Shown one piece after another: positions 1 to 64,000 of a stretch of 64,000 nt of DNA. Within the stretch, counting starts at the first letter, position 1. Each line of letters opens with the position of its first letter. The stretch covers positions 1,116,001-1,180,000 of the forward strand of contig NZ_NBIM01000001.1 in NCBI RefSeq assembly GCF_002242685.1, read 5' to 3'. The DNA comes from Oceanimonas doudoroffii (GTDB lineage: Bacteria > Pseudomonadota > Gammaproteobacteria > Enterobacterales > Aeromonadaceae). Made by a program: the position numbers and the translations under genes. The notes below the pieces were generated by a model. It did not search any database, was not told where the DNA came from, and worked only from the letters and a program-made list of their open reading frames with translations.

Positions 1-966
1 CATTTCCACGCAGGGCGCCGGACTGCGGTAATCGGTGGTGATCAACGTCCCCTCATGATCCGGTTCAAAGGTGTTGCGCACTCTGAGCGGAATATCCTGC
101 TGGCGCAGGCCCTTGGCGGCCTGGGGATGAATGGCCTCCATGCCAAGGTTGGACAGCTGATCGGTCACGTCATAATTGGTGCGGCCGATGGGAATCACCT
201 CGTCCTCACCGGCCAGGCGCGGATCGGCACTGCTCAGGTGATATTCCTTGTGAATAATGGCTTCCCGGGCGCCGCTCAGCACCGCCAGCCGGCTGAAGGT
301 CATTTCGCTGTAACCCCGGTCAAAGCTGCTCATCAGCCCCTCCTTGCAGTGGGCGTAACCGGTCACCACCGGCAGCTGCGAGGACAGATCCACCCGGGCC
401 AGGGCCTGGGTCAGTACATCGTCCAGCGGCAGGGCGTCGTCGGTGCGCCAGCCGGTCAGATCCATCAGAATGGCGTTTACTCCGCTCTGACGCAGATACA
501 GCACCATGTTGTGGGCACTGTGGGCCTCGCCCATGGCCGCCAGCAGCTCTCGTATGGTCTGCAACTGCTCGGCCAGCTGAAACTGGCCAAAGGCACAGAC
601 CCGGCGCAGCTGGTGCAGGCAGTCGCGAATGCCGGCAATGCGCTCTTGCAAAAAGGCATCGGCCAGGGCCCGTTCCGGCGTGGCGCCAAACATTTCTTCG
701 TTGATCTGGGCCATGCGCTGGCACACGTTGTCCAGCGCCTGCTCCCAGGCCTGGTCGTCTTCGGCGTCGGCAAAGGTGGCATACACCCCCGGCGCGCCGG
801 TGCGCTTGCACTCCAGCAGGCCGTCGGTAATGCCGCCAAAGGCGGACACCACCAGCATGCGCTGGTAGTAGTTATCGTTATTGCGGTTATACAGCACTAT
901 GTTGTCGCGCACCGCCTGATACTGGCTCATGGAGGTGCCGCCGATTTTTTCTACTGTATGTAACAC
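1..966 (-). CDS. ask: Aspartate kinase, ectoine-linked type (C-terminus cut by window edge)
   Basis: This enzyme phosphorylates L-aspartate, the first step toward aspartate semialdehyde, the precursor of ectoine. Reading from a GTG at 966, the protein opens with a VEKIGGTSM motif (the aspartokinase KxGGTS ATP-binding motif) and continues with LVVSAFGGITD, both typical of the family. A GGGAG Shine-Dalgarno lies about 9 nt before the GTG. The frame stays open to base 1, so at least 322 codons are present and the C-terminus, including any ACT domains, lies outside. Its position downstream of ectABC on the same strand matches the ectABC-ask arrangement of many marine Proteobacteria, where the dedicated kinase feeds ectoine synthesis. 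A 376-bp gap from ectC suggests that it may be partly uncoupled from the ectABC transcript. Confidence 0.9.
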   Translation of the reverse strand, partial: MLHTVEKIGGTSMSQYQAVRDNIVLYNRNNDNYYQRMLVVSAFGGITDGLLECKRTGAPGVYATFADAEDDQAWEQALDNVCQRMAQINEEMFGATPERALADAFLQERIAGIRDCLHQLRRVCAFGQFQLAEQLQTIRELLAAMGEAHSAHNMVLYLRQSGVNAILMDLTGWRTDDALPLDDVLTQALARVDLSSQLPVVTGYAHCKEGLMSSFDRGYSEMTFSRLAVLSGAREAIIHKEYHLSSADPRLAGEDEVIPIGRTNYDVTDQLSNLGMEAIHPQAAKGLRQQDIPLRVRNTFEPDHEGTLITTDYRSPAPCVEM

Positions 967-1134
967 GTTATTGCTCTCCCGTTCCCTGAAATGAATGTTT
1001 GAATGGTGTGGAGCGCACATTTTCAGTGGGCCTGGGTCTTTACCGCCCTGCCCAGTGAAAAGGTGCGAAATAATGCCTTGGCAAATCACCGGCGTGGTTA
1101 CATTCCGCCGGCACGCTTCGGGGAGGCCACTCAC

Positions 1135-1291
1135 CAGTAAAGCCTGCTGCGAACATACTTAATGTTCGGTCAGACTTTACTGATTCGTTACGGCGAGCAA
1201 GCTCGCCCCATGGGCGCTCGGCAAATGTATCTGACCGCCATGGATGGCGGGAATGCCAAAAATGCAGGAACAATTATTCGGTCCTGGCATT
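1135..1291. repeat. Cluster of inverted repeats in the ectC-ask gap, REP/MITE-like
   Basis: The 967-1342 gap holds no convincing gene but is full of palindromes. CAGTAAAGCCTG (1135-1146) pairs with CAGACTTTACTG (1171-1182) at 11 of 12 bases, and a perfect inner hairpin CGAACAT/ATGTTCG (1150-1168) sits between them. GGCGAGC-AA-GCTCGCC follows at 1192-1207 and CCGCCAT-GG-ATGGCGG at 1235-1250. An imperfect hairpin at about 1258-1291 has AAATGC-AGGA against TCCTGGCATTT. None has a T-run typical of a terminator. Nested palindromes of this kind suggest a mobile or dispersed intergenic repeat family, or an RNA processing/attenuation region between ectC and ask. Confidence 0.65.
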
Positions 1292-1342
1292 TGACGGTCG
1301 GCTACAGCAATCCCCGCCGATGCTTTGCACAGATGACTTGCC

Positions 1343-1750
1343 TCAGCCTTCCGCGGTTTCCGTTTCCAGCGGATAAACGCCGTCGGCGTCGTGCACTTCC
1401 TTGCCGGTGAGCGGCGGGTTGAACACGCAGGCCAGCTTCATGTCTTCACTGCCACCACGCAGCAGGTGCTCGTCGTGCTGGTCGAGAATGTAGAGGGTGC
1501 CCGGCTCAATCTGGTAAATCTTGCCGGTGGCCAGATCCTCGATTTCGCCGTTGCCGCTCATGCAATACACCGACTCCAGGTGGTTCTGGTAGTGAATGTG
1601 GGTCTCGGTGTTGGCATAGATGGTGGTGATATGGAACGAAAAGCCCATCTTGTCGTCCTTGAGCAGCATACGGGTGCTTTCCCAGGTGCCGGTCTCGGAC
1701 TCAACGCGGCGCTCGGTTTTCTCACAGTCGGCAAGCGTACGTACGATCAT
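1343..1750 (-). CDS. ectC: L-ectoine synthase
   Basis: EctC closes the ring of N-gamma-acetyl-diaminobutyrate to give ectoine, the last step of the pathway. The 135-residue protein has the usual family length and a single cupin fold. The stretch [24 protein letters not shown] and the later [15 protein letters not shown] carry the family's metal and substrate residues. The ATG at 1750 is preceded by AAAGGAA, a good ribosome site. It follows ectB with an 86-bp spacer that contains a strong hairpin (1778-1801). Confidence 0.97.
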
Positions 1751-1777
1751 GATGTTTCCTTTGGTTGTTCGTATTTG

Positions 1778-1801
1778 ACGCCATGGCTCATGCCATGGCG
1801 T
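1778..1801 (-). other. Intercistronic hairpin between ectB and ectC
   Basis: ACGCCATGGC-TCAT-GCCATGGCGT is a perfect 10-bp stem with a 4-nt loop. No T-run follows on the transcribed strand, so it is unlikely to be a full terminator. It may be a processing or stabilising element that sets the ratio of ectAB to ectC message (inference). Confidence 0.6.
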
Positions 1802-1836
1802 TGATGGTTCTGACTTCCCGCCTTAGCGGTAATGAC

Positions 1837-3117
<1,281 letters not shown>

Positions 3118-3168
3118 TTAAAAGTCCGATTCAAATCGTTAAAAAGCGAAAAAGCTGGGGAGATGGGC

Positions 3169-3675
3169 TCAGGCGAGCGGAATGCGATAGAGGATCTCGC
3201 TTTTGCTGTCGCCGCCGAAGTGGCGCTCCTGATCGAACAGCACATGACGGGTGCCGGCGCCCTCACCTCTGTCCCGGGACAGGCTGTCAAACAGCCCCCA
3301 TGAAGCGGCGTTGTCGGGCGTAATGGTAGTTTCAATGCGACGTACGCCCTGGCAGGCATCGGCATCAAGCAGGTTGTCGAGCAGGCGGCGGGCCAGTCCC
3401 TCTCCGCGGGCGCGTTTATCTATGGCTACCTGCCACACGAACAGGGTGTCTGGCTCGGCGGGCTTGCGGTAGGCAGAGATAAACCCCAGCAGGGAGCCGT
3501 CTTCCTCGTCTTCGGCCAACATGCAGGTGTCGGCAAAATGCGAACATTGCAGCAGGTTGCAGTAGGTGGAATTGGTGTCCAGGGGTTTGCAGCGGTCAAT
3601 CAGCAGATTGACGTTACGACCATCCGTCGCTTTGGGATGTCGCAACACAAGTTGTAGGTCAACTGTAGTATCCAT
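3169..3675 (-). CDS. ectA: L-2,4-diaminobutyrate N-gamma-acetyltransferase
   Basis: EctA acetylates diaminobutyrate from acetyl-CoA, the first committed ectoine step. It is a GNAT-fold protein of 168 residues. FVWQVAIDKRARGEGLARRLLDNLL contains the acetyl-CoA pyrophosphate loop (R/Q-x-x-G-x-G/A), and TITPDNAASWGLFDSLSRD is the usual C-terminal signature of EctA. It is first in ectABC, so its promoter should lie in the gene-free stretch above 3676. The ATG at 3675 has no clear Shine-Dalgarno. The sequence just upstream is AT-rich, so translation may be leaderless-like or depend on an unstructured leader. Confidence 0.96.
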   Translation of the reverse strand: MDTTVDLQLVLRHPKATDGRNVNLLIDRCKPLDTNSTYCNLLQCSHFADTCMLAEDEEDGSLLGFISAYRKPAEPDTLFVWQVAIDKRARGEGLARRLLDNLLDADACQGVRRIETTITPDNAASWGLFDSLSRDRGEGAGTRHVLFDQERHFGGDSKSEILYRIPLA

Positions 3676-4307
3676 AATTTATGGTTCTAATCACTTTTGG
3701 TTAGTGGGCGAATCAAAAAATCCTTTATTAACCTAACAAACCACTAATCAATTGCAAGGCGACCTATATGAAATTAATTTGAACATAACGCTTTTTATAC
3801 CCTTATGGACTCCCCCCCACCAGCCTCAAACGCCCCTCCCCCAACCCGCCTAAGCCCTTGCCAGTACAGGGCTGTTCCTTCATTTCCAAATGAGCTCCAA
3901 ATGCTTCCCCACCCCCTTTCTGCGGAACGAAAAAAAATGTCGCGCAACACTCCAGCCGACCAGAAAAAGGGCGACTGACGCCTCCAAAAGCCTCAACGCG
4001 CGCCGCCCTTCCACACCCACACGTGCTCCTGCCCAGGCAGATCACCCTTTCTCAAAAAAGGATCACAAGCGCCCTTACTCAACCACCAGGACCGTCGTTA
4101 ATCACCCTGCCAACAACCGCGCAGGCAACCACGATTTATTCAGGGCCCAAATCAAACAGACCGCAGATGAACCACCAAAAAATACCATTAGGACACTAAC
4201 CACAACACCGAGACTGGCTTTGCAGCCGATCATTTGAAAGCGAAATATCATCGCGGTATTCTTGGCTCGTTTTCAGCCACTCCCCCAGTCATTAACCGGT
4301 ACTAACC
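3676..4307. other. Gene-free stretch upstream of ectA, strand-asymmetric
   Basis: No ORF here has family resemblance or a ribosome site. Bases 3676-3800 are AT-rich and should contain the ectA promoter (minus strand), but I cannot fix the -35 and -10 elements with confidence. From about 3810 to 4230 the plus strand is strikingly rich in C and A and poor in G, for example the C-runs around 3811-3855. This is unlike the coding sequence around it. It could be a long leader, a structured regulatory region for the salt-inducible ectoine genes, or degenerate sequence. Confidence 0.6.
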
Positions 4308-5171
4308 ATGCACAGACTGTTCGCTTTCATACTGATGTTGTGTTGCTCCCTGCCCCTGGCCGCCGCCCCCGAGACCGGCGAGCCCACCGAGGAAGTACGC
4401 ACTCGGCTTACGCCTCTGATGGAGCGCTATATGCTCGACGAGCTCAAGGCGCTGCGCACCGAAATGGCCCAGTTTCGGGTCAACGTGCAGGAAGAGGTGG
4501 TACAAAAAGAGCTGGGAGTGGCCGACAAGGCCATGAGCTACGCCAACGTTACCGTGACCTATTTCTTCTACCTGCTGGCCGGAGCCGCCTCGGTACTGGC
4601 CATCGTGGGCTGGCAGTCCCTGCGTGAGCTGAAGAAAACCGCCCGGGATTACGTGGAAACCCAAATGAAGCAGATCACCGATACCTACGAGCGCAAGCTT
4701 CGGCAGATTGAGCGCGAACTGCAGCGAAAAACCAAAGTCATTGCGGAGAACTACCGGGAAATTGAACGCTTCCAGGAAGTACACGCGCTCTGGCTGCGGG
4801 CCAGCCAGGAGCAAAGCCCTCAGGCCAAGATGGACATTTATGATCAGATTTTGCACATCAAGCCCGGCGATCTCGACGCCCTCACCCACAAGGCCGATGC
4901 GGCCCTGATGATGAACGAACGTCAGTGGGCACTGAGCCTGTGCAACCGGGTGATGCAGGTAGATCCGCAAAACGCCCATGCCCTCTATCAGCGCGCCTGT
5001 GCCAATGCCGGCATGGGCCATGAAGAGCAGGCCCTGAGCGATCTGGAGCTGGCGGTGGAAAACAACGTGCACTTGCGGCATGTGGCCGCGGAAGACGAAG
5101 AATTCGACCCGCTGCGCCAGCATCCGCGCTTTATCGAGCTGACCCTGGACGCCACCGAGCCGGCGTCCTGA
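4308..5171 (+). CDS. Membrane-anchored coiled-coil protein with TPR repeats
   Basis: The function is unknown. The 287-residue protein starts with a signal peptide (about 1-20, ending LPLAAA). A helical segment follows, then a membrane span at about residues 81-102 (YFFYLLAGAASVLAIVGW), a charged coiled coil at about 105-155, and two or more tetratricopeptide repeats at about 175-250 (for example AHALYQRACANAGMGHEEQA). A signal plus one span suggests a periplasmic N-terminal part and a cytoplasmic TPR domain, or the reverse if the first helix is not cleaved. TPRs imply protein-protein contacts. There is no clear Shine-Dalgarno before the ATG. It stands alone, 132 bp before maoP. Confidence 0.8.
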   Translation: MHRLFAFILMLCCSLPLAAAPETGEPTEEVRTRLTPLMERYMLDELKALRTEMAQFRVNVQEEVVQKELGVADKAMSYANVTVTYFFYLLAGAASVLAIVGWQSLRELKKTARDYVETQMKQITDTYERKLRQIERELQRKTKVIAENYREIERFQEVHALWLRASQEQSPQAKMDIYDQILHIKPGDLDALTHKADAALMMNERQWALSLCNRVMQVDPQNAHALYQRACANAGMGHEEQALSDLELAVENNVHLRHVAAEDEEFDPLRQHPRFIELTLDATEPAS

Positions 5172-5303
5172 GACGGCGGGGCTTGCCTACAAAATTTTCA
5201 TAAAGTGATTTTTCACGACACGTAAAGAAAATTGATTTTGCGTAGTGGGCACGGGTGCCATACTTTCCGCGAATATCAATGCCCAGTACCTGTAAGAGTG
5301 AGA

Positions 5304-5645
5304 ATGCATATGAGCTTTGAGTCAGCCAAGCCGTTTCAGGACTTCACCCACTTTCCGCGCGGGCTGCGTCGTTGCGGCGAGTTCACGGTGGCCGAAGCCC
5401 AGCTGCTGGAACAATGCGGCCACGCCATGCTCGGACTGTATACCGGCCAGCGGCCTCCGGTAACCGACGACGAACAACGCTTTATCGAGCAGGTGCAGCA
5501 ACAGGCTGCCCCTGAGCTGCGCCACGCCAAGGTGTGGATGAAGTACCTCAAGGTGATCGGTCCGCGCCGAGTACACCGGCTGTGCTCACCCATGAGCGGC
5601 GGCAGCGACGACGACTACGAGCCGGTGGAAGACAGCGCCGACTGA
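5304..5645 (+). CDS. maoP: MaoP, Ori-macrodomain organising protein (YifE/DUF413 family)
   Basis: In Escherichia coli, MaoP acts with a short site (maoS) to organise the Ori region of the chromosome. This protein aligns along its length with YifE/MaoP: FPRGLRRCGEFTVAEAQLLEQCGHA corresponds to the E. coli [23 protein letters not shown] segment, followed by PVTDDEQRFIEQV and an acidic tail. Two in-frame ATGs two codons apart are possible, at 5304 and 5310. AAGAG sits 5 nt before the first, which I chose. The product is 113 residues, the usual size. A terminator follows at once, so it is probably monocistronic. Confidence 0.9.
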   Translation: MHMSFESAKPFQDFTHFPRGLRRCGEFTVAEAQLLEQCGHAMLGLYTGQRPPVTDDEQRFIEQVQQQAAPELRHAKVWMKYLKVIGPRRVHRLCSPMSGGSDDDYEPVEDSAD

Positions 5646-5652
5646 TGCGTTG

Positions 5653-5679
5653 AAATGCGGGCGGCTTAGCCCGCATTTT
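5653..5679 (+). terminator. Rho-independent terminator after maoP
   Basis: AAATGCGGGC-GGCTTA-GCCCGCATTT is a 10-bp stem with a 6-nt loop and ends in a short T-run, 8 bp after the maoP stop. Confidence 0.85.
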
Positions 5680-5834
5680 GCCGTGCAACGGCAGCCATCC
5701 AAGCACCCGGCCGAGTGCCGATGCTGGCGGGTCGCCGGCCCCATATCATTGCCTTAATCATTCCTTTCACCCCTTGGGTTCCCCGCCTGAGTCGCGCATA
5801 ATGAGCGGCAAACTCAGCCGACAGCAACAGCACC

Positions 5835-7250
5835 ATGAGCGAGCAGGCCCACGCCACCTTCTACTTCTACGACTTTGAAACCGCCGGCGTCAGCCCGGCC
5901 AGAGACCGACCGGTACAGTTTGCCGGCATTCGCACCGACGCCGACTTCAATGAAATCGGCGAACCGCAGATGTTTTACTGCCGCCTGCCCGCCGATTACC
6001 TGCCCTCGCCGGAGGCCACCCTGATCACCGGCATTACCCCGCAAAAGGCGCAGCAGGACGGCCTGTGTGAAGCCGAGTTTATTGCCCGCATTCACGAGCA
6101 GTTCAGCCAGGCCAATACCTGTGTGCTCGGCTACAACAACATACGCTTTGACGACGAAGTCACCCGCTATACCCTGTATCGCAATTTTTACGATCCTTAT
6201 GGCTGGAGCTGGCAGCAGGGCAATTCCCGCTGGGATCTGCTGGACGTGGTGCGCGCCTTTTACGCTCTGCGCCCCGAGGGCATTCACTGGCCGGAAGACG
6301 AAGACGGCAAACCCAGTTTCAAGCTGGAACGGCTGACCCAGGCCAACGGCATTGCTCACGGCCAGGCCCACGACGCCCTGGCCGACGTGCGCGCCACCAT
6401 CGCCCTGGCCCGGCTGCTGAAACAGGCCCAGCCCAGGCTGTTTGATTATTTGTTTGAGTTGCGCAACAAGCACAAGGTCAAGGCGCTCGTCGACATCATC
6501 AATACCAAACCCCTGGTGCATGTCTCAGGCATGTTTTCCGCCTGGCAGGGCTGCGCCAGCTGGGTGGCGCCCCTGGCCTGGCACCCGGACAACGCCAATG
6601 CGGTGATTTGTGTCGATCTGACGAAAGACCTCTCGCCCCTGGTGGAGCTGGATGCCGATACCCTGCGCCAGCGGCTGTATACCAAAAAGAGTGAGCTGGG
6701 CAGCCTGCCGCCGGTGCCGCTGAAACTGGTGCACATCAACAAGTGCCCGGTGCTGGCCAAGGCGGCGGCGCTGGGTGAGCAACGCGCCGACGAACTCGGC
6801 ATTGACCGGGCGCAGTGCCGCAAAAGCCTGGATTTGTTGCGTAGGCACCCGGAAATCCGTGAAAAGGTGGAAGCCATTTACCAGCAGACGGCCGGTTTTG
6901 AGGGGGACAACGACGTCGACACCGCCCTCTACAGCGGCTTTTTTGGTGACGCCGACAAGGCCGCCATGGCCCTGGTGCGCAACAGCCGGCCCGAAGCCCT
7001 GGCCGAGCTGCCGCTGCAGTTCAGCGACGCCCGCCTGCCCGAGTTGTTGTTCCGCTACCGGGCCCGCAACTACCCTCACACCCTCAACGAGCAGGAATGG
7101 CAGCGCTGGCGCCTGCACTGCCAGGATCGGCTCTCGGCCGAGGCCGAGCCCTATATGCACCGGCTGGAGCAGCTGGTACTCGACCATCAGGACGATGAAC
7201 CCAGGCTGGCGCTGCTGCAGGCAGTGGCCCGTTATGTGCAATCCCTGTAA
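5835..7250 (+). CDS. sbcB: Exodeoxyribonuclease I
   Basis: SbcB (ExoI) degrades single-stranded DNA 3' to 5' and takes part in mismatch repair and recombination. The 471-residue length fits the family. The DEDD nuclease motifs are visible: FYDFETAG (Exo I, D and E) near residue 12, GYNNIRFDDEVTRY (Exo II) near 99, and HDALADVRATIALARLL (Exo III) near 178. The C-terminal part carries the ExoI SH3-like and helical domains, including LVHINKCPVLAKA. The ribosome site is weak. yohJ starts 9 bp after the stop, so the downstream cluster may be co-transcribed with it. Confidence 0.97.
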   Translation: MSEQAHATFYFYDFETAGVSPARDRPVQFAGIRTDADFNEIGEPQMFYCRLPADYLPSPEATLITGITPQKAQQDGLCEAEFIARIHEQFSQANTCVLGYNNIRFDDEVTRYTLYRNFYDPYGWSWQQGNSRWDLLDVVRAFYALRPEGIHWPEDEDGKPSFKLERLTQANGIAHGQAHDALADVRATIALARLLKQAQPRLFDYLFELRNKHKVKALVDIINTKPLVHVSGMFSAWQGCASWVAPLAWHPDNANAVICVDLTKDLSPLVELDADTLRQRLYTKKSELGSLPPVPLKLVHINKCPVLAKAAALGEQRADELGIDRAQCRKSLDLLRRHPEIREKVEAIYQQTAGFEGDNDVDTALYSGFFGDADKAAMALVRNSRPEALAELPLQFSDARLPELLFRYRARNYPHTLNEQEWQRWRLHCQDRLSAEAEPYMHRLEQLVLDHQDDEPRLALLQAVARYVQSL

Positions 7251-7259
7251 GGTTTGAAC

Positions 7260-7598
7260 ATGAAACTCATAAGAGACTTTGCGGTGATCCTTGCCTGCCT
7301 GCTGGCCGGCAAGGCCGTGGCCGCCGTGCTGCCCTTTGCCTTTCCCGCCAGCATCATAGGCCTGCTGCTGCTGTTTACCCTGCTGAGCACCCAGCTGGTG
7401 CGGCTGGACTGGGTTCACGACGGCGGCCAGTTGATCCTGCGACACATGGCGCTGCTGTTTATTCCGGTGGCCGCCGGCCTGCTCGGTTACGTGGATGTGC
7501 TGAGCCAGGGGCTCGGTTTTATTCTGGTGGCCGCCCTCAGTGGTTTGGTGCTGATTTTGCTGCTGGTGGGGCGGCTGTATCAGAGGATGGTGTCGTGA
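7260..7598 (+). CDS. yohJ: CidA/LrgA family membrane protein (YohJ)
   Basis: A 112-residue protein with four predicted membrane helices and the LrgA/CidA signature PFAFPASIIGLLLLFTLL. The family is holin-like in Gram-positive bacteria. In Gram-negative bacteria the YohJ/YohK pair has been linked to export of small acids or to murein hydrolase control. The ATG at 7260 follows TAAGG at good spacing; a TTG two codons earlier is the alternative. Its stop overlaps the yohK start, so the two are translationally coupled, and the order yohJ-yohK-cdd is the same as in E. coli. Confidence 0.92.
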   Translation: MKLIRDFAVILACLLAGKAVAAVLPFAFPASIIGLLLLFTLLSTQLVRLDWVHDGGQLILRHMALLFIPVAAGLLGYVDVLSQGLGFILVAALSGLVLILLLVGRLYQRMVS

Positions 7599-8284
7599 TG
7601 TTCTGGCTGGCCATTCCCCTCACCGTGGTGTTCTACCTGTTCACCCGCAAGTTGGCGCGGCGGCTGAAAAGCCCCTTGATCAACCCCATCCTGATTCCGG
7701 CCCTGCTGATCATCGGGCTGTTGCTGGCCACCGGCCAGGATCCGGCCGATTTTCAGGCTGGTAGCCGGCCGCTCAGCCTGTTGCTGGAGTTGGCGGTGGT
7801 GGCCTTTGCCCTGCCACTGTATCAACAGGCGGCCAAAATCCGCAGCCAGCTGCTGCCCATTTTGCTGTGCTGCAGCCTGTCGGTGCTGCTCTCGGTGGGC
7901 ACCACCCTGCTCATCGGCAGCGTGATCCATGCCAGCCCCGAGCTGATGGCCTCGGTGGCCACCAAGTCCATTACCACGCCGCTGGCCATGAGCGTGAGCG
8001 AGGCACTGGGCGGTATTCCCGCCATTGCCGCCGGCCTGGTGATCATCGTGGGCATGATGGGGGCCATTATCGGCTTTCCGCTGATGCGGCTGGCGGGCAT
8101 TCGCCATCCCGAGGCCCAAGGGCTGGCCATGGGGGCCGGTGCCCACGCCATCGGCACCGGCGCCGCCGCCGAGGTGGGCGCCGCCCAGGGGGCCTTTGCC
8201 TCGCTGGCCATGGTGGTGTGCGGCATTGTCACCGCCCTGCTGGCTCCCCCGCTGTTTCACCTCTACCTTTGGCTGACCGGCTGA
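7598..8284 (+). CDS. yohK: CidB/LrgB family membrane protein (YohK)
   Basis: The 228-residue protein is the LrgB/CidB partner of YohJ. It is almost entirely hydrophobic, with about six or seven spans. The family motif area reads SVATKSITTPLAMSVSEALGG, followed by GIRHPEAQGLAMGAGAHAIGT, both strongly conserved in LrgB proteins. The ATG overlaps the yohJ stop (TGATG); a GTG one codon upstream is also possible. It is probably an inner-membrane channel or transporter acting with YohJ, with an unproven substrate. Confidence 0.93.
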   Translation: MFWLAIPLTVVFYLFTRKLARRLKSPLINPILIPALLIIGLLLATGQDPADFQAGSRPLSLLLELAVVAFALPLYQQAAKIRSQLLPILLCCSLSVLLSVGTTLLIGSVIHASPELMASVATKSITTPLAMSVSEALGGIPAIAAGLVIIVGMMGAIIGFPLMRLAGIRHPEAQGLAMGAGAHAIGTGAAAEVGAAQGAFASLAMVVCGIVTALLAPPLFHLYLWLTG

Positions 8285-8299
8285 CTCGAGAGGCACAAC

Positions 8300-9136
8300 A
8301 TGACTCAGACACTTGCGCAGGCATTAACCCAGCGAGGGCTGGCTCGCCCAGTACGGCTAAGCCCGGCAGACCTGGCAACACTCGAACGGGCCACCGGCCT
8401 GGCCGACGATGCCCTTGCCCTGGCGCTGCTGAGCCACCTTCAGGCCTGTGCCGTAACGCCGGTGTCGGGCTTTGCCGTGGGCGCCCTCGCCGTGGCCGGC
8501 TCGGGGCACTGGTATGCCGGGGCCAACCTGGAATTTGCCGGCCTGCCGCTCAATTTTTCCGTGCACGCCGAGCAGGCCGCCATTGGCCACGCCGCCCTGC
8601 ACGGAGAAACCCACATTCACCGAATGGTGGTAAGCGCCAGTCCCTGCGGCCACTGCCGGCAGTTTATGCAGGAGCTGAATCAGGATGAACTGACCATAGT
8701 GCTGCCCGGTGAACACCACCGGCTGAGCGCACTACTGCCCCATGCCTTTGGTCCGGCGGATCTGGGCCTGGCCGGTGGCATGCTGACCCCGGCACCCGGC
8801 ACCCTCACCTGTCATGATCGGGATATGGCGCTACAAGCCGCACTGAATGAAGCCAACGCCAGCCATGCCCCTTACAGCAACAATCGCGCCGGCGTGGCCC
8901 TGCAGTTGCAGGACGGCCGACTGTGCCGGGGCCGTTACCTGGAAAACGCCGCCTTCAATCCGGGCCTGGGGCCCATGCAGCTGGCCCTGAGCCAGCTGCA
9001 CCTGCATGGCTATCAACCGCGCCATATTTCCCGGGCGGTGCTGGTGGAAAGCACCGCCGGCATCAGCCAGCATTCCGCTGCCAGTCAGGCACTGGCGTCG
9101 GTCAGCCCGGTCGCGCTGACCCACGTGGTAATTTGA
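8300..9136 (+). CDS. cdd: Cytidine deaminase
   Basis: Cdd hydrolyses cytidine and deoxycytidine to uridine and deoxyuridine in pyrimidine salvage. The 278-residue length is that of the long, E. coli-type dimeric enzyme with a catalytic and a degenerate second domain. The zinc site is complete: H89-A-E91 (HAEQAA) with the proton-shuttling glutamate, and PCGHC with C116 and C119. GAGAGG precedes the ATG. It lies 15 bp after yohK, the same neighbourhood as in E. coli. Confidence 0.97.
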   Translation: MTQTLAQALTQRGLARPVRLSPADLATLERATGLADDALALALLSHLQACAVTPVSGFAVGALAVAGSGHWYAGANLEFAGLPLNFSVHAEQAAIGHAALHGETHIHRMVVSASPCGHCRQFMQELNQDELTIVLPGEHHRLSALLPHAFGPADLGLAGGMLTPAPGTLTCHDRDMALQAALNEANASHAPYSNNRAGVALQLQDGRLCRGRYLENAAFNPGLGPMQLALSQLHLHGYQPRHISRAVLVESTAGISQHSAASQALASVSPVALTHVVI

Positions 9137-9162
9137 CACCGATAATAACCAGGAGCACCGCC

Positions 9163-9813
9163 ATGAAACTGTATCTGTTTGATCACTGCCCGTTTTGCGT
9201 AAAGGCCATGATGGCCGCCGGCTATGCCGGCCTCAAGGTGGAATATGTCTATCTCGACAACCACGATGTGGCCGCCCGGGAGCGAATGGTGGGCTATAAC
9301 GCCGTGCCCATTCTGGAAAAGGACGACGGCAGCTTTATGGCGGAAAGCGCCGATATCGTCGAACTACTGATGGATAACAGCAGCAAAACCCTGGCGCCTT
9401 CCGCCTTTGACGAGCGAATTAGCCAGTGGCAGGAGCGCTATCAGCAAACCCTGTGGAACCTGATTTTTCCTCGGGATGTACGCCTGCCCCTGCCCGAGTT
9501 TGCCAAACCCGAGGCCATTGAGTATTTCACCCGCAACAAAACCGCCATGCTGGGCCACAGCTTTGAACAGGCGCTGCTGGAAACCCCGGCCCACCTGGCC
9601 GACATGCGCGCCGCCCTCGCCCGGCTGGACTGGCTGCTGCCGCCTTCTGAGCGGGCCGATAAGCGCCTTGGCTGGGACGATATTCACTTTTTCCCCACCC
9701 TGCGTAACCTCACCATGGTGAGCGGCCTGGAATTTGGCACTCGGCTCAACGCCTATCTGGATGAGGTGTCGCAGCTGACCGGAGTGGCCCTGTATCGGGA
9801 CATGGCTTGCTGA
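9163..9813 (+). CDS. grxB: Glutaredoxin 2 (GST-fold)
   Basis: This is a GSH-dependent disulfide reductase of the E. coli Grx2 type: an N-terminal thioredoxin fold with active site C9-P-F-C12, followed by an all-helical GST-like C-terminal domain. The 216-residue length matches Grx2. AVPILEKDDGSFMAESADIV provides the cis-proline and glutathione-binding ES motif. AGGAG lies 7 nt before the ATG. A terminator follows at 9859-9886. Confidence 0.95.
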   Translation: MKLYLFDHCPFCVKAMMAAGYAGLKVEYVYLDNHDVAARERMVGYNAVPILEKDDGSFMAESADIVELLMDNSSKTLAPSAFDERISQWQERYQQTLWNLIFPRDVRLPLPEFAKPEAIEYFTRNKTAMLGHSFEQALLETPAHLADMRAALARLDWLLPPSERADKRLGWDDIHFFPTLRNLTMVSGLEFGTRLNAYLDEVSQLTGVALYRDMAC

Positions 9814-9858
9814 GATAAAGTGCGGCGTTTTGTGTGGAATGTGGGACGTTAAACCTAG

Positions 9859-9886
9859 AACTGCCTTTGAACGGAGGCAGTTTTTT
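9859..9886 (+). terminator. Rho-independent terminator after grxB
   Basis: AACTGCCT-TTGAACGG-AGGCAGTT followed by TTTT. It lies between grxB and the convergent recR. Confidence 0.85.
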
Positions 9887-9922
9887 CACGCATCATAAAG
9901 CGGCAACAGACACGGACAAAGC

Positions 9923-10528
9923 TTATTCGCTGAACGCCTTGCGTCCCATAAAGGAATGGCTCAGGGTGTTGCCGTCCACCAGCTCCAGCTCGCCGCCGAT
10001 AGGCACGCCGTGGGCGATGCGGCTCACCGACACACCGTGGCGGCGGGCGATATCGGCAATAAAGTAGGCGGTGGCTTCCCCTTCCACCGTGGGATTGGTC
10101 GCCAGGATCAGCTCGTCAAAGGACTCGGCGTCAAGCCAGTTTTCCAGTACGTCGAGGCCCAGATCTTCCGGACCCACGCCGTCCAGTGGCGACAGGTGCC
10201 CCATCAGCACAAAGTAGCGGCCCTGGTACTGGCCGGTCTGTTCAATGGCCACCACGTCGGCGGGGCTTTCCACCACACACAGCTGACCACTGAGTGCGCG
10301 TTTGGGGCTGGCGCAAATGGCACAGATGTCTTCTTCGGTAAAGGTACGGCACTGGCGACAATGGCCAATGTTGTCCAGCGCCTGCTCCAGCACATGAGAC
10401 AGCTTGCGGCCACCGGCGCGTTGCCGCTCCAGCAGGGCAAAGGCCATGCGCTGGGCCGACTTGGGCCCCACACCCGGCAACACCTGCAGGCTTTTGATCA
10501 ATTCATCCAGTAACGGGCTGAAACGCAT
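9923..10528 (-). CDS. recR: Recombination mediator RecR
   Basis: RecR acts with RecO (and RecF) to load RecA onto SSB-coated single-stranded DNA at gaps. The 201-residue protein has the helix-hairpin-helix [13 protein letters not shown] near residue 17, a C4 zinc finger (C57, C60, C69, C72), a Toprim domain, and a C-terminal Walker-B-like region ending with the [14 protein letters not shown] signature. It is last in apt-dnaX-ybaB-recR, the conserved gammaproteobacterial order. A 122-bp spacer with a REP-like hairpin separates it from ybaB. Confidence 0.98.
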
Positions 10529-10571
10529 GGCAAGACTCTTGAAGGAAACGAGGAAGGAAAGCGGGAAGCAG

Positions 10572-10645
10572 TTTGTTGGGATTCGCTTCGCTCATCACCA
10601 ACCTACAAGTTGCGCAGGTTGGGATGAGGGACGAATCCCAACAAA
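10572..10645. repeat. REP-like nested palindrome between ybaB and recR
   Basis: An outer 14-bp stem, TTTGTTGGGATTCG (10572-10585) with CGAATCCCAACAAA (10632-10645), encloses an inner stem TCATC-a-CCAACCT (10592-10604) with AGGTTGGGATGA (10616-10627), with one bulged A. The 74-bp cloverleaf-like structure has the shape of dispersed intergenic repeats (REP/BIME/MITE type) in gammaproteobacteria. As RNA it would form a stable hairpin between two operon genes and could limit recR expression (inference). Confidence 0.8.
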
Positions 10646-10650
10646 AGTGT

Positions 10651-10980
10651 TTAGAACGGCATTTTGAAGCCCGGGGGCAGTTGCATGCCACCGGTGAGCT
10701 CGCCCATGCGAGACTTGTTCTGCTCTTCAACCCGGCGCACGGCGTCGTTCACGGCGGCGGCCAGCAGATCTTCCAGCAGCTCCTTGTCGTCTTCCAGCAG
10801 GCTGTCGTCCAGCTCAACCCGGCGCACCGAGTGGCTGCCGGTCATGGTGACCTTTACCAGGCCGGCACCGGCCTCACCCACCACTTCCATCTGGGCCAGC
10901 TCTTCCTGCAGCTTCTGCATTTTTTCCTGCATCTGCTGGGCCTGTTTCATGATATTGCCAAGTCCACCTTTACCAAACAT
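10651..10980 (-). CDS. ybaB: Nucleoid-associated protein YbaB/EbfC
   Basis: A small dimeric DNA-binding protein of 109 residues. It has the family's N-terminal amphipathic helix rich in Met and Gln ([22 protein letters not shown]) and the core [30 protein letters not shown]. The C-terminus [11 protein letters not shown] is typical of YbaB. It lies 39 bp after dnaX in the standard operon. Confidence 0.97.
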
Positions 10981-11019
10981 AGGTTGTCACTCTTAATTGA
11001 TGGGTTGATAGGTCAACGC

Positions 11020-13374
11020 TCAGGGCGCCATGGGCTCGATGCTGTCGGCATCCAGCTCGGCGGCAAAGCGCGAGATAAGGAATTGTACCGCATCATCGGC
11101 TTCAATTTCATCTTTGGCACGTTCCCGTGCCGCCTGATACAGCTGCTGCTCCACCTCCGCCGGGGTTAAGCCGCGCTCACCCAATGACACCTTCAACTCG
11201 ATATCACGCCCCGTGTGGGCCCGGATCAGGCTTTCCAGCTCGGACCGGGTCTTGTCACTCAGCAGGTGCTTGTGCTCGGGCCGCAACCACAGTTGCCACT
11301 GATCCTGATGCCGCTCCAACGTGCTGTGCATGGCCAACTGACGCAGCAGGCCGCCCGGGGCCAGCACCGCCACCAGCCTGGCCCAGTCGTCTTCGGCCTG
11401 CGGCAACAACTGGGATGGCCTGAGTGGCTCGGGGCCGCCTTTACTCGCCCAGCTTGCCCTGGGTACTGTCGGGGCCACGGTTGCCTGAGGTACCGGTTCG
11501 GCGCGCATCGGCGCCTGGGCCGGCCGCAATGGTGCACTCGGTGGCGCGACGGGGGCGGCCTGAGATGGCCGCCGAGGGGCCGGCTCGCCTTCCGGCTCCC
11601 AGGGCGGCACATCGTTGTCGTCCCAGGGCATGTCGCTGTAGGCATCCAGGGGCGGCAAGTCGTTTTGCGGCTGGCCTCCGGGCTGGTTTTGCGGAGCCGG
11701 CACACCAGCCACGGTAACCGGCGCCGGTTTGGACTCGGGGGCAGCGGCTGGTGCAACAAACCGCACAGGCGTCGCCGCGGCGGCGGGGGCCGGGCGCTCC
11801 GGCGCGGTGCGGGGTTTGGGCGCCGGGGCCGGCGTGCTCTCGCTGCGCTCCTGGCTCAACAACCGATTGCGGGTTTGCAACAAACGGCGAATGCGTGCCG
11901 CCTGCTCGGCGGCTTCATCCACCGGTGGCGCCTCGGGCTCGAAAGACGCTGCCTCGGACGCCGCCGTTTCAGGCTCGGCCGGGGCAACCTTGAGCACAGC
12001 CGGTTCAGGCTCGGCCGGTTTGATGCCAGTTTCGACCTGGGCCCTGACCGGAGGGCGGGCGGGCACATCGGCCTGCGCTGGCTCGACAACCGGCGCGCCT
12101 GCGGTTTCAACCGAGGCAACATCCTTGCCCATCCGTACCGCTTCCTGCCAGATTTCCGCCTGCTCCTGTTCGAGTTTGGCGGTCATGGCCTCGTCGTCAC
12201 TGGCTGCCGGCGCGGCCACCGGCTCAGGCTTTTTTAACGGAACAGGCTCCGGCCGGCTAACCGGCGCCGCCACGGTGGCAGGCTGGGTGACAGTGGCGCT
12301 TTGCGGGGCAAAGGCCAGGGTGCGCAGCAGGGTCATTTCCAGTGCCGAGCGGCCGTCGGGAGCAAAGGGCAGATCCTTACGGCCCTGCAGACAAACCTGG
12401 TAATACAGCTGGATCTGATCCGGGCTCACCAGGGGGGCCAGCCGGTTCAGCTCGTCGGCATGGGGCAGGCCCTGGGCCGGCACCACCTGGGCCAGTGCCA
12501 GCTGGTGCCAGAAGGCAATCAGTTCTTTATGCACATGATCGTAGTCGGGCCCGGCGCTCGCCAGCTCTGCCACTCGAGCCAGCAGGGCGGCACCGTCACC
12601 GGCCAGCACGGCTTCCACCAATGCCAGCAGCTGCTCCCGGTTGAGGTTGCCGAGCATGCGCTCCACCTCGGCAAGCTTCAGGCTGCCATTGCCAAAGGCC
12701 AGGGCCTGATCGGTGAGGCTGAGGGCATCCCGCAGGCTGCCATCGGCGGCCCGGGCCAGGCTGGCGGCGGCTTCGGGTTCAAACTCAAGTTGCTCCTGCT
12801 GCAGAATGTGCTGCAGCTGGTGGGCTATCTGGTCCGGCTCCAGGCTTTTCAGGTGAAACTGCAGGCAGCGGGACAAAATGGTAATGGGCAGCTTTTGCGG
12901 ATCCGTGGTGGCCAGCAAAAACTTTACATGGGGCGGCGGCTCTTCCAGGGTCTTGAGCAGGGCGTTAAAGCTGTGCCGGGACAGCATGTGCACCTCATCG
13001 ATGAGATACACCTTGAACCGCCCCCGCGCCGGCTGATACTGCACGTTATCGAGCAGTTCGCGAGTGTCTTCCACCTTGGTCCGGCTGGCAGCGTCGATCT
13101 CCAGCAGATCGACAAAACGCCCCTGCTCGATTTCCCGGCAGCTGTCGCACTGGCCACAGGGGTCTGCCGTAATGCCGGTGTCGCAGTTCAGCGCCTTGGC
13201 CAGCAGCCGGGCAATGGAGGTTTTGCCCACACCCCGAGTGCCGCTGAACAGATAGGCGTGATGCAGCCGCCCCTGGGCCAGGGCGTTGACCAGGGCGGTG
13301 AGCACATGCTGTTGCCCCACAACCTCGCCAAAACGACGCGGGCGCCACTTGCGGGCCAGAACCTGATAACTCAT
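11020..13374 (-). CDS. dnaX: DNA polymerase III subunits tau and gamma
   Basis: DnaX is the clamp-loader ATPase (gamma) and, in full length, the replisome organiser (tau). The protein starts MSYQVLARKWRP, as in E. coli; the ATG at 13374 is preferred over an upstream TTG at 13398 inside apt. Walker A is GTRGVGKTS, the four-cysteine zinc module is CDTGITADPCGQCDSC, Walker B is VYLIDEVHML and sensor 1 is LATTDPQKLP. A long Pro/Ala-rich linker follows at about residues 370-640, then the tau-specific C-terminal domains. Full length is 784 residues. A frameshift signal at codons 380-382 (12229-12235) would give a gamma form of about 383 residues. The apt stop lies 4 bp upstream. Confidence 0.98.
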   Translation of the reverse strand: MSYQVLARKWRPRRFGEVVGQQHVLTALVNALAQGRLHHAYLFSGTRGVGKTSIARLLAKALNCDTGITADPCGQCDSCREIEQGRFVDLLEIDAASRTKVEDTRELLDNVQYQPARGRFKVYLIDEVHMLSRHSFNALLKTLEEPPPHVKFLLATTDPQKLPITILSRCLQFHLKSLEPDQIAHQLQHILQQEQLEFEPEAAASLARAADGSLRDALSLTDQALAFGNGSLKLAEVERMLGNLNREQLLALVEAVLAGDGAALLARVAELASAGPDYDHVHKELIAFWHQLALAQVVPAQGLPHADELNRLAPLVSPDQIQLYYQVCLQGRKDLPFAPDGRSALEMTLLRTLAFAPQSATVTQPATVAAPVSRPEPVPLKKPEPVAAPAASDDEAMTAKLEQEQAEIWQEAVRMGKDVASVETAGAPVVEPAQADVPARPPVRAQVETGIKPAEPEPAVLKVAPAEPETAASEAASFEPEAPPVDEAAEQAARIRRLLQTRNRLLSQERSESTPAPAPKPRTAPERPAPAAAATPVRFVAPAAAPESKPAPVTVAGVPAPQNQPGGQPQNDLPPLDAYSDMPWDDNDVPPWEPEGEPAPRRPSQAAPVAPPSAPLRPAQAPMRAEPVPQATVAPTVPRASWASKGGPEPLRPSQLLPQAEDDWARLVAVLAPGGLLRQLAMHSTLERHQDQWQLWLRPEHKHLLSDKTRSELESLIRAHTGRDIELKVSLGERGLTPAEVEQQLYQAARERAKDEIEADDAVQFLISRFAAELDADSIEPMAP
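12224..12235 (-). promoter_or_regulatory. Programmed -1 ribosomal frameshift site in dnaX
   Basis: On the minus strand the zero frame reads TTA AAA AAG, which contains the heptamer A-AAA-AAG, the same slippery sequence as E. coli dnaX. After a -1 slip the next codons are GCC TGA, giving Ala then stop, so gamma would end Leu-Lys-Lys-Ala. A GGAG sequence lies 11 nt upstream as a stimulatory Shine-Dalgarno-like element. A GCCGG/CCGGC stem (loop TGGCCGCG) begins about 5 nt downstream. All three elements of the E. coli signal are therefore present. Confidence 0.9.
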
Positions 13375-13378
13375 GGGC

Positions 13379-13924
13379 TCAGTGACCGTCGAACTCAACC
13401 AGGCTGGTCACACGCACGCCCAGCTTGTTCAGCCGCTGAATGCCGCCCAGGGCCGGCAGGCCAATCACAAAGGCCGCGTCCTGCACCTCGCCGCCGCAGC
13501 GGCGCACCAGCTTGACCGCCGCTTCCACGGTGCCGCCGGTAGCCAGCAGATCGTCGATGATCAGCACCTTTTCACCGGGCACAATGGAGTCGGCGTGAAT
13601 TTGCAACTTGTCGGAGCCGTATTCCAGCTCATAGGGGACTTCCACCACTTCCCGGGGCAATTTACCCGGTTTGCGGGCCGGCACAAAGCCTACACCCAGG
13701 GCCGCCGCCACCGGCGCGCCAAAAATAAAGCCCCGTGCCTCGGTGCCCAACACCTTGCGCACTCCTGAATGCCGGTAGTGCTCAACCAGGGTTTCTATGG
13801 TCAGGCGAAAGGCTTCGCCGTTTTCCACCAGGCCAGTGATGTCACGAAATACAATGCCGGGTTTGGGGTAATCGGGAATGGAAGTGATGCTGTCCGCAAT
13901 CAGCTCGAGGGTGTCTTGTTTCAT
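13379..13924 (-). CDS. apt: Adenine phosphoribosyltransferase
   Basis: Apt makes AMP from adenine and PRPP. The 181-residue protein has the PRPP loop [13 protein letters not shown] near residue 120, the FRDITGL segment after the start, and [16 protein letters not shown], all conserved in Apt. The ATG at 13924 ([11 protein letters not shown]) matches the family start better than upstream options. It is the first gene of apt-dnaX-ybaB-recR, so the operon promoter should lie at about 13925-13999. Confidence 0.97.
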
Positions 13925-13999
13925 GGAATTAGGCTGCCTCGTCGTGCCCGGCGCGATGGCGGGCATGGCATTGAATTAAAAATAAAAGCGCCCGCTAGC

Positions 14000-14392
14000 T
14001 TAGGGCCTCGTCTGCTCCATTGCAACCATGGGCCGCTCGGGCACCGTCGGCAGCCGCAGCATCCACCAGGCAAGGGCAATAAAGGTAAGCAGCAACAAGG
14101 CGCGCACCCACCAGACCGGCACCAGATAAATCGACAGCGTAAAACTGGCCGCCATCAGCCACAGGGCCCGGCGACGCACATGGGGACGCAGCCCCCGGTG
14201 GGTTTGCCAGTCCCGTATCATGCCGCCAAACCAGGGGTGGTTCACCAGCCAGGCATGCACGCGGGGAGACGACCTGCCAAAGCAGAAAGCAGAAAGCAGC
14301 ACAAAGGGCGTGGTGGGCAACACCGGCAAAAAGGCACCCAGTATTCCCAACCCCAATGATATGCCGCCAAGCAGCGCAAATAACATACGCAT
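14000..14392 (-). CDS. ybaN: YbaN family inner-membrane protein (DUF454)
   Basis: A 130-residue protein of unknown function with about three to four membrane spans. The DUF454 signature is clear: GILGAFLPVLPTTPFVLLSAFCFGRSSPRVHAWLVNHPWFG, matching E. coli YbaN position by position. GGGAG lies 6 nt before the ATG at 14392; an upstream GTG is less likely. In E. coli ybaN also sits beside apt, so the context is conserved. Confidence 0.94.
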   Translation of the reverse strand: MRMLFALLGGISLGLGILGAFLPVLPTTPFVLLSAFCFGRSSPRVHAWLVNHPWFGGMIRDWQTHRGLRPHVRRRALWLMAASFTLSIYLVPVWWVRALLLLTFIALAWWMLRLPTVPERPMVAMEQTRP

Positions 14393-14550
14393 GGCGTGCT
14401 CCCGCACATAAAAACGTTACCGGCACTATAGCAAAATTCGTTTGCAAAAACCGGACCCGGCATGGGTGACATGACCGTTATTGACACCGGCTTCACGCTT
14501 TGCGCGCGAGGCTGTACACTGCCCGCTTTTATTCGTTGTAATCATTGCCC

Positions 14551-15492
14551 ATGCGCCTGACTCTGGCCCCGATGGAAGGGGTGCTCGACCATTTAATGCG
14601 GGATCTGCTGACTCGCCTCAACCCCTTTGACCTGTGTGTGACCGAGTTTATACGGGTAGTGGATATGCGCCTGCCACCCCGCGTGTTTTACCGCCTGTGC
14701 CCCGAGCTGCATGACGGCTGCAAAACCCCGGCGGGCACGCCGGTACGCATTCAATTGCTGGGCCAGGAGCCCGACTGGCTGGCGGAAAACGCCGAGCAGG
14801 CCTGCCGCCTGGGCGCCGAGGGCATCGATCTCAACTTTGGCTGCCCGGCCAAAACCGTGAACAAGCACAGGGGCGGCGCCGCCCTGCTGGCCGACAGCGA
14901 GCAGCTTTACCGTATTGGCAAGGCGGTGCGCGCCGCCGTGCCTGCCCATTTGCCGGTAAGCGCCAAGATTCGCCTCGGACTGGAAGAACGAGACAGCTAC
15001 CTGGAAAACAGCCAGGCCCTGGCGGAAGCCGGCATCAGCGAGCTGGCAGTGCACGCCCGTAGCAAAAAGGATGGCTATCGTCCTCCCGCCTACTGGCCGC
15101 TGGTGGCGGAAATAAAACAACGGCTCGCCATTCCGGTGACAGTGAACGGGGAGATCTGGAATGCCGCCCAGGCCGCTCAGGCACAGGCGCAAAGCGGCTG
15201 CGACCATGTGATGCTGGGCCGAGGAGCCCTGGCCCTGCCCAACCTGGCACAGACCATCAAGACCGGTGCCGCCCCCATGGGCTGGACCGAGGTGGTTGAA
15301 CTGCTGCTGGATTACTCGGCGCTGGAAGTGGAAGGCAACAAGGCGGTGTATTATCCCAATCGCATCAAGCAATGGCTGAATTACCTCAAGCTGCAATATT
15401 CAGAAGCCCGGGAGCTGTTCGCCGCCATACGCACCCTGAAGCACACCGACGAGATTCGAGCGGTGCTGGAAGAGGCAAGGACTAACGTATAA
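14551..15492 (+). CDS. dusC: tRNA-dihydrouridine(16) synthase
   Basis: DusC is an FMN enzyme that reduces uridine 16 in tRNA D-loops. The protein starts MRLTLAPMEGVLDHLMRDLL, as in E. coli DusC. The catalytic cysteine is C98 in NFGCPAKTVN, with the same numbering as E. coli. VNGEIWNAAQA and VMLGRGALALPNL form the FMN phosphate site, and the C-terminal RIKQWLNYLKLQYSEARELF is the tRNA-binding helical domain. The length is 313 residues. A two-codon upstream start at 14545 is possible. Confidence 0.96.
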   Translation: MRLTLAPMEGVLDHLMRDLLTRLNPFDLCVTEFIRVVDMRLPPRVFYRLCPELHDGCKTPAGTPVRIQLLGQEPDWLAENAEQACRLGAEGIDLNFGCPAKTVNKHRGGAALLADSEQLYRIGKAVRAAVPAHLPVSAKIRLGLEERDSYLENSQALAEAGISELAVHARSKKDGYRPPAYWPLVAEIKQRLAIPVTVNGEIWNAAQAAQAQAQSGCDHVMLGRGALALPNLAQTIKTGAAPMGWTEVVELLLDYSALEVEGNKAVYYPNRIKQWLNYLKLQYSEARELFAAIRTLKHTDEIRAVLEEARTNV

Positions 15493-15497
15493 GCAGT

Positions 15498-15517
15498 ATC
15501 GGTGCTCGAGCGCCGAT
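15498..15517. repeat. Palindrome after dusC
   Basis: ATCGGTGCTCGAGCGCCGAT pairs at 9 of 10 positions. Flanking TAAGCA and GCTTA extend the hairpin with a 2-nt bulge. There is no T-run, so it is not a classical terminator; it may be a REP-type element or a weak 3' stabilising hairpin. Confidence 0.55.
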
Positions 15518-15605
15518 GCTTAGCACTTCATTCCCTTGATTTGCATCATGATATTAACAAATGGCCACTTTTATACTGGCCGGCATATTCCGCCGACTGG
15601 ATATC

Positions 15606-15980
15606 ATGATGCACAGCAATATCACCGAGAACGAGCTGGAGCAGCGACTGCAGGCGGTGGCCAACGACCACCGCCTGCACTTTATGCTCGCCCTGCAACG
15701 GCTGGACGCCAGCCTTGCCGCCCAACTGCAACGCCTGCCTCCGGATGAATGGGCCGACTCCCCAGCCCTGGTGGCCTGGCCCCAACTGCAACCCCAGATT
15801 AATAACCTGCGTAGCGTGGATGCCGCCCTGTGCCAGTGGCAGCTGGGCCTCTATGGCCTGTGCAGCGACTGTGAAGCCCAGCTGATGCCGGCACAACTGC
15901 TGGCCGACCCCTGCCGGCAACGCTGCGAGCGCTGTGAAGCGAAATATCAGAAAGCGCAGCATGGCAGCTGGACACTGTAA
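15606..15980 (+). CDS. TraR/DksA-type zinc-finger protein
   Basis: A 124-residue protein with an N-terminal helical part and a C-terminal C4 zinc finger. The finger reads LYGLCSDCEAQLMPAQLLADPCRQRCERCEAKYQ, so several cysteine pairs are available. This arrangement resembles the DksA/TraR family, which binds the RNA polymerase secondary channel, but the acidic coiled-coil tip of true DksA is not evident. Two adjacent ATGs (15606, 15609) could start it. It may be a DksA paralogue affecting transcription; the role is not established. A 7-bp tandem repeat begins 3 bp after its stop. Confidence 0.75.
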   Translation: MMHSNITENELEQRLQAVANDHRLHFMLALQRLDASLAAQLQRLPPDEWADSPALVAWPQLQPQINNLRSVDAALCQWQLGLYGLCSDCEAQLMPAQLLADPCRQRCERCEAKYQKAQHGSWTL

Positions 15981-15983
15981 CTC

Positions 15984-16060
15984 TGTGAGGTGTGAGGTGT
16001 GAGGTGTGAGGTGTGAGGTGTGAGGTGTGAGGTGTGAGGTGTGAGGTGTGAGGTGTGAGA
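15984..16060. repeat. Tandem heptamer repeat, 11 copies of TGTGAGG
   Basis: Ten perfect TGTGAGG units in a row from 15984, plus an eleventh ending in A (TGTGAGA, 16054-16060). The array is purine/GT-biased on the plus strand and lies between the stop of the zinc-finger gene and a bidirectional terminator. Perfect short repeats of this length are prone to copy-number change by slippage, so the count should vary between strains. Confidence 0.97.
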
Positions 16061-16073
16061 TATTTTCGCCATT

Positions 16074-16099
16074 AAAAAGCCGGCTTTCGCCGGCTTTTT
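16074..16099. terminator. Bidirectional terminator between zinc-finger gene and porin
   Basis: AAAAAGCCGGC-TTTC-GCCGGCTTTTT, an 11-bp stem with A- and T-runs, works in both directions and serves the convergent genes on either side. Confidence 0.93.
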
Positions 16100-16126
16100 G
16101 CTTCTAAATCAGCTTGTTAGCATTTT

Positions 16127-17134
16127 TTAGAAGTTGTACTGAATACCAACGCCGTACAGGTCGTCTTCGTCAGCTGCATCGCTGATCACGTATTCACCGT
16201 ACAGCTTGGCTTTGGCAGTCAGGCTGTACTGAACACCCAGGGTAATGGCGTCAATGGTGTCAACTTCTGCAGTAGAACCAGCTGCATCATACTCCTCTTT
16301 GGAGTACTGAGCCAGTACCTTCCAGGCGTCTACGTTGTACTCGGCGTGCAGTTCATAACCTTCGGCTTCATTAGTGCCGCCAGCTACATCTTGCTCACGC
16401 TCGGTGTAAATGGCTGCCAGGTAGAGGCCGTCCAGGGTGTAGTTTACGCCAACAATCCAGTTGTCTTGATCTTCAGCGTCAAGGAAACTGATCTGCTCAT
16501 AGGCAGCACCGAAGCCCAGGCCCATCGGCAGGGTATAACCGGCTGATACGTTCCAGCGATTCTCTTCACCGGTGTTACCATCAATTTTGTCGTTGTCGTT
16601 AAAGGCATAACCGGCACGCAGATCCAGGCCGTTGTTGGCATAGGACAGGCGAACCATGTCGTCTACCTTGTCGGTGGTGCTCAGTTCATCACCAAACGCA
16701 ACCGCACCACCAAAAATGTTGAGCACGTCGGTGTAGTCGGTCAGCTGAGCATAGGGGCTATTTACACGGCCAAAGGTCAGGTCGGTGGTGTCCATAAAGC
16801 GGAAGCCGGCCCAGGCGTAACGGGAAGAAATGCCTTCGCCGTCGTCAACACCGTCAGACTCTTCGTCGCCTTCGGTAACCACGGCCCACTCCAGCTTACC
16901 AATCAGGTCAACGTCGTTGTTTACCATGTATTTAACGTTCACACCCAGGCGGGCTTCACCGTCGCCACCGAAGTTTTCGGCTTTACCGCCAGACTGGTAA
17001 TCACGCTCACCGGCTTCGTATTGTACGCGGCCGTAGATATCTACCTGATTGCCTTCGTCGGAATATACGGTCACGGCGCTGGCAGAGGTGGCGAACAGCG
17101 CAGGAATGGTCAGTGCAAGAATCGTTTTTTTCAT
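16127..17134 (-). CDS. General porin, OmpC/OmpU type
   Basis: An outer-membrane beta-barrel trimeric porin for small solutes. The signal peptide MKKTILALTIPALFATSASA is cleaved before VTVYSDEGNQVDIYGRVQYEAG, the typical first strand of Gram-negative porins. PYAQLTDYTDVLNIFGG resembles the constriction-loop (L3) area. The protein ends in VGIQYNF, with the terminal aromatic residue needed for BAM recognition. It has 335 residues and is very acidic, as in halotolerant bacteria. The upstream region carries a perfect palindrome AACGCTAGCGTT at 17191-17202 that may be a regulator site. Confidence 0.93.
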   Translation of the reverse strand: MKKTILALTIPALFATSASAVTVYSDEGNQVDIYGRVQYEAGERDYQSGGKAENFGGDGEARLGVNVKYMVNNDVDLIGKLEWAVVTEGDEESDGVDDGEGISSRYAWAGFRFMDTTDLTFGRVNSPYAQLTDYTDVLNIFGGAVAFGDELSTTDKVDDMVRLSYANNGLDLRAGYAFNDNDKIDGNTGEENRWNVSAGYTLPMGLGFGAAYEQISFLDAEDQDNWIVGVNYTLDGLYLAAIYTEREQDVAGGTNEAEGYELHAEYNVDAWKVLAQYSKEEYDAAGSTAEVDTIDAITLGVQYSLTAKAKLYGEYVISDAADEDDLYGVGIQYNF

Positions 17135-17190
17135 GATTTTATTTGCCTACTGTAATTAAACACTAAGTCCTTGTTATTCCCTGTGTTAGC

Positions 17191-17202
17191 AACGCTAGCG
17201 TT
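17191..17202. promoter_or_regulatory. Palindrome in porin/dinG intergenic region
   Basis: AACGCTAGCGTT is a perfect 12-bp palindrome about 57 bp upstream of the porin ATG, placed where a repressor or activator could act. The binding protein is unknown. The same 255-bp intergenic region has a TATACT (17354-17359) that could be the -10 of dinG. Confidence 0.4.
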
Positions 17203-17389
17203 ACTATGGCGAGCAGCCTATCACCGGGTTTTTTACCTTGCAACAAAATCGCGGGAACTTTTTATGACAGTTATGTTCCCCGCCAACGCAACTGTGACGG
17301 CTCCCCGCTTTTCAGCAATAGACTTTGCAACTGGCATATAACCGACTACCAGATATACTTGTGCCCGCATTTTATACCGGAAAACCGCC

Positions 17390-19444
17390 ATGCCAAGCCC
17401 CGATTACCGCGCCCTGGTGCGGGCCAATTACCGTCAGTTAAGCCAGTCAATTCAGGGCTTTAAACCCAGACGGGAGCAAAACTTCCTGGTGGCGGAAATC
17501 GGCAAGGTGCTGCTGGGCCAGTACGACTCTGCCCGGCGCATTCTGGTAGCCGAGGCCGGCACCGGCATCGGCAAATCACTGGCCTATCTGCAGGCCAGCA
17601 TTCCCTGGGCCCGGCTTAACAATAAAAAGGTGGTGATCTCTACCGCCACCCTGGCGCTGCAGGAGCAACTGGTCAACAAGGATCTGCCGCTGTTTCAGCC
17701 CCACTGCCAGCCCACCTTTACTTTCACCCTGGCCAAGGGCCGCGCCCGTTACTGCTGTCACCAGCGACTGCAAAGCCTGGTGCAGGGAGAAAGCCAGATT
17801 GGCCTGTTTGAAGCCACCGATGCACTCACGCCTGAACAGCAAGCGCAGCTGACGCAGTTGTGGCGGGCACTGCAAGACGGCAGCTGGGCCGGCGACAGAG
17901 ACGGCTGGGCCGAGCCCATTGATGATGCCCTTTGGCAACAACTGCAAACCGAGCGCCACAGCTGTCAGCCCCAGCTGGGCCATAGCCAGTGTCCCTTTCA
18001 CCTGGCCCGGGCCGAGCTCGACAAAGTGGATGTGATCGTGGCGAACCACGCCCTGCTGCTGGCGGATCTGGCCATGGGCGGCGGCATTATTCTGCCCGAG
18101 CCGGAAAGCTGCGTGTATGTGCTGGACGAGGCCCATCATATCGCCCATATCGCGCGGGAGCAGGGCTCGGCACGGCTGGCACTGCGCAACACTCGGCGCA
18201 ACCTGGAACAATTCAATAAACTGCTGCCCACTATTGCCGCCGCATTGAAGGACGAGGGCCAGGGTGCCGTTAACCGTACTCAGCAAGCGCTGCAACAGCT
18301 GATCCCGTCCCTGAACGAGCTTTATAAACAGTTGCAGGCCGCCCTGCGCCGGCAAGAGCTCGTTCCCGACGACCAGGGCTGCCTGCGCTTTACCGCCGGA
18401 GAATTGCCCGAGCTACTGAGCCATACCCTCACCACCCTCAAGGACGAACACAAGCAACTGGCCCAGGGGCTGGGGCGACTGCAAAGCGCCCTTGCCGAAG
18501 CGCTCAAACAACAGCCTGGCAACAGCACAGTATCGGGCGCCATGGCATCGGTCAGCCTACAGCAGTTGCATGCCGACGAGGCCCTGGGATTGTGCGAACT
18601 CATGCTGAAGGCGGTGGGGCCCAAACACACGCCGCCGGCACGCTGGCTGGAGCAGGGCAAAAACGACATTACCCTGTGCGCCACGCCACTGGCGGTGGGA
18701 CATTTGCTGGAGCAATGGTGCTGGTCCCGAGCGGCGGCGGTGATCATGGTGTCGGCCACCTTTACCGCCCTGAACGACTTCAGTTATTTTCGCCGGGCCG
18801 TGGGCCTGCGCGCCGACGACGGCAGCCAGTATCTGCGACTGAACTCACCCTTTGATTACCAGGGCTCACGCCTGATTATTCCCCCACTGCCCTGCGAGCC
18901 CCAGGATGCCGGCTTTGACGACCTGCTGACGAAGGAAATTCCCCGCTGGCTGAAAGACCAACAAGCCAGCCTGGTGCTGTTTTCGTCCTACCGGCAAATG
19001 AATGCCGTGGCCAAGACCTTGCGCGGCAAGGGCCATTCCCTGCTGGTGCAGGGAGAAGCCGGGCGCCAGGCACTGCTGGAGCTGCATCGCATGAAGTGCG
19101 ACGGCAACCAGCCCAGCGTGCTGTTTGGCACCGGCAGCTTTGCCGAGGGGCTGGACCTGCCCGGCCATTACCTGACCAACCTCATTATCACCAAGCTGCC
19201 CTTTGCGGTGCCCACCTCACCGGTGGAAGAAGCCATGGCCGAATGGATCACCATGAGTGGCGGCAACCCCTTTATGCAGCTCACCGTGCCCGAGGCTTCG
19301 CGCAAACTCATTCAGGCCTGTGGCCGTCTGCTGCGCACCGAAACCGACAAAGGCCGCATTGTGCTGCTGGATAGGCGTCTGGTCACCCGCCGCTATGGCT
19401 CTGCACTGCTCAATGCCCTGCCCCCCTTTACACGGGAATCGTGA
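17390..19444 (+). CDS. dinG: ATP-dependent DNA helicase DinG
   Basis: DinG is a superfamily 2, XPD-like 5'-3' helicase with an iron-sulfur cluster that resolves D-loops, R-loops and forks. Walker A is AEAGTGIGKS (residues 54-63), the DEAH box lies at 246-249, and the C-terminal motif VI region is IQACGRLLRTETDKGRIVLLDRRLVTRRYG. The length of 684 residues is slightly shorter than E. coli (716). Cysteines in the cluster region are C122, C123, C192 and C201. E. coli has one before the 70-residue insert and three after it, so the fourth ligand here may be supplied by the CC pair. Confidence 0.9.
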   Translation: MPSPDYRALVRANYRQLSQSIQGFKPRREQNFLVAEIGKVLLGQYDSARRILVAEAGTGIGKSLAYLQASIPWARLNNKKVVISTATLALQEQLVNKDLPLFQPHCQPTFTFTLAKGRARYCCHQRLQSLVQGESQIGLFEATDALTPEQQAQLTQLWRALQDGSWAGDRDGWAEPIDDALWQQLQTERHSCQPQLGHSQCPFHLARAELDKVDVIVANHALLLADLAMGGGIILPEPESCVYVLDEAHHIAHIAREQGSARLALRNTRRNLEQFNKLLPTIAAALKDEGQGAVNRTQQALQQLIPSLNELYKQLQAALRRQELVPDDQGCLRFTAGELPELLSHTLTTLKDEHKQLAQGLGRLQSALAEALKQQPGNSTVSGAMASVSLQQLHADEALGLCELMLKAVGPKHTPPARWLEQGKNDITLCATPLAVGHLLEQWCWSRAAAVIMVSATFTALNDFSYFRRAVGLRADDGSQYLRLNSPFDYQGSRLIIPPLPCEPQDAGFDDLLTKEIPRWLKDQQASLVLFSSYRQMNAVAKTLRGKGHSLLVQGEAGRQALLELHRMKCDGNQPSVLFGTGSFAEGLDLPGHYLTNLIITKLPFAVPTSPVEEAMAEWITMSGGNPFMQLTVPEASRKLIQACGRLLRTETDKGRIVLLDRRLVTRRYGSALLNALPPFTRES

Positions 19445-19566
19445 CACTGGCATGGCTTTGCCAATTGCGTCCGGTTTTATAAATTGTCACAATTTGCCGG
19501 TTTACTTATCATGATTTCGATAACGAAACGCCCCTTGCGGGCAATACGGCTCAGGAGCCCATCACA

Positions 19567-20202
19567 ATGAAACTGCGTATTACCCTCGCCGCCCTGGCCG
19601 CGGCCGGTTTTTCCCTTGGCGCCAGCGCCGCCACCTTTGAAGCTCAGCAGCCCTATCAAATTTTTCTGGTGAACGGCGAAAAGGCCTCCAGCTCCGCTAT
19701 TCGGGAAGCTCATGAAGTGGCCCTGAATGAAGGCAAAAACCAGCTGGCCATCGGCTATACTCAAGATTACTCCACCCGTTCCGACACACGAGTGCTGAAC
19801 GGCGATCCGGTCATCATTAAACTGGACAACGTGCCCGCCGATGCCGAACTGGCCATTACCTATCAAGAGCCCCTCAACTACCAACTGGCCAGGCAGTTCC
19901 TGCGCGAGCAGGACACTCACCTTACCGTGGTGGACAAGCGTAACGGCCAGACCGTTGACGCCGAGATTACTGCCATTCCCATGCCCGCCGGCCTGAACGT
20001 GGCCGAAGGCATTCAGGAGTACCTGATGGAAACCCGCCAGGCCTTTAACGGCCGCACCGAGGCCGCCGTGGCCGCCGCCCAGGAAAAGTTTGGTGACGCC
20101 GTGCTGGACGCCGACGCCATGGAAATGCTGCAGCACTGGTGGAATGCCGCCGACGCCGATACCCGTCGTGCCTTCCAGATCTGGGCCATTCAGCAGCAGT
20201 AA
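19567..20202 (+). CDS. yccT: YccT/DUF2057 family periplasmic protein
   Basis: A 211-residue secreted protein with signal peptide MKLRITLAALAAAGFSLGASA. It shows the DUF2057 (UPF0319) pattern: FEAQQPYQIFLVNGEKASS near the mature N-terminus, EVALNEGKNQLAIGY, and a C-terminal LQHWWNAADADTRRAFQIWA helix. In enterobacteria YccT has been reported to limit curli fibre formation (CsgI). Whether that holds here is unknown, since no curli genes are in the window. A strong terminator follows. Confidence 0.88.
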   Translation: MKLRITLAALAAAGFSLGASAATFEAQQPYQIFLVNGEKASSSAIREAHEVALNEGKNQLAIGYTQDYSTRSDTRVLNGDPVIIKLDNVPADAELAITYQEPLNYQLARQFLREQDTHLTVVDKRNGQTVDAEITAIPMPAGLNVAEGIQEYLMETRQAFNGRTEAAVAAAQEKFGDAVLDADAMEMLQHWWNAADADTRRAFQIWAIQQQ

Positions 20203-20223
20203 TATAAGGCACAAAAAATAGAA

Positions 20224-20264
20224 AGGACCGGCGTCATTTGAACAATGACGCCGGTCCTTTTTTT
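20224..20264 (+). terminator. Rho-independent terminator after yccT
   Basis: AGGACCGGCGTCATT pairs with AATGACGCCGGTCCT (15-bp stem, 5-nt loop), followed by a run of seven or more T. Confidence 0.96.
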
Positions 20265-20267
20265 GCT

Positions 20268-20804
20268 TCAGAACCCCGATCCCGGTTGTTTCAGGAACTC
20301 CCGCTCTTCGGGGGTCGATGGCCGGCCCAGAATGGCGTTGCGGTGGGGATAACGGCCAAAGCGGGAAATAATGTTGCGATGGCGATGCTCAAAATCCAGG
20401 TTGTCGGCAAAGCCCAGGCGTTCAAACAGTGCCAGGGCCTGGTCGTGAATGTTGAGCGACTCGCTGTGCATAAAGGGCAGATACAAAAACAGCCGTTGCT
20501 GTTGGCTTAATGCCTGCTCGGCCCCCTGAGCGATGGCTTCCTGGGCCAGCACCAGAGCCATGCCGTCGGCGGCAAAGGCGTTCGGCTCACCCCGGTATAT
20601 GTTGCGGGAAAACTGGTCGAGCACAATGATCTCGGCCAGCCGGCCCGGAGCGATCAACCGCCATTCAAACAGTTCTCCCTGACAGGCGCGCCGGTGCAAT
20701 TGGCCGAAGCGCTCGGCAATGGCTGCATCCAGCGCCGCATCCTTGCGCCACCACTGGGCCGGTGTCAGCTCTTCAAACCAGAATTCCAGCACGCCTTGAT
20801 ACAT
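20268..20804 (-). CDS. DUF924 family protein
   Basis: A 178-residue cytoplasmic, all-helical TPR-like protein of unknown biochemical role. The DUF924 signatures are visible: VLEFWFEELTPAQWWRKDAALD at the N-terminus, IIVLDQFSRNIYRG in the middle, LFLYLPFMHSESLNIHDQAL, and the C-terminal FGRYPHRNAILGRPSTPEE. I took the ATG at 20804 (MYQGVLEFW) because the longer reading adds residues not conserved in the family. It stands alone between a terminator and the yjiH-type gene. Confidence 0.9.
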   Translation of the reverse strand: MYQGVLEFWFEELTPAQWWRKDAALDAAIAERFGQLHRRACQGELFEWRLIAPGRLAEIIVLDQFSRNIYRGEPNAFAADGMALVLAQEAIAQGAEQALSQQQRLFLYLPFMHSESLNIHDQALALFERLGFADNLDFEHRHRNIISRFGRYPHRNAILGRPSTPEEREFLKQPGSGF

Positions 20805-20858
20805 GGTTCGCCCCCTACTTCGCCGCATGTGGCCGAAGTATAGAAGAGGCAACCCGCA

Positions 20859-22223
20859 TCAGAACACCCAGTGCGCCACCAGGGCAATCACCGGCAGGGT
20901 CACCAGGGTACGCATCAGGAAGATGACAAACAGCTCCACAATGTTTACCGGAATTTTGCTGCCCAGCAGCAGTGCGCCCACTTCCGACATATAAATAAGC
21001 TGGGTCACCGACAGGGCGGCGATCACAAAACGGGTCATGTCGCTTTCAATGGAGGTAGCCAGAATGGCCGGAATGAACATGTCGGCAAAGCCCACCACCA
21101 TGGTCTGGGACGCCGCCGCCGCCTCGGGAATTTGCAGCAGTTCGAGCAGCGGCACAAAGGGCATGCCCAACCAGCTGAACAGGGGCGTGGTTTCCGCCAC
21201 CACCAATGCCAGGGTACCAAACGCCATTACCACCGGCAGCACGCCCAGCAGCATGTCCAGGGCATTGTGCACACCGGCACGCACCACCTGCCCCAGGCTT
21301 TCCACTCGGCTGGCCCGGTTCAGTGCCAGATCCAGGCCATGACGCAGGCGTGAATAGCCCTCGGGAGTGGCTTCGGCGTCGGCCGGCCGGGCGTCACCAT
21401 TGATAAAGGTGTCTTTCTTCCAGCACAGCGGTGGCAGCCGCGGCACCACAATGGCCGCCACTATGCCGGCCAGACAAACGGCCCCATAGAAGGGCAAAAA
21501 CATGTGCTCCAGCTTGACCTGGGCCAACACCACCAGGCTGAAGGTAATGGACACCGCCGAGAAGGTGGTGCCGATCACCGCCGCTTCCCGCTGCGTGTAG
21601 TGTTTGCCTTCATATTGCTTGCTGGTGAGCAGTATGCCCACGCTGCCATCGCCGAGCCAGGACGCCATGCAGTCTACCGCCGAACGCCCTGGCAGGCGGA
21701 ACACCGGCCGCATAATGCGGGTAAGCAGAGTGCCCACCAGCTCCAACAGACCAAAATCCAGCAGCAGCGGCAACAACAGACCGGCAAAGATAAACACGGA
21801 AAACAGCACCGGCAGCAGATCGTTCAGCACCAGGCCGCCGGTGTCGCCGCTATACAGCAGCTCGGGCCCCACCTGGAAATGCACCATCAGCACAAAGGCC
21901 GCACCCAGCAGCCGGCTCACCAGCCACACCGGGCTCACGTTGAACAGGGTGTTGAGAAAGGCACTGTTGCCGATCCAGCAAGGCCTGGCCAGGGTGCCCA
22001 GCAAGGTCAATGCCGCCGACAGGGTCACCAGGCCGGTAACAATGGCGGGCAGCTCATCAGCCAACACGCCCTGCACGCTCTTGGCCAGCACCGCAATCAT
22101 GATGGTAATGTCGCCCTGCCAGGCCACCGGGGTCATGAACAGCAGGATCCCTGCCAGCGAAGGAAGCAGAAACATCAACCAGTTGCGGGTGATGCCCACC
22201 GGTTTCGTCAGCGTTTTTTCCAT
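20859..22223 (-). CDS. yjiH: YjiH family membrane protein (nucleoside-recognition GATE domain)
   Basis: A 454-residue multi-spanning inner-membrane protein. About eleven spans are likely, with GATE-type signatures such as GDGSVGILLTSKQYEGKHYTQREAAVIGTTFSAVSITFSLVVL and a second copy-like region MVVGFADMFIPAILA. The family is annotated as a transporter with nucleoside-recognition domains; the substrate is unproven. The ATG at 22223 has AAGGAG upstream. The 266-bp upstream region to tpm is AT-rich and contains TTACACTGTAA, a short palindrome that could be an operator. Confidence 0.88.
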   Translation of the reverse strand: MEKTLTKPVGITRNWLMFLLPSLAGILLFMTPVAWQGDITIMIAVLAKSVQGVLADELPAIVTGLVTLSAALTLLGTLARPCWIGNSAFLNTLFNVSPVWLVSRLLGAAFVLMVHFQVGPELLYSGDTGGLVLNDLLPVLFSVFIFAGLLLPLLLDFGLLELVGTLLTRIMRPVFRLPGRSAVDCMASWLGDGSVGILLTSKQYEGKHYTQREAAVIGTTFSAVSITFSLVVLAQVKLEHMFLPFYGAVCLAGIVAAIVVPRLPPLCWKKDTFINGDARPADAEATPEGYSRLRHGLDLALNRASRVESLGQVVRAGVHNALDMLLGVLPVVMAFGTLALVVAETTPLFSWLGMPFVPLLELLQIPEAAAASQTMVVGFADMFIPAILATSIESDMTRFVIAALSVTQLIYMSEVGALLLGSKIPVNIVELFVIFLMRTLVTLPVIALVAHWVF

Positions 22224-22489
22224 GAATACTCCTTGCCGCCGGGTTCCGGCCCGGCGTGAATGTAAATCGGTAATTGCGAACACGCCGAACTCCTCATTGC
22301 AGTCAATGCATAAAGAACGGAGAACTACGCATAATGCAGCACAAGAATCGGTGCCTGATGAATAGTTATTTTACAGGCAAAGATTTTGCACCAAAAGACA
22401 CAATTGGAATATTACACTGTAAATCGAGAGAAAAACCGGAGTTGCTTCTCAAAAATTTAACAACTTGACTCCAGACCCATAACAGCGGG

Positions 22490-23143
22490 TTATCGCCTCG
22501 TCAGCAAAAAGCACAGCTCGTCAAAAAAGGTGCAGTCACCCGCCGCCACCCTGGGGTGTTGCCGCCCTTGCTGCTGCCTGTCGAGCAGGCTGACCTCGAA
22601 GCGCGACTCAAACAGGGTACGCACTTCCGTCTCATCCACCGCAAAGGGGGGCGTTTGATCCTTGGCCGAGTCATGGTTCAGGGTCACCAGCAGCACGCGC
22701 CCGCCAGAAGTGATTAACCGGGCCATCAGATCGACATAGTCCGCCCGCATGGCGGGCGGCAGGGCAATCAATGCCGCCCGGTCGTAGGCGGCATTAAATT
22801 GACGACCCAGCTGTTCGGCGGCAAAAAAGTCCCCCGCATACAGGTGGTAGGGCGCACAGAGCCAGTGTTCAAAAGCCCCCTCGGCAGTGCGCTCGGGAGT
22901 GAGCCCGGCTTCCTCAAAAAAGCCCGCCACCGCCAGGGGCGACAGCTCAAAGCCGGCCACGGTATGGCCCTGTTCCGCCAGCCAGTGCATGTCCAGGCTT
23001 TTTCCGCACAGAGGAACCAGCACCTCGGTGCCTGGCCCGGCACCAGTGTGGTGCCAACAGGTACGTAAATGCAGATTAATGTCGCTCTGATGAAAGCCGA
23101 TGCGGGATGATTGCCAGCGTTGATGCCAGAAGTTCGCGTCCAT
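22490..23143 (-). CDS. tpm: Thiopurine S-methyltransferase
   Basis: A SAM-dependent methyltransferase of the TPMT family (217 residues), which in bacteria methylates thiopurines and oxyanions such as selenite or tellurite. MDANFWHQRWQSSRIGFHQSDINLHL is the typical TPMT N-terminus. VLVPLCGKSLDMHWLAEQGHTVAGFELS is the SAM-binding motif, and YDRAALIALPPAMRADYVDLMARLI follows as in the family. A terminator just upstream (23162-23192) separates it from the BCCT gene, so it should have its own promoter or depend on read-through. Confidence 0.95.
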   Translation of the reverse strand: MDANFWHQRWQSSRIGFHQSDINLHLRTCWHHTGAGPGTEVLVPLCGKSLDMHWLAEQGHTVAGFELSPLAVAGFFEEAGLTPERTAEGAFEHWLCAPYHLYAGDFFAAEQLGRQFNAAYDRAALIALPPAMRADYVDLMARLITSGGRVLLVTLNHDSAKDQTPPFAVDETEVRTLFESRFEVSLLDRQQQGRQHPRVAAGDCTFFDELCFLLTRR

Positions 23144-23161
23144 GATGGTTCTCTCGCCAAT

Positions 23162-23192
23162 AAAAAACCGGACTATGGCAGTCCGGTTTTTT
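23162..23192 (-). terminator. Terminator between BCCT gene and tpm
   Basis: AAAAAACCGGACT-ATGGC-AGTCCGGTTTTTT, a 13-bp stem with A/T runs on both sides. It ends the BCCT transcript and lies just upstream of the tpm start. Confidence 0.93.
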
Positions 23193-23247
23193 ATTCTCAA
23201 GGGAAAGTGCCTCAGTCACCGACTCCCATGTATGGCATCACTCCCCT

Positions 23248-24417
23248 TCATCTGCCACTGCTGGCGGCCCTGGCCGGCAGATCGACTCCTCGCCCTAGCT
23301 CCCGGCATTGCGCCCGGCGCTGCCAGAGCAGCACGGCGATCAGGGCATAGAGGCCGATTACCACCAGGCCCACCCATTCAATCTTGAGCGGCGTGAACTG
23401 GAACAGCAGCACCAGCACGAACATCAATGTCCAGTTCAACACCAGGTAACGCCCCTTGCCGAGCTTTTCCGCTTCCATGCCCAGGTTGGTGGTGTAGAGA
23501 CGGATCAACGAGTCGAGGGAGTTAATCACGAAAATCACGCCCACCACCACCATCGCCAACCGCAGCTCGTTGCCGATGGCAATGGCCTCGCTGAAGTGCA
23601 GATAGAGCACGGAGAACCAGATGGCGATGGGAATGGAAGGCACCACCAGCATGGCCAAACACAGTTGCCAGGCCGGCAGGCCGCCGGCAAAGCGGGCCAC
23701 AAACTGGCCGATCATGATGCTCCAGGAAAACCACCAGAACAGGTAAAAGGCATGGTAATCACTCATGGGCGTCACAAAACGGTGCAAATTGCCGAAGTAG
23801 TCGCCAATCTCCGCCATGGTGCCCGCCAGCGCCGGCACACCGGCGCCCGAGTTCACCGCCATAACCGCGATCAGTGCCACAAACAGCCAGGTGGAGGCCA
23901 CGCTTAGAAACTTCACATATCGCACGTCCGAGCTCGACCACACGGCGCACAACACCACCAGGGCCACCAGGCCATAGCGCAGCGCCGGCGTAATCCCCGT
24001 CACATAGTCCGGCAGGTAGCTGAGAAACAGATAACCAGTAAAGGCACAGGTGCCGATGATCACCAGATTGTTGATAAAACGCACCAGAGGCAACTCAAAC
24101 AGCCTCACCCTGGGCTCGATCAGCACAAAGTAAAAGGTGGTGAAAAAGTAAAAACCCCACACCAGAAAGCCCCAGAAGCCAAACTCGATGGCGAGCGGGC
24201 TGGCAAAGCCGTAGACAGACTCACTAACGTAAACCGGAAACTCGGTCAGTGGAAACATCACCAGGCCCACATCCAGGCCCGAGGTAAACAGAATGGCGAT
24301 AAAGGTAAACAGGGAGGTCGGCATCTCCCCCTTGCAGGGCACACGGCCGTAACGCAGCAATATCCACACCGACGCGGTCAACGTCAGCACAATGGCAACA
24401 GACAACACCATATCCAT
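23248..24417 (-). CDS. Short BCCT-type choline/betaine/carnitine transporter
   Basis: The BCCT signature region is recognisable in FWWFSWSIMIGQFVARFAGG followed by LAMLVVPSIPIAIWFSVLY, which matches the aromatic-rich helix 8 box and its flank. TSGLDVGLVMFPLTEFPVY corresponds to the helix 3 region. About ten to eleven spans are predicted. At 389 residues it is far shorter than ordinary BCCTs (about 500-680), mainly because both termini are short. The ATG at 24417 has AGAGGA at good spacing. A BetI-like palindrome lies 115 bp upstream, which suggests choline or betaine as substrate. It is monocistronic. Confidence 0.72.
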   Translation of the reverse strand: MDMVLSVAIVLTLTASVWILLRYGRVPCKGEMPTSLFTFIAILFTSGLDVGLVMFPLTEFPVYVSESVYGFASPLAIEFGFWGFLVWGFYFFTTFYFVLIEPRVRLFELPLVRFINNLVIIGTCAFTGYLFLSYLPDYVTGITPALRYGLVALVVLCAVWSSSDVRYVKFLSVASTWLFVALIAVMAVNSGAGVPALAGTMAEIGDYFGNLHRFVTPMSDYHAFYLFWWFSWSIMIGQFVARFAGGLPAWQLCLAMLVVPSIPIAIWFSVLYLHFSEAIAIGNELRLAMVVVGVIFVINSLDSLIRLYTTNLGMEAEKLGKGRYLVLNWTLMFVLVLLFQFTPLKIEWVGLVVIGLYALIAVLLWQRRAQCRELGRGVDLPARAASSGR

Positions 24418-24531
24418 GGAGAATCCTCTTTTGTTGGTTCCATCAATCAATTCATGCCCAAAGGCAACGGGTTTGTGGCTGGTTGACTTTCCCTCCTGAC
24501 AAGCATCATTGGCGCCGGCGACGCCACGTTT

Positions 24532-24545
24532 ATTGAACATTCAAT
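24532..24545. promoter_or_regulatory. BetI-like operator upstream of the BCCT gene
   Basis: ATTGAACATTCAAT differs only in the seventh base from the perfect palindrome ATTGAACGTTCAAT found 12 bp before betI (40483-40496). It lies 115 bp upstream of the BCCT start and is a good candidate site for the BetI repressor. Confidence 0.75.
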
Positions 24546-24748
24546 CAATGATTAACTTTATATGCAGAAAAAAAATCAATAGGTATCTGTTGCGACCCGA
24601 GGCATGCCTGTTCGCGACAAGGTGGAATGGGCCGAAAAGAGGGGTCTGTCAGCGGCGGTTGTATTGCCGAAGGCCCGTGCAGCAGGCCAGGCATTTACCG
24701 GAGCCAGAAAGGGTGCGCCAACAACAAAGGCGCTCAAAGGGGATATCG

Positions 24749-24776
24749 AAAAAAAGGACGGCATGGCGCCGTCCTT
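24749..24776 (-). terminator. Terminator of the acidic amino acid symporter gene
   Basis: On the minus strand AAGGACGGC-GCCAT-GCCGTCCTT is followed by a run of T (the plus-strand A-run at 24749-24755), 16 bp after the symporter stop. Confidence 0.93.
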
Positions 24777-24791
24777 GTCGAGTCGAGGCGA

Positions 24792-26069
24792 TTAGCCCCG
24801 GCGCACCTCGGCCGCAGGCTTGGTGCTGTTGTAAACGGTTTCGTCCAGCTCGTTTTCGCTCTTGCCGATCAGCACGGACACCATAAGATCACCGCACACG
24901 TTCACGCTGGTACGGGCCATGTCGAGGATACGGTCGATACCGGCCACAATGGCCAGGCCTTCCAGGGGCAGCCCCACTGTGGTCAGCACCAGCGACAGCA
25001 TGATCAAGCCGGCGCCGGGCACACCGGCGGTACCAATGGAGCCCAGGGTGGCGGTCATGATGATCAAAATGTAATCGGACATGGCCAGATCAACGCCAAA
25101 GGCCTGGGCCACGAACACGGCGCAAATACCCTGATACAGGGCGGTGCCGTCCATGTTGATGGTCGCGCCCAGGGGCAGCACAAAGCTGGACACGCCCTGA
25201 GACACACCCATTTCCTCGCGGGCCGCCTTGATGGTGGCCGGCAGGGTGCCGGAGCTGCTGGTAGTGGTGTAAGCCACCGCGGCCGGGTTGATCAGGCCTT
25301 TCAGGTAGCGCACCGGGTTCAGGCGACCCAGCACGCTGATCAGGCCACTGTAAACCACCAACACATGCACCAGCGAACCCACATACACCAGGGCCACCAC
25401 CTTGATCAGCGGCAGCAGCACCTCCAGGCCATACTTGCCCGCCACCCAGGCCATCAGACCAAACACACCATAGGGGGCCAACTTCATGATAATTTCGGTC
25501 AGCTTGTACATGCCTTCGGCCAGACTCTCAAACAGGCGAATGGCCGGCTGTGCCTTTTCACCACAGAGGGTCAGGGCAATGCCCAGACCCAGGGCGAACA
25601 CGATGATCTGCAGTATGTTGCCGGCAGCCATGGCGCCGATGGGGTTTTGCGGGATCAGCGCCAGCAGGGTCTCCACCAGGGAAGGGGCTTCGCTTGCCGA
25701 TACCGGCTCGGTAATGGTCATGTTCATGCCGGCCCCCGGTGTGAACAGCAGCGCCAGCATCAGGCCAATGGTAATGGCCACCGCCGTGGTACCCAGATAG
25801 AGCACCACCGACTTCAGGCCAATGCGGCCCATTTTGCGGGTGTCCTGCATGGAGGTCACGCCCACCACCAGGGAGCAGAATACCAGCGGCACAATCAGCA
25901 TCTTGATCGCGTTGATAAACAGCGTGCCAATCGGCTTCAACACTTCGGCGTCCGGCCCCATCAGGGTGCCCGCGATCACACCCAGCACCATGCCTACGAG
26001 AATTTTTTTCCAGAGCGCCAGTCCGCTCCAAAAGCCGCTACGGCCCTGATCTACTACTGTCTGTTCCAT
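24792..26069 (-). CDS. Dicarboxylate/amino acid:cation symporter (GltP/DctA family)
   Basis: An inner-membrane secondary transporter (DAACS family) for glutamate, aspartate or C4-dicarboxylates driven by protons or sodium. The 425-residue protein has the serine-rich re-entrant loop TTTSSSGTLPATI (HP1), the NMDGTALYQ motif of helix 7, the HP2 region ATLGSIGTAGVPGAG, and the AIVAGIDRILDMARTSVNVCGD segment of helix 8, where an Arg in this family favours acidic amino acids. AAGGA precedes the ATG. It lies downstream of a two-component system, and its own promoter is a near-consensus sigma-54 site, so the system very likely controls it. Nearby aspartase and racemase point to aspartate or glutamate. 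Confidence 0.94.
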   Translation of the reverse strand: MEQTVVDQGRSGFWSGLALWKKILVGMVLGVIAGTLMGPDAEVLKPIGTLFINAIKMLIVPLVFCSLVVGVTSMQDTRKMGRIGLKSVVLYLGTTAVAITIGLMLALLFTPGAGMNMTITEPVSASEAPSLVETLLALIPQNPIGAMAAGNILQIIVFALGLGIALTLCGEKAQPAIRLFESLAEGMYKLTEIIMKLAPYGVFGLMAWVAGKYGLEVLLPLIKVVALVYVGSLVHVLVVYSGLISVLGRLNPVRYLKGLINPAAVAYTTTSSSGTLPATIKAAREEMGVSQGVSSFVLPLGATINMDGTALYQGICAVFVAQAFGVDLAMSDYILIIMTATLGSIGTAGVPGAGLIMLSLVLTTVGLPLEGLAIVAGIDRILDMARTSVNVCGDLMVSVLIGKSENELDETVYNSTKPAAEVRRG

Positions 26070-26181
26070 CGTCAGTTCCTTGTTACTGATGTCGAGGTAT
26101 ACAGCCGGACGCGGCCCTGTGCGGGTGCACATCCGAACCATCGGTATCTGGCGCTCACTCGCCAATCCCTGACGTAATAAC

Positions 26182-26197
26182 AGCAAAGGCCGTGCCA
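26182..26197 (-). promoter_or_regulatory. Sigma-54 promoter of the symporter gene
   Basis: On the minus strand TGGCACG-GCCT-TTGCT matches the sigma-54 consensus TGGCACG-N4-TTGCW at every defined base. The predicted start is about 100 nt before the symporter ATG. Confidence 0.93.
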
Positions 26198-26275
26198 GCT
26201 TTTGACAAACAGTTAAGCAACTGTTTTTTAAATAATTTTTAATGAAAATTGAGTGACAGCGCCGAATGGAAGGGG

Positions 26276-26291
26276 TATAACCAGGGTTATA
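26276..26291. promoter_or_regulatory. Proximal enhancer candidate for the sigma-54 regulator
   Basis: TATAACC-A-GGGTTATA is an inverted repeat about 80 bp upstream of the -24 element, at the usual distance for NtrC-family activators. Its half-site recurs in the distal candidate. Confidence 0.7.
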
Positions 26292-26345
26292 AAGGGAACC
26301 AGCAGAAAACGGAAAAGTACAATTTTATCAAAAGGATAGAAAGGG

Positions 26346-26378
26346 TAACCCGGGTTATAACCCATCACCCGGGTTATA
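26346..26378. promoter_or_regulatory. Distal enhancer candidate, repeated palindromes
   Basis: TAACCCGGGTTA (26346-26357, perfect), the overlapping GGGTTATAACCC (26352-26363, perfect), and a further ACCCGGGTTATA (26367-26378). All share the GGGTTAT half-site with the proximal candidate. They lie about 150-180 bp upstream of the -24 element, just after the response regulator stop. Confidence 0.7.
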
Positions 26379-26385
26379 GGGGTTG

Positions 26386-27807
26386 TCAGGCCTCGTCGGC
26401 CGCGGCCTTTTTCAGCCGTTTGCTCAACGCCGGCTGGGAAATACCCAGCAGCCGGGCGGCGAGTGACTGATTGCCCTCGGCCCGGCGCATGGCCTCGGCC
26501 ACCAGCAGGTCGCCCACTTCGGTCAGCCTGGGCAGGGTCTGCATGCGGCGAAAGGGGCTCGGCTCGTCTTCCCCCTCGGTCAGCAGGGGCAGCTCCTGTT
26601 GTCCAAGGGCCTGACGGAACACCTCCATCGACAGCATTTTCGACTTGTGCCGGCTCATGGCGTCATAAGCCAGGGCCCGCAACTCCCGCACGTTGCCGGG
26701 AAAGGCGTAGTTGGCCAGCAGCACCGGTAATTCCCGCGGCAGGGTGGGCACGGTTTTATCCAGCTCCGCCGCCGCCTCGGCAAGAAAATGCTCCAGCAAC
26801 AGGGGAATGTCGCCCTTGCGCTGGCGCAGCGGCGGAATTTCCACCTGATGGGTACGCAGCCGGTAGTAAAGATCCTTGCGAAAACTGCCTTCCTGCTGCT
26901 TGCGGGCCAGATCCTGGTGGGTGGCCACCACCACCCTGGCACTGATGCGTTTGGGCCTGTCACTGCCCAGGGGGTAATATTCCCCTTCCTGCAGCAGCCG
27001 CAACAACTTGACCTGGGAAGTCAGGCTCAGGTCGCCAATCTCGTCCAGAAACAGGGTGCCGCCCGCGGCCTGCTCTATCATGCCGGCCCGGGCCCGGTCG
27101 GCACCGGTAAAGGCCCCCTTGTGATGGCCGAACAGGGTATCGGCGAACACATTGTCGTCCAGCCCCGCCACGTTCACGCTGATCACGGGGCCGCTTCGGT
27201 TGCTCAGGGTATGAATGGCGTGGGCAATCAGCTCCTTGCCCACCCCGCTCTCACCGCAGATCAACACCGGCTGGCTGCTGGCGGAAACCGCCTCCAGGTA
27301 CTGAAACACCGAGCGCATGCCCTTGTCCTGGGTAATGATGCCGGCGAACACCTCGGGGCGCTCCAGGGTATCGGTCAGAAAGCGCCGGCGCATCTCCTGG
27401 TTTTCCAGGCGCATTTCCTGGCTGGCAATGGCCCGGCGAATGCCGCCGATCAGTCGGTCTTCTTCCGTGGTCTTGACGAAATAGTCATAGGCGCCGAGGC
27501 GAATGCAGTTCACTGCCGTCTCCAGCTGGTTCAGCCCGCTGATGATGATCACGGCTATCTCGGGATATTCTTCCACTATCTGTTGCAGCAGGGCCTCACC
27601 CGACAGGTGCGGCATGGTCAGATCCAGCAGCACCAGGCCAATGGGCTCACGGGCAATGATGCCCATGACCTCCCGGCTGTCTTCGCAGCGATAAATGTGA
27701 TTAATGCCGCCCCGCCGCTCCAGGGCAATGCTGAGGCTGCGCAGAAAGGGGGCTTCATCATCCACCAGCAGCACACCAAAGCTGGGGTAGGAATTGCTTT
27801 TGATCAC
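26386..27807 (-). CDS. Sigma-54-dependent response regulator (DctD/AauR-like)
   Basis: A 473-residue activator with three domains. The receiver domain spans about 10-125, with acidic pair D16/D17, phosphoacceptor D62 in LLDLTMP and K112 in YDYFVK. The AAA+ domain spans about 155-390, with Walker A GESGVGKE at 185-192 and the sigma-54 contact loop GAFTGA at 231-236. A C-terminal Fis-type helix-turn-helix ends [22 protein letters not shown]. It starts at GTG 27807 and overlaps the kinase stop by 4 bp, so the two are translationally coupled. The likely target is the sigma-54 promoter just downstream, before the symporter. Confidence 0.95.
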
Positions 27808-29480
27808 GATGGGGTTCCTTCGATCGCGGGTAACGTCAGGGTGGCGCGGGTTCCCCGGCCCGGCTCGGATTCATATTCCAGCCGGCCGCCATGCTCCTGT
27901 ACGATGCCGGCCGACACGGACAAACCCAGCCCGATGCCGCCCTGTTCGCGCTTGGTGGTAAAAAACGGATCTTTCAGCCGGGACAGATCGCCGGGCGATA
28001 TGCCCACGCCCTGATCGGTAATTTCAAGATACAACTCGTTGCGTGGCGCCCGGTGTCCGGTGCGAATAACAATGCCCTGTTCCGGGCTGGTAAGGGCCTG
28101 ACAGGCATTCACCACCAGGTTGATCAGCACCTGCTCAATGCGCTGGGCGTTGCCCCTGAAGTGCGGCAACCCGGGCTCGCAATGCACTTCCACGCGATGA
28201 CTGGACGTGCGAATGGTGTTGTCGACCAGACGGATCACCGTGGCCACCAGCGCATTGAGATCCACGTTCTCGTTCAGCTCCGCCGGGCCCTGACGGGCAA
28301 AGTCGCGCAGATCATCCACGATGCGGCGAATGCGCCCGGCGCTGGCCTGCATGTCGTCGAGCATGGCGGGCAGCTCCTCGCGCATGCGGCTGTAGGGCAA
28401 CCCGGCCAGGTAAAAATCGCCCTGCTGCTCATATTGCGCCTCCAGCAGCGCTTCCAGATCGGCAAAGGCGTCTTTCAGCACCGGCAGGTTGAGCAGCAGC
28501 AGGCTGCTGGGATTGTTGATTTCGTGGGCCACTCCCGACACCAGAATGCCCAGGGACGACATCTTGTCGGCCTGGATCAATTGCTGATGCTGCAGTTGCA
28601 GCTTCTCGCTGCGCCGGGCCACTTCCCGGGCCAGCATGCGGTTCCAGATGACAATCCCCCCCAGCACCACCAGCAACACCGCCGACACCAGGGCGGCGGC
28701 CAGGCCGATTTTCTTCCAGGGCCAGCCGCCCTGCTCCAGCGGCCCCAGCCACTTGTCGTAAATCTGTTGCAGGCGGCCGGTGTTCTTGAGAATGGCCAGC
28801 CCTTCGCTGAAGCCCGCCAGCAGCGCCTCGTTCCCCTTTGATACCGCATAGCCGTAGCGCTGGGGCTGAAAAGGCTGGCCCACCGGCACTATGTTGGACA
28901 ACTCCAGCTCGCGGCCCAGATACAGCCCCGGCAGGTTGGCAACCAGGGCATAATCGTGCTTGCCCGCCGCCAGCAACCGCAGCGCCGAGGCATGGGTGTC
29001 GACCAGCACCAGGTTGTCTCCCACGTTATTGTGCAGCAGGTGGTCGTGCATAATGCCGCCCCGCTGCACAACCACCTCTTTGCCGCGCAGATCGGCCAGC
29101 TCCCTGGCTTCGTCTTCCCCTTTGCGGGCAAAAATGGACTGATACACAATGGCGTGTGGTGGCGAGAAACTGTAATCATCGCTGCGCTCGCTGGAGAAAA
29201 TCATGCCCTGCAGCACATCCATCTCGCCCGTATCCAGGGCCTGGCGCATGCGATTCCAGTCGCCGAGGTGAAACTCCACCTGCATGCCCATGACTTCGGC
29301 AATGGCACGGGTCAACTCCACGTTGTAGCCGTCGGGCTCGCCGTCTTCATTGAGAAATTCATAGGGCGGATAGTCGTGATCGCCGCCCACACGAATAATG
29401 CCTTCCCGATAGGGCTCTGCCGCCATGGCGCCGCCCAGGGCCAGTCCCCACAACAACAGGCACGCCTGAAGCCATTTCAT
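27804..29480 (-). CDS. Sensor histidine kinase with periplasmic amino-acid-binding domain
   Basis: The 558-residue protein has a signal sequence (1-21) and then a family-3 solute-binding domain (about 29-245). That domain begins IIRVGGDHDYPPYEF and includes GYNVELTRAIAEVMG, typical of polar amino acid binding proteins. One membrane span lies at about 258-279. A DctB-like kinase core follows: phosphorylated H319 in GVAHEINNP, N-box NLVVNACQAL, DQGVGIS, FFTTK and GIGLGLS. The binding domain is fused in place of the usual PAS/Cache sensor of DctB, so it should read a periplasmic ligand directly, probably an acidic amino acid given the neighbours. Its ATG overlaps the LysR stop by 4 bp. Confidence 0.94.
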   Translation of the reverse strand: MKWLQACLLLWGLALGGAMAAEPYREGIIRVGGDHDYPPYEFLNEDGEPDGYNVELTRAIAEVMGMQVEFHLGDWNRMRQALDTGEMDVLQGMIFSSERSDDYSFSPPHAIVYQSIFARKGEDEARELADLRGKEVVVQRGGIMHDHLLHNNVGDNLVLVDTHASALRLLAAGKHDYALVANLPGLYLGRELELSNIVPVGQPFQPQRYGYAVSKGNEALLAGFSEGLAILKNTGRLQQIYDKWLGPLEQGGWPWKKIGLAAALVSAVLLVVLGGIVIWNRMLAREVARRSEKLQLQHQQLIQADKMSSLGILVSGVAHEINNPSSLLLLNLPVLKDAFADLEALLEAQYEQQGDFYLAGLPYSRMREELPAMLDDMQASAGRIRRIVDDLRDFARQGPAELNENVDLNALVATVIRLVDNTIRTSSHRVEVHCEPGLPHFRGNAQRIEQVLINLVVNACQALTSPEQGIVIRTGHRAPRNELYLEITDQGVGISPGDLSRLKDPFFTTKREQGGIGLGLSVSAGIVQEHGGRLEYESEPGRGTRATLTLPAIEGTPS

Positions 29481-30394
29481 GCCGTGGGCTCCGCCCGGCC
29501 GTAATTCTGCTCACACACTTGCCAGAAGGCTTCGGCGGTGTCGGACAGGGGCCGGTTGCAGCGATAGAGACACACATTGAGCGGCAACTGCCAACGGTCG
29601 TCACCGCAGATCACCAGAAAGCCCTGACGCAACTCTTCTCGAATGGCAAAGCTCGGCACCCAGGCAATGCCCATGCCCTGCATGGCCATCACCTTCAGGC
29701 TGTCGGCCAGGGGTGACTCAAACGCCTGACGCAGGGTCACGGTGCGTGGCCGGCTGCGCAGCAACCGCTCCACACAGCGGCCGAGAAAAATTTCTTCGGG
29801 GTACCCCAGATAAGGCAGGGTGGCACCATGGGCGGCGTCCAGGTTGAAAACGGGCTGGCCGTCCTCATCGGCGCGACACACCGGCACCAGTTGCTCGGTT
29901 TGCAGCTCAAAACGGTGAAACTGCCCCGGCGCCAGGGTGGGATCTTCAAACGCCAGCAAAAAGTCGCAAATGCCGTTTTTCAGGGCCTGCACGCTGTCAT
30001 CCACATTGGCCACCAGCTGGCGGGTACTGATGCCCTCCAGCTCTCGGCGAAACGACTGCAGAAAGGCGGGAAATAAAGACAGTGACAGGGTGTGAGACAC
30101 GGCGAAGTCGATGGTGTGGGCACCACGCTGTTTCATGGAGCGAAGATGGCCGATGCTGTCGGCCAGCTGGGTCACCAGGTTGCGCGCGGTAATACGAAAC
30201 AGCCGACCTTCATCGGTCAGTTGCACCGGCGTGCTGGTTCGGTCGACCAACTCGCAGCCCAGGGCGGTTTCCAGTGCGCGAATGCGCCGGCTGAAGGCGG
30301 GCTGGGTCATGTGCCGCTCCTGGGCGGAGCGGGAAAAACTCTGGGTGTGGGCCAATGAAAGAAAGTCTTCCAGCCATTTTGTTTCTATGTTCAT
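29477..30394 (-). CDS. LysR-family regulator, HypT/YjiE-like
   Basis: A 305-residue regulator whose N-terminus ETKWLEDFLSLAHTQSFSRSAQERHMTQPAFSRRIRALE closely follows the HypT (YjiE) winged helix. The C-terminal part also matches (SLSLSLFPAFL; GMGIAWVPSFAIREELRQG). HypT in E. coli responds to hypochlorite, but here the gene is translationally coupled to the kinase-regulator pair and divergent from an Asp/Glu racemase, so a role in acidic amino acid metabolism is more likely. AAGGGTGG precedes the ATG. A palindromic stretch in its upstream region (30425-30446) is a possible operator. Confidence 0.9.
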   Translation of the reverse strand: MNIETKWLEDFLSLAHTQSFSRSAQERHMTQPAFSRRIRALETALGCELVDRTSTPVQLTDEGRLFRITARNLVTQLADSIGHLRSMKQRGAHTIDFAVSHTLSLSLFPAFLQSFRRELEGISTRQLVANVDDSVQALKNGICDFLLAFEDPTLAPGQFHRFELQTEQLVPVCRADEDGQPVFNLDAAHGATLPYLGYPEEIFLGRCVERLLRSRPRTVTLRQAFESPLADSLKVMAMQGMGIAWVPSFAIREELRQGFLVICGDDRWQLPLNVCLYRCNRPLSDTAEAFWQVCEQNYGRAEPTA

Positions 30395-30424
30395 GCACCA
30401 CCCTTGGCTTGATACCCACAGCTT

Positions 30425-30446
30425 GGTCAGCCCGCTGACCGGTCAG
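30425..30446. promoter_or_regulatory. Palindromic site between LysR gene and racemase
   Basis: GGTCAG-CCCG-CTGACC-GGTCAG contains the perfect palindrome CTGACCGGTCAG (30435-30446) and an overlapping inverted repeat. It lies 31 bp upstream of the LysR start, a usual place for autoregulation. Confidence 0.5.
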
Positions 30447-30665
30447 GGTGGCATTATATCACTCGCCGGCGCCGATGCTCAGGGCCCTGTTGCACCATGC
30501 CAATCTGGCACCGGCGATAACAAAGCGGCATAACGGCGCCATCTTATTGATATTGCAACTGCGGCACGGGGGTTATGCGGCTTGCGCATAGGGGGTACTC
30601 AAACGGCATTGTCGGTGCCCTCGCCGGCTGTTTTAGGCTGCAAAAAAACAGCCTGGAGACAGCTT

Positions 30666-31376
30666 ATGAGTTCCCTGATTGGCATTCTTGGCGGCATGGG
30701 CCCGCTTGCCACCGTCGACTTTGTGACCAAGATCATTCACCAGACCCCGGCCAGCCGGGATCAGGATCACCTGCCGCTGCTGGTGCATTCGGTGCCGCAA
30801 ATTCCCGACCGCACCGCCTGCCTGCTGGAGAACAAGGAGTCTCCCCTCGAGGCCCTGCTGAAAGGGCTGAACACCCTGATAAGCGGCGGCGCCGGCTGCA
30901 TTGCCATTCCCTGTAACACCGCCCATTACTGGTATGAGCCGCTGGCCCAGGCGAGCAGCGTGCCCATTTTGCACATTGCTCGGGCCTGCGCCGCGGCGCT
31001 TGCAGGTGAAAAGGTTGGTTCGGTTGGCCTGCTGGCCACCGACGGCACCCTGAAGGCCGGTTTTTATGCTCGAGAGCTGGCGGAATTTGGCATTGCCCTC
31101 ACCACGCCTCGGCCCGAACTGCAGCGCCGAGTGATGGAAGGCATTTATCTGGTCAAGTCCGGCGCCGTAAAGCAGGGTGCTCAAATGCTGGATGGCTGCA
31201 TGGCCGACATGCTGCAACAAGGGGTAGAGCGGGTCATTCTGGGATGCACCGAAATTCCTTTCGCGCTGGACTCCATTGGCTCGGCCCATGCCCATCTGGG
31301 CATGGACGCCACCAGGGCGCTGGCGGCGGCCTGTGTGCAGTGGCACCGCCAGCAGCAAATGGCGGTGGCGGCCTGA
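30666..31376 (+). CDS. Aspartate/glutamate racemase family protein
   Basis: A PLP-independent racemase of the Asp/Glu superfamily (236 residues). IGILGGMGPLATVDFVTKI is the conserved start. The two catalytic cysteines are in IPCNTAHYW (near residue 84) and LGCTEIP (near 193). The ATG at 30666 has GGAG at good spacing; a small hairpin (AGGCTG/CAGCCT, 30635-30654) ends at this ribosome site. It would interconvert L- and D-aspartate or glutamate, which could let the cell use D-aspartate through the neighbouring aspartase. Family members also include broad-specificity racemases (YgeA). Confidence 0.9.
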   Translation: MSSLIGILGGMGPLATVDFVTKIIHQTPASRDQDHLPLLVHSVPQIPDRTACLLENKESPLEALLKGLNTLISGGAGCIAIPCNTAHYWYEPLAQASSVPILHIARACAAALAGEKVGSVGLLATDGTLKAGFYARELAEFGIALTTPRPELQRRVMEGIYLVKSGAVKQGAQMLDGCMADMLQQGVERVILGCTEIPFALDSIGSAHAHLGMDATRALAAACVQWHRQQQMAVAA

Positions 31377-31454
31377 TCGCACCGCCACTTTTATGACGGC
31401 CCGGGATATTGATGCCATGACGGCGTCGGCCCCGGGCCGATTTGCGTTTGCCAA

Positions 31455-32852
31455 TCAGGCGACGCAGGGCGTCACCATGGACGCCGGGCTGAGCACCGCC
31501 GCCAGGCGCTCTTCGCTGAGCAGCTGCTCTTCGCGCACCAGCTCGGCCACGGTGGCGCCGGTCATCAATGCCTGGTTGGCAATGCGGCTGGCGTTGTCGT
31601 AACCGATATGGGGCACCAGGGCGGTAATGATGCCGATACTGTTATGCAGGTGGGCGGCACACTGCTCCTCGTTGGCCTTGATGCCGCGCACACAGCGCGT
31701 GTCGAGCATGCGAATGGCTTCACCCAGCATGCGGCTGGAGTTGAGCAGGTTATAGATAATCAGCGGCTCCATGGCGTTCAGCTGCAGCTGGCCGGCTTCC
31801 GCCGCCAGGGTGACCGCCAGATCGGCACCGATCACCTGAAACGCAGTCTGGTTCATTGCCTCGGGAATGACCGGGTTCACCTTGCCGGGCATGATGGACG
31901 AACCGGGTTGCATGGCGGGCAGCTGAATTTCGCCCAGGCCGGTGCGCGGGCCGCTGGACAGCAGGCGCAGATCGTTGCTGAGTTTGGACAGCTTCACCGC
32001 CACCCGTTTGAGCACGCTGGAGAAGGTAACAAAGGCGCCCATGTCGGAGGTGGCTTCCACCAGATTGCTGGCCAGGCTGACCGGCTGGCCAGACACCTCG
32101 GCCAGGTGATTTACCGCCAGCGGCGCGTAGTCGGGGTGGGCGTTAATGCCGGTGCCGATGGCAGTGCCGCCCAGGTTCACCTCGCACAGCAGCCGGCAGG
32201 CGTCGTCGATACGGGCGTCTTCTTCACCCAGGTTGACGGCAAAGGCCTCGAACTCCTGACCCAGGGTCATGGGCACGGCGTCCTGCAGCTGAGTTCGGCC
32301 CATTTTGAGAATGTGGGCAAACTCCTCGGCCTTGGCCGCCAGGCTTTGTTGCAGACCGGCAATGGCCTGCTTGAGCGGCTGGGCGGCAAACACGATGGCC
32401 AGCCGGGCGGCGGTGGGATAGGCGTCGTTGGTGGACTGGGAGCGGTTCACGTCATTATTGGGGTGCAGGTGTTTGTAGTCGCCCCGGGCATGGCCCAGCT
32501 TGGCCAGCGCCAGGTTGGCAATGACTTCGTTGGCGTTCATGTTGGTGGAGGTGCCCGCCCCGCCCTGAATAAGATCCACCACAAACTGATCGTGCAGGGC
32601 GCCGTTCATGATATCGGCACAGGCGGCGTTAATGGCTTCGGCCTTGTGCGGCTCCAGCTGGCCCAGATCTCGGTTGGCGCGGGCGGCGGCGGCCTTGACC
32701 ATGGCCAGGGCGTTGATCAGCTCGGGAAAGTGGCTGATGGGCACACCGGTAATGGTGAAGTTCTGCTGCGCGCGCTGGGTTTGAATGCCGTACCAGGCCT
32801 CGGCCGGCACCGGCTGTTCACCCAAAAGATCTTTTTCAATACGTGTTTGCAT
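31455..32852 (-). CDS. aspA: Aspartate ammonia-lyase
   Basis: Aspartase splits L-aspartate into fumarate and ammonia, which makes aspartate a carbon and nitrogen source. The 465-residue protein has the fumarase/aspartase superfamily features: GGAGTSTNMNANEVIAN, DVNRSQSTNDAYPTA, and the signature loop GSSIMPGKVNP carrying the catalytic serine. The opening RIEKDLLGEQPVPAEAWYGIQTQRA is specific for aspartase rather than fumarase C. AGGTAA precedes the ATG. It is divergent from an XRE regulator and convergent with the racemase. Confidence 0.95.
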   Translation of the reverse strand: MQTRIEKDLLGEQPVPAEAWYGIQTQRAQQNFTITGVPISHFPELINALAMVKAAAARANRDLGQLEPHKAEAINAACADIMNGALHDQFVVDLIQGGAGTSTNMNANEVIANLALAKLGHARGDYKHLHPNNDVNRSQSTNDAYPTAARLAIVFAAQPLKQAIAGLQQSLAAKAEEFAHILKMGRTQLQDAVPMTLGQEFEAFAVNLGEEDARIDDACRLLCEVNLGGTAIGTGINAHPDYAPLAVNHLAEVSGQPVSLASNLVEATSDMGAFVTFSSVLKRVAVKLSKLSNDLRLLSSGPRTGLGEIQLPAMQPGSSIMPGKVNPVIPEAMNQTAFQVIGADLAVTLAAEAGQLQLNAMEPLIIYNLLNSSRMLGEAIRMLDTRCVRGIKANEEQCAAHLHNSIGIITALVPHIGYDNASRIANQALMTGATVAELVREEQLLSEERLAAVLSPASMVTPCVA

Positions 32853-33041
32853 TGGTTACCTGCTTGGTGGAGTTTGTGCGGTTCAAGGCCCTATTACAGC
32901 AGTGCGCACAGGCACTGAAAATTTGACGCACTGTCTCAAACTGATGCTGATTGGCGCAGTCAGTACACCAGAAAGCGACTGTCGCACCCTGTTGCAGAAA
33001 AATAACGTTAGGTATACTGACCCCAGTTTCACGGAGCCTCT

Positions 33042-33854
33042 ATGCACCAAGACTTTGCCAAAAACCTGCGTCTGCTCTGCAGTTACTACAAGTCAGTAGC
33101 TGAGGTATGTCGCCGGCTGAAGATAAACCGCCCCCAGTTCAACCGCTATTTGAGTGGTCGCTACAAGCCCTCGGCCCATAGCCTGCGCCGCCTGTGCGAC
33201 TTTTTCGGAGTGGAAGAGCACGAAATTCTGATGCCCCACAGCCAGTTCGAACTGCTGATCCAGGTGCGACCCAAGCCCCAGGTTGTGGAAGAGGCGCACC
33301 CGGAAGCCGAGCACATGAGCCTGCTGCAGGCCAACTCTCAGGGGCTGGAAAAATACCTGGGTTATTACTTTGAATACCACTACTCCATGGCCTTTCCGGG
33401 CAAGATACTGCGCAACCTGCTGTGCCTGGAGCGCCGGGGCGGCGGCGTGTATTACCAGCGCACCGAGCGCCTGCAACAGGCCCCGGGCGAGCGGGTGTTT
33501 CACAGCAAATATCTGGGCATGGCCCATCTGCTGGCGGATCGCATTTTTCTGGTGGACTACGAATCGCTCACCGGCAACCAGATCACCCAGACCATTTTGA
33601 TCCCCACCTTTAAAAGCCGGGTGGGCCGGCTCAGTGGCCTGCGCCTGGGCGCCTCCGCCAGCGGCGAGCGCATTCCCAGCTGCACCCGAGTGGTGCTGGA
33701 ATACCTGGGCCGGCAGGTGGACATTCGCCGCACCCTCTCCCTGTGCAGCACCTTTGATGCCGACAGCGGCCAGATCTCCGGCGCCATTCTTAACGCCATC
33801 GGCAACGACATGGCCCCCCACGAGCACCACTTTCGGGCCCGGCATTATTTCTGA
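33042..33854 (+). CDS. XRE-family transcriptional regulator
   Basis: A 270-residue protein with an N-terminal Cro/CI-type helix-turn-helix (SVAEVCRRLKINRPQFNRYLSGRYKPSAHSLRRLCDFFGV, about residues 18-56). A large C-terminal part of about 200 residues lacks a motif I can name and may be a ligand-sensing domain. GGAG lies 5 nt before the ATG, and TATACT (33013-33018) is a probable -10. It is divergent from aspA across 189 bp, so aspA is a plausible target, though the gene could also act elsewhere. Confidence 0.85.
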   Translation: MHQDFAKNLRLLCSYYKSVAEVCRRLKINRPQFNRYLSGRYKPSAHSLRRLCDFFGVEEHEILMPHSQFELLIQVRPKPQVVEEAHPEAEHMSLLQANSQGLEKYLGYYFEYHYSMAFPGKILRNLLCLERRGGGVYYQRTERLQQAPGERVFHSKYLGMAHLLADRIFLVDYESLTGNQITQTILIPTFKSRVGRLSGLRLGASASGERIPSCTRVVLEYLGRQVDIRRTLSLCSTFDADSGQISGAILNAIGNDMAPHEHHFRARHYF

Positions 33855-34001
33855 AACCCTACAGCCTGCATCATCAAGCGGAGCGTTATACAGAAAAGGA
33901 CGAATGTCTTGGTTATCTGAACGCTGAGTTGCAGGAATACCACCAGCTCCTCACTTATGAGATTCGGAAATAGCAAATCAAGACTCAGCCTTTCTCCTAT
34001 A

Positions 34002-34029
34002 AAAAACGCCGGCTTTCGCCGGCGTTTTT
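34002..34029. terminator. Bidirectional terminator between XRE gene and fdsA
   Basis: AAAAACGCCGGC-TTTC-GCCGGCGTTTTT, a 12-bp stem with A/T runs on both sides, between convergent genes. Confidence 0.95.
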
Positions 34030-34041
34030 GTTTGTTACCTC

Positions 34042-36897
34042 TTAGTGAGTCTCCCCCAGCCCCGCATAGGCCAGCTGCTTTTCGGTAAAGGCTTCAAAGC
34101 GCTGCTGCCAGTCCGACAGGGTCAGATCGGTGGTACCGGTTACCTGCACCGCCGTCACCTTGTATTCCGGGCAATTGGTGGCCCAGTCGGAGTTGTCGGT
34201 GGTGATCACGTTGGCGCCGCTGTGGGGGAAGTGAAAGGTAGTGTACACCACCCCCGGCTGCATGCGCTGACTGTGCCTGGCCCGCAGCACCGTGCTGCCG
34301 GTGCGGCTCTGAATATTCACCGGCTGGCCATCGGCAATGCCCCGTGCACTGGCGTCGTGGGGATGGATCTCCAGCACGTCTTCGCTGTGCCACACGTTGT
34401 TGTCGGTGCGCCGAGTCTGGGCCCCCACGTTGTACTGGCTGAGGATACGCCCCGTGGTCAGCAGCAGCGGAAACGCCTCGCTCACCCGTTCGATGGTGGG
34501 AATAAACTCGGTCACCACCATGCGCCCTTCCCCGATGGGGAAACTGTCACCGTGCATGATTGGCATGCCCTCGGGATGCTCGTCATTGCAGGGCCACTGA
34601 ATGCTGCCCATGCGCTCCAGACGGTCGTAACTGACCCCGGCAAAGGACGGCGTCAGCGAGGCTATTTCGTCCATGATCTCCGACGGGTGCCGGTAGTCCA
34701 TGGGGTAACCAAGGGCGTTGGACAGCGCCATGGTCACTTCCCAGTCTTCCTTGCCCGCCAGGGGCGCCATCACTCGGCGCACCCGGTTGATGCGCCGCTC
34801 GGCGTTGGTAAAGGTGCCGTTCTTCTCGAGGAAGCTGGCCCCCGGCAAAATCACATGGGCGAACTTGGCGGTTTCGTTGAGGAAAATATCCTGCACGATC
34901 AGCAGCTCAAGGGAGCGCAGTGCCGCCTCCACATGCTGGGTGTTCGGATCTGACTGGGCAATGTCTTCCCCCTGCACATACATGGCCTTGAAACGACCTT
35001 CGATGGCGGCGTCGAACATGCCCGGAATGCGCAGCCCCGGCTCGGCATCCAGCCCGGCGCCCCACACCGCTTCAAAGCGGGCACGCACGGCGCCGTCGGT
35101 CACCGGCTGGTAGCCCGGCAGCTCGTGGGGGAAGGAGCCCATGTCGCAAGAGCCCTGCACGTTGTTCTGGCCCCGCAGCGGGTTTACCCCCACGCCGGGC
35201 CGGCCAATGTTGCCAGTGACCATGGCCAGGTTGGCAATGCCCATGACGGTGGTGGAGCCCTGGCTGTGCTCGGTGACGCCCAGGCCGTAATAGATGGCGC
35301 CGTTGCCGGCGGTGGCGTAAAGCCTTGCGGCCTCGCGCAGGTTCTCCGCCGGCACGCCGATCACGGCGCTCATGGCCTCGGGGGCATGGCACGGATCGAT
35401 AATAAAGTCGCGCCAAGCGGCGTATTCTTCCGGGGCGCAACGGGTGGCGATAAAGTCCTGGTCTTCCAGCCCCTCGGTCACGATCACATGGGCCAGGGCA
35501 TTCACCAGGGCCACGTTGGCTCCCGGGCGAATGGGCAGGTGCAGGGCCTCGTCGGTATGCGGGCTGTCCAGCAGATCGATATAACGAGGATCGGCCACAA
35601 TCAGCTTGGCGCCCTGGCGCAGCCGCTTGCGCAGCAACGAGCCGAATACCGGATGGGCGTCGGTGGGGTTGGCGCCGATCACCAGAATACAGTCCGACTG
35701 CATTACCGAATCAAAGTCCTGGGTGCCCGCCGACTCGCCCAGGGTCATCTTCAGGCCATAGCCGGTGGGGCTGTGGCACACTCGGGCGCAGGTGTCGGTG
35801 TTGTTGGTGCCGAGCGCGGCCCGCACCAGCTTCTGCACCAGGTAGGTTTCTTCATTGGTACAGCGCGACGAGGTAATGCCGCCCACGCTGTTGCGGCCGT
35901 GCTGTTGCTGCACCTCGCGCAGGCGCCGGGCGGCAAATTCAATGGCCTCCTGCCAGCCCACTTCCCGCCAGGGCTGGTCGATGGACTCGCGAATCATGGG
36001 GTGCTTCAGCCGGTCCTTGTGGCTGGCGTAGCCAAAGGCAAACCGCCCCTTCACGCAGGAGTGGCCGTGGTTGGCCTGGCCGCCCTTCCAGGGGGTCATG
36101 CGCACCAGCTCATCGCCCTTCATTTCGGCCTTGAACGAGCAGCCCACGCCACAATAGGCGCAGGTGGTGATCACGCTGTGCTCGGGCTGGCCCTTGTCGA
36201 TCACCGACTTCTCGCTGAGGGTGGCGGTGGGGCAGGCCTGCACGCAGGCACCACAGGACACGCAGTCGGAATTAAGAAAGTCCGTTCCCTTGCCGGTGGA
36301 AATCCTGGAGTCAAAGCCGCGCTTTTCCACGGTCAGGGCAAAGGTGCCCTGCACCTCGCCACAGGCGCGCACGCAGCGGGAGCAGAGAATGCACTTGCTG
36401 GCGTCAAAGGTGAAATAGGGGTTGGACTCGTCCTTTGGCAGGCTCAGGTGATTCTCGCCGGCAAAGCCGTAACGCACCTCGCGCAGGCCCACGGCCCCGG
36501 CCATGTCCTGCAGTTCACAGTCGCCGTTGGTCGGGCAGGTCAGGCAATCGAGGGGGTGATCGGAGATATACAGCTCCATGATGTTGCGGCGCAGCTTGGC
36601 CAGCGCCTCGGTCTGGCTGCGTACCACCATGCCCTCGCTCACCGGCGTGGTGCAGGACGCATGCATGCCGCGCCGGCCTTCAATTTCCACGGTACACAGC
36701 CGGCAGGAGCCAAAGGCCTCCAGGTTGTCGCTGGCACAGAGTTTGGGAATGTTAATGTCCACCAGGGCGGCGGCGCGCATCACCGAGGTGCCTTCGGGCA
36801 CCGTCACTTCCACCCCGTCTATGGTCAGGCTGATCTGTACGTCCGACAGGCGGGCCGGGGTGCCCAGATCCTTTTCGGGAAAAAAATGTTCAACCAT
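34042..36897 (-). CDS. fdsA: NAD-dependent formate dehydrogenase, catalytic alpha subunit
   Basis: FdsA oxidises formate to CO2 at a bis-MGD molybdenum centre and passes electrons to FdsB. The 951-residue protein begins with a 2Fe-2S ferredoxin domain (C54, C65, C68, C82). His-Cys3 and 2[4Fe-4S] cluster segments follow (about 108-128 and 168-225), then the molybdopterin domain with its own 4Fe-4S motif CAYCGVGC (246-253). C374 in ARVCHSPTGYG is the likely Mo ligand; it is a cysteine codon, not selenocysteine. The start at 36897 overlaps the fdsB stop. The fdsC and fdsD genes that normally follow are absent; a terminator lies directly after fdsA. Confidence 0.96.
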   Translation of the reverse strand: MVEHFFPEKDLGTPARLSDVQISLTIDGVEVTVPEGTSVMRAAALVDINIPKLCASDNLEAFGSCRLCTVEIEGRRGMHASCTTPVSEGMVVRSQTEALAKLRRNIMELYISDHPLDCLTCPTNGDCELQDMAGAVGLREVRYGFAGENHLSLPKDESNPYFTFDASKCILCSRCVRACGEVQGTFALTVEKRGFDSRISTGKGTDFLNSDCVSCGACVQACPTATLSEKSVIDKGQPEHSVITTCAYCGVGCSFKAEMKGDELVRMTPWKGGQANHGHSCVKGRFAFGYASHKDRLKHPMIRESIDQPWREVGWQEAIEFAARRLREVQQQHGRNSVGGITSSRCTNEETYLVQKLVRAALGTNNTDTCARVCHSPTGYGLKMTLGESAGTQDFDSVMQSDCILVIGANPTDAHPVFGSLLRKRLRQGAKLIVADPRYIDLLDSPHTDEALHLPIRPGANVALVNALAHVIVTEGLEDQDFIATRCAPEEYAAWRDFIIDPCHAPEAMSAVIGVPAENLREAARLYATAGNGAIYYGLGVTEHSQGSTTVMGIANLAMVTGNIGRPGVGVNPLRGQNNVQGSCDMGSFPHELPGYQPVTDGAVRARFEAVWGAGLDAEPGLRIPGMFDAAIEGRFKAMYVQGEDIAQSDPNTQHVEAALRSLELLIVQDIFLNETAKFAHVILPGASFLEKNGTFTNAERRINRVRRVMAPLAGKEDWEVTMALSNALGYPMDYRHPSEIMDEIASLTPSFAGVSYDRLERMGSIQWPCNDEHPEGMPIMHGDSFPIGEGRMVVTEFIPTIERVSEAFPLLLTTGRILSQYNVGAQTRRTDNNVWHSEDVLEIHPHDASARGIADGQPVNIQSRTGSTVLRARHSQRMQPGVVYTTFHFPHSGANVITTDNSDWATNCPEYKVTAVQVTGTTDLTLSDWQQRFEAFTEKQLAYAGLGETH

Positions 36898-38438
36898 CAG
36901 GCTTCGCCTCCCTGGCGCTGAAAGTCTTCGGGAAAGAGGGTATAGGCGCTTTTCACCGGAAAGGGTGTCATGCCGCCCATGGCGCACAGCGAGCCCTGAA
37001 TCATGGTGTCGCACAGATCTTCCAGCAGCGCCATATTGGCATCGCGGTTCTCGCCCCGCATGATGCGATCGATCACCTCCACGCCCCGGGTCGAGCCAAT
37101 GCGGCAGGGGGTACACTTGCCGCAGGACTCCTCCACGCAGAATTCCATGGAAAAGCGCGCCTGCTCGGCCATGTCGACGCTGTCATCAAACACCACCACG
37201 CCGCCGTGGCCCAGCACGGCGCCAATGGCGGAAAACGCCTCATAGTCGAGGGCGGTGTCAAACTGCGCTGGCGACAGGTAGGCCCCCAGAGGGCCGCCCA
37301 CCTGCACCGCCCGCACCGGGCGGCCGCTGGCGCTGCCGCCGCCAAAGTCTTCAATCAGCTCGCGCAGGCTGTGGCCAAAGGCGAGCTCCACCAGGCCGCC
37401 CTGAGCGATGTTGCCGGCCAGCTGAAACGGCAGCGTGCCCCGGGAGCGCTCCACGCCAAAGCCGGCGTAGTGCTCGGGGCCGTCCCGCAAAATGGACGGC
37501 ACCGCCGCCAGACTGAGCACGTTGTTGACCACGGTGGGCAGGCCAAACAGGCCCTCGATGGCCGGCAGCGGCGGCTTGGCCCGCACCATGCCGCGCTTGC
37601 CTTCCAGGCTTTCCAGCAGCGAGGTTTCTTCGCCGCAAATATAGGCGCCGGCGCCCAGGCGCACTTCCAGCGCAAAGGCGCGGCCACTGTTTTGAATATT
37701 GTTGCCGAGATAGCCGGCGGCCTCGGCCCGGGCAATGGCCAGGTCAAGGTGGCGGTGGGCCAGCGGGTATTCCTCGCGCAGGTAGATATAGCCCTGAGTG
37801 GCGCCCACGGCGAGGCCGGCGATAATCATGCCCTCAATCAGCATGTAGGGGTCGCATTCCATCACCAACCGATCGGCAAAGGTGCCGGAGTCGCCTTCAT
37901 CGGCGTTGCAGACAATGTATTTTTGTGCACCGGCGGCATCCAGCACCGTCTGCCACTTGATGCCGGTGGGGAACGCCGCCCCGCCCCGGCCGCGCAGGCC
38001 CGATGCCTTGACCCTGTCCACCAGTTGCTGCGGAGTGAGTTCAAGGGCGTGATGCAGGCCGTCAAAGCCGCCGGTGGCGCGGTAATCGTCCAGCGACACC
38101 GGATCGGTTACGCCCAGACGGGCAAAGGTGACCCGCTGTTGTTTCTTTAGCCAGGGAAGCTCGTCGGTTGGCCCCAGGGCCAGGGGGTGATCATCGCCGA
38201 AGTGGCTGTCCAGCAGCGAGGCCACGTCGCCGGGCTCTACCGGGCCAAAGGCGCGGCGGCCGGTGCCGTCGTCCACTTCCACCAGGGGCTCGAGCCAGAA
38301 CAGGCCGCGGGAGCCGTTACGCACCAGCTCAATCTTCAGGCCACGGGCTGCGGCCTCACGGCTTATCAGGGTGGCGACATCCTCGGCACCCAATGACAGC
38401 GCCGTGGTCTCACAGGGAACAAAGACACGCAGGCTCAT
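36897..38438 (-). CDS. fdsB: NAD-dependent formate dehydrogenase, beta (diaphorase) subunit
   Basis: FdsB is the NuoF-like flavoprotein that reduces NAD+ with electrons from FdsA. The 513-residue protein has an N-terminal thioredoxin-like extension (about 1-100), then GLRGRGGAAFPTGIKW (FMN site), CNADEGDSGTFADR (NADH/FMN site), and the 4Fe-4S motif ESCGKCTPCRIG with a distal cysteine in DLCDTMIQGSLCAMGG. Its stop and start overlap fdsA and fdsG by one base (TGATG), so the three subunits are translationally coupled. Confidence 0.96.
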   Translation of the reverse strand: MSLRVFVPCETTALSLGAEDVATLISREAAARGLKIELVRNGSRGLFWLEPLVEVDDGTGRRAFGPVEPGDVASLLDSHFGDDHPLALGPTDELPWLKKQQRVTFARLGVTDPVSLDDYRATGGFDGLHHALELTPQQLVDRVKASGLRGRGGAAFPTGIKWQTVLDAAGAQKYIVCNADEGDSGTFADRLVMECDPYMLIEGMIIAGLAVGATQGYIYLREEYPLAHRHLDLAIARAEAAGYLGNNIQNSGRAFALEVRLGAGAYICGEETSLLESLEGKRGMVRAKPPLPAIEGLFGLPTVVNNVLSLAAVPSILRDGPEHYAGFGVERSRGTLPFQLAGNIAQGGLVELAFGHSLRELIEDFGGGSASGRPVRAVQVGGPLGAYLSPAQFDTALDYEAFSAIGAVLGHGGVVVFDDSVDMAEQARFSMEFCVEESCGKCTPCRIGSTRGVEVIDRIMRGENRDANMALLEDLCDTMIQGSLCAMGGMTPFPVKSAYTLFPEDFQRQGGEA

Positions 38439-38929
38439 CAGTTCAGCTCCAGTTTGTAGGTGGTCAGATCATCCACCAGGCGGTCGAAACGGGCCGGGTC
38501 CATACGGCCCTTTATTTGCTCCCCTACCCGCACCGAGGGGCCGGTGGCGCAGTTGCCCAGGCAGTACACGGGTTTAAGGGTAATGCTGCGATCGGCCGTG
38601 GTCTGGCCGTAGTCCACGCCCAGCCTGGCTTTGGCGTGGCTTTCAAGCGCGCGGGCGCCCCGGGCCTGGCAGGCCTCGGCCCGGCACAGTTCCACCACAT
38701 GGCGGCCGGGCTGTTCGGAACGAAAATAATGATAAAAGCTCACCACCCCGTGCACATCGGCGGCGGTGCTGCGTAAATGACGGGCAATCACCCCGATGGC
38801 GACATCGGGAATGTAGCCAAAATGATCCTGAATACCATGCAGGATGGGCAACAGGGCGCCGGGTTTGTGTTTGAGTGACGTCACTATTGTTTCAACAGTG
38901 TCTAGAACGCCTGCTTGAGTCTCATCCAT
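38438..38929 (-). CDS. fdsG: NAD-dependent formate dehydrogenase, gamma subunit
   Basis: A NuoE-like 2Fe-2S subunit of 163 residues. The cluster cysteines are in ELCRAEACQARG and VYCLGNCATGPS. LLPILHGIQDHFGYIPDVAIGVIARHL is the usual NuoE-like N-terminal helix region. I took the ATG at 38929 (MDETQAG); longer readings add unrelated residues. It is the first gene of fdsGBA and begins 143 bp after the formaldehyde dehydrogenase gene on the same strand, so formaldehyde and formate oxidation may share a transcript. Confidence 0.95.
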   Translation of the reverse strand: MDETQAGVLDTVETIVTSLKHKPGALLPILHGIQDHFGYIPDVAIGVIARHLRSTAADVHGVVSFYHYFRSEQPGRHVVELCRAEACQARGARALESHAKARLGVDYGQTTADRSITLKPVYCLGNCATGPSVRVGEQIKGRMDPARFDRLVDDLTTYKLELN

Positions 38930-39025
38930 AACAGTATCAACCTTGTAAAACGGTGCTGGCGGTGCATCGAACCACCGCCATTTACAGTGCGTAAGGCCCG
39001 GCCGCTCCTGGCCGGGCGTGGTGAC

Positions 39026-39058
39026 AACCCTGCACGCCCTCATTGAGGGTGCAGGGTT
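39026..39058 (-). other. Hairpin between formaldehyde dehydrogenase gene and fdsG
   Basis: AACCCTGCA/TGCAGGGTT with an inner CCCTC/GAGGG stem and a 2-nt bulge. No T-run follows on the minus strand, so read-through into fdsG is possible. It may be a processing site or a Rho-assisted stop. Confidence 0.6.
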
Positions 39059-39072
39059 CACCCTATCTGTTG

Positions 39073-40269
39073 TCAGGCCACCATGCCATGGGGGTCGATC
39101 ACAAATTTCTTGGCCACGCCGCCGTCAAAGTCGGCATAGCCCTGCACCGCCTGATCCAGCGAAATCACCTGCACGTTCACGGCCTTGGCGATCTGCACCT
39201 TGTCGAACAGGATGGCTTGCATCAGCGCGCGGTGATACTTCATCACCGGACACTGGCCGGTATGGAAGGAGTGGGACTTGGCCCAGCCCAGGCCAAAGCG
39301 CATGCTCAGCGCCCCTTCCCGTGCCGCCTCGTCCACCGCGCCCGGATCTTCGGTCACATACAGGCCGGGAATGCCAATCTGGCCGCCGGCGCGGGTGACC
39401 TGCATGGCGGAGTTGAGCACGGTGGCCGGCGCCTCCTTGCCGTGGTTGCAGCCGCAGGCATGAGCCTCAAAGCCCACGCAGTCCACAAAGGCATCCACTT
39501 CCCGCTCGCCCAGAATGACTTCCAGCTTGTCTTCCATGGAGCCGTCTTCACGCAGGTCGATGGTCTCACAACCAAAGCTGCGGGCCTGGGCCAGACGCTC
39601 CGGATTCATGTCGCCCACGATCACGCAGGCCGCGCCCAGCAATTGGGCCGAAGCGGCGGCCGCCAGGCCCACGGGGCCGGCACCGGCAATGTAAACGGTG
39701 GAGCCCGGACCCACGCCGGCGGTCACGCAGCCGTGGAAGCCGGTGGGGAAAATGTCGGACAGCAGGGTGAGATCGCGAATCTTTTCCAGCGCCTGATTCG
39801 GATCCGGGAACTTCAGCAGGTTAAAGTCGGCGTAGGGCACCATCACGTATTCGGACTGGCCGCCGACCCAGCCGCCCATGTCCACATAGCCGTAAGCGGC
39901 ACCGGGACGAGCGGGGTTCACGTTCAGGCAGATGCCGGTCTTGCCTTCCTTACAGTTGCGGCAGCGGCCGCAGGCAATGTTGAAGGGTACAGAGACAATG
40001 TCGCCGACCTTGAGGAATTCCACGTCGCGGCCGCACTCGATGATCTGGCCGGTGATTTCGTGGCCCAGCACCAGGCCGGAAGGCGCCGTGGTGCGCCCGC
40101 GCACCATGTGCTGGTCGCTGCCGCAGATGTTGGTGGACACCACCTTGAGAATAACGCCGTGATGGCAGGCCCGGTTGCCCAGAGACAGTTCGGGAAAGGC
40201 AATGGACTGCACTTCAACCTTGCCCGGCCCGGTGTAGACCACCCCTCTGTTACCGTGTATTGCGCACAT
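39073..40269 (-). CDS. fdhA: Glutathione-independent formaldehyde dehydrogenase
   Basis: A zinc, NAD-dependent medium-chain dehydrogenase that oxidises formaldehyde to formate without glutathione, like the Pseudomonas putida enzyme. The 398-residue protein matches that family closely: GNRGVVYTGPGKVEVQ at the start, VVSTNICGSDQHMVRGRTT (catalytic Zn Cys), VLGHEITGQ, the structural zinc loop CGRCRNCKEGKTGIC, and the Rossmann motif GAGPVGLAAAA. AAGGA lies 8 nt before the ATG at 40269; an upstream in-frame ATG is too close to it. In other bacteria this gene sits with glycine betaine demethylation genes, whose demethylation steps release formaldehyde. It is divergent from betI. Confidence 0.95.
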   Translation of the reverse strand: MCAIHGNRGVVYTGPGKVEVQSIAFPELSLGNRACHHGVILKVVSTNICGSDQHMVRGRTTAPSGLVLGHEITGQIIECGRDVEFLKVGDIVSVPFNIACGRCRNCKEGKTGICLNVNPARPGAAYGYVDMGGWVGGQSEYVMVPYADFNLLKFPDPNQALEKIRDLTLLSDIFPTGFHGCVTAGVGPGSTVYIAGAGPVGLAAAASAQLLGAACVIVGDMNPERLAQARSFGCETIDLREDGSMEDKLEVILGEREVDAFVDCVGFEAHACGCNHGKEAPATVLNSAMQVTRAGGQIGIPGLYVTEDPGAVDEAAREGALSMRFGLGWAKSHSFHTGQCPVMKYHRALMQAILFDKVQIAKAVNVQVISLDQAVQGYADFDGGVAKKFVIDPHGMVA

Positions 40270-40482
40270 ATTCAGCATCCTTGTTCTTGACGAGTGTCGC
40301 GCTCCCCAATGAGCGCACCCGGCCTGCGGCAACATCTGGTTCACAGGCCGGCTCCCAGTAGACTGCCGAATGCATTTGGCCACATTGCTGATTAAGACAC
40401 CGATTTGCCAAAACAAGACATGGGGGGAATTCCGTGCCGAGTCCCCTTGATCATCGGCGCCAAAACCCCTAACCTTATTTTT

Positions 40483-40496
40483 ATTGAACGTTCAAT
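40483..40496. promoter_or_regulatory. BetI operator before betI
   Basis: ATTGAACGTTCAAT is a perfect 14-bp palindrome, 12 bp before the betI ATG and 213 bp before the divergent fdhA. It resembles the known BetI box and would allow autorepression of betIBA. Confidence 0.85.
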
Positions 40497-40508
40497 TAAG
40501 AAAAAGCC

Positions 40509-41114
40509 ATGCCCATTACCGGAATAAAAGATACTCGCAGGAAACAGCTGATCGACGCCACCCTGGCGTCGGTGGCCGAGTACGGCCTGCAGAACACCAC
40601 CATCAACAGTATCAGCCGGCTGGCCGGCATGTCGTCCGGCATTATCAGCCATTATTTCGGCGGCAAGCAGGGGCTGATTGAAGCCACCGTACGCCAGTTG
40701 CTGGACGAGCTCAAGCAGGCGCTGCTGTCCCGTACCGATGGCGGCCCCACCAGCCCGCAACAGCGGTTGATGATGATAGTGGAAGCCAACTTCACCGAGT
40801 TTCAGCGTTCACGGCCGGCCACCAAGTCGTGGCTGAGCTTCTGGGCCCAGGCCATGCACGACCCGAGCCTGGCACGGCTACAGCAGGTAAACAGCCAGCG
40901 GCTGATCAGCAACCTGACCTATTCGTTCCGTCCCCTGCTGGGTGCGGAGCCAGGCCGCATTGCCGCCCGCCAGACCGCCGCCATGATCGACGGCTTCTGG
41001 CTGCGCAGTGCCCTCAGTGCCAGTCCCGAGCAGGATTTCCGCGACGGCGAGCAACTGTGCAAGGCCTTTATCACCGATTTGCTACAGCACCATGGAGTAA
41101 CCCCATGTCATTGA
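40509..41114 (+). CDS. betI: Choline-responsive TetR repressor BetI
   Basis: BetI represses betaine synthesis genes and is released by choline. The 201-residue protein has a TetR helix-turn-helix ([42 protein letters not shown]) and the BetI core [44 protein letters not shown], strongly conserved in BetI proteins. Its 3' end overlaps betB by 10 bp. A palindromic operator lies just upstream. Confidence 0.97.
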
Positions 41115-42568
41115 CCAGACACCAGAACTTTGTAGACGGCCGCTATGTGGCCAACCACAGTGGCGAGACCTTTACCGTGGTCAACCCGGCCACCGGCGAG
41201 GCCATTTATGAAGTGGAAGTGGCCGACGACCATATCAAGGCGCTGGCCATCGACTCGGCGCAACGCGGCTTTGAACAATGGTCGGCCATGACCGGCATGG
41301 AGCGCAGTCGCATTTTGCTGCGGGCCGTGGCGCTGCTGCATGAACGCAATGACGAGCTGGCCCGCATCGAGGTGCTGGACACCGGCAAGCCCTGGCAGGA
41401 AGCGTCCGTGGTCGACGTGGTCACCGGTGCCGACAGCATTGAATTTTTCGCCGGCCTGGCACCTTCTATCGAGGGCAACCAGCAGGATCTGGGCGGCGAC
41501 TTCTACTACACCCGCCGTGAGCCCCTGGGCATTTGCGCCGGCATTGGCGCCTGGAACTATCCACTGCAGATCGCCTGCTGGAAGTCTGCTCCGGCCCTGG
41601 CCTGCGGCAACGCCATGATCTTCAAGCCCTCGGAAGAAACGCCGCTGGGCGCCCTCAAGCTGGCCGAGATCTTCATTGAGGCCGGCGTGCCCGCCGGTGT
41701 ATTCAACGTGGTGCAGGGCGACGGTGCCGTGGGCGCCTGGCTCACCGGCAATCCGAACATTGCCAAGGTGTCGTTTACCGGCGAAGTGGGCACCGGCAAG
41801 AAGGTCATGGCCGCCGCCGCCAGCAGCCTGAAGGACGTGACCATGGAGTTGGGCGGCAAGTCACCGCTGATCATCTTTGACGATGCCGATCTCGACGACG
41901 CCGTGTCCGCCGCCATGCTGGGCAACTTCTACACCCAGGGCGAAATCTGCACCAACGGCACTCGGGTGTTTGTGCACAAGCACATTTACTCAGACTTTAT
42001 GGCGCGGCTGCTGGAGCGCACCCGCAACAACATTGTGGCCGGCGACCCCATGGATCCCGCCACCAACTTCGGCGCCCTGATCTCCAAGGGCCACCATGAA
42101 AAGGTGCTGGGCTACATTCGCAAGGGCATTGAGGAAGGCGCCACCCTGGCCTGTGGCGGTGAGGCGCTGCGTCCGGCCTCGGCCCCCAACGGCTATTTTG
42201 TGGCCCCCACCATTTTCACCGACTGCCGTGACGACATGACCATCTGCCGGGAAGAAATCTTCGGCCCGGTGATGTCGGTGCTGACCTTTGAAGACGAGCA
42301 TGAGGTGATCGCCCGCGCCAACGACACCGACACCGGTCTGGCCGCCGGCGTATTCACCAATGATCTGCGCCGGGGCCACCGGGTCATTCACAAGCTGCAG
42401 GCCGGCATCTGCTGGATTAACGCCTACGGCGCTTCCCCCGCCGAAATGCCGGTGGGCGGTTACAAGCTGTCCGGCATCGGCCGGGAAAACGGCCTGGTCA
42501 CCCTGCACCACTACACCCAGCTGAAGTCGGTGTATGTGGGCATGAACAAGCTGGAAAGCCCGTTTTAA
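41105..42568 (+). CDS. betB: Betaine aldehyde dehydrogenase
   Basis: BetB oxidises betaine aldehyde to glycine betaine with NAD(P)+. The 487-residue protein has the aldehyde dehydrogenase features [33 protein letters not shown] (nucleotide binding), [16 protein letters not shown] (general base Glu), and the catalytic cysteine in [10 protein letters not shown]. The start at 41105 lies inside the end of betI, implying coupling. Betaine is both an osmoprotectant and a carbon source. Confidence 0.97.
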
Positions 42569-42589
42569 CCGGCGATGACGAGGAACACC

Positions 42590-44272
42590 ATGAGCAACGA
42601 ATTTGACTACATCATCGTGGGCGCCGGCTCCGCCGGTTGCGTGCTGGCCAACCGGCTGACCGAAGACGGCACCACTCGAGTGCTGCTGCTGGAAACCGGC
42701 GGCAGCGACAAAAGCATCTTTATTCAGATGCCCACGGCGCTGTCCATTCCCATGAACACCGAGAAGTACGCCTGGCAGTTTCACACCGAGCCCGAGCCCT
42801 TTCTCGACAACCGCAGCATGCACTGCCCGCGGGGCAAGGTGCTGGGCGGCTCGTCCTCCATCAACGGCATGGTCTATGTGCGTGGCCATGCCCGCGACTT
42901 TGACGAGTGGCAGGAGCACGGCGCCGAAGGCTGGGACTATGCCCACTGCCTGCCCTACTTCAAAAAGGCCGAAACCTGGGCCTTTGGCGGCGACGACTAC
43001 CGTGGCGATCAGGGCCCGCTGGGGGTAAACAACGGCAACAACATGCAAAACCCCCTGTACCAGGCCTTTGTGGATGCCGGGGTGGAAGCAGGTTACCTGC
43101 ATACTCCCGACTACAACGGCCGCCAGCAGGAAGGCTTTGGCCCCATGCACATGACGGTAAAGAACGGCCGCCGCTGGTCCACCGCCAATGCCTATCTGCG
43201 CCCGGCCATGAGCCGGCCCAACCTCACCGTGATCACCCATGCCCTGGTGCACAAGGTGCTGCTGGAAGGCAAGCAGGCGGTAGGCGTGCGCTTTGAACGC
43301 AAGGGCCAGGTCCAGGACGTGCGGGTGAACAAGGAGGTGATCCTCAGCGCCGGCTCCATCGGCTCGCCACACCTGCTGCAACTGTCCGGCATCGGTGCCA
43401 AAGACACCCTGGAAGCGGCCGGGATCGAGGTGCGGCACGAGCTGCCCGGCGTGGGTGAAAACCTGCAGGATCACCTGGAGTTCTATTTTCAGTTCCGCTG
43501 CAAGGAGCCCATCTCCCTCAATGGCAAGCTCGACCCGTGGAACAAGTTCAAAATTGGCACTCGCTGGATCCTGAACAAGGACGGCCTGGGTGCCACCAAC
43601 CACTTTGAGTCCTGCGGCTTTATTCGCTCCAAGGCCGGGGTGGAATGGCCGGATCTGCAGTATCACTTCCTGCCCGCCGCCATGCGCTATGACGGCCGTG
43701 AAGCCTTTTCCGGCCACGGCTTTCAGGTGCATATCGGCCACAACAAGCCGAAAAGCCGGGGCTATGTGAAGGTGGCCAGCGCCGATCCCAAGGCCGCTCC
43801 CACCATTCGCTTCAACTACCTGGAGCACGAAGACGACCGGGAAGGCTTTCGCGCCTGTGTGCGCCTAACCCGGGAGATCATCAACCAGCCGGCGATGGAT
43901 CCCTACCGCTCGGAAGAGATTCAGCCCGGCGAGCACATTCGCACCGATGAGGAAATTGACGCCTTTGTGCGCCAGGCGGTGGAAAGCGCCTATCACCCGT
44001 CCTGCACCTGCCCCATGGGCACCGACGACATGGCTGTGGTCGACCCGGAAGCCAAAGTGCGCGGCATTGCCGGCCTGCGGGTGGTGGACTCATCCATCTT
44101 CCCCACCATTCCCAACGGCAACCTGAACTCTCCCACCATCATGGTGGCGGAGCGGGCCGCGGATCTGATCAAGGGCAAGGCACCGCTGTCTCCCTCACAG
44201 GCGGACGTGGGCATGGACCAACAGTGGCAACAGCGCCAGCGCACCGGCCAACCGGCCCGCAAGCTGGGCTGA
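42590..44272 (+). CDS. betA: Choline dehydrogenase
   Basis: BetA is a membrane-associated FAD enzyme of the GMC family that oxidises choline to betaine aldehyde. The 560-residue protein opens with the FAD motif [18 protein letters not shown], then [22 protein letters not shown] (GMC signature 1) and [15 protein letters not shown] (signature 2). The C-terminal catalytic region is [12 protein letters not shown] and ends with [27 protein letters not shown] precedes the ATG. A terminator follows at 44305-44328, closing the betIBA operon. Confidence 0.98.
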
Positions 44273-44304
44273 GCCCCGGCAACTTGCTCCTGAGTACATA
44301 CCTA

Positions 44305-44328
44305 ACGGGCCGGCTGGCCCGTTTTTTT
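44305..44328 (+). terminator. Terminator of the betIBA operon
   Basis: ACGGGCC-GGCT-GGCCCGT followed by TTTTTT, 33 bp after the betA stop. Confidence 0.95.
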
Positions 44329-44356
44329 ATGCTATCGCATTGCATTCACATGAAAC

Positions 44357-44372
44357 TTGAACGGCCGTTCAA
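44357..44372. promoter_or_regulatory. Perfect palindrome upstream of the DsbA-fold isomerase
   Basis: TTGAACGGCCGTTCAA is a perfect 16-bp palindrome. It shares the TTGAAC half-site with the BetI operator but with a GGCC spacer, so it may bind a different TetR-like regulator or be a weak BetI site. It lies 124 bp before the isomerase ATG. Confidence 0.55.
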
Positions 44373-44495
44373 AAGCGGTTACCGTCATCGACATCAAGTG
44401 ACATTCGGCCGCCGGGTTTACACTCACAGCGATACCCGACCGACGGAATCCCCTTTACCGTGGCGAGGCCACGCTCAATTCAGGAGCAGGAAGCA

Positions 44496-45095
44496 ATGAC
44501 AACCACCATCGACTACTACTTCACCAGCATTTCCCCCTTTACCTATCTGGGTCATCGCACCTTTCTCGCTATCGCCGGGCAGGCACAGGTCAACTTCAAA
44601 CCGGTGAGGCTGCCTCGCGTGTTTGCCAACTCCGGGGCCGTCCCGCTGGCCGAACGCCCTCAGTGTCGCCAGCGGTACCGCTTGCTTGAAATCGAACGCT
44701 GGGCAAAGAAACGCGGCCTGCCGGTCAACCTGCAACCGGCGCATTTTCCAACGGATCCGTCGCTGGCCGACCGTTGCGTCATTGCCCTGCAACAGGCCGG
44801 GCATCATCCCGGTGAGTTCCTGGCGCGCGTGCTGGCGGCCTGCTGGGCCGAAGAAAAAGACATTGCCGATGCCAGCGTCATTACCGCCATTCTTGTTGAC
44901 TTAAAACTGGATGCCGACGCCCTGCTCAAAGCCGCCCGTTCACCTGCTACCGAACAGCAATACGACCGCAATACCGACGATGCGCTCGGTCAGGGCATTC
45001 TCGGCGCCCCTTCCTGGGTGCTGGATAACGTGCAATTCTGGGGTCAGGACCGGTTGGAGCTGCTCGCCGACACGCTGGACGCCGTAGAGGCGTAA
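44496..45095 (+). CDS. DsbA-fold protein, 2-hydroxychromene-2-carboxylate isomerase (NahD) family
   Basis: A 199-residue kappa-class GST/NahD-like protein with a thioredoxin fold interrupted by a helical domain. The active-site serine is in the N-terminal DYYFTSISPFTYLG, where the CxxC of DsbA is absent. The C-terminal cis-proline motif GILGAPSWVLD precedes FWGQDRLELL, as in HCCA isomerases. GSH-dependent isomerisation of aromatic intermediates is the family activity, but no naphthalene pathway genes are nearby, so the substrate is unknown. AGGAG lies about 9 nt before the ATG. It sits alone between two terminators. Confidence 0.85.
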   Translation: MTTTIDYYFTSISPFTYLGHRTFLAIAGQAQVNFKPVRLPRVFANSGAVPLAERPQCRQRYRLLEIERWAKKRGLPVNLQPAHFPTDPSLADRCVIALQQAGHHPGEFLARVLAACWAEEKDIADASVITAILVDLKLDADALLKAARSPATEQQYDRNTDDALGQGILGAPSWVLDNVQFWGQDRLELLADTLDAVEA

Positions 45096-45105
45096 TAGGA
45101 ATCGG

Positions 45106-45139
45106 CACGGCGGCCCTGCATGAGGGCCGTCGTGTTTTT
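45106..45139 (+). terminator. Terminator after the isomerase gene
   Basis: CACGGCGGCCCT-GCATG-AGGGCCGTCGTG, a 12-bp stem with one G-T pair, then TTTTT. Confidence 0.95.
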
Positions 45140-45177
45140 CTGATGTGCAGGAAGAGGGTTGCCGGCCGAACACGACC

Positions 45178-45951
45178 CTAGCGATAGAAGGTGGAAGGCG
45201 CCGTGCCAAAATGGCGACGAAACATCGCGGAAAAGGCACTCTGACTTGAATATCCGCAATTAAGCGCAACCTCGATGCCTTTCTTTCCGGCGGCAATATC
45301 CTTGAGTGCCGACAGCAACCTGGCCTGCTCACGCCATTGTGAGAAGGTCATTCCGGTTTCCCTGGAAAAAAGCCGGTGAAGGGTACGCTCCCCCAGCCCG
45401 GCCGCTTTGGCCCAGTCTGCCGCACCTGCCTGGCTGGCCGGCTGTTCGATCAGTGCATCACAGATTTTTTTGAGCCTTGGATCGGCGGGAATGGGCAAAT
45501 GCAGGGCCACCGTGCTGGACACCTTCAGCTCGTCGATAAGCAAACCGATAAGCCTCTCGTCTCTGGCGCTCGGCTCACTATCCAGAGGAATTTTGACCGC
45601 CTCCACCAGCAGCTCCCTCAACAGGGGGGAAACGTTGATCACACAGGCCTGCTCGGACAGGTCAGGGATCACCTCGCCCTCAATGTAGGCCGTGCGCATC
45701 TCCACATCACCGGACATGGTGACGTTGTGATGCAGCCCCGCCACCATCCAGAGTGCCCGGTTGGGAGGCACAACCCAGGCCCCCGCGTCAGACTGAACCA
45801 GCATCACGCCCTTGATGGCATAAAGGAGCTGTCCTCTGGGGTGGGAGTGCCATCCCGTAGACGCATGGGACGGCCAATGATTCTCCATGGCCACCAGCCG
45901 GCGCGGAATGTCATGAAAGTCTTTGTGATCGTTCAGAGCTCGACTCGTCAT
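45178..45951 (-). CDS. AraC-family regulator, NimR-like
   Basis: A 257-residue regulator with an N-terminal cupin sensor (HSHPRGQLLYAIKGVMLVQSDAGAWVVPPNRALWM) and two C-terminal helix-turn-helix units (GLGERTLHRLFSRETGMTFSQWREQARLLSAL; ALNCGYSSQSAFSAMFRRHFGTAPSTFYR). The pattern resembles E. coli NimR (YeaM), which controls an adjacent MFS exporter. Here it diverges from an Fsr-type exporter across 97 bp, so exporter control is likely. I took the ATG at 45951 because the longer reading adds residues unlike the family. Confidence 0.88.
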   Translation of the reverse strand: MTSRALNDHKDFHDIPRRLVAMENHWPSHASTGWHSHPRGQLLYAIKGVMLVQSDAGAWVVPPNRALWMVAGLHHNVTMSGDVEMRTAYIEGEVIPDLSEQACVINVSPLLRELLVEAVKIPLDSEPSARDERLIGLLIDELKVSSTVALHLPIPADPRLKKICDALIEQPASQAGAADWAKAAGLGERTLHRLFSRETGMTFSQWREQARLLSALKDIAAGKKGIEVALNCGYSSQSAFSAMFRRHFGTAPSTFYR

Positions 45952-46048
45952 GGCAGAAACTCTACAAGAAGTGGCAGATTGACGTGATAACGCCAACGTT
46001 ACTCCGCTTATACTCGGTGTCAATCAGCAATTGATTCCGGAACCCCCA

Positions 46049-47284
46049 ATGACGACCGATGCCACCGCACTCAACAACAGCGCCTCCTCTGCCGTTGCAC
46101 CTCGTACCGATAAAACCCGGGGCACCTTCTACGCTCGCATTGTGGGGGCAGCCGCGCTGGCTCATTTGCTGAACGATCTGATCCAGGCAATGCTGCCGGC
46201 CATTTTTCCAATGCTGAAAACGCAGTTTTCACTCAGCTTCGGTGAAATAGGCATGATTGCCCTGGTTTACCAGGCAACGGCTTCCCTCCTCCAGCCCTGG
46301 GTGGGGCTTTATACCGACAAGCGCCCCGTGCCCTATCTGCTGCCTTTCGGCATGCTGATGACCTTGCTGGGCATTGTGCTGCTGGCGTGCGCCGCGAGCT
46401 ACCCCATGTTGCTTGTCGCGTCCGCCGTGATCGGGATTGGCTCGGCCACCTTTCACCCGGAAGCCTCGCGAGTGGCGCGAATGGCATCTGGCGGTCGCTT
46501 CGGTACCGCCCAGTCGACCTTTCAGGTCGGCGGCAACACCGGCTCGGCGATAGGCCCCTTGCTCACCGCGGCCATCGTGATCCCATACGGGCAGCCGGCC
46601 GTGGCCTGGTTCACAATCGCGGCCTTGCTGGCCGTCTGCATTCTGTTTCGGCTGACCCGCTGGACCCTCACGCACGGACACGCTCAGTTGAAAAAGTGGG
46701 ATCACCGCCAACAGCAAGGGCTGAGCCGCTCCGCCATGGTTCAGGCTATTGCCGTCATTTGCGTCTTGATGTTCGCCAAGTTTGTTTATATCGCGTCGTT
46801 CACCAACTACTTTACCTTCTATTTGATGGAGCGGTTCACACTCGGCGTGCAGCAAAGCCAGCTGTTCCTGTTTCTGTTCCTGGCATCCGTGGCCATCGGC
46901 ACCTTTGCCGGCGGACCGGTTGGTGATCGCATTGGCAGAAAAGCCGTGATTTGGACATCGTTCCTCGGGGTGGTTCCGTTTGCCCTGGCCCTGCCTTATG
47001 CAAACCTGTTCTGGACCGCCATTTTCGCCAGCACCATCGGCCTGGTGATGTCTTCGGCTTTCGCGGCCCTGGTGGTCTATGCCCAGGAGGCGGTGCCGGG
47101 CCGTGTAGGCTTGGTGTCGGGACTGATGTTTGGCCTGATGTTTGGTATTGGCGGCCTGGGCGCGGCAGGGCTGGGACAACTGGCCGATGAACACGGCATC
47201 ATTTGGGTTTACTCCCTGACGTCGTTCCTGCCGCTGCTGGGATTGATGACGGCGTTGCTTCCCAACACCCACAAGAAAATATAA
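46049..47284 (+). CDS. fsr: MFS exporter, fosmidomycin-resistance (Fsr) type
   Basis: A 411-residue major facilitator protein with twelve predicted spans. It tracks E. coli Fsr throughout: LAHLLNDLIQAMLPAIFPMLKTQFSLSFGEIGMIALVYQ, FHPEASRVARMASGGRFGTAQSTFQVGGNTGSAIGPLL, GGPVGDRIGRKAVIWTSFLGVVPFALALPYA, and YAQEAVPGRVGLVSGLMFGLMFGIGGLGAA. Fsr exports fosmidomycin when overexpressed; its natural substrate is uncertain. The divergent AraC gene should regulate it. The spacer contains GATTGAC and GTCAATC arms (45977-45983 and 46019-46025) as an inverted repeat around the promoter. Confidence 0.93.
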   Translation: MTTDATALNNSASSAVAPRTDKTRGTFYARIVGAAALAHLLNDLIQAMLPAIFPMLKTQFSLSFGEIGMIALVYQATASLLQPWVGLYTDKRPVPYLLPFGMLMTLLGIVLLACAASYPMLLVASAVIGIGSATFHPEASRVARMASGGRFGTAQSTFQVGGNTGSAIGPLLTAAIVIPYGQPAVAWFTIAALLAVCILFRLTRWTLTHGHAQLKKWDHRQQQGLSRSAMVQAIAVICVLMFAKFVYIASFTNYFTFYLMERFTLGVQQSQLFLFLFLASVAIGTFAGGPVGDRIGRKAVIWTSFLGVVPFALALPYANLFWTAIFASTIGLVMSSAFAALVVYAQEAVPGRVGLVSGLMFGLMFGIGGLGAAGLGQLADEHGIIWVYSLTSFLPLLGLMTALLPNTHKKI

Positions 47285-47335
47285 CGGCGCCACTCACGCA
47301 ACCGAGCGTTTCTGAAGGGCACAAGATATAAACCC

Positions 47336-48217
47336 TCAATGCTGGGCAAAGTCGTCCCACCCGGGTGGATCGCCAAAGTAGCCATCCATAAAGTCGACAA
47401 AACTGCGTATCTTGCCCGGCAGCAGGGTGCGGTGGGCATACACCGCATAAAGCGCCATGGGCGCAGGAGCATGCTCGGGCAGGATCACACGCAGCCGGCC
47501 GTCGGCAATGGCGGGGCCGGCGATAAAGGTGGGCTGAATAACGATGCCGGCGCCGCGAATGGCGGCTTCCACCAGGACGTCGCCGTTGTTACAGCTGAGC
47601 GCCCCGTCTCCGGGCAGGCCCACATCGTGTTCCATGTAGCTGTAGTGCAGGCAGCGATGCTGCTTGAGCTCCTCGGGCCGGCCGGGTGTGCCGTGACGCT
47701 CCAGGTATTCGGGGGCGGCGCAGATCACCAGCCGTATGGGCGCAATGCGCCGGGCGATCAGTGACGAGCTCTTGAGATGGCCGATGCGCAGGGCCACGTC
47801 AAAGCCCTCTTCCACAATATCCACCTTGCGGTCATTGAGCTGCAAATCCACGCTGACATGGCCATGGGCCTGCTGAAAATCGCACAACAGCAGCGCCAGG
47901 TGCCGAGTGGCAAACGACACCGGCGCACTCACCCGCAACCGGCCCTGGGCCTGGCGGTGTGCATCACCCAGGCCCAGCTCCAGCTCGTCGATGTCGTGCA
48001 GCAACAGCCGAGCCCGCTCGGCGTAGCGTACCCCTTCCTCGGTGGCATGCACCTTGCGGGTGGTACGGTTCAGCAGCCTGGTGCCCAGCCGCTGTTCCAG
48101 CCGGGCCACGTATTTACTGACCAGTTGGGGAGACAGCGCCAGCCGGTCCGCGGCCTGAGTAAAACTGCCTTCCGCCACCACGGTGACAAAGGCGCGCATA
48201 ATATCGATGCGATCCAC
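47336..48217 (-). CDS. LysR-family transcriptional regulator
   Basis: A 293-residue regulator with the winged helix MRAFVTVVAEGSFTQAADRLALSPQLVSKYVARLEQRLGTRLLNRTTRKV and a substrate domain from about residue 90, of the group that often controls oxidoreductase or DoxX genes. It starts at GTG 48217 with GGGAGG 5 nt upstream, which gives the usual N-terminus; the longer ATG reading adds 23 unlikely residues. It is divergent from doxX-dioxygenase with a perfect inverted repeat between them (48235-48258). Confidence 0.93.
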   Translation of the reverse strand: MDRIDIMRAFVTVVAEGSFTQAADRLALSPQLVSKYVARLEQRLGTRLLNRTTRKVHATEEGVRYAERARLLLHDIDELELGLGDAHRQAQGRLRVSAPVSFATRHLALLLCDFQQAHGHVSVDLQLNDRKVDIVEEGFDVALRIGHLKSSSLIARRIAPIRLVICAAPEYLERHGTPGRPEELKQHRCLHYSYMEHDVGLPGDGALSCNNGDVLVEAAIRGAGIVIQPTFIAGPAIADGRLRVILPEHAPAPMALYAVYAHRTLLPGKIRSFVDFMDGYFGDPPGWDDFAQH

Positions 48218-48234
48218 GAGGCCTCCCGAAAACC

Positions 48235-48258
48235 TTATAAACAACGTAACGTTTATAA
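48235..48258. promoter_or_regulatory. Inverted repeat between LysR gene and doxX
   Basis: TTATAAAC-N8-GTTTATAA, perfect 8-bp arms, 18 bp before the LysR start and 80 bp before doxX. It is a good candidate for the LysR binding site or overlapping promoters. Confidence 0.65.
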
Positions 48259-48337
48259 TTAAACAACAATAATGGCATTTAACCAATGCAGTGATGAAAG
48301 TAAAGTAACTCCATCATCACTTGAAGGAGACGTCATC

Positions 48338-48802
48338 ATGACCCGTTTTACTCAATCCCTGCTTGAATCCCGTGCCGGCCTGGCGGCCCTGACCCTGCGT
48401 GTGCCCACCGGCATCATTCTCGCCGCCCACGGCGCCCAAAAACTGTTTGGCTGGTTTGGCGGCTACGGCCTGGAAGGCACCGGCCAATGGATGGCCAGTA
48501 TTGGCCTGGGGCCCGGCTACCTGATGGCCCTGCTCGCCGGCAGCGCCGAGTTCTTTGGCGGCCTGGCCCTGCTGCTGGGTCTGCTGACCCGACCGGCGGC
48601 CCTGGTCAGTGCCGTTACCATGCTGGTGGCCCTGTTCAGCGTGCATATCGACAACGGCCTGTTTATGGCCAACAACGGTTATGAATATGCCCTTACCCTG
48701 TTTGCGGTAAGTGCGGCCCTGGCCATACAGGGTGGCGGCCGCCTGGCCCTGGATAACTGGCTGCTGACACGGCTGGATATCGCCAAGCCGGCCACGGCCT
48801 GA
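48338..48802 (+). CDS. DoxX family membrane protein
   Basis: A 154-residue protein with four predicted membrane spans and the DoxX signature RVPTGIILAAHGAQKLFGWFGGYGLEGTGQWM, followed by AGSAEFFGGLALLLGLLTRPAALVSAVTM. DoxX-type proteins are quinone-linked or redox-stress membrane proteins with varied roles. AAGGAGA precedes the ATG. It is divergent from the LysR gene, and a terminator separates it from the dioxygenase gene, although partial read-through may link them. Confidence 0.92.
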   Translation: MTRFTQSLLESRAGLAALTLRVPTGIILAAHGAQKLFGWFGGYGLEGTGQWMASIGLGPGYLMALLAGSAEFFGGLALLLGLLTRPAALVSAVTMLVALFSVHIDNGLFMANNGYEYALTLFAVSAALAIQGGGRLALDNWLLTRLDIAKPATA

Positions 48803-48817
48803 ATTCCTCCGGCCCCT

Positions 48818-48847
48818 GCAGGCCGCCTCACCGCGGCCTGCTTTTTT
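48818..48847 (+). terminator. Terminator after doxX
   Basis: GCAGGCCGC-CTCACC-GCGGCCTGC then TTTTTT. It lies only 12 bp before the dioxygenase ATG, so it also covers that gene's leader. Confidence 0.9.
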
Positions 48848-48859
48848 CAGGAATACCCC

Positions 48860-49672
48860 ATGAACTCATCCCTTGATATTGTGTTTATTTCCCATGGCGG
48901 CGGCCCACTGCCGCTGCTGGGTGACCCGGGCCATGCCGACATGGTGGACGGACTTGGCAAACTGGCCGGGCGGCTGCGCCGGCCCGACGCCATTTTGCTG
49001 GTAAGCGCCCATTGGGAAGAAGACGAACCCACCGTTACCGCCGGCGCCACCCCCGGACTGATTTACGACTATTACGGCTTTCCCCCCGAATCCTATGCCA
49101 TCGAGTACCCCTGCCCCGGCGAGCCGGCACTGGCGGCGCGGGTTCAGCAGGCGCTGATACAGGCCGGCCTACCCTGCCGACAGGACGCCCGGCGGGGATT
49201 TGATCACGGCATGTTCGTGCCCCTGAAGATCATGTATCCCGGCGCCGATATTCCCTGTGTGCAACTGTCGCTGGCCAGCCACCTCGACGCCTGCTTTCAC
49301 CTGGCCATGGGCGAGGCCCTGCGCGCCCTGGAAGGTCAGCGCCTGCTGGTGATTGGCTCTGGCTTTTCGTTTCACAATATGCGCGAGTTTTTTACCGAGC
49401 GCCCCGAGGCGAACGAGAAAAACCACGCCTTTGAACAATGGCTGACCCAAACCTGCAGCGATGCCGGCCTGAGCGAGGCCGAGCGCCGGCAGCGCCTGCG
49501 GCACTGGGAGCAAGCTCCCCACGCCCGCTTCTGTCACCCGCGGGAAGAGCACCTGCTGCCCCTGCACCTGTGTGTCGGCCTGGCCGGGCGGGCCTGTGAT
49601 CACCATCAGTCCCTCACCATTCTGGGCAAGGAGTCGGGCTTTTTCTGCTGGCAGGGTAACGCCGCCCAATAA
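48860..49672 (+). CDS. Extradiol ring-cleavage dioxygenase, LigB/DODA type
   Basis: A 270-residue class III extradiol dioxygenase like E. coli YgiD (4,5-DOPA dioxygenase). The metal and acid-base histidines are in FISHGGGPLPLLGD (N-terminus), LLVSAHWEED, FDHGMFVPLKIMYP and GSGFSFHNMREF, in the usual order. HPREEHLLPLHL near the C-terminus is the last signature. It would open a catechol-like ring; the physiological substrate is unknown. It probably belongs with the LysR and DoxX genes upstream. Confidence 0.92.
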   Translation: MNSSLDIVFISHGGGPLPLLGDPGHADMVDGLGKLAGRLRRPDAILLVSAHWEEDEPTVTAGATPGLIYDYYGFPPESYAIEYPCPGEPALAARVQQALIQAGLPCRQDARRGFDHGMFVPLKIMYPGADIPCVQLSLASHLDACFHLAMGEALRALEGQRLLVIGSGFSFHNMREFFTERPEANEKNHAFEQWLTQTCSDAGLSEAERRQRLRHWEQAPHARFCHPREEHLLPLHLCVGLAGRACDHHQSLTILGKESGFFCWQGNAAQ

Positions 49673-49753
49673 ACGGTTTTGCCGGCGGGCGCACAGCGCG
49701 GTTTGCCATCAGGTGCCACCATGGTGGGCATCAACACACCAAGGGAGAACACC

Positions 49754-50017
49754 ATGGCAGGAGGATGGTCGCGGGACGGCGCCGTGCAGGATCAGATTGA
49801 CGCCAGCGTCGAAGACGCGGTGCAGGATGCCAGAAGCCGGCTCGGCGGTGGCGACAGCCTGAGCCACTGCGAGGAATGCGATGCCCCCATTCCCGAGGCG
49901 CGCCGCCAGGCGGTGCCGGGGGTACGGCTGTGCATTGAATGCCAGGGCAAGGAAGAAAGGCGCCGCCAAAGCAGCGGTATTAACCGCCGCGCCAGTAAAG
50001 ACAGTCAACTGCGCTAG
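49754..50017 (+). CDS. ybiI: DksA/TraR-type zinc-finger protein YbiI
   Basis: An 87-residue protein matching E. coli YbiI almost end to end: [23 protein letters not shown] at the start, the C4 finger [27 protein letters not shown], and the C-terminal [18 protein letters not shown] precedes the ATG at 49754. The function is unknown, possibly RNA polymerase modulation by analogy with DksA. It is convergent with the acetoacetyl-CoA synthetase gene. Confidence 0.95.
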
Positions 50018-50034
50018 CCGGCAGCGCGGTTTTA

Positions 50035-52005
<1,971 letters not shown>

Positions 52006-52014
52006 GGAAACCTC

Positions 52015-52794
52015 CTATTGAATGTGCCAGCCGTGGCTGACCACCACCGACTGGCCGGTCAATGCCGCCGACGGAAACGCCGCCAGGTGCACCGCCACTT
52101 CGGACACGTCGTCCAGGGTGGTAAACTCGCCGTCCACGGTGTGTTTAAGCATGACATTGCGCACCACTTCTTCCTCGCTCATGCCCAGCTCCCGCGCCTG
52201 CTCGGGAATTTGTTTTTCCACCAGGGGGGTGCGCACAAAGCCGGGGCAAATGATGTTACTGCGCACGCCCCTGTCCGCCCCTTCCCGGGCCACGGTGCGG
52301 CACAGCCCCAGCATGCCGTGTTTGGCCGCCACATAGGGCGCCTTGAGCGGCGACGCCTCCAGTGAGTGCACCGAGCCCATGTAAAGCATGACGCCGCCAC
52401 CGTTTTCATACATTTGCGCCAGGGCGGCACGGGTCAGCAAAAAGGCGCCGTCGAGGTGCACATTCATGACCCGGCGCCAGTCAGCGTAGTCCAGCTTGTG
52501 GACCGGCGCTATATGCTGAATACCGGCATTGGCAAGGGCGATGTCGAGCCGTCCCCAGTGCCGTACCAGCCGTTCGACCCCGGCGTTCACCGCCTGCTCA
52601 TCGGTCACATCCATTTGCAGGGCAATGGCTTCGCCACCCTCGGCCACAATGCCCAGTGCGGTTTGCTCGGCCCCGGCCAGGCTCAAATCGGCCACCGCCA
52701 CGCAGGCGCCCTCACGGGCATAATGCCGGGCAATGGCCCGGCCGATGCCCTGGCCGGCGCCGGTGATCAGCGCCACCTTGTGTTCAAGACGCAT
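52015..52794 (-). CDS. D-3-hydroxybutyrate dehydrogenase
   Basis: A classical short-chain dehydrogenase of 259 residues with the NAD motif ITGAGQGIGRAIA, NAGIQHIAPV, the catalytic Ser-Tyr-Lys (MGSVHSLEASPLKAPYVAAKHG) and the C-terminal GQSVVVSHGWHIQ, which closely resembles bacterial D-3-hydroxybutyrate dehydrogenases. It converts 3-hydroxybutyrate to acetoacetate with NAD+. It lies between the TRAP permease and the acetoacetyl-CoA synthetase, which fixes the pathway assignment. Confidence 0.93.
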   Translation of the reverse strand: MRLEHKVALITGAGQGIGRAIARHYAREGACVAVADLSLAGAEQTALGIVAEGGEAIALQMDVTDEQAVNAGVERLVRHWGRLDIALANAGIQHIAPVHKLDYADWRRVMNVHLDGAFLLTRAALAQMYENGGGVMLYMGSVHSLEASPLKAPYVAAKHGMLGLCRTVAREGADRGVRSNIICPGFVRTPLVEKQIPEQARELGMSEEEVVRNVMLKHTVDGEFTTLDDVSEVAVHLAAFPSAALTGQSVVVSHGWHIQ

Positions 52795-52820
52795 ATCAGT
52801 CTCTCCTCGTAAAATGCAGT

Positions 52821-54191
52821 TTACTGGCCGCCGTACACATGGGCGGGCAACCAGGTCGCCAGGGGTTCAAACGCAAACACCAGGCCCAGGCCCAGCAACT
52901 GCAGGCAGATAAAGGGCGCTACCCCCCGGTAAATGTCTTTGGTGGTGATCTCCGGCGGGCACACGCCCTTGATGTAAAACAGGGCAAAGCCCACCGGCGG
53001 AGTCAGAAAGGAGGTTTGCAGGCAGAGGGCAAACAGCACCGCGAACCAAACCGGCTCCACGCCGAGGGAAAACACCACGGGTGCCACCAGCGGCAGAATG
53101 ATCAGGGTGATTTCCACCCAGTCGAGGAAGAACCCCAGTAAAAAGGTGATAAACAAAATGGTGAGCATGATGCCGGTGGTGCCAAAGGGCAGCCCGGTAA
53201 TGGCCTGGCGAATGACGTCGTCTCCGCCCAGGCCGCGCAACACGGCGGCAAACACGGTGGCCCCGATAAAGATGCCAAAGATAAAGGCGGTGGTTCGGCT
53301 GGTCTGGTAGAGCGAGTCGCGCAGCACCTGCCAGTCAAGCCGGCGGCTGCACAGCGCCATCAGCAGCGCCCCTACCGCGCCCACCGCCGAGGCCTCGGTG
53401 GTGGTGGCAATGCCGTGAAAGATGGAGCCCAGTACGGCGCCGATCAGCACCAGCGGTGGCACCACCGCCAGGGCCACTTCGCCCCAGGCCCGGGCGTCCA
53501 TGGCCTGCTTGCGCTCGGGGGCCGGCGCCGCGTCCTTTTTCCACCAGGCCAGCAGCACGATATAGAGCACATACATGGCCCCCAGCATCAACCCGGGCAC
53601 CAGGGCGCCCATAAACAGCTTGCCCACCGAGGCCGAGGGCGTGCCCAGGCGGTCGGCCATCAGCACCAGCATGATGCTGGGGGGCACCAGAATGCCCAGG
53701 GTGCCCACCGAGCAGGCGGTGCCCACCGCCAGGCTGCGGTTGTAGTTGGCCTGCAGCATGGGGCCGATGGACAGCATGCCCAGCAGTACCACGGACGCCC
53801 CCACAATGCCGGTGGACGCCGCCAGCAACATGCCCACGATCACCACGGTCAGCGCATAGCCGCCCCGCAGCGGCCCCAGGGCCCGCACCAGGCTGTGCAT
53901 CAGCCGTTCGGCAATGCCGGAGCGCTCCAGCATGATCCCCATAAAAATAAACAGCGGCAGCGCCACCATCAGCTCGTTGGCGACAATGCCGAACAGACGT
54001 GCGTCCAGCACGCCTATGGTGCCGTTCCAGGTAAACCAGAGATTGGCGTCGAACTGCTCCACCATCACATGCCCGGCCAGGGCAAACAGCAGTCCGGTGC
54101 CGGCCAGCACCCAGGCCACGGGAAAGCCCAGCAGCAACAACCCCATAAAGGTGGCGAACATGGCCACCACCATCAGTGTTTCCAGCTCCAT
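52821..54191 (-). CDS. dctM: TRAP transporter large permease (DctM)
   Basis: A 456-residue protein of about twelve spans. LPLFIFMGIMLERSGIAERLMHSLVRALGPLRGGYALTVVIVGMLLAASTGIVGAS is the conserved DctM core. LGFFLDWVEITLIILPLVAPVV and SFLTPPVGFALFYIKGVCP are C-terminal family motifs. It starts 2 bp after the small permease stop. With DctP and DctQ it forms a sodium-driven uptake system for an organic acid, probably 3-hydroxybutyrate given the neighbours. Confidence 0.95.
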   Translation of the reverse strand: MELETLMVVAMFATFMGLLLLGFPVAWVLAGTGLLFALAGHVMVEQFDANLWFTWNGTIGVLDARLFGIVANELMVALPLFIFMGIMLERSGIAERLMHSLVRALGPLRGGYALTVVIVGMLLAASTGIVGASVVLLGMLSIGPMLQANYNRSLAVGTACSVGTLGILVPPSIMLVLMADRLGTPSASVGKLFMGALVPGLMLGAMYVLYIVLLAWWKKDAAPAPERKQAMDARAWGEVALAVVPPLVLIGAVLGSIFHGIATTTEASAVGAVGALLMALCSRRLDWQVLRDSLYQTSRTTAFIFGIFIGATVFAAVLRGLGGDDVIRQAITGLPFGTTGIMLTILFITFLLGFFLDWVEITLIILPLVAPVVFSLGVEPVWFAVLFALCLQTSFLTPPVGFALFYIKGVCPPEITTKDIYRGVAPFICLQLLGLGLVFAFEPLATWLPAHVYGGQ

Positions 54192-54193
54192 GG

Positions 54194-54790
54194 TTATTTC
54201 TCCGTGTTGGCCAGCCAGGCACCGGATTTGGCCCGAGGGTGAACGCCCAGGCGGCGGGGAAAATCAAACAGCAGGGTGGCGCAGCGCAGGGCCCGGGAAA
54301 ACAGCGCCAGGGCCACCAGCATCAGCCCAAGGGGCAGCACGCTCTTGAAAATAAAACGATAGGGCAGGCCGCTGGGAGCCTGGGAACGCTCATCATAGAT
54401 CCAGGCCTTCCAGGCGTAGGGAATAAGGGCATCCACCATCAGCGCCATGATCGGCAGCGCCAGCAACACGATGCCCGCCAGCTCGATACGGGCCTGGGTG
54501 CGCAGGGAAAACCGCTCTCGCAGCACATCCACCCGCACATGATCGTCTTCCACCACCGCATAGCCCAGCGAGAGCATGGTGGCGATGCCAAACAGGTGCC
54601 AGGACAACTCTTCGAGGGCGATGGAGCCCGCCGACAGCACAAAACGGCTGAACACATTGGTAAGCACCACCACCAGCACCGCCAGCCACAGCCAGGCGCT
54701 GAGCCGGCCGATGCCCAGCACCAGGGCGTCCAGCCGGACCGACAGCCGATTATGGGGCAACACTTGGGTTGCGTCGTTTGGTTTTGACAT
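54194..54790 (-). CDS. dctQ: TRAP transporter small permease (DctQ)
   Basis: A 198-residue protein with four predicted spans and the DctQ-type core LVVVLTNVFSRFVLSAGSIALEELSWHLFGIATMLSLGYAVVEDDHVRVDVL. It partners DctM. The gap of 59 bp from dctP contains a strong hairpin, and the gap to dctM is only 2 bp. Confidence 0.93.
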   Translation of the reverse strand: MSKPNDATQVLPHNRLSVRLDALVLGIGRLSAWLWLAVLVVVLTNVFSRFVLSAGSIALEELSWHLFGIATMLSLGYAVVEDDHVRVDVLRERFSLRTQARIELAGIVLLALPIMALMVDALIPYAWKAWIYDERSQAPSGLPYRFIFKSVLPLGLMLVALALFSRALRCATLLFDFPRRLGVHPRAKSGAWLANTEK

Positions 54791-54818
54791 GGTGACCTCG
54801 TCAGTTCAATCAGTGAAA

Positions 54819-54840
54819 GGCGGGCACCACCGTGCCCGCC
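54819..54840 (-). other. Intercistronic hairpin between dctP and dctQ
   Basis: GGCGGGCAC-CACC-GTGCCCGCC, a perfect 9-bp stem with only a short TTT after it on the minus strand. A hairpin at this place is typical of operons that make far more binding protein than permease. Confidence 0.75.
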
Positions 54841-54849
54841 CCGGCGTGA

Positions 54850-55920
54850 TTAGTTGTACTGATAGAAGTCGCGGGGCAGGTAGCCCTTGCCGTGCCAGAT
54901 GGCGTGGTGTTTCATGAACTCGCGCTGGCTGGTCAGCACTCGATTAAACATCTCGTCTTCGGCGGCGATGTCGTCCATCACCCGGTTGGTGACTTTTTCC
55001 AGCTCACGCAGCACCGGCTCGGGCAGCACCTGGGCGGTGACCCCTTCCTTTTCATACTCCCTGAGCGCGGTGGGCTGGGCCCATTCGCTCTGGGCAAAGC
55101 CCTTGAGGGTGGCGGACTCGCAGCCCATTTCCACCAGGGCGCGGGTTTCGGGCTCAAGCTTGTTCCACACGTCCTTGTTCACCAGCAGATGAGACGTGGT
55201 CAGGGTCTGGTGCCAACCGGGCATGATGTAGTTTTTCACGATCTGATCCAGCCCCAGCATCTTGTCGATGGCAGGCTGGGAAAACTCGGTGGCGTCTATG
55301 GTGTTGCGCTCCAGCGACTGGAAGATCTCGGCGCCGGGCACCATGGTCACCGAGGAGCCCAGCTCTTCAAGCACCTTGCCGCCGATGCCGGCAAAGCGAA
55401 TGCGCAGGCCCTGAAAGTCATCCAGGCTGGAAATTTGCTGCTTGAACCAGCCCGCCCCTTCCGGACCGATAATGCTGCACAGCATGGGGTGAATATTGCG
55501 CTCGGCGTAGATCTCTTCCAGCAGTGCCTTGCCGTCGCCCTCGTAATACCAGGCCAGGTAGGCGGGCGGCTCCATGTTGAAGGGGGCGCCGGAATAGAGC
55601 GGCAGGGCCGGAATGGTGCCCTGATCGTAGCCCACCCAGGTGTAACCGGCCGGGTACTTGCCCGAGCCGACCGCGTCCATGATTTCAAAAGGCGGCACCA
55701 GCTCGCCGGGCTCGTAATAACGCAGTTGCACATCGCCACCGGAAATGGCCGCCAGCGACTCGGACAGGTGCTTGACTGGGGTGGTCAGACCCACCAGGTG
55801 GGACGGAAAGGCCAGCGGTACTTGCCAGCGCACCTTTTCCGCCATGGCGGGGGTAGCGGCCAGTCCGGCGCAGAACAGGGCGGCCATACTCAATGCAGAC
55901 ACGTTGCGGTTAATCGACAT
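54850..55920 (-). CDS. dctP: TRAP transporter substrate-binding protein (DctP, TakP-like)
   Basis: A 356-residue periplasmic binding protein with a signal peptide (cleavage after ATPAMA). The mature N-terminus KVRWQVPLAFPSHLVGLTTPVKHLSESLAAISGGDVQLRYYEPGEL and the central FAGIGGKVLEELGSSVTMVPGAEIFQSLERNTIDATEFSQPAIDKMLGL resemble TakP-type (alpha-keto acid) binding proteins. The Arg and Glu of the family's carboxylate-binding pocket appear in GLRIRFAG and DATEFS. It is the first gene of the operon dctPQM-bdh-acetoacetyl-CoA synthetase. Confidence 0.94.
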   Translation of the reverse strand: MSINRNVSALSMAALFCAGLAATPAMAEKVRWQVPLAFPSHLVGLTTPVKHLSESLAAISGGDVQLRYYEPGELVPPFEIMDAVGSGKYPAGYTWVGYDQGTIPALPLYSGAPFNMEPPAYLAWYYEGDGKALLEEIYAERNIHPMLCSIIGPEGAGWFKQQISSLDDFQGLRIRFAGIGGKVLEELGSSVTMVPGAEIFQSLERNTIDATEFSQPAIDKMLGLDQIVKNYIMPGWHQTLTTSHLLVNKDVWNKLEPETRALVEMGCESATLKGFAQSEWAQPTALREYEKEGVTAQVLPEPVLRELEKVTNRVMDDIAAEDEMFNRVLTSQREFMKHHAIWHGKGYLPRDFYQYN

Positions 55921-55999
55921 GGGTTCATCCTTTTGAATGGTTCACTCCGTTGGCCCCGGTACCCACCACCCCCGAAGGCCAATGACTCATGCCAATCTA

Positions 56000-56016
56000 T
56001 ACAGAAAATGTGCCAA
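56000..56016 (-). promoter_or_regulatory. Probable sigma-54 promoter of the TRAP operon
   Basis: On the minus strand TTGGCAC-ATTTT-CTGTA: a perfect -24 element and a -12 that keeps the G but has T where C is usual. The predicted start lies about 70 nt before dctP. The adjacent sigma-54 activator supports it. Confidence 0.7.
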
Positions 56017-56066
56017 CAAAGTTAAATTAATGTTAATCAATAAGTTACATAACACCCCTTCATGTA

Positions 56067-56086
56067 GTGTCCTGAATGCAGGACAC
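56067..56086. promoter_or_regulatory. Enhancer palindrome for the TRAP operon
   Basis: GTGTCCTG-AATG-CAGGACAC, perfect 8-bp arms, about 50-70 bp upstream of the -24 element and between the activator gene and dctP. It is a candidate upstream activating site for the neighbouring sigma-54 regulator. Confidence 0.7.
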
Positions 56087-56133
56087 ACCTGAGCCGCGAG
56101 CACCGTCCGAATAGCCGGACAGGCGTCCGGTTT

Positions 56134-57564
56134 TCAGGAATGGCGGGCAAGCTTTTGGTAGAACACCGAGCGGGACACGCCCAGCAGGCGGGCGGCCTGG
56201 GTGCGGTTGCCCTCGGCCTGCTGCAGGGCGGCATGCAGGGCCTCGGCCTCGGCGCGGGCCAGCACCTCGGCCAGGGGGCGCACGCCGAAAGCCGCCGACG
56301 GCAATACCGGCGCGGGTACGGTGCCCATGGCCGGCCCGGCGCCGTCGGGCAACACCCGTGCAATCTGCTCTGCATCCAGCAGTTCGGCCTCTTCACTCAT
56401 GGTCCAGGCCCGCTCCAGCACGTTGCGCAGTTCACGAATATTGCCCGGCCAGTGATACTGGCCCAAAGCGGCGATGCCCGCGTCGGTGATCTCCACCCGG
56501 CTTTGGCCGGCGCCCATGTCCTCCAGCAGCACTTCGCACAATATGCCCAGATCCCCCAGCCGCTGGCGCAGCGGCGGAATGGCGATCTCCAGCACATTGA
56601 GCCGGTAATAGAGATCGGAGCGAAAGCTGCCGTCGGCCACCATGGCGCCCAGATCCCGGCTGGTGGCCGCCACGACCCGCACGTTCACCGGCACCACTCG
56701 ATTGGAGCCCAGGGGTTCGACCTCCTGCTCCTGCAACGCCCGCAACAGCTTGGCCTGCAGCGCCAGGGGCATGTCGCCCACTTCATCCAGAAACAGGGTA
56801 CCGCCGTTGGCGAGCTGGAACTTGCCGTCACGGCTGCGTTTGTCGGCACCGGTATAGGCGCCGGGGGCCACGCCGAAAAACTCGGCTTCCAGCAGGCTTT
56901 CGGGAATGGCCGCCAGGTTCACCCCCACAAAGGGCCCCTCGGCCCGGGAAGACAGGGCGTGAATGGACTGGGCCAGCACCTCCTTGCCGGTGCCGGTTTC
57001 TCCCAGCAGCAGCACCGGCATGTCGCGCCCCGCCGCCAGCCGGGCCCGGCGCTTGACCTCCAGCGCCGCCGGCGTGGCGCCGGCAAAGTCGCCGAGCTGG
57101 TAGCGGGTGCGACGCCCGTGGCGGGCCAGGGCACGCTTTGCCGCCTGCAAATCCTGGTGCAGGCGGCGGTATTTGCTGACCAGGGGCGTAAGCGGCTGCA
57201 GATCATCGTAGAGCACAAAGGCCACGGCACCGCTCACCTCCCCCAGCTCGTCAAACAGCGGCAGCCGGGTCACCACCAGTTGCTGGGTGTGGTATTCCAT
57301 GATGTCGACCAGCAGCGGCCGGCCGCTTTCCAGTACTTCCGGCATGCGGCTGTGAGGAATGACGGTGCGCACCGGCCGGCCGATCACCGAGTGAGTGTCG
57401 GCCAGCCCCAGCAGCCGGGCGTAGCGGGCATTGATCCAGCTGATACGGCCCTGGCGGTCCACCGCAATGGCGCCGGCGCTGGCCTGCTCAAACATGGGAA
57501 ACAACACTTCGATCAGTTCGCGGGTCAGGCCATTGCCTGAACGCGCATCAAACGGCATGGGCAT
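56134..57564 (-). CDS. Sigma-54-dependent activator with PAS domain
   Basis: A 476-residue enhancer-binding protein. The PAS sensor spans about residues 20-120 (FEQASAGAIAVDRQGRISWINARYARLLG). The AAA+ core follows, with Walker A GETGTGKE (188-195) and the sigma-54 loop as GAYTGA (235-240), a conservative variant of GAFTGA. The C-terminal Fis-type helix-turn-helix ends NRTQAARLLGVSRSVFYQKLARHS. GGAG lies 8 nt before the ATG at 57564. No receiver domain is present, so it is not a two-component partner; the PAS domain may bind the inducer. It likely activates the TRAP/3-hydroxybutyrate operon, in the manner of Pseudomonas HbcR. Confidence 0.93.
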   Translation of the reverse strand: MPMPFDARSGNGLTRELIEVLFPMFEQASAGAIAVDRQGRISWINARYARLLGLADTHSVIGRPVRTVIPHSRMPEVLESGRPLLVDIMEYHTQQLVVTRLPLFDELGEVSGAVAFVLYDDLQPLTPLVSKYRRLHQDLQAAKRALARHGRRTRYQLGDFAGATPAALEVKRRARLAAGRDMPVLLLGETGTGKEVLAQSIHALSSRAEGPFVGVNLAAIPESLLEAEFFGVAPGAYTGADKRSRDGKFQLANGGTLFLDEVGDMPLALQAKLLRALQEQEVEPLGSNRVVPVNVRVVAATSRDLGAMVADGSFRSDLYYRLNVLEIAIPPLRQRLGDLGILCEVLLEDMGAGQSRVEITDAGIAALGQYHWPGNIRELRNVLERAWTMSEEAELLDAEQIARVLPDGAGPAMGTVPAPVLPSAAFGVRPLAEVLARAEAEALHAALQQAEGNRTQAARLLGVSRSVFYQKLARHS

Positions 57565-57769
57565 GCAAGTCACTCCGTGACACAGACAAGCCCTGATGGT
57601 AGCCAAAACCGAGGGCAAGTTCGACTCCATGCCGGCACCGCCCGACCAGCCCGTTCAAGCCGGCGGTCCACCGGCCATTACAAGCGACCCGCTTTCTTAT
57701 ACAATGTTCGGCAACTTTTTCAGGCCGGTTCATGGCCACTCAATTTCCCGATATTCCCGGAGCAGCGAC

Positions 57770-59152
57770 TTGGCGCAATATAACGACACTTTCCGCGATT
57801 TTGGACTGGATACCCGTCTTGTTCGAGCATTGGATCACCAGGGCCTGGAAACCCCCACCGAGATTCAGCAACGGGCCATTCCCGTGGTGCTGGCCGGTCA
57901 CGACCTGTTGGCTTCATCCAAGACCGGCTCCGGCAAGACCCTCGCCTATTTGCTGCCGGCACTGCAACGACTGATGAAATCCCGGGCCCTGAGCAAGCGT
58001 GACCCGCGCGCGCTGATCCTGGCTCCCACCCGTGAGTTGGCCCGCCAGGTGTATGTGCAACTGCGCGCCCTGGCCGGCAGCAGCTTCAACATTGCCCTGC
58101 TGCTGGGGGGCGAGAACTTCAATGATCAGCTCAAATCACTGCGCCGCCAGCCGGACGTGATCGTGGCCACCCCGGGAAGGCTGGCCAACCACCTGGATGC
58201 CCGCTCGCTGATGCTGAACGGCCTGGAGCTGCTGATCCTGGACGAAGCCGACCGCATGCTGGATCTGGGCTTTGCCCCCCAGCTCACCCGCATTCACCAG
58301 GCCGCCGATCATCGCCGCCGCCAGACCCTGATGTTTTCCGCCACCCTGGATCACGCCGAGGCCAACACCATGGCCGCCGACCTGCTCAAGAGCCCGAAAC
58401 GGGTGGCGGTGGGCGAGGCCCATGCCGAGCACCAGGACATTGAACAGCGCTTTTTGCTGGGGGATCACCTGGATCACAAGCAGGCGCTGCTCGATCACCT
58501 GCTGACCAAGGAGTCCTATCAGCAGGCCATTATCTTTACCGCCACCCGCGCCGACACCGAGCGCCTGGCCGAGCGCCTGCAACAACAGGGGCTGGCCACG
58601 GCGGCGCTGCACGGCGACATGAGCCAGGCCGAGCGCAACCGCATTATGGATGCCTTTGCCCGGGGCCTGCACAAGCTGCTGATCACCACGGACGTGGCCT
58701 CGCGCGGGCTGGATCTGCTGCAGGTGTCGCTGGTGATCAACTTCGACATGCCCAAGCAGCCGGAAGAATACGTGCACCGCATCGGCCGCACCGGCCGCGC
58801 CGGCGCCAGCGGTACCGCCGTCTCCCTGGTGGGGCCCCGGGACTGGGATGCCTTCAAGCGGGTGGAAAAATTTCTGCAACGCGCCGTCGCCTTTACCGAC
58901 ATCGAGGGCCTGCAGGGCAAGTTCAAGGGCATTCGCCCCCCGGCCCGCAAGCACGGTTTCAAGGGCAAACCGGCCGGCGATACCAGCGCACCGCGCGGCA
59001 AGGGAGCGGCCGCCGCCGGCAAAAAACCGGGGCGCAAACCGGCACCCAAGCGCCCGGCGGGCTTTACCGGACAGGGGCAGCCGCCGGCCGGTGGCGTCGA
59101 CGACGGCATGGCGCCGATCCGACGCAAAAAGCCAAAACCTGAACAGGAATAA
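57770..59152 (+). CDS. DEAD-box ATP-dependent RNA helicase
   Basis: A 460-residue helicase with all SF2 motifs: Q motif (TFRDFGLDTRLVRALDHQGLETPTEIQQRAIP), Walker A SKTGSGKT, PTRELARQ, TPGRL, DEAD (LLILDEADRMLDLGF), SAT, and VI HRIGRTGRAG. A basic, Gly/Pro/Lys-rich tail ends the protein (about 385-460). I placed the start at TTG 57770 because GGAG lies 7 nt upstream and the first residues match family starts. The longer reading overlaps the promoter region of the divergent activator and has no ribosome site. It probably acts in ribosome assembly or mRNA decay, like RhlE/SrmB. Confidence 0.9.
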   Translation: MAQYNDTFRDFGLDTRLVRALDHQGLETPTEIQQRAIPVVLAGHDLLASSKTGSGKTLAYLLPALQRLMKSRALSKRDPRALILAPTRELARQVYVQLRALAGSSFNIALLLGGENFNDQLKSLRRQPDVIVATPGRLANHLDARSLMLNGLELLILDEADRMLDLGFAPQLTRIHQAADHRRRQTLMFSATLDHAEANTMAADLLKSPKRVAVGEAHAEHQDIEQRFLLGDHLDHKQALLDHLLTKESYQQAIIFTATRADTERLAERLQQQGLATAALHGDMSQAERNRIMDAFARGLHKLLITTDVASRGLDLLQVSLVINFDMPKQPEEYVHRIGRTGRAGASGTAVSLVGPRDWDAFKRVEKFLQRAVAFTDIEGLQGKFKGIRPPARKHGFKGKPAGDTSAPRGKGAAAAGKKPGRKPAPKRPAGFTGQGQPPAGGVDDGMAPIRRKKPKPEQE

Positions 59153-59247
59153 TGCAAACGGCGCCATCACCGGCGCCGGTCATTCCAAATTTATTGGCTA
59201 AATGCTAATAATACGGGCATTAAACTTTCAAATGGCGATGCTTCAGG

Positions 59248-60105
59248 ATGAAGAACCTGCCCACGGATTTGCTGCGTACCTTTGTCACCATCAACCAGCT
59301 CGGGGGCTTTACCCAGGCCGGCGAGCGGCTCGGCCGCTCCCAGCCCGCCGTCAGCCTGCAGATGAAACGGCTGGAAGAGCTGCTTGACGCCAAACTGTTC
59401 AACCGCGGTCAGGGCCTGCAACTGACCGAGGAAGGCCAGCTGTTATTGAGCTGCGCCCAGAAGATGCTGGATCTCAACGACGGCCTGATCTCCCGCTTGG
59501 GCACCCCCAGGGTCAGTGGCTCGGTGCGCCTTGGCATTCCCAATGACTTTGAAGTGTCGTTTCTGGCCACCACCCTGGGGCGTTTCTCCCAGGCCTATCC
59601 CGGCGTCACCCTGGACGTGAGCAGCGACATCAGCGCCAACCTGCTGAGTGACTACAAGAAGGGCGCCTATGATCTGGTAATGGCCATTGAGGAAAGCCGT
59701 GCCCACCATCCGCAGCTGACCGACTACATTACTGAGCCCCTGGTGTGGGTGCGCAACAGCAACATGATCTTGTCGCCGGACGCACCCCTGCCGCTCATTC
59801 TCTATCCCAAAGGCTGCCTGTATCGCAAGTCGATCATCAATGCCCTCACCCGCGCCAACCTGCCCTGGCGCGTGGTGTACAGCACCTCCAGCCTGCTGGG
59901 CATACACTCCGCCATCAAGGCGGGCCTCGGCATCAGCGCCCTGTCAAAGAGCACGGTGCCCGAAGGACTGGAGGCGTCCCCCCTCTATGCCTATTGCCCG
60001 GATCTGGGCAGCGTGTCCATCGGCTTTTGTTACGACGCCAACGAACTGACCTCCGCCGGCCGCATGCTGCTCGACTACCTCAGGCAGGGGCTGAACGCGC
60101 TCTAA
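59248..60105 (+). CDS. LysR-family regulator
   Basis: A 285-residue LysR protein: the helix-turn-helix LLRTFVTINQLGGFTQAGERLGRSQPAVSLQMKRLEELLDAKLFNR, then an effector domain. Its shape is like the LrhA/HexA group, with a strongly conserved FTQAGERLGRSQPAVSLQMKRLEE start. It is convergent with the next LysR gene (22-bp gap). No clear target is adjacent on its own side, so it may act elsewhere. Confidence 0.92.
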   Translation: MKNLPTDLLRTFVTINQLGGFTQAGERLGRSQPAVSLQMKRLEELLDAKLFNRGQGLQLTEEGQLLLSCAQKMLDLNDGLISRLGTPRVSGSVRLGIPNDFEVSFLATTLGRFSQAYPGVTLDVSSDISANLLSDYKKGAYDLVMAIEESRAHHPQLTDYITEPLVWVRNSNMILSPDAPLPLILYPKGCLYRKSIINALTRANLPWRVVYSTSSLLGIHSAIKAGLGISALSKSTVPEGLEASPLYAYCPDLGSVSIGFCYDANELTSAGRMLLDYLRQGLNAL

Positions 60106-60127
60106 GCCAAGCCAGGAACGGAACGCT

Positions 60128-61069
60128 TCAGCCTCGCACCGCATACTGCCCGGCCGAGGCAAAGCGTGCCGCCATGGCGTCGAACTCCGCCTTCAGCGCG
60201 ACATGAAAGCGCTGGCACAACCGTGACGTCAGGTGAAAACGCGGCAGAATAATGGCCACTTCAAACTCCACTTGAGGCGCAAACGGCCGCAGCACCACGG
60301 AGCAGTCATGGCGCTTGCCGTATTCCATGGCGGTAATGGGGTCGATCAGGGTATAGCCGACGCCAGCGTCGACCAGGCCCATGGCCGACGGAAACAGCTG
60401 GGTTTCGGCCACCACGTTGAGGGCCAGGTTGTGCCGGTGGGCCAGGCTGCGCAGCTGCATGGTGCTCTGATGGCCGTCCCCCAGGGTGATCAGGGGCAGC
60501 CCTTCCAGATCGTCAATGGTGATTTCCCGCCGGTCCGCCAGGGGTGAGCCCGCCGGCAGCGCGCACAACATGCGAAAACGGTAGGGCCAGATTTCCAGCT
60601 CGTTTTTGGCCTGGGGTTTTTCCACTATCCCCAGATCAAAGTGCCCCCCGGCCACCCACTCCTCCACCTTGCCCGACGGAAAGGTCTGCAGCGACAGCTT
60701 GACCCCGGGGTTATGGCCCATAAAGGTCGCCACCATGGCGGGCGCCAGGGTGGCCATGCCCGGCATGCAGCCAATCTGCAGCTTGCCGGTGCGGCCGTGC
60801 TTCAGATCTGATGCCAGCTCTTCCAGGTTGTTCAGGGCCTTGAGCGCACGCTCCACTCCCTCGGAAAAGGATTTGGCTTCTGCGGTCATCTCGGTGCCGT
60901 AATGATTGCGCCGAAACAGCATAAACCCCATGTCACTTTCGAGGTTGGCTATGGCGGTGCTCACGGCCGGCTGTGTCAGCCCCAGCCGGCGTGCCGCCTT
61001 GCTGATGCTGCCACTGCGGATCACCTCCTGAAAAATGTGCAGTTGTTTCGCATTGACCTTGGGGTTCAT
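60128..61069 (-). CDS. LysR-family regulator, divergent from the SSS symporter
   Basis: A 313-residue LysR protein with MNPKVNAKQLHIFQEVIRSGSISKAARRLGLTQPAVSTAIANLESDMGFMLFRR at the N-terminus and an effector domain starting GKLQIGCMPGMATLAPAMVATF. GGAG lies 9 nt before the ATG at 61069; a further ATG at 61096 has no ribosome site. It is divergent from a sodium:solute symporter across 145 bp that holds an inverted repeat (61129-61148), so the symporter and oxidase genes are the probable targets. Confidence 0.93.
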   Translation of the reverse strand: MNPKVNAKQLHIFQEVIRSGSISKAARRLGLTQPAVSTAIANLESDMGFMLFRRNHYGTEMTAEAKSFSEGVERALKALNNLEELASDLKHGRTGKLQIGCMPGMATLAPAMVATFMGHNPGVKLSLQTFPSGKVEEWVAGGHFDLGIVEKPQAKNELEIWPYRFRMLCALPAGSPLADRREITIDDLEGLPLITLGDGHQSTMQLRSLAHRHNLALNVVAETQLFPSAMGLVDAGVGYTLIDPITAMEYGKRHDCSVVLRPFAPQVEFEVAIILPRFHLTSRLCQRFHVALKAEFDAMAARFASAGQYAVRG

Positions 61070-61128
61070 GGCAACTTTCTCCGCGTCCTTGTTCATGCCA
61101 ATTGGGTACAAATTTAATTTATACATCC

Positions 61129-61148
61129 ATCAAAAAGCATTATTTGAT
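61129..61148. promoter_or_regulatory. Inverted repeat between LysR gene and symporter
   Basis: ATCAAA-N8-TTTGAT, perfect 6-bp arms, AT-rich and inside the divergent promoter region, fitting the T-N11-A type of LysR site. Confidence 0.65.
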
Positions 61149-61214
61149 TTTATGGCTTCACGATTAACATAATCAGTACACTCTCGCAACAAACAACGGA
61201 CGTAGGAGATTGTT

Positions 61215-62636
61215 ATGCATTACCTGGACGTAGCAGGCCTGTTGGCCTACTTCATACTGCTGGGGTACATAGGTTACCGAAGTATCAAAAAGGTCAATTC
61301 CAGCGACGACTTTGCCGTGGCCGGCAACCGCATCATCTGGCCCGTGCTGTTTGCCACCCTGGCCGCCTCTTTTCTCGGTGGCGGCGCCTCCATGGGCCGG
61401 GCCGGTCAGGCCTTTGATCACGGCTATGCCTTTATGTTTGCCGCCAGCGCTTTTCCCATCGCCACCGTGCTAACCGGCATCTTCATCGCTCCCCGGCTGA
61501 AGCGCTATATCGGCGCCCAGACCGTGGGGGATATCATGGAATACCACTTCGGTCGCTACTCCCGGCTGATCACCGGTATCTTTTCACTGATTTTCTGCGT
61601 GGGTATTCTGGGGGCCCAGGCCCTGGCCGTGGGTACCGTGTTCAACGCCATTCTCGGTATCGATATCACCACCGGCATTTTGCTGGGCATGGGGGTGGTG
61701 TTGCTGTATTCCACCATCGGCGGCATGTGGGCGGTGATCCAGACCGACGTGGTGCAGTTTTTGATGCTGGCCATCTTTATGCCGGTAACCCTGCTGATTG
61801 GAGTGCATGAAGTTGGTGGTGCCGAAGCCCTGATCGCCCGCCTGCCCGACGGCCATTTCAGCATCATGGGCGATTACGGTCCGGGCATGTTCCTGAGCCT
61901 GTTTATCGCCTTTTTGCTGGGTGAGACCCTGGTGCCTCCCTATACCCAGCGGGCGCTGTCGGCCCCGGACTCCCGCCATGCCAAAATTGGCTATACCGTC
62001 TCCGGGCTGTTCGGCTTTTTGTTTTACTTCGTCAGCTCCACCATTGGCCTGGTTGCCTTTATTCTCTACCCGAACATCAGCCCGGATCTGGCCATGCCCG
62101 AGCTGATCCGTACCGCCCTGCCCCTGGGCATTACCGGCCTGGTGCTCGCCTCGCTGCTGGCGGTGGTGATGTCGACCGCCGATTCCTATCTCAACTCGGC
62201 CACGGTGATCTTTGTACGGGATATCTACCAGGGCTTTATCAACCCCGAGGTGGATGAACGGAAAAAGCTGTGGATTGAACGCCTGATGAACCTGCTGATC
62301 GGCGCCGGTGCCATCGTCTTTGCCCTTTATGCCACCTCCATTATCGACGCCCTGCTGCTCAGCTACTCACTGTGGGCCCCCACCATTCTGGTGCCCTTTG
62401 TGCTGGGTGTGCTGCTGGATCTGAAATGCAGCAAATCGGCCATCGGCGCCATTCTCGCCGGTGCCCTGGTCACCCTGGTGTGGAAATGGGGCCCCTGGCC
62501 TCTGGCCGACGTCACCGGACTCTCGGCGCTGGTGGCCGGCGTCTCCGCCAACCTGCTGACCTTCTTTATCATCTACCACATCTGCAAGTCCCGTCGGGGC
62601 AAGCTGCACACCGTCAACGACTGGGCAAGGAGCTGA
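61215..62636 (+). CDS. Sodium:solute symporter (SSS family)
   Basis: A 473-residue transporter of about thirteen spans. The SSS motifs are visible: FAVAGNRIIWPVLFATLAASFLGGGASMG near the start (first sodium-site region), GGMWAVIQTDVVQFLMLAIF, LASLLAVVMSTADSYLNSATVIFVRDIYQ (Na2 serine/threonine region) and LSYSLWAPTILVPFVLGVL. The substrate is unknown; a FAD amine/amino-acid oxidase follows, which suggests an amino acid or its derivative. GGAG precedes the ATG. A 33-residue membrane peptide gene starts 3 bp after its stop. Confidence 0.94.
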   Translation: MHYLDVAGLLAYFILLGYIGYRSIKKVNSSDDFAVAGNRIIWPVLFATLAASFLGGGASMGRAGQAFDHGYAFMFAASAFPIATVLTGIFIAPRLKRYIGAQTVGDIMEYHFGRYSRLITGIFSLIFCVGILGAQALAVGTVFNAILGIDITTGILLGMGVVLLYSTIGGMWAVIQTDVVQFLMLAIFMPVTLLIGVHEVGGAEALIARLPDGHFSIMGDYGPGMFLSLFIAFLLGETLVPPYTQRALSAPDSRHAKIGYTVSGLFGFLFYFVSSTIGLVAFILYPNISPDLAMPELIRTALPLGITGLVLASLLAVVMSTADSYLNSATVIFVRDIYQGFINPEVDERKKLWIERLMNLLIGAGAIVFALYATSIIDALLLSYSLWAPTILVPFVLGVLLDLKCSKSAIGAILAGALVTLVWKWGPWPLADVTGLSALVAGVSANLLTFFIIYHICKSRRGKLHTVNDWARS

Positions 62637-62639
62637 GTT

Positions 62640-62741
62640 ATGCACTGGTTTGAACTCGTTATATATGCCACATCCGCCATTTGCATTCTGACCGCCCTGG
62701 CGGTGGGGGTCATGTCTTACCGCTTTTACCAGGACAACTGA
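62640..62741 (+). CDS. 33-residue single-span membrane peptide coupled to the symporter
   Basis: This ORF encodes a peptide that starts MHWFELVIYATSAICILTAL and ends SYRFYQDN, with one hydrophobic span (about residues 5-26) and a short polar tail. AAGGAG lies 7 nt before its ATG, a near-perfect ribosome site inside the last codons of the symporter gene, and the gap is only 3 bp. This strongly suggests a translated companion, perhaps a small accessory subunit that stabilises the transporter, as known for some other symporters. Its function is not established. Confidence 0.8.
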   Translation: MHWFELVIYATSAICILTALAVGVMSYRFYQDN

Positions 62742-62743
62742 CC

Positions 62744-62767
62744 GGCAGGGGGGGCACTCCCCCTGCC
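62744..62767. other. Hairpin after the small membrane peptide gene
   Basis: GGCAGGGGG-GGCACT-CCCCCTGCC, a perfect 9-bp GC-rich stem without a T-run. A second GC-rich hairpin (CCGGCCGG/CCGGCCGG type) lies at about 62785-62805. Both lie in the 104-bp leader of the oxidase gene and may reduce read-through. Confidence 0.7.
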
Positions 62768-62845
62768 TCACCCAGACTCGTGAACCGGCCGGCACGCCCG
62801 GCCGGAACATTGTCTTCTTCGGTTCATTTGAGTGGTTGATTTACC

Positions 62846-64000
62846 ATGCAACATATTATTGTGGCCGGCGCCGGCATTGTGGGGCTGGCCGTTTGCAACG
62901 CCCTGCTGGAGCAGGGCTGCCGGGTTACCCTGCTGGACGCCAACGCCCCCGGCTCCGGCACCTCTGCCGGCAATGCGGGGCTGATCGCCGACTATGCCAC
63001 CACGCCGTTGTCCAACCCCGACAGCCTGCGCGCCATGCTGCGGGAGCTGACTCGCCGCCAGCCCGCGCTCTCGGTGGAGCCACGCTACCTGGCCGCCCTC
63101 GGCGGCTTTGGCCGGCGCTTTCTGCAGGCCATGGCCAGCGAGGCCTTTAACAACAACAAGCAAACCCTGGTGGACCTGGTTTCAAGGGGGGCGGCACTGC
63201 AAAAAGGACTGCTGGAGAGCCTGAACTCGCCCGGGCTGTACCAGCAAACCGGCTGCCTGCAGATATTTCGGGATTCGGCGATAACGGAGCAGCAACTGGG
63301 CGCCCTGGCCGACGCCAAGCGGCGGGATGGCGTGGCCTGCGAGGCGCTGGTGCCGAAGGCCGTACTGGCACTGGAGCCGGCGCTGAACGTGCGGGGCCTG
63401 ACCGGCGGGCTCTGGTATTCCAACACCTGGTCATTGCGCGATCCGCAAGGTCTCTGTGTCCGGCTGTTTCGGCAGTTGCAGCGGCGGGGGCTGGAATATG
63501 TGCCGTCGCAGCTGGACCGGCTGACGCCGTACGAAGACAGGGTACAGGTGCTGGCCGGCGGCCAGACACTCGGTGCCGATGCCGTCGTGCTCTGTGCCGG
63601 ACTGGGCAACCAGGCGCTGCTGGCCCCCCTTGGCGTAAATCTGCCCGTGGTCAGTGAGCGGGGTTATCACCTGATGCTGGACCGGCAACAGGTGACGCTG
63701 AACCGGCCCGTGGGCTGGCTTTCCCGTTACTTTTACGCCACTCCCATGGACCAGGGCATTCGCATCGCCGGCACCACCCAGTTTGCCCGGCCCGACGCCC
63801 CCGCCGCGCAGCGTCGCTACCGCCACATGCAGGAATGGGCCGCCAGCCTGTTTGGCCAGCCGGTGTCGGTGTCGTCACAGTGGATGGGGGTGCGCCACAG
63901 CACGCCGGACTCCCTGCCGATCATCGGCCAGCTGCCAGGGCATAAACGGATCACGCTGGCCTTTGGCCATGGCCACCTGGGCATGACCCTGGCCGCCATC
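62846..64000 (+). CDS. FAD-dependent D-amino acid dehydrogenase/amine oxidase (C-terminus cut by window edge)
   Basis: The open frame runs 385 codons from ATG 62846 to the window end. The N-terminus MQHIIVAGAGIVGLAVCNALLEQGCRVTLLDA is the Rossmann FAD motif (GAGIVG). SGTSAGNAGLIADYATTPLSNPDSL is the DAO-fold substrate-domain start, resembling DadA-type dehydrogenases. VVLCAGLGNQALLAPLGVNLPVVSERGYHLML and GVRHSTPDSLPIIGQLPGH are C-terminal FAD-fold motifs. It probably deaminates a D-amino acid or oxidises a cyclic imino acid delivered by the adjacent symporter. Only the last few dozen residues are missing. Confidence 0.9.
   Translation, partial: MQHIIVAGAGIVGLAVCNALLEQGCRVTLLDANAPGSGTSAGNAGLIADYATTPLSNPDSLRAMLRELTRRQPALSVEPRYLAALGGFGRRFLQAMASEAFNNNKQTLVDLVSRGAALQKGLLESLNSPGLYQQTGCLQIFRDSAITEQQLGALADAKRRDGVACEALVPKAVLALEPALNVRGLTGGLWYSNTWSLRDPQGLCVRLFRQLQRRGLEYVPSQLDRLTPYEDRVQVLAGGQTLGADAVVLCAGLGNQALLAPLGVNLPVVSERGYHLMLDRQQVTLNRPVGWLSRYFYATPMDQGIRIAGTTQFARPDAPAAQRRYRHMQEWAASLFGQPVSVSSQWMGVRHSTPDSLPIIGQLPGHKRITLAFGHGHLGMTLAAI

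Follow-up and report, generated by a model that had tools for sequence, protein, structure and literature searches.

A Venus-flytrap histidine kinase, an NtrC-type regulator and a three-site sigma-54 enhancer with a probable role in acidic amino acid uptake in Oceanimonas doudoroffii

What does a histidine kinase sense when its periplasmic part is a solute-binding domain, and which genes does it control when its neighbours encode enzymes and a transporter for acidic amino acids? This question is raised by a locus of the marine gammaproteobacterium Oceanimonas doudoroffii, located in the window that we analyzed (the whole stretch of 64,000 nucleotides). Taken as a whole, the locus is best explained as one that detects and imports acidic amino acids, a reading to which we give a probability of about 0.7. 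The periplasmic Venus-flytrap domain would respond to an acidic amino acid or amide outside the cell, and the kinase would then phosphorylate the NtrC-type regulator; the phosphorylated regulator, on three ATAACC/GGTTAT sites, would then switch on sigma-54-dependent transcription of the Asp/Glu symporter. Imported aspartate would be converted by aspartase to fumarate and ammonia, and the racemase would channel D-isomers into the same route.

The original prediction grouped six adjacent genes into one logical set. All six ORFs are found at their place and the families named were confirmed with Pfam and NCBIfam (Table 1). The 4-bp overlaps announced at the LysR/kinase and kinase/regulator junctions are also present (shared bases 29477-29480 and 27804-27807 respectively). 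Because the racemase gene lies on the + strand, pointing away from LysR and towards aspartase, the set forms four transcription units and not one: LysR-kinase-regulator, symporter, racemase, and aspartase. A scan of positions 24500-33100 for sigma-70 promoters gave 0 sites (2.0 expected), and no kinship to E. coli YjiH was found for the Gate-family protein of the window (E 0.41). In the genus, the kinase is present in 13 of 23 genomes, weak matches in G023 and G072 (L097-L099, L106) being left out of this count. A search for the same six-gene order, proposed with the prediction, recovered it complete in 5 of the 13 genus loci. The symporter adjoins the kinase/regulator pair in all 13, and the regulator directly follows the kinase in 12; in locus L007 no regulator stands next to the kinase, yet the promoter and the sites are retained.

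Table 1. Coordinates of the features of the locus, in positions of the window.
Feature	Position	Strand	Support or detail
SDF-family Asp/Glu symporter (GltP-like)	24792..26069	-	PF00375, 450 bits
Sigma-54 -24/-12 promoter of the symporter, TGGCACGGCCTTTGCT	26182..26197	-	zero mismatches
Candidate enhancer site 3 (proximal), TATAACCAGGGTTATA dyad	26276..26291	.	half-sites -93 and -85 from the -24 element
Candidate enhancer site 2	26344..26359	.	half-sites -165 and -161 from the -24 element
Candidate enhancer site 1 (distal)	26363..26378	.	half-site -180 from the -24 element
NtrC-type response regulator (receiver, sigma-54 AAA+, Fis-type HTH)	26386..27807 (GTG start)	-	PF00072, PF00158, PF02954
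Sensor histidine kinase, SBP_bac_3 (Venus flytrap) + HisKA-HATPase	27804..29480	-	PF00497, PF00512, PF02518
Periplasmic sensor domain (kinase residues 22-256)	28713..29417	-	3h7m relative; conservation in relatives
LysR-type regulator, HypT/DarR-like group	29477..30394	-	PF00126, PF03466
Dyad GGTCA-N5/6-TGACC, LysR-racemase gap (candidate LysR site)	30425..30440	.	kept in 7/7 aligned genus intergenic regions
TTAT-N11-ATAG, LysR-racemase gap (candidate LysR box)	30573..30591	.	kept in 7/7 aligned genus intergenic regions
Asp/Glu-type racemase, divergent from LysR	30666..31376	+	PF01177, 146 bits; TIGR00035 and CuyB models
Aspartase (aspartate ammonia-lyase), own unit convergent with racemase	31455..32852	-	NF008909, TIGR00839

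The symporter, which probably starts at ATG 26069 and not at 26186, has as best solved relative the "Aspartate transporter" 9bgz (475 bits), and its LDMART motif is aligned with the same motif of that protein. This motif contains the Asp and Arg that belong to the acidic amino acid site in TM8 of SDF symporters; a diverged symporter of L102-L105 retains LDM(L/I)RT. The protein scores below the NCBIfam cut-offs of both the DctA and the GltP models (305 bits against 638 for the GltP equivalog). Its own sigma-54 promoter, as predicted, is read on the - strand from 26197 to 26182 and is the sole match with zero mismatches; none of 200 shufflings of the symporter upstream region attains a perfect site. 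With up to two mismatches the pattern matches 15 times in the window against 19.9 times in shuffles, i.e. no more than chance, so that weight is given to the perfect site alone, at the place where it lies. The rpoN gene is present in the genome, and the regulator carries the motifs LLDLTMP and GAFTGA.

Three palindromic ATAACC/GGTTAT sites, overlooked in the original prediction, lie between the regulator gene and this promoter; counted upstream from the -24 element they are at about 180, 162 and 87 bp (at 26363, 26344 and 26276; 3 found in the window for 0.03 expected). No second such cluster exists in the 3.83-Mb genome, where the pattern occurs at 7 places, 3 of them here, and a reversed control pattern at 9 places. 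This enhancer appears to be the new element of the locus, and the regulator would bind its three sites. Across 33 upstream regions, a half-site is found at -96 to -82 in 28 (GGTTAT at -88 to -84 in 25), at -168 to -152 in 24 and at -183 to -173 in 21. Half-sites near -180, -162 and -87 occur all together in 19, and in 30 the best sigma-54 site differs at two positions or fewer; half-site counts are not clearly above shuffles in 10 of the 33 (P 0.013 to 0.27). No dyad site of this kind accompanies the aspartase or the racemase in this genome. Thus the pair is probably not their direct controller here.

In distant loci similar sites recur at similar spacing, though the gene behind the promoter changes. 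The targets are aspartase-NhaC-asparaginase genes in L011, aspartase-symporter genes in L130 and L133, an AGCS symporter-glutaminase pair in L135 and amino-acid ABC transporters in L134 and L140-L144. For these ABC transporters, binding protein and ATPase score below curated cut-offs, and the substrate assignment is thus not established. In L145-L147 the same kind of regulator is paired with a TAXI TRAP transporter (L145 scanned; substrate not assigned); in all three loci the upstream region was picked after a sigma-54 site had been spotted on the divergent side, and a hit was therefore favoured there. From 79 initial loci, only L005-L011, in which the sensor matched over its full length, were used, the rest being mainly kinase-part matches. 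Class-wide searches with the kinase (E <= 1e-90) and with the sensor domain (E <= 1e-55) each returned the own genome only (1 of 369), and a search within the order to which a Pseudomonas genome belongs had matches in 16 of 390. In the tree, L011, L132, L133, L129 and L139 have long branches, the ABC and TAXI groups are possibly joined falsely, and four forks are open.

The comparison of homologous loci supports the claim that the kinase/regulator pair drives sigma-54-dependent acidic amino acid uptake, homologous pairs having like sites and a promoter before aspartase-asparaginase, amino-acid ABC transporter and symporter-glutaminase genes. As comparative evidence this is good, though short of proof, for a control by the pair over the use of acidic amino acids and their amides. 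The targets found elsewhere could serve a single substrate class, and a predicted response to external acidic amino acids agrees with the target genes across loci.

The kinase, as read from its translation, has a signal peptide and one later transmembrane segment, and its sensor has the SBP_bac_3 fold (PF00497, 112 bits). The original prediction set the kinase fused to a binding protein against the usual PAS or Cache sensors; such a fusion is not unusual: at E <= 1e-15 the sensor region has 2304 matching proteins, of which the 120 listed carry kinase domains. By its sequence the sensor is a member of a widespread Venus-flytrap kinase family. Its closest solved relative is 3h7m (E 4.8e-78 over 219 residues), which we take to be HK29 of Geobacter sulfurreducens. 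Arg99, aligned with the alpha-carboxylate Arg of AncQR, is kept in all 119 relatives compared (the own entry P0010 left out). The position of the amine-binding Asp is Ala181; of the same 119, 118 likewise have Ala and one has Gly. In amino-acid binding proteins this Asp contacts the alpha-amino group of the ligand (D167 in AncQR, D161 in LAOBP, D157 in GlnBP; PMC5431781). The flytrap domain of HK29 is described as closed and unliganded, and the authors thought that opening might not occur (PMC4352136). In view of these two points the direct reading of Asp/Glu by the fused domain, as originally proposed, is unproven; with the usual amine-binding Asp missing, we infer such binding.

The change to Ala with Arg99 kept would also suit a sensor of a C4-dicarboxylate (e.g. 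fumarate, the product of aspartase) or of an amine-free carboxylate, in a DctB/DctD-like system driving an Asp/Glu symporter by chance; DctA is, moreover, among the SDF transporters. We consider this unlikely, since asparaginase, glutaminase and amino-acid ABC transporter targets are ill-suited to dicarboxylates and the promoter-driven symporters retain the LDM.RT of the solved aspartate transporter. Furthermore, the related PBPb-II domain of CdgH has Asn at the amine-binding position and still binds Gln and His (PMC5431781).

The crystal of HK29 lends itself to another explanation, in which the flytrap is permanently closed, its cleft free of ligand, and signalling depends on a different protein (a free binding protein or the symporter, for instance); the constant linkage of symporter and kinase in the genus would fit this. 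Against it, the domain shows strong conservation at many positions, and certain positions vary with the type of target transporter, although the groups so separated are also clades in the tree. Homologues also have ABC or AGCS transporters as neighbours, so that conservation does not extend to any one partner transporter. We hold this explanation to be quite unlikely.

The aspartase scores 728 bits on NF008909 (cut-off 510) and 658 on TIGR00839 (cut-off 681), and the racemase has both Cys motifs, PCNTAH and GCTE, which are presumably catalytic. The racemase also passes the NCBIfam CuyB equivalog model (239.8; cut-off 190) and cuyA is present in the genome, so the locus might serve sulfonate amino acids through a cysteate racemase instead of aspartate. 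This is very unlikely: among other racemases (8 of 15 sequence pieces taken for the scan), 8 of 8, distant or of Pseudomonadales and with no known cuyA linkage, pass the same cut-off, and the model thus seems a poor discriminator. Moreover, cuyA lies on another contig in an operon with its own racemase, whose score is higher (284), and no linkage of cuyA to the racemase of the locus was found; the cysteate reading was set aside.

The LysR had been called HypT-like, a kinship that turns out to be distant. That it is a HypT-type hypochlorite-responsive regulator coupling oxidative stress to the kinase/regulator pair is extremely improbable, and this identity was dropped: HypT is its best NCBIfam match and E. 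coli HypT is 38% identical, but the score (213 bits) is under the 301 cut-off, Met123, Met206 and Met230 of E. coli HypT, which we take to be its redox residues, fall opposite a gapped stretch, Leu and Leu, and the neighbour here is a divergent racemase. Related LysRs, 32-42% identical by segment, also adjoin 8 of 12 distant racemases, and a LysR of the HypT group adjoins cuyA elsewhere in this genome. LysR-kinase linkage was seen in 11 loci from two orders, the racemase adjoining LysR in 10; within the stretches fetched, 0 of 21 kinase loci lacking a LysR ahead of the kinase contain a racemase. The divergent racemase suggests a DarR-like D-aspartate regulator. It would most likely activate the racemase with a D-amino acid inside the cell as its signal, in the manner of DarR, perhaps through the two candidate motifs of the gap; being co-translated with kinase and regulator, it would, if autoregulated, also set their dose.

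Two linked ideas extend the main reading; we offer them as tentative and less likely true than not. First, the kinase, the regulator, the three-site enhancer and the sigma-54 promoter may be a portable control unit, constant in site type and rough spacing, whose driven gene has been swapped (symporter, aspartase, ABC transporter or symporter-glutaminase). Second, the LysR-containing operon may read both mirror forms, the flytrap kinase sensing an acidic amino acid outside and LysR the D-form inside. This linkage is a testable case of one operon responding to a nutrient in both its L- and its D-form; D-aspartate and D-glutamate being real marine nutrients, such a logic would bear on marine cell-wall recycling. 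A widespread kinase family gains a likely function, together with a target promoter and an operator sequence, and one reporter would suffice to test for the ligand. Similar enhancer sites with changing targets also provide a natural data set on the re-use of sigma-54 control. A control switch that recurs before different transport and breakdown genes is useful, if not radically new.

Several known systems share parts of this design. E. coli HypT (YjiE) adjoins iadA, the isoaspartyl dipeptidase gene, a neighbourhood different from that of our LysR. In Vibrio fischeri (DarR/RacD) and Acinetobacter baylyi (AalR/DarR) a LysR reportedly controls aspartate racemase, and here too LysR is linked to an aspartate-type racemase gene; we know of no coupling of those to a two-component system. 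The symporter has family, length and the LDMART motif in common with the GltP/GltTk type. HK29 has a single flytrap sensor domain and is close in sequence to our kinase, and to our knowledge it has no known ligand or target. BvgS, described as the prototype of a large family, has tandem flytraps and a phosphorelay (PMC4352136), in contrast to the single domain here. No description of a flytrap kinase system of the present kind was found in the accessible portion of the open-licence literature, where absence proves little. Like systems of the AauSR and DctBD kind, the locus has a kinase with an adjacent NtrC-type regulator, and its transporter gene is preceded by a -24/-12 promoter and, further upstream, by the sites. 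With AauS/AauR of Pseudomonas it shares a histidine kinase, an NtrC-type regulator, a sigma-54 promoter and predicted control of acidic amino acid uptake. The reported or putative targets of AauR include an ABC transporter, gltP and glutaminase/asparaginase, and its operator is TTCGG-N4-CCGAA (PMC7962211), a sequence absent from the region upstream of the symporter, as judged by reading, where ATAACC/GGTTAT is found instead. The sensor here is an SBP_bac_3 flytrap domain, and the operon includes a LysR gene from which a racemase gene is divergent. The locus would work like AauS/AauR, with another operator and probably another sensor.

The six genes of the original prediction, with the families named for them, are borne out by ORF and family scans at 24792-32852, and the ORF coordinates give the predicted 4-bp overlap at both the LysR/kinase and kinase/regulator junctions. 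The racemase gene and LysR are transcribed away from each other, the racemase and aspartase genes towards each other. From these gene directions the set forms four transcription units: aspA; racemase; LysR-kinase-regulator; and symporter.

Features of the locus and of one operon elsewhere in the same genome
Feature	Coordinates	Strand	Basis
Aspartase	31455-32852	-	ORF + family scan
Racemase	30666-31376	+	ORF + family scan
LysR	29477-30394	-	ORF + family scan
Kinase	27804-29480	-	ORF + family scan
NtrC-type regulator	26386-27807	-	ORF + family scan
SDF symporter	24792-26069	-	ORF + family scan
Sigma-54 promoter site	26197-26182		
ATAACC/GGTTAT sites	26276, 26344, 26363		
BCCT-related membrane protein	23248-24540		
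XRE-type HTH protein	33042-33854		
D-cysteate/sulfonate operon (L170), outside the window	G000:C3:143000-162000		

The symporter does have a sigma-54 promoter of its own: a perfect site, TGGCACGGCCTTTGCT, lies upstream of it, and rpoN is present in the genome. Three ATAACC/GGTTAT sites, versus 0.03 expected in the window, lie between the regulator stop codon and this promoter. Allowing two mismatches at most, the pattern TATAACCNNGGTTATA occurs at 7 places in the whole genome, 3 of them at the symporter promoter; the other four are considered as background because the reversed control of the pattern gives 9 places. Upstream of aspartase and racemase, a scan allowing up to 3 mismatches found no dyad of this type. 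The kinase/regulator pair therefore looks, from its DNA sites, like a dedicated local regulator of this gene.

This kinase is encoded by 13 of the 23 genus genomes, own included (of those with the kinase, six are named Oceanimonas, Oceanisphaera or Zobellella). The symporter is beside the pair in all 13 loci, in a diverged form (44-45% identity) in L102-L105, and the regulator is adjacent to the kinase in 12. LysR precedes the kinase in eight loci, the racemase is present in seven and the aspartase in five; the six-gene order that was to be searched for is complete in 5 of the 13 loci. An in-frame kinase start giving the 4-bp overlap exists in 7 of the 8 loci with LysR (GTG in two), and a 14-bp gap separates the two genes in L008.

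Several neighbouring features were also recorded. The BCCT-related protein beyond the symporter is only 430 aa long and aligns with no more than the central part of the BCCT profile; homologues occupy this place in five more genus loci (L005, L006, L009, L100 and L101). The XRE-type HTH gene is divergent from aspartase, is present in exactly the 5 of 13 genus loci that have aspartase, and shares with it a strongly conserved intergenic region; its product is a candidate aspA regulator. The Oceanisphaera psychrotolerans locus L007 has no regulator gene next to the kinase and keeps the promoter and sites; a regulator copy on another contig (L172), broken into two ORFs, adjoins an ORF whose sequence resembles an ammonium transporter.

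Beyond the genus, the sensor domain occurs in 16 of 390 genomes (18 places) of an order defined through a Pseudomonas genome and assumed to be Pseudomonadales, and on one Photobacterium replicon. The kinase is followed by the regulator in all 19 places. LysR precedes the kinase again in three of them (L133, L137 and L138), with a divergent racemase, the symporter beyond it (aspartase and symporter in L133) and a sigma-54 site between the racemase and the next gene. The LysR-kinase linkage is found in 11 loci of two orders, the regulator being directly behind in 10 and the racemase adjoining LysR in 10. Within the stretches fetched, the racemase is absent from the 21 kinase loci without LysR before the kinase (5 of 13 in the genus, 16 of 19 further); the Desulfovibrio MAG locus L011, without LysR and racemase, was counted separately.

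For the promoter comparison, 33 upstream regions were taken from the window, from 12 other genus loci, from L011 and from the 19 loci outside the genus. In 30 of these the best sigma-54 match differs from the consensus at no more than two positions. Counting upstream from the -24 element, half-sites (ATAACC or GGTTAT) are found at -96 to -82 in 28 regions, at -168 to -152 in 24 and at -183 to -173 in 21, with all three together in 19; GGTTAT is at -88 to -84 in 25. Their number exceeds that of dinucleotide shuffles in 23 regions (P <= 0.0034), the remaining ten giving P of 0.013 to 0.27. The putative function of promoter and enhancer sites is supported by this conservation.

The targets behind this promoter vary: symporter (20 regions, four with the diverged type), aspartase-symporter (L130, L133), aspartase then NhaC and type I asparaginase (L011), AGCS symporter and glutaminase (L135), an amino-acid-type ABC transporter (L134, L140-L144) and a divergent TAXI TRAP transporter (L145-L147). 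Family scans covered L011, L134 (binding protein only, at a contig end), L135, L140 and L145; L141-L144 and L146-L147 were placed by ORF likeness to these. The ABC binding protein and ATPase score below the curated cut-offs; we take these transporters to resemble AapJ/Bzt systems. Two copies that differ in their targets occur in each of two genomes, G796 (L130, aspartase-symporter; L134, ABC) and G662 (L131, symporter-type; L135, AGCS-glutaminase). These paralogous pairs are natural material for comparing specificity. In the kinase and regulator tree, L134 and L135 fall inside a 24-row part otherwise made of symporter/aspartase loci (support 94/89, not starred, with long-branch warnings). Aspartase, asparaginase, glutaminase and SDF symporters as targets suggest acidic amino acids, together with the corresponding amides, as probable substrates.

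The sensor is an SBP_bac_3 (flytrap) domain, matched by 2304 proteins at E <= 1e-15; its nearest solved structure is 3h7m, presumably the sensor of Geobacter HK29 described in PMC4352136. Among 119 relatives (the best 120 of the 2304 matches, minus the own entry) Arg99 is invariant, and at the position aligned by AncQR with the amine-binding Asp (PMC5431781) 118 carry Ala and one carries Gly. This change is compatible with an amino-acid ligand, because CdgH PBPb-II, with Asn at this position, yet binds Gln and His according to the same paper. Some sensor positions differ between the symporter/aspartase, ABC and TAXI target groups, these groups being clades as well.

The label "HypT-like" is not supported for the LysR, which has 38% identity to E. 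coli HypT, falls under the HypT cut-off and lacks the three Met presumed to have a redox role in HypT. In the LysR-racemase gap, GGTCA-N5/6-TGACC and TTAT-N11-ATAG, presumably a T-N11-A type box, are kept in 7 of 7 genus sequences. Twelve distant racemase loci of the Pseudomonas-genome order were examined with 1.5-kb flanks, and in eight of them a related LysR adjoins the racemase, an arrangement that we take to be that of DarR/RacD of V. fischeri. The racemase passes the model of the cysteate racemase CuyB, and could be read as such; but so do 8 of 8 other racemases scanned (8 of 15 pieces), and the cuyA operon of the genome has a racemase of its own that scores higher. As these eight have no known cuyA linkage or substrate, the cysteate reading is weakened rather than excluded, and the gene context favours an Asp/Glu racemase.

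In that cuyA operon (L170) a HypT-group LysR is divergent from cuyA (562 bits, cut-off 450), which is followed by a hisD-family dehydrogenase, presumably HpsN-like, an ORF that resembles an aminotransferase in its sequence, a TRAP transporter and the racemase. Of the transporter subunits DctP was identified by scan and the remaining two by reading. In E. coli K-12 (L175) the neighbours of hypT, all on its strand, are yjiG, yjiH and the isoaspartyl dipeptidase gene iadA; HypT-group LysRs therefore recur beside aspartate-type or D-amino-acid genes. These neighbourhoods raise the question of such an effector for HypT itself.

We infer the kinase ligand, the LysR effector and LysR autoregulation as follows. 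The kinase would sense an acidic amino acid or amide outside the cell, and the regulator would activate the symporter from the three ATAACC/GGTTAT sites. Translated together with the pair, LysR would govern the racemase in response to a D-amino acid, and its autoregulation may tune the dose of the pair.

Flytrap-fused kinases are already known and form a large group. What is new is the operator, the fact that it recurs before a variety of targets, and the repeated linkage to LysR; our search of open-licence papers found no description of this operator, its varied targets or the LysR linkage. Compared with AauS/AauR as described in PMC7962211, the locus would work alike, with a flytrap sensor and a different operator; by this operator it stands outside AauSR proper.
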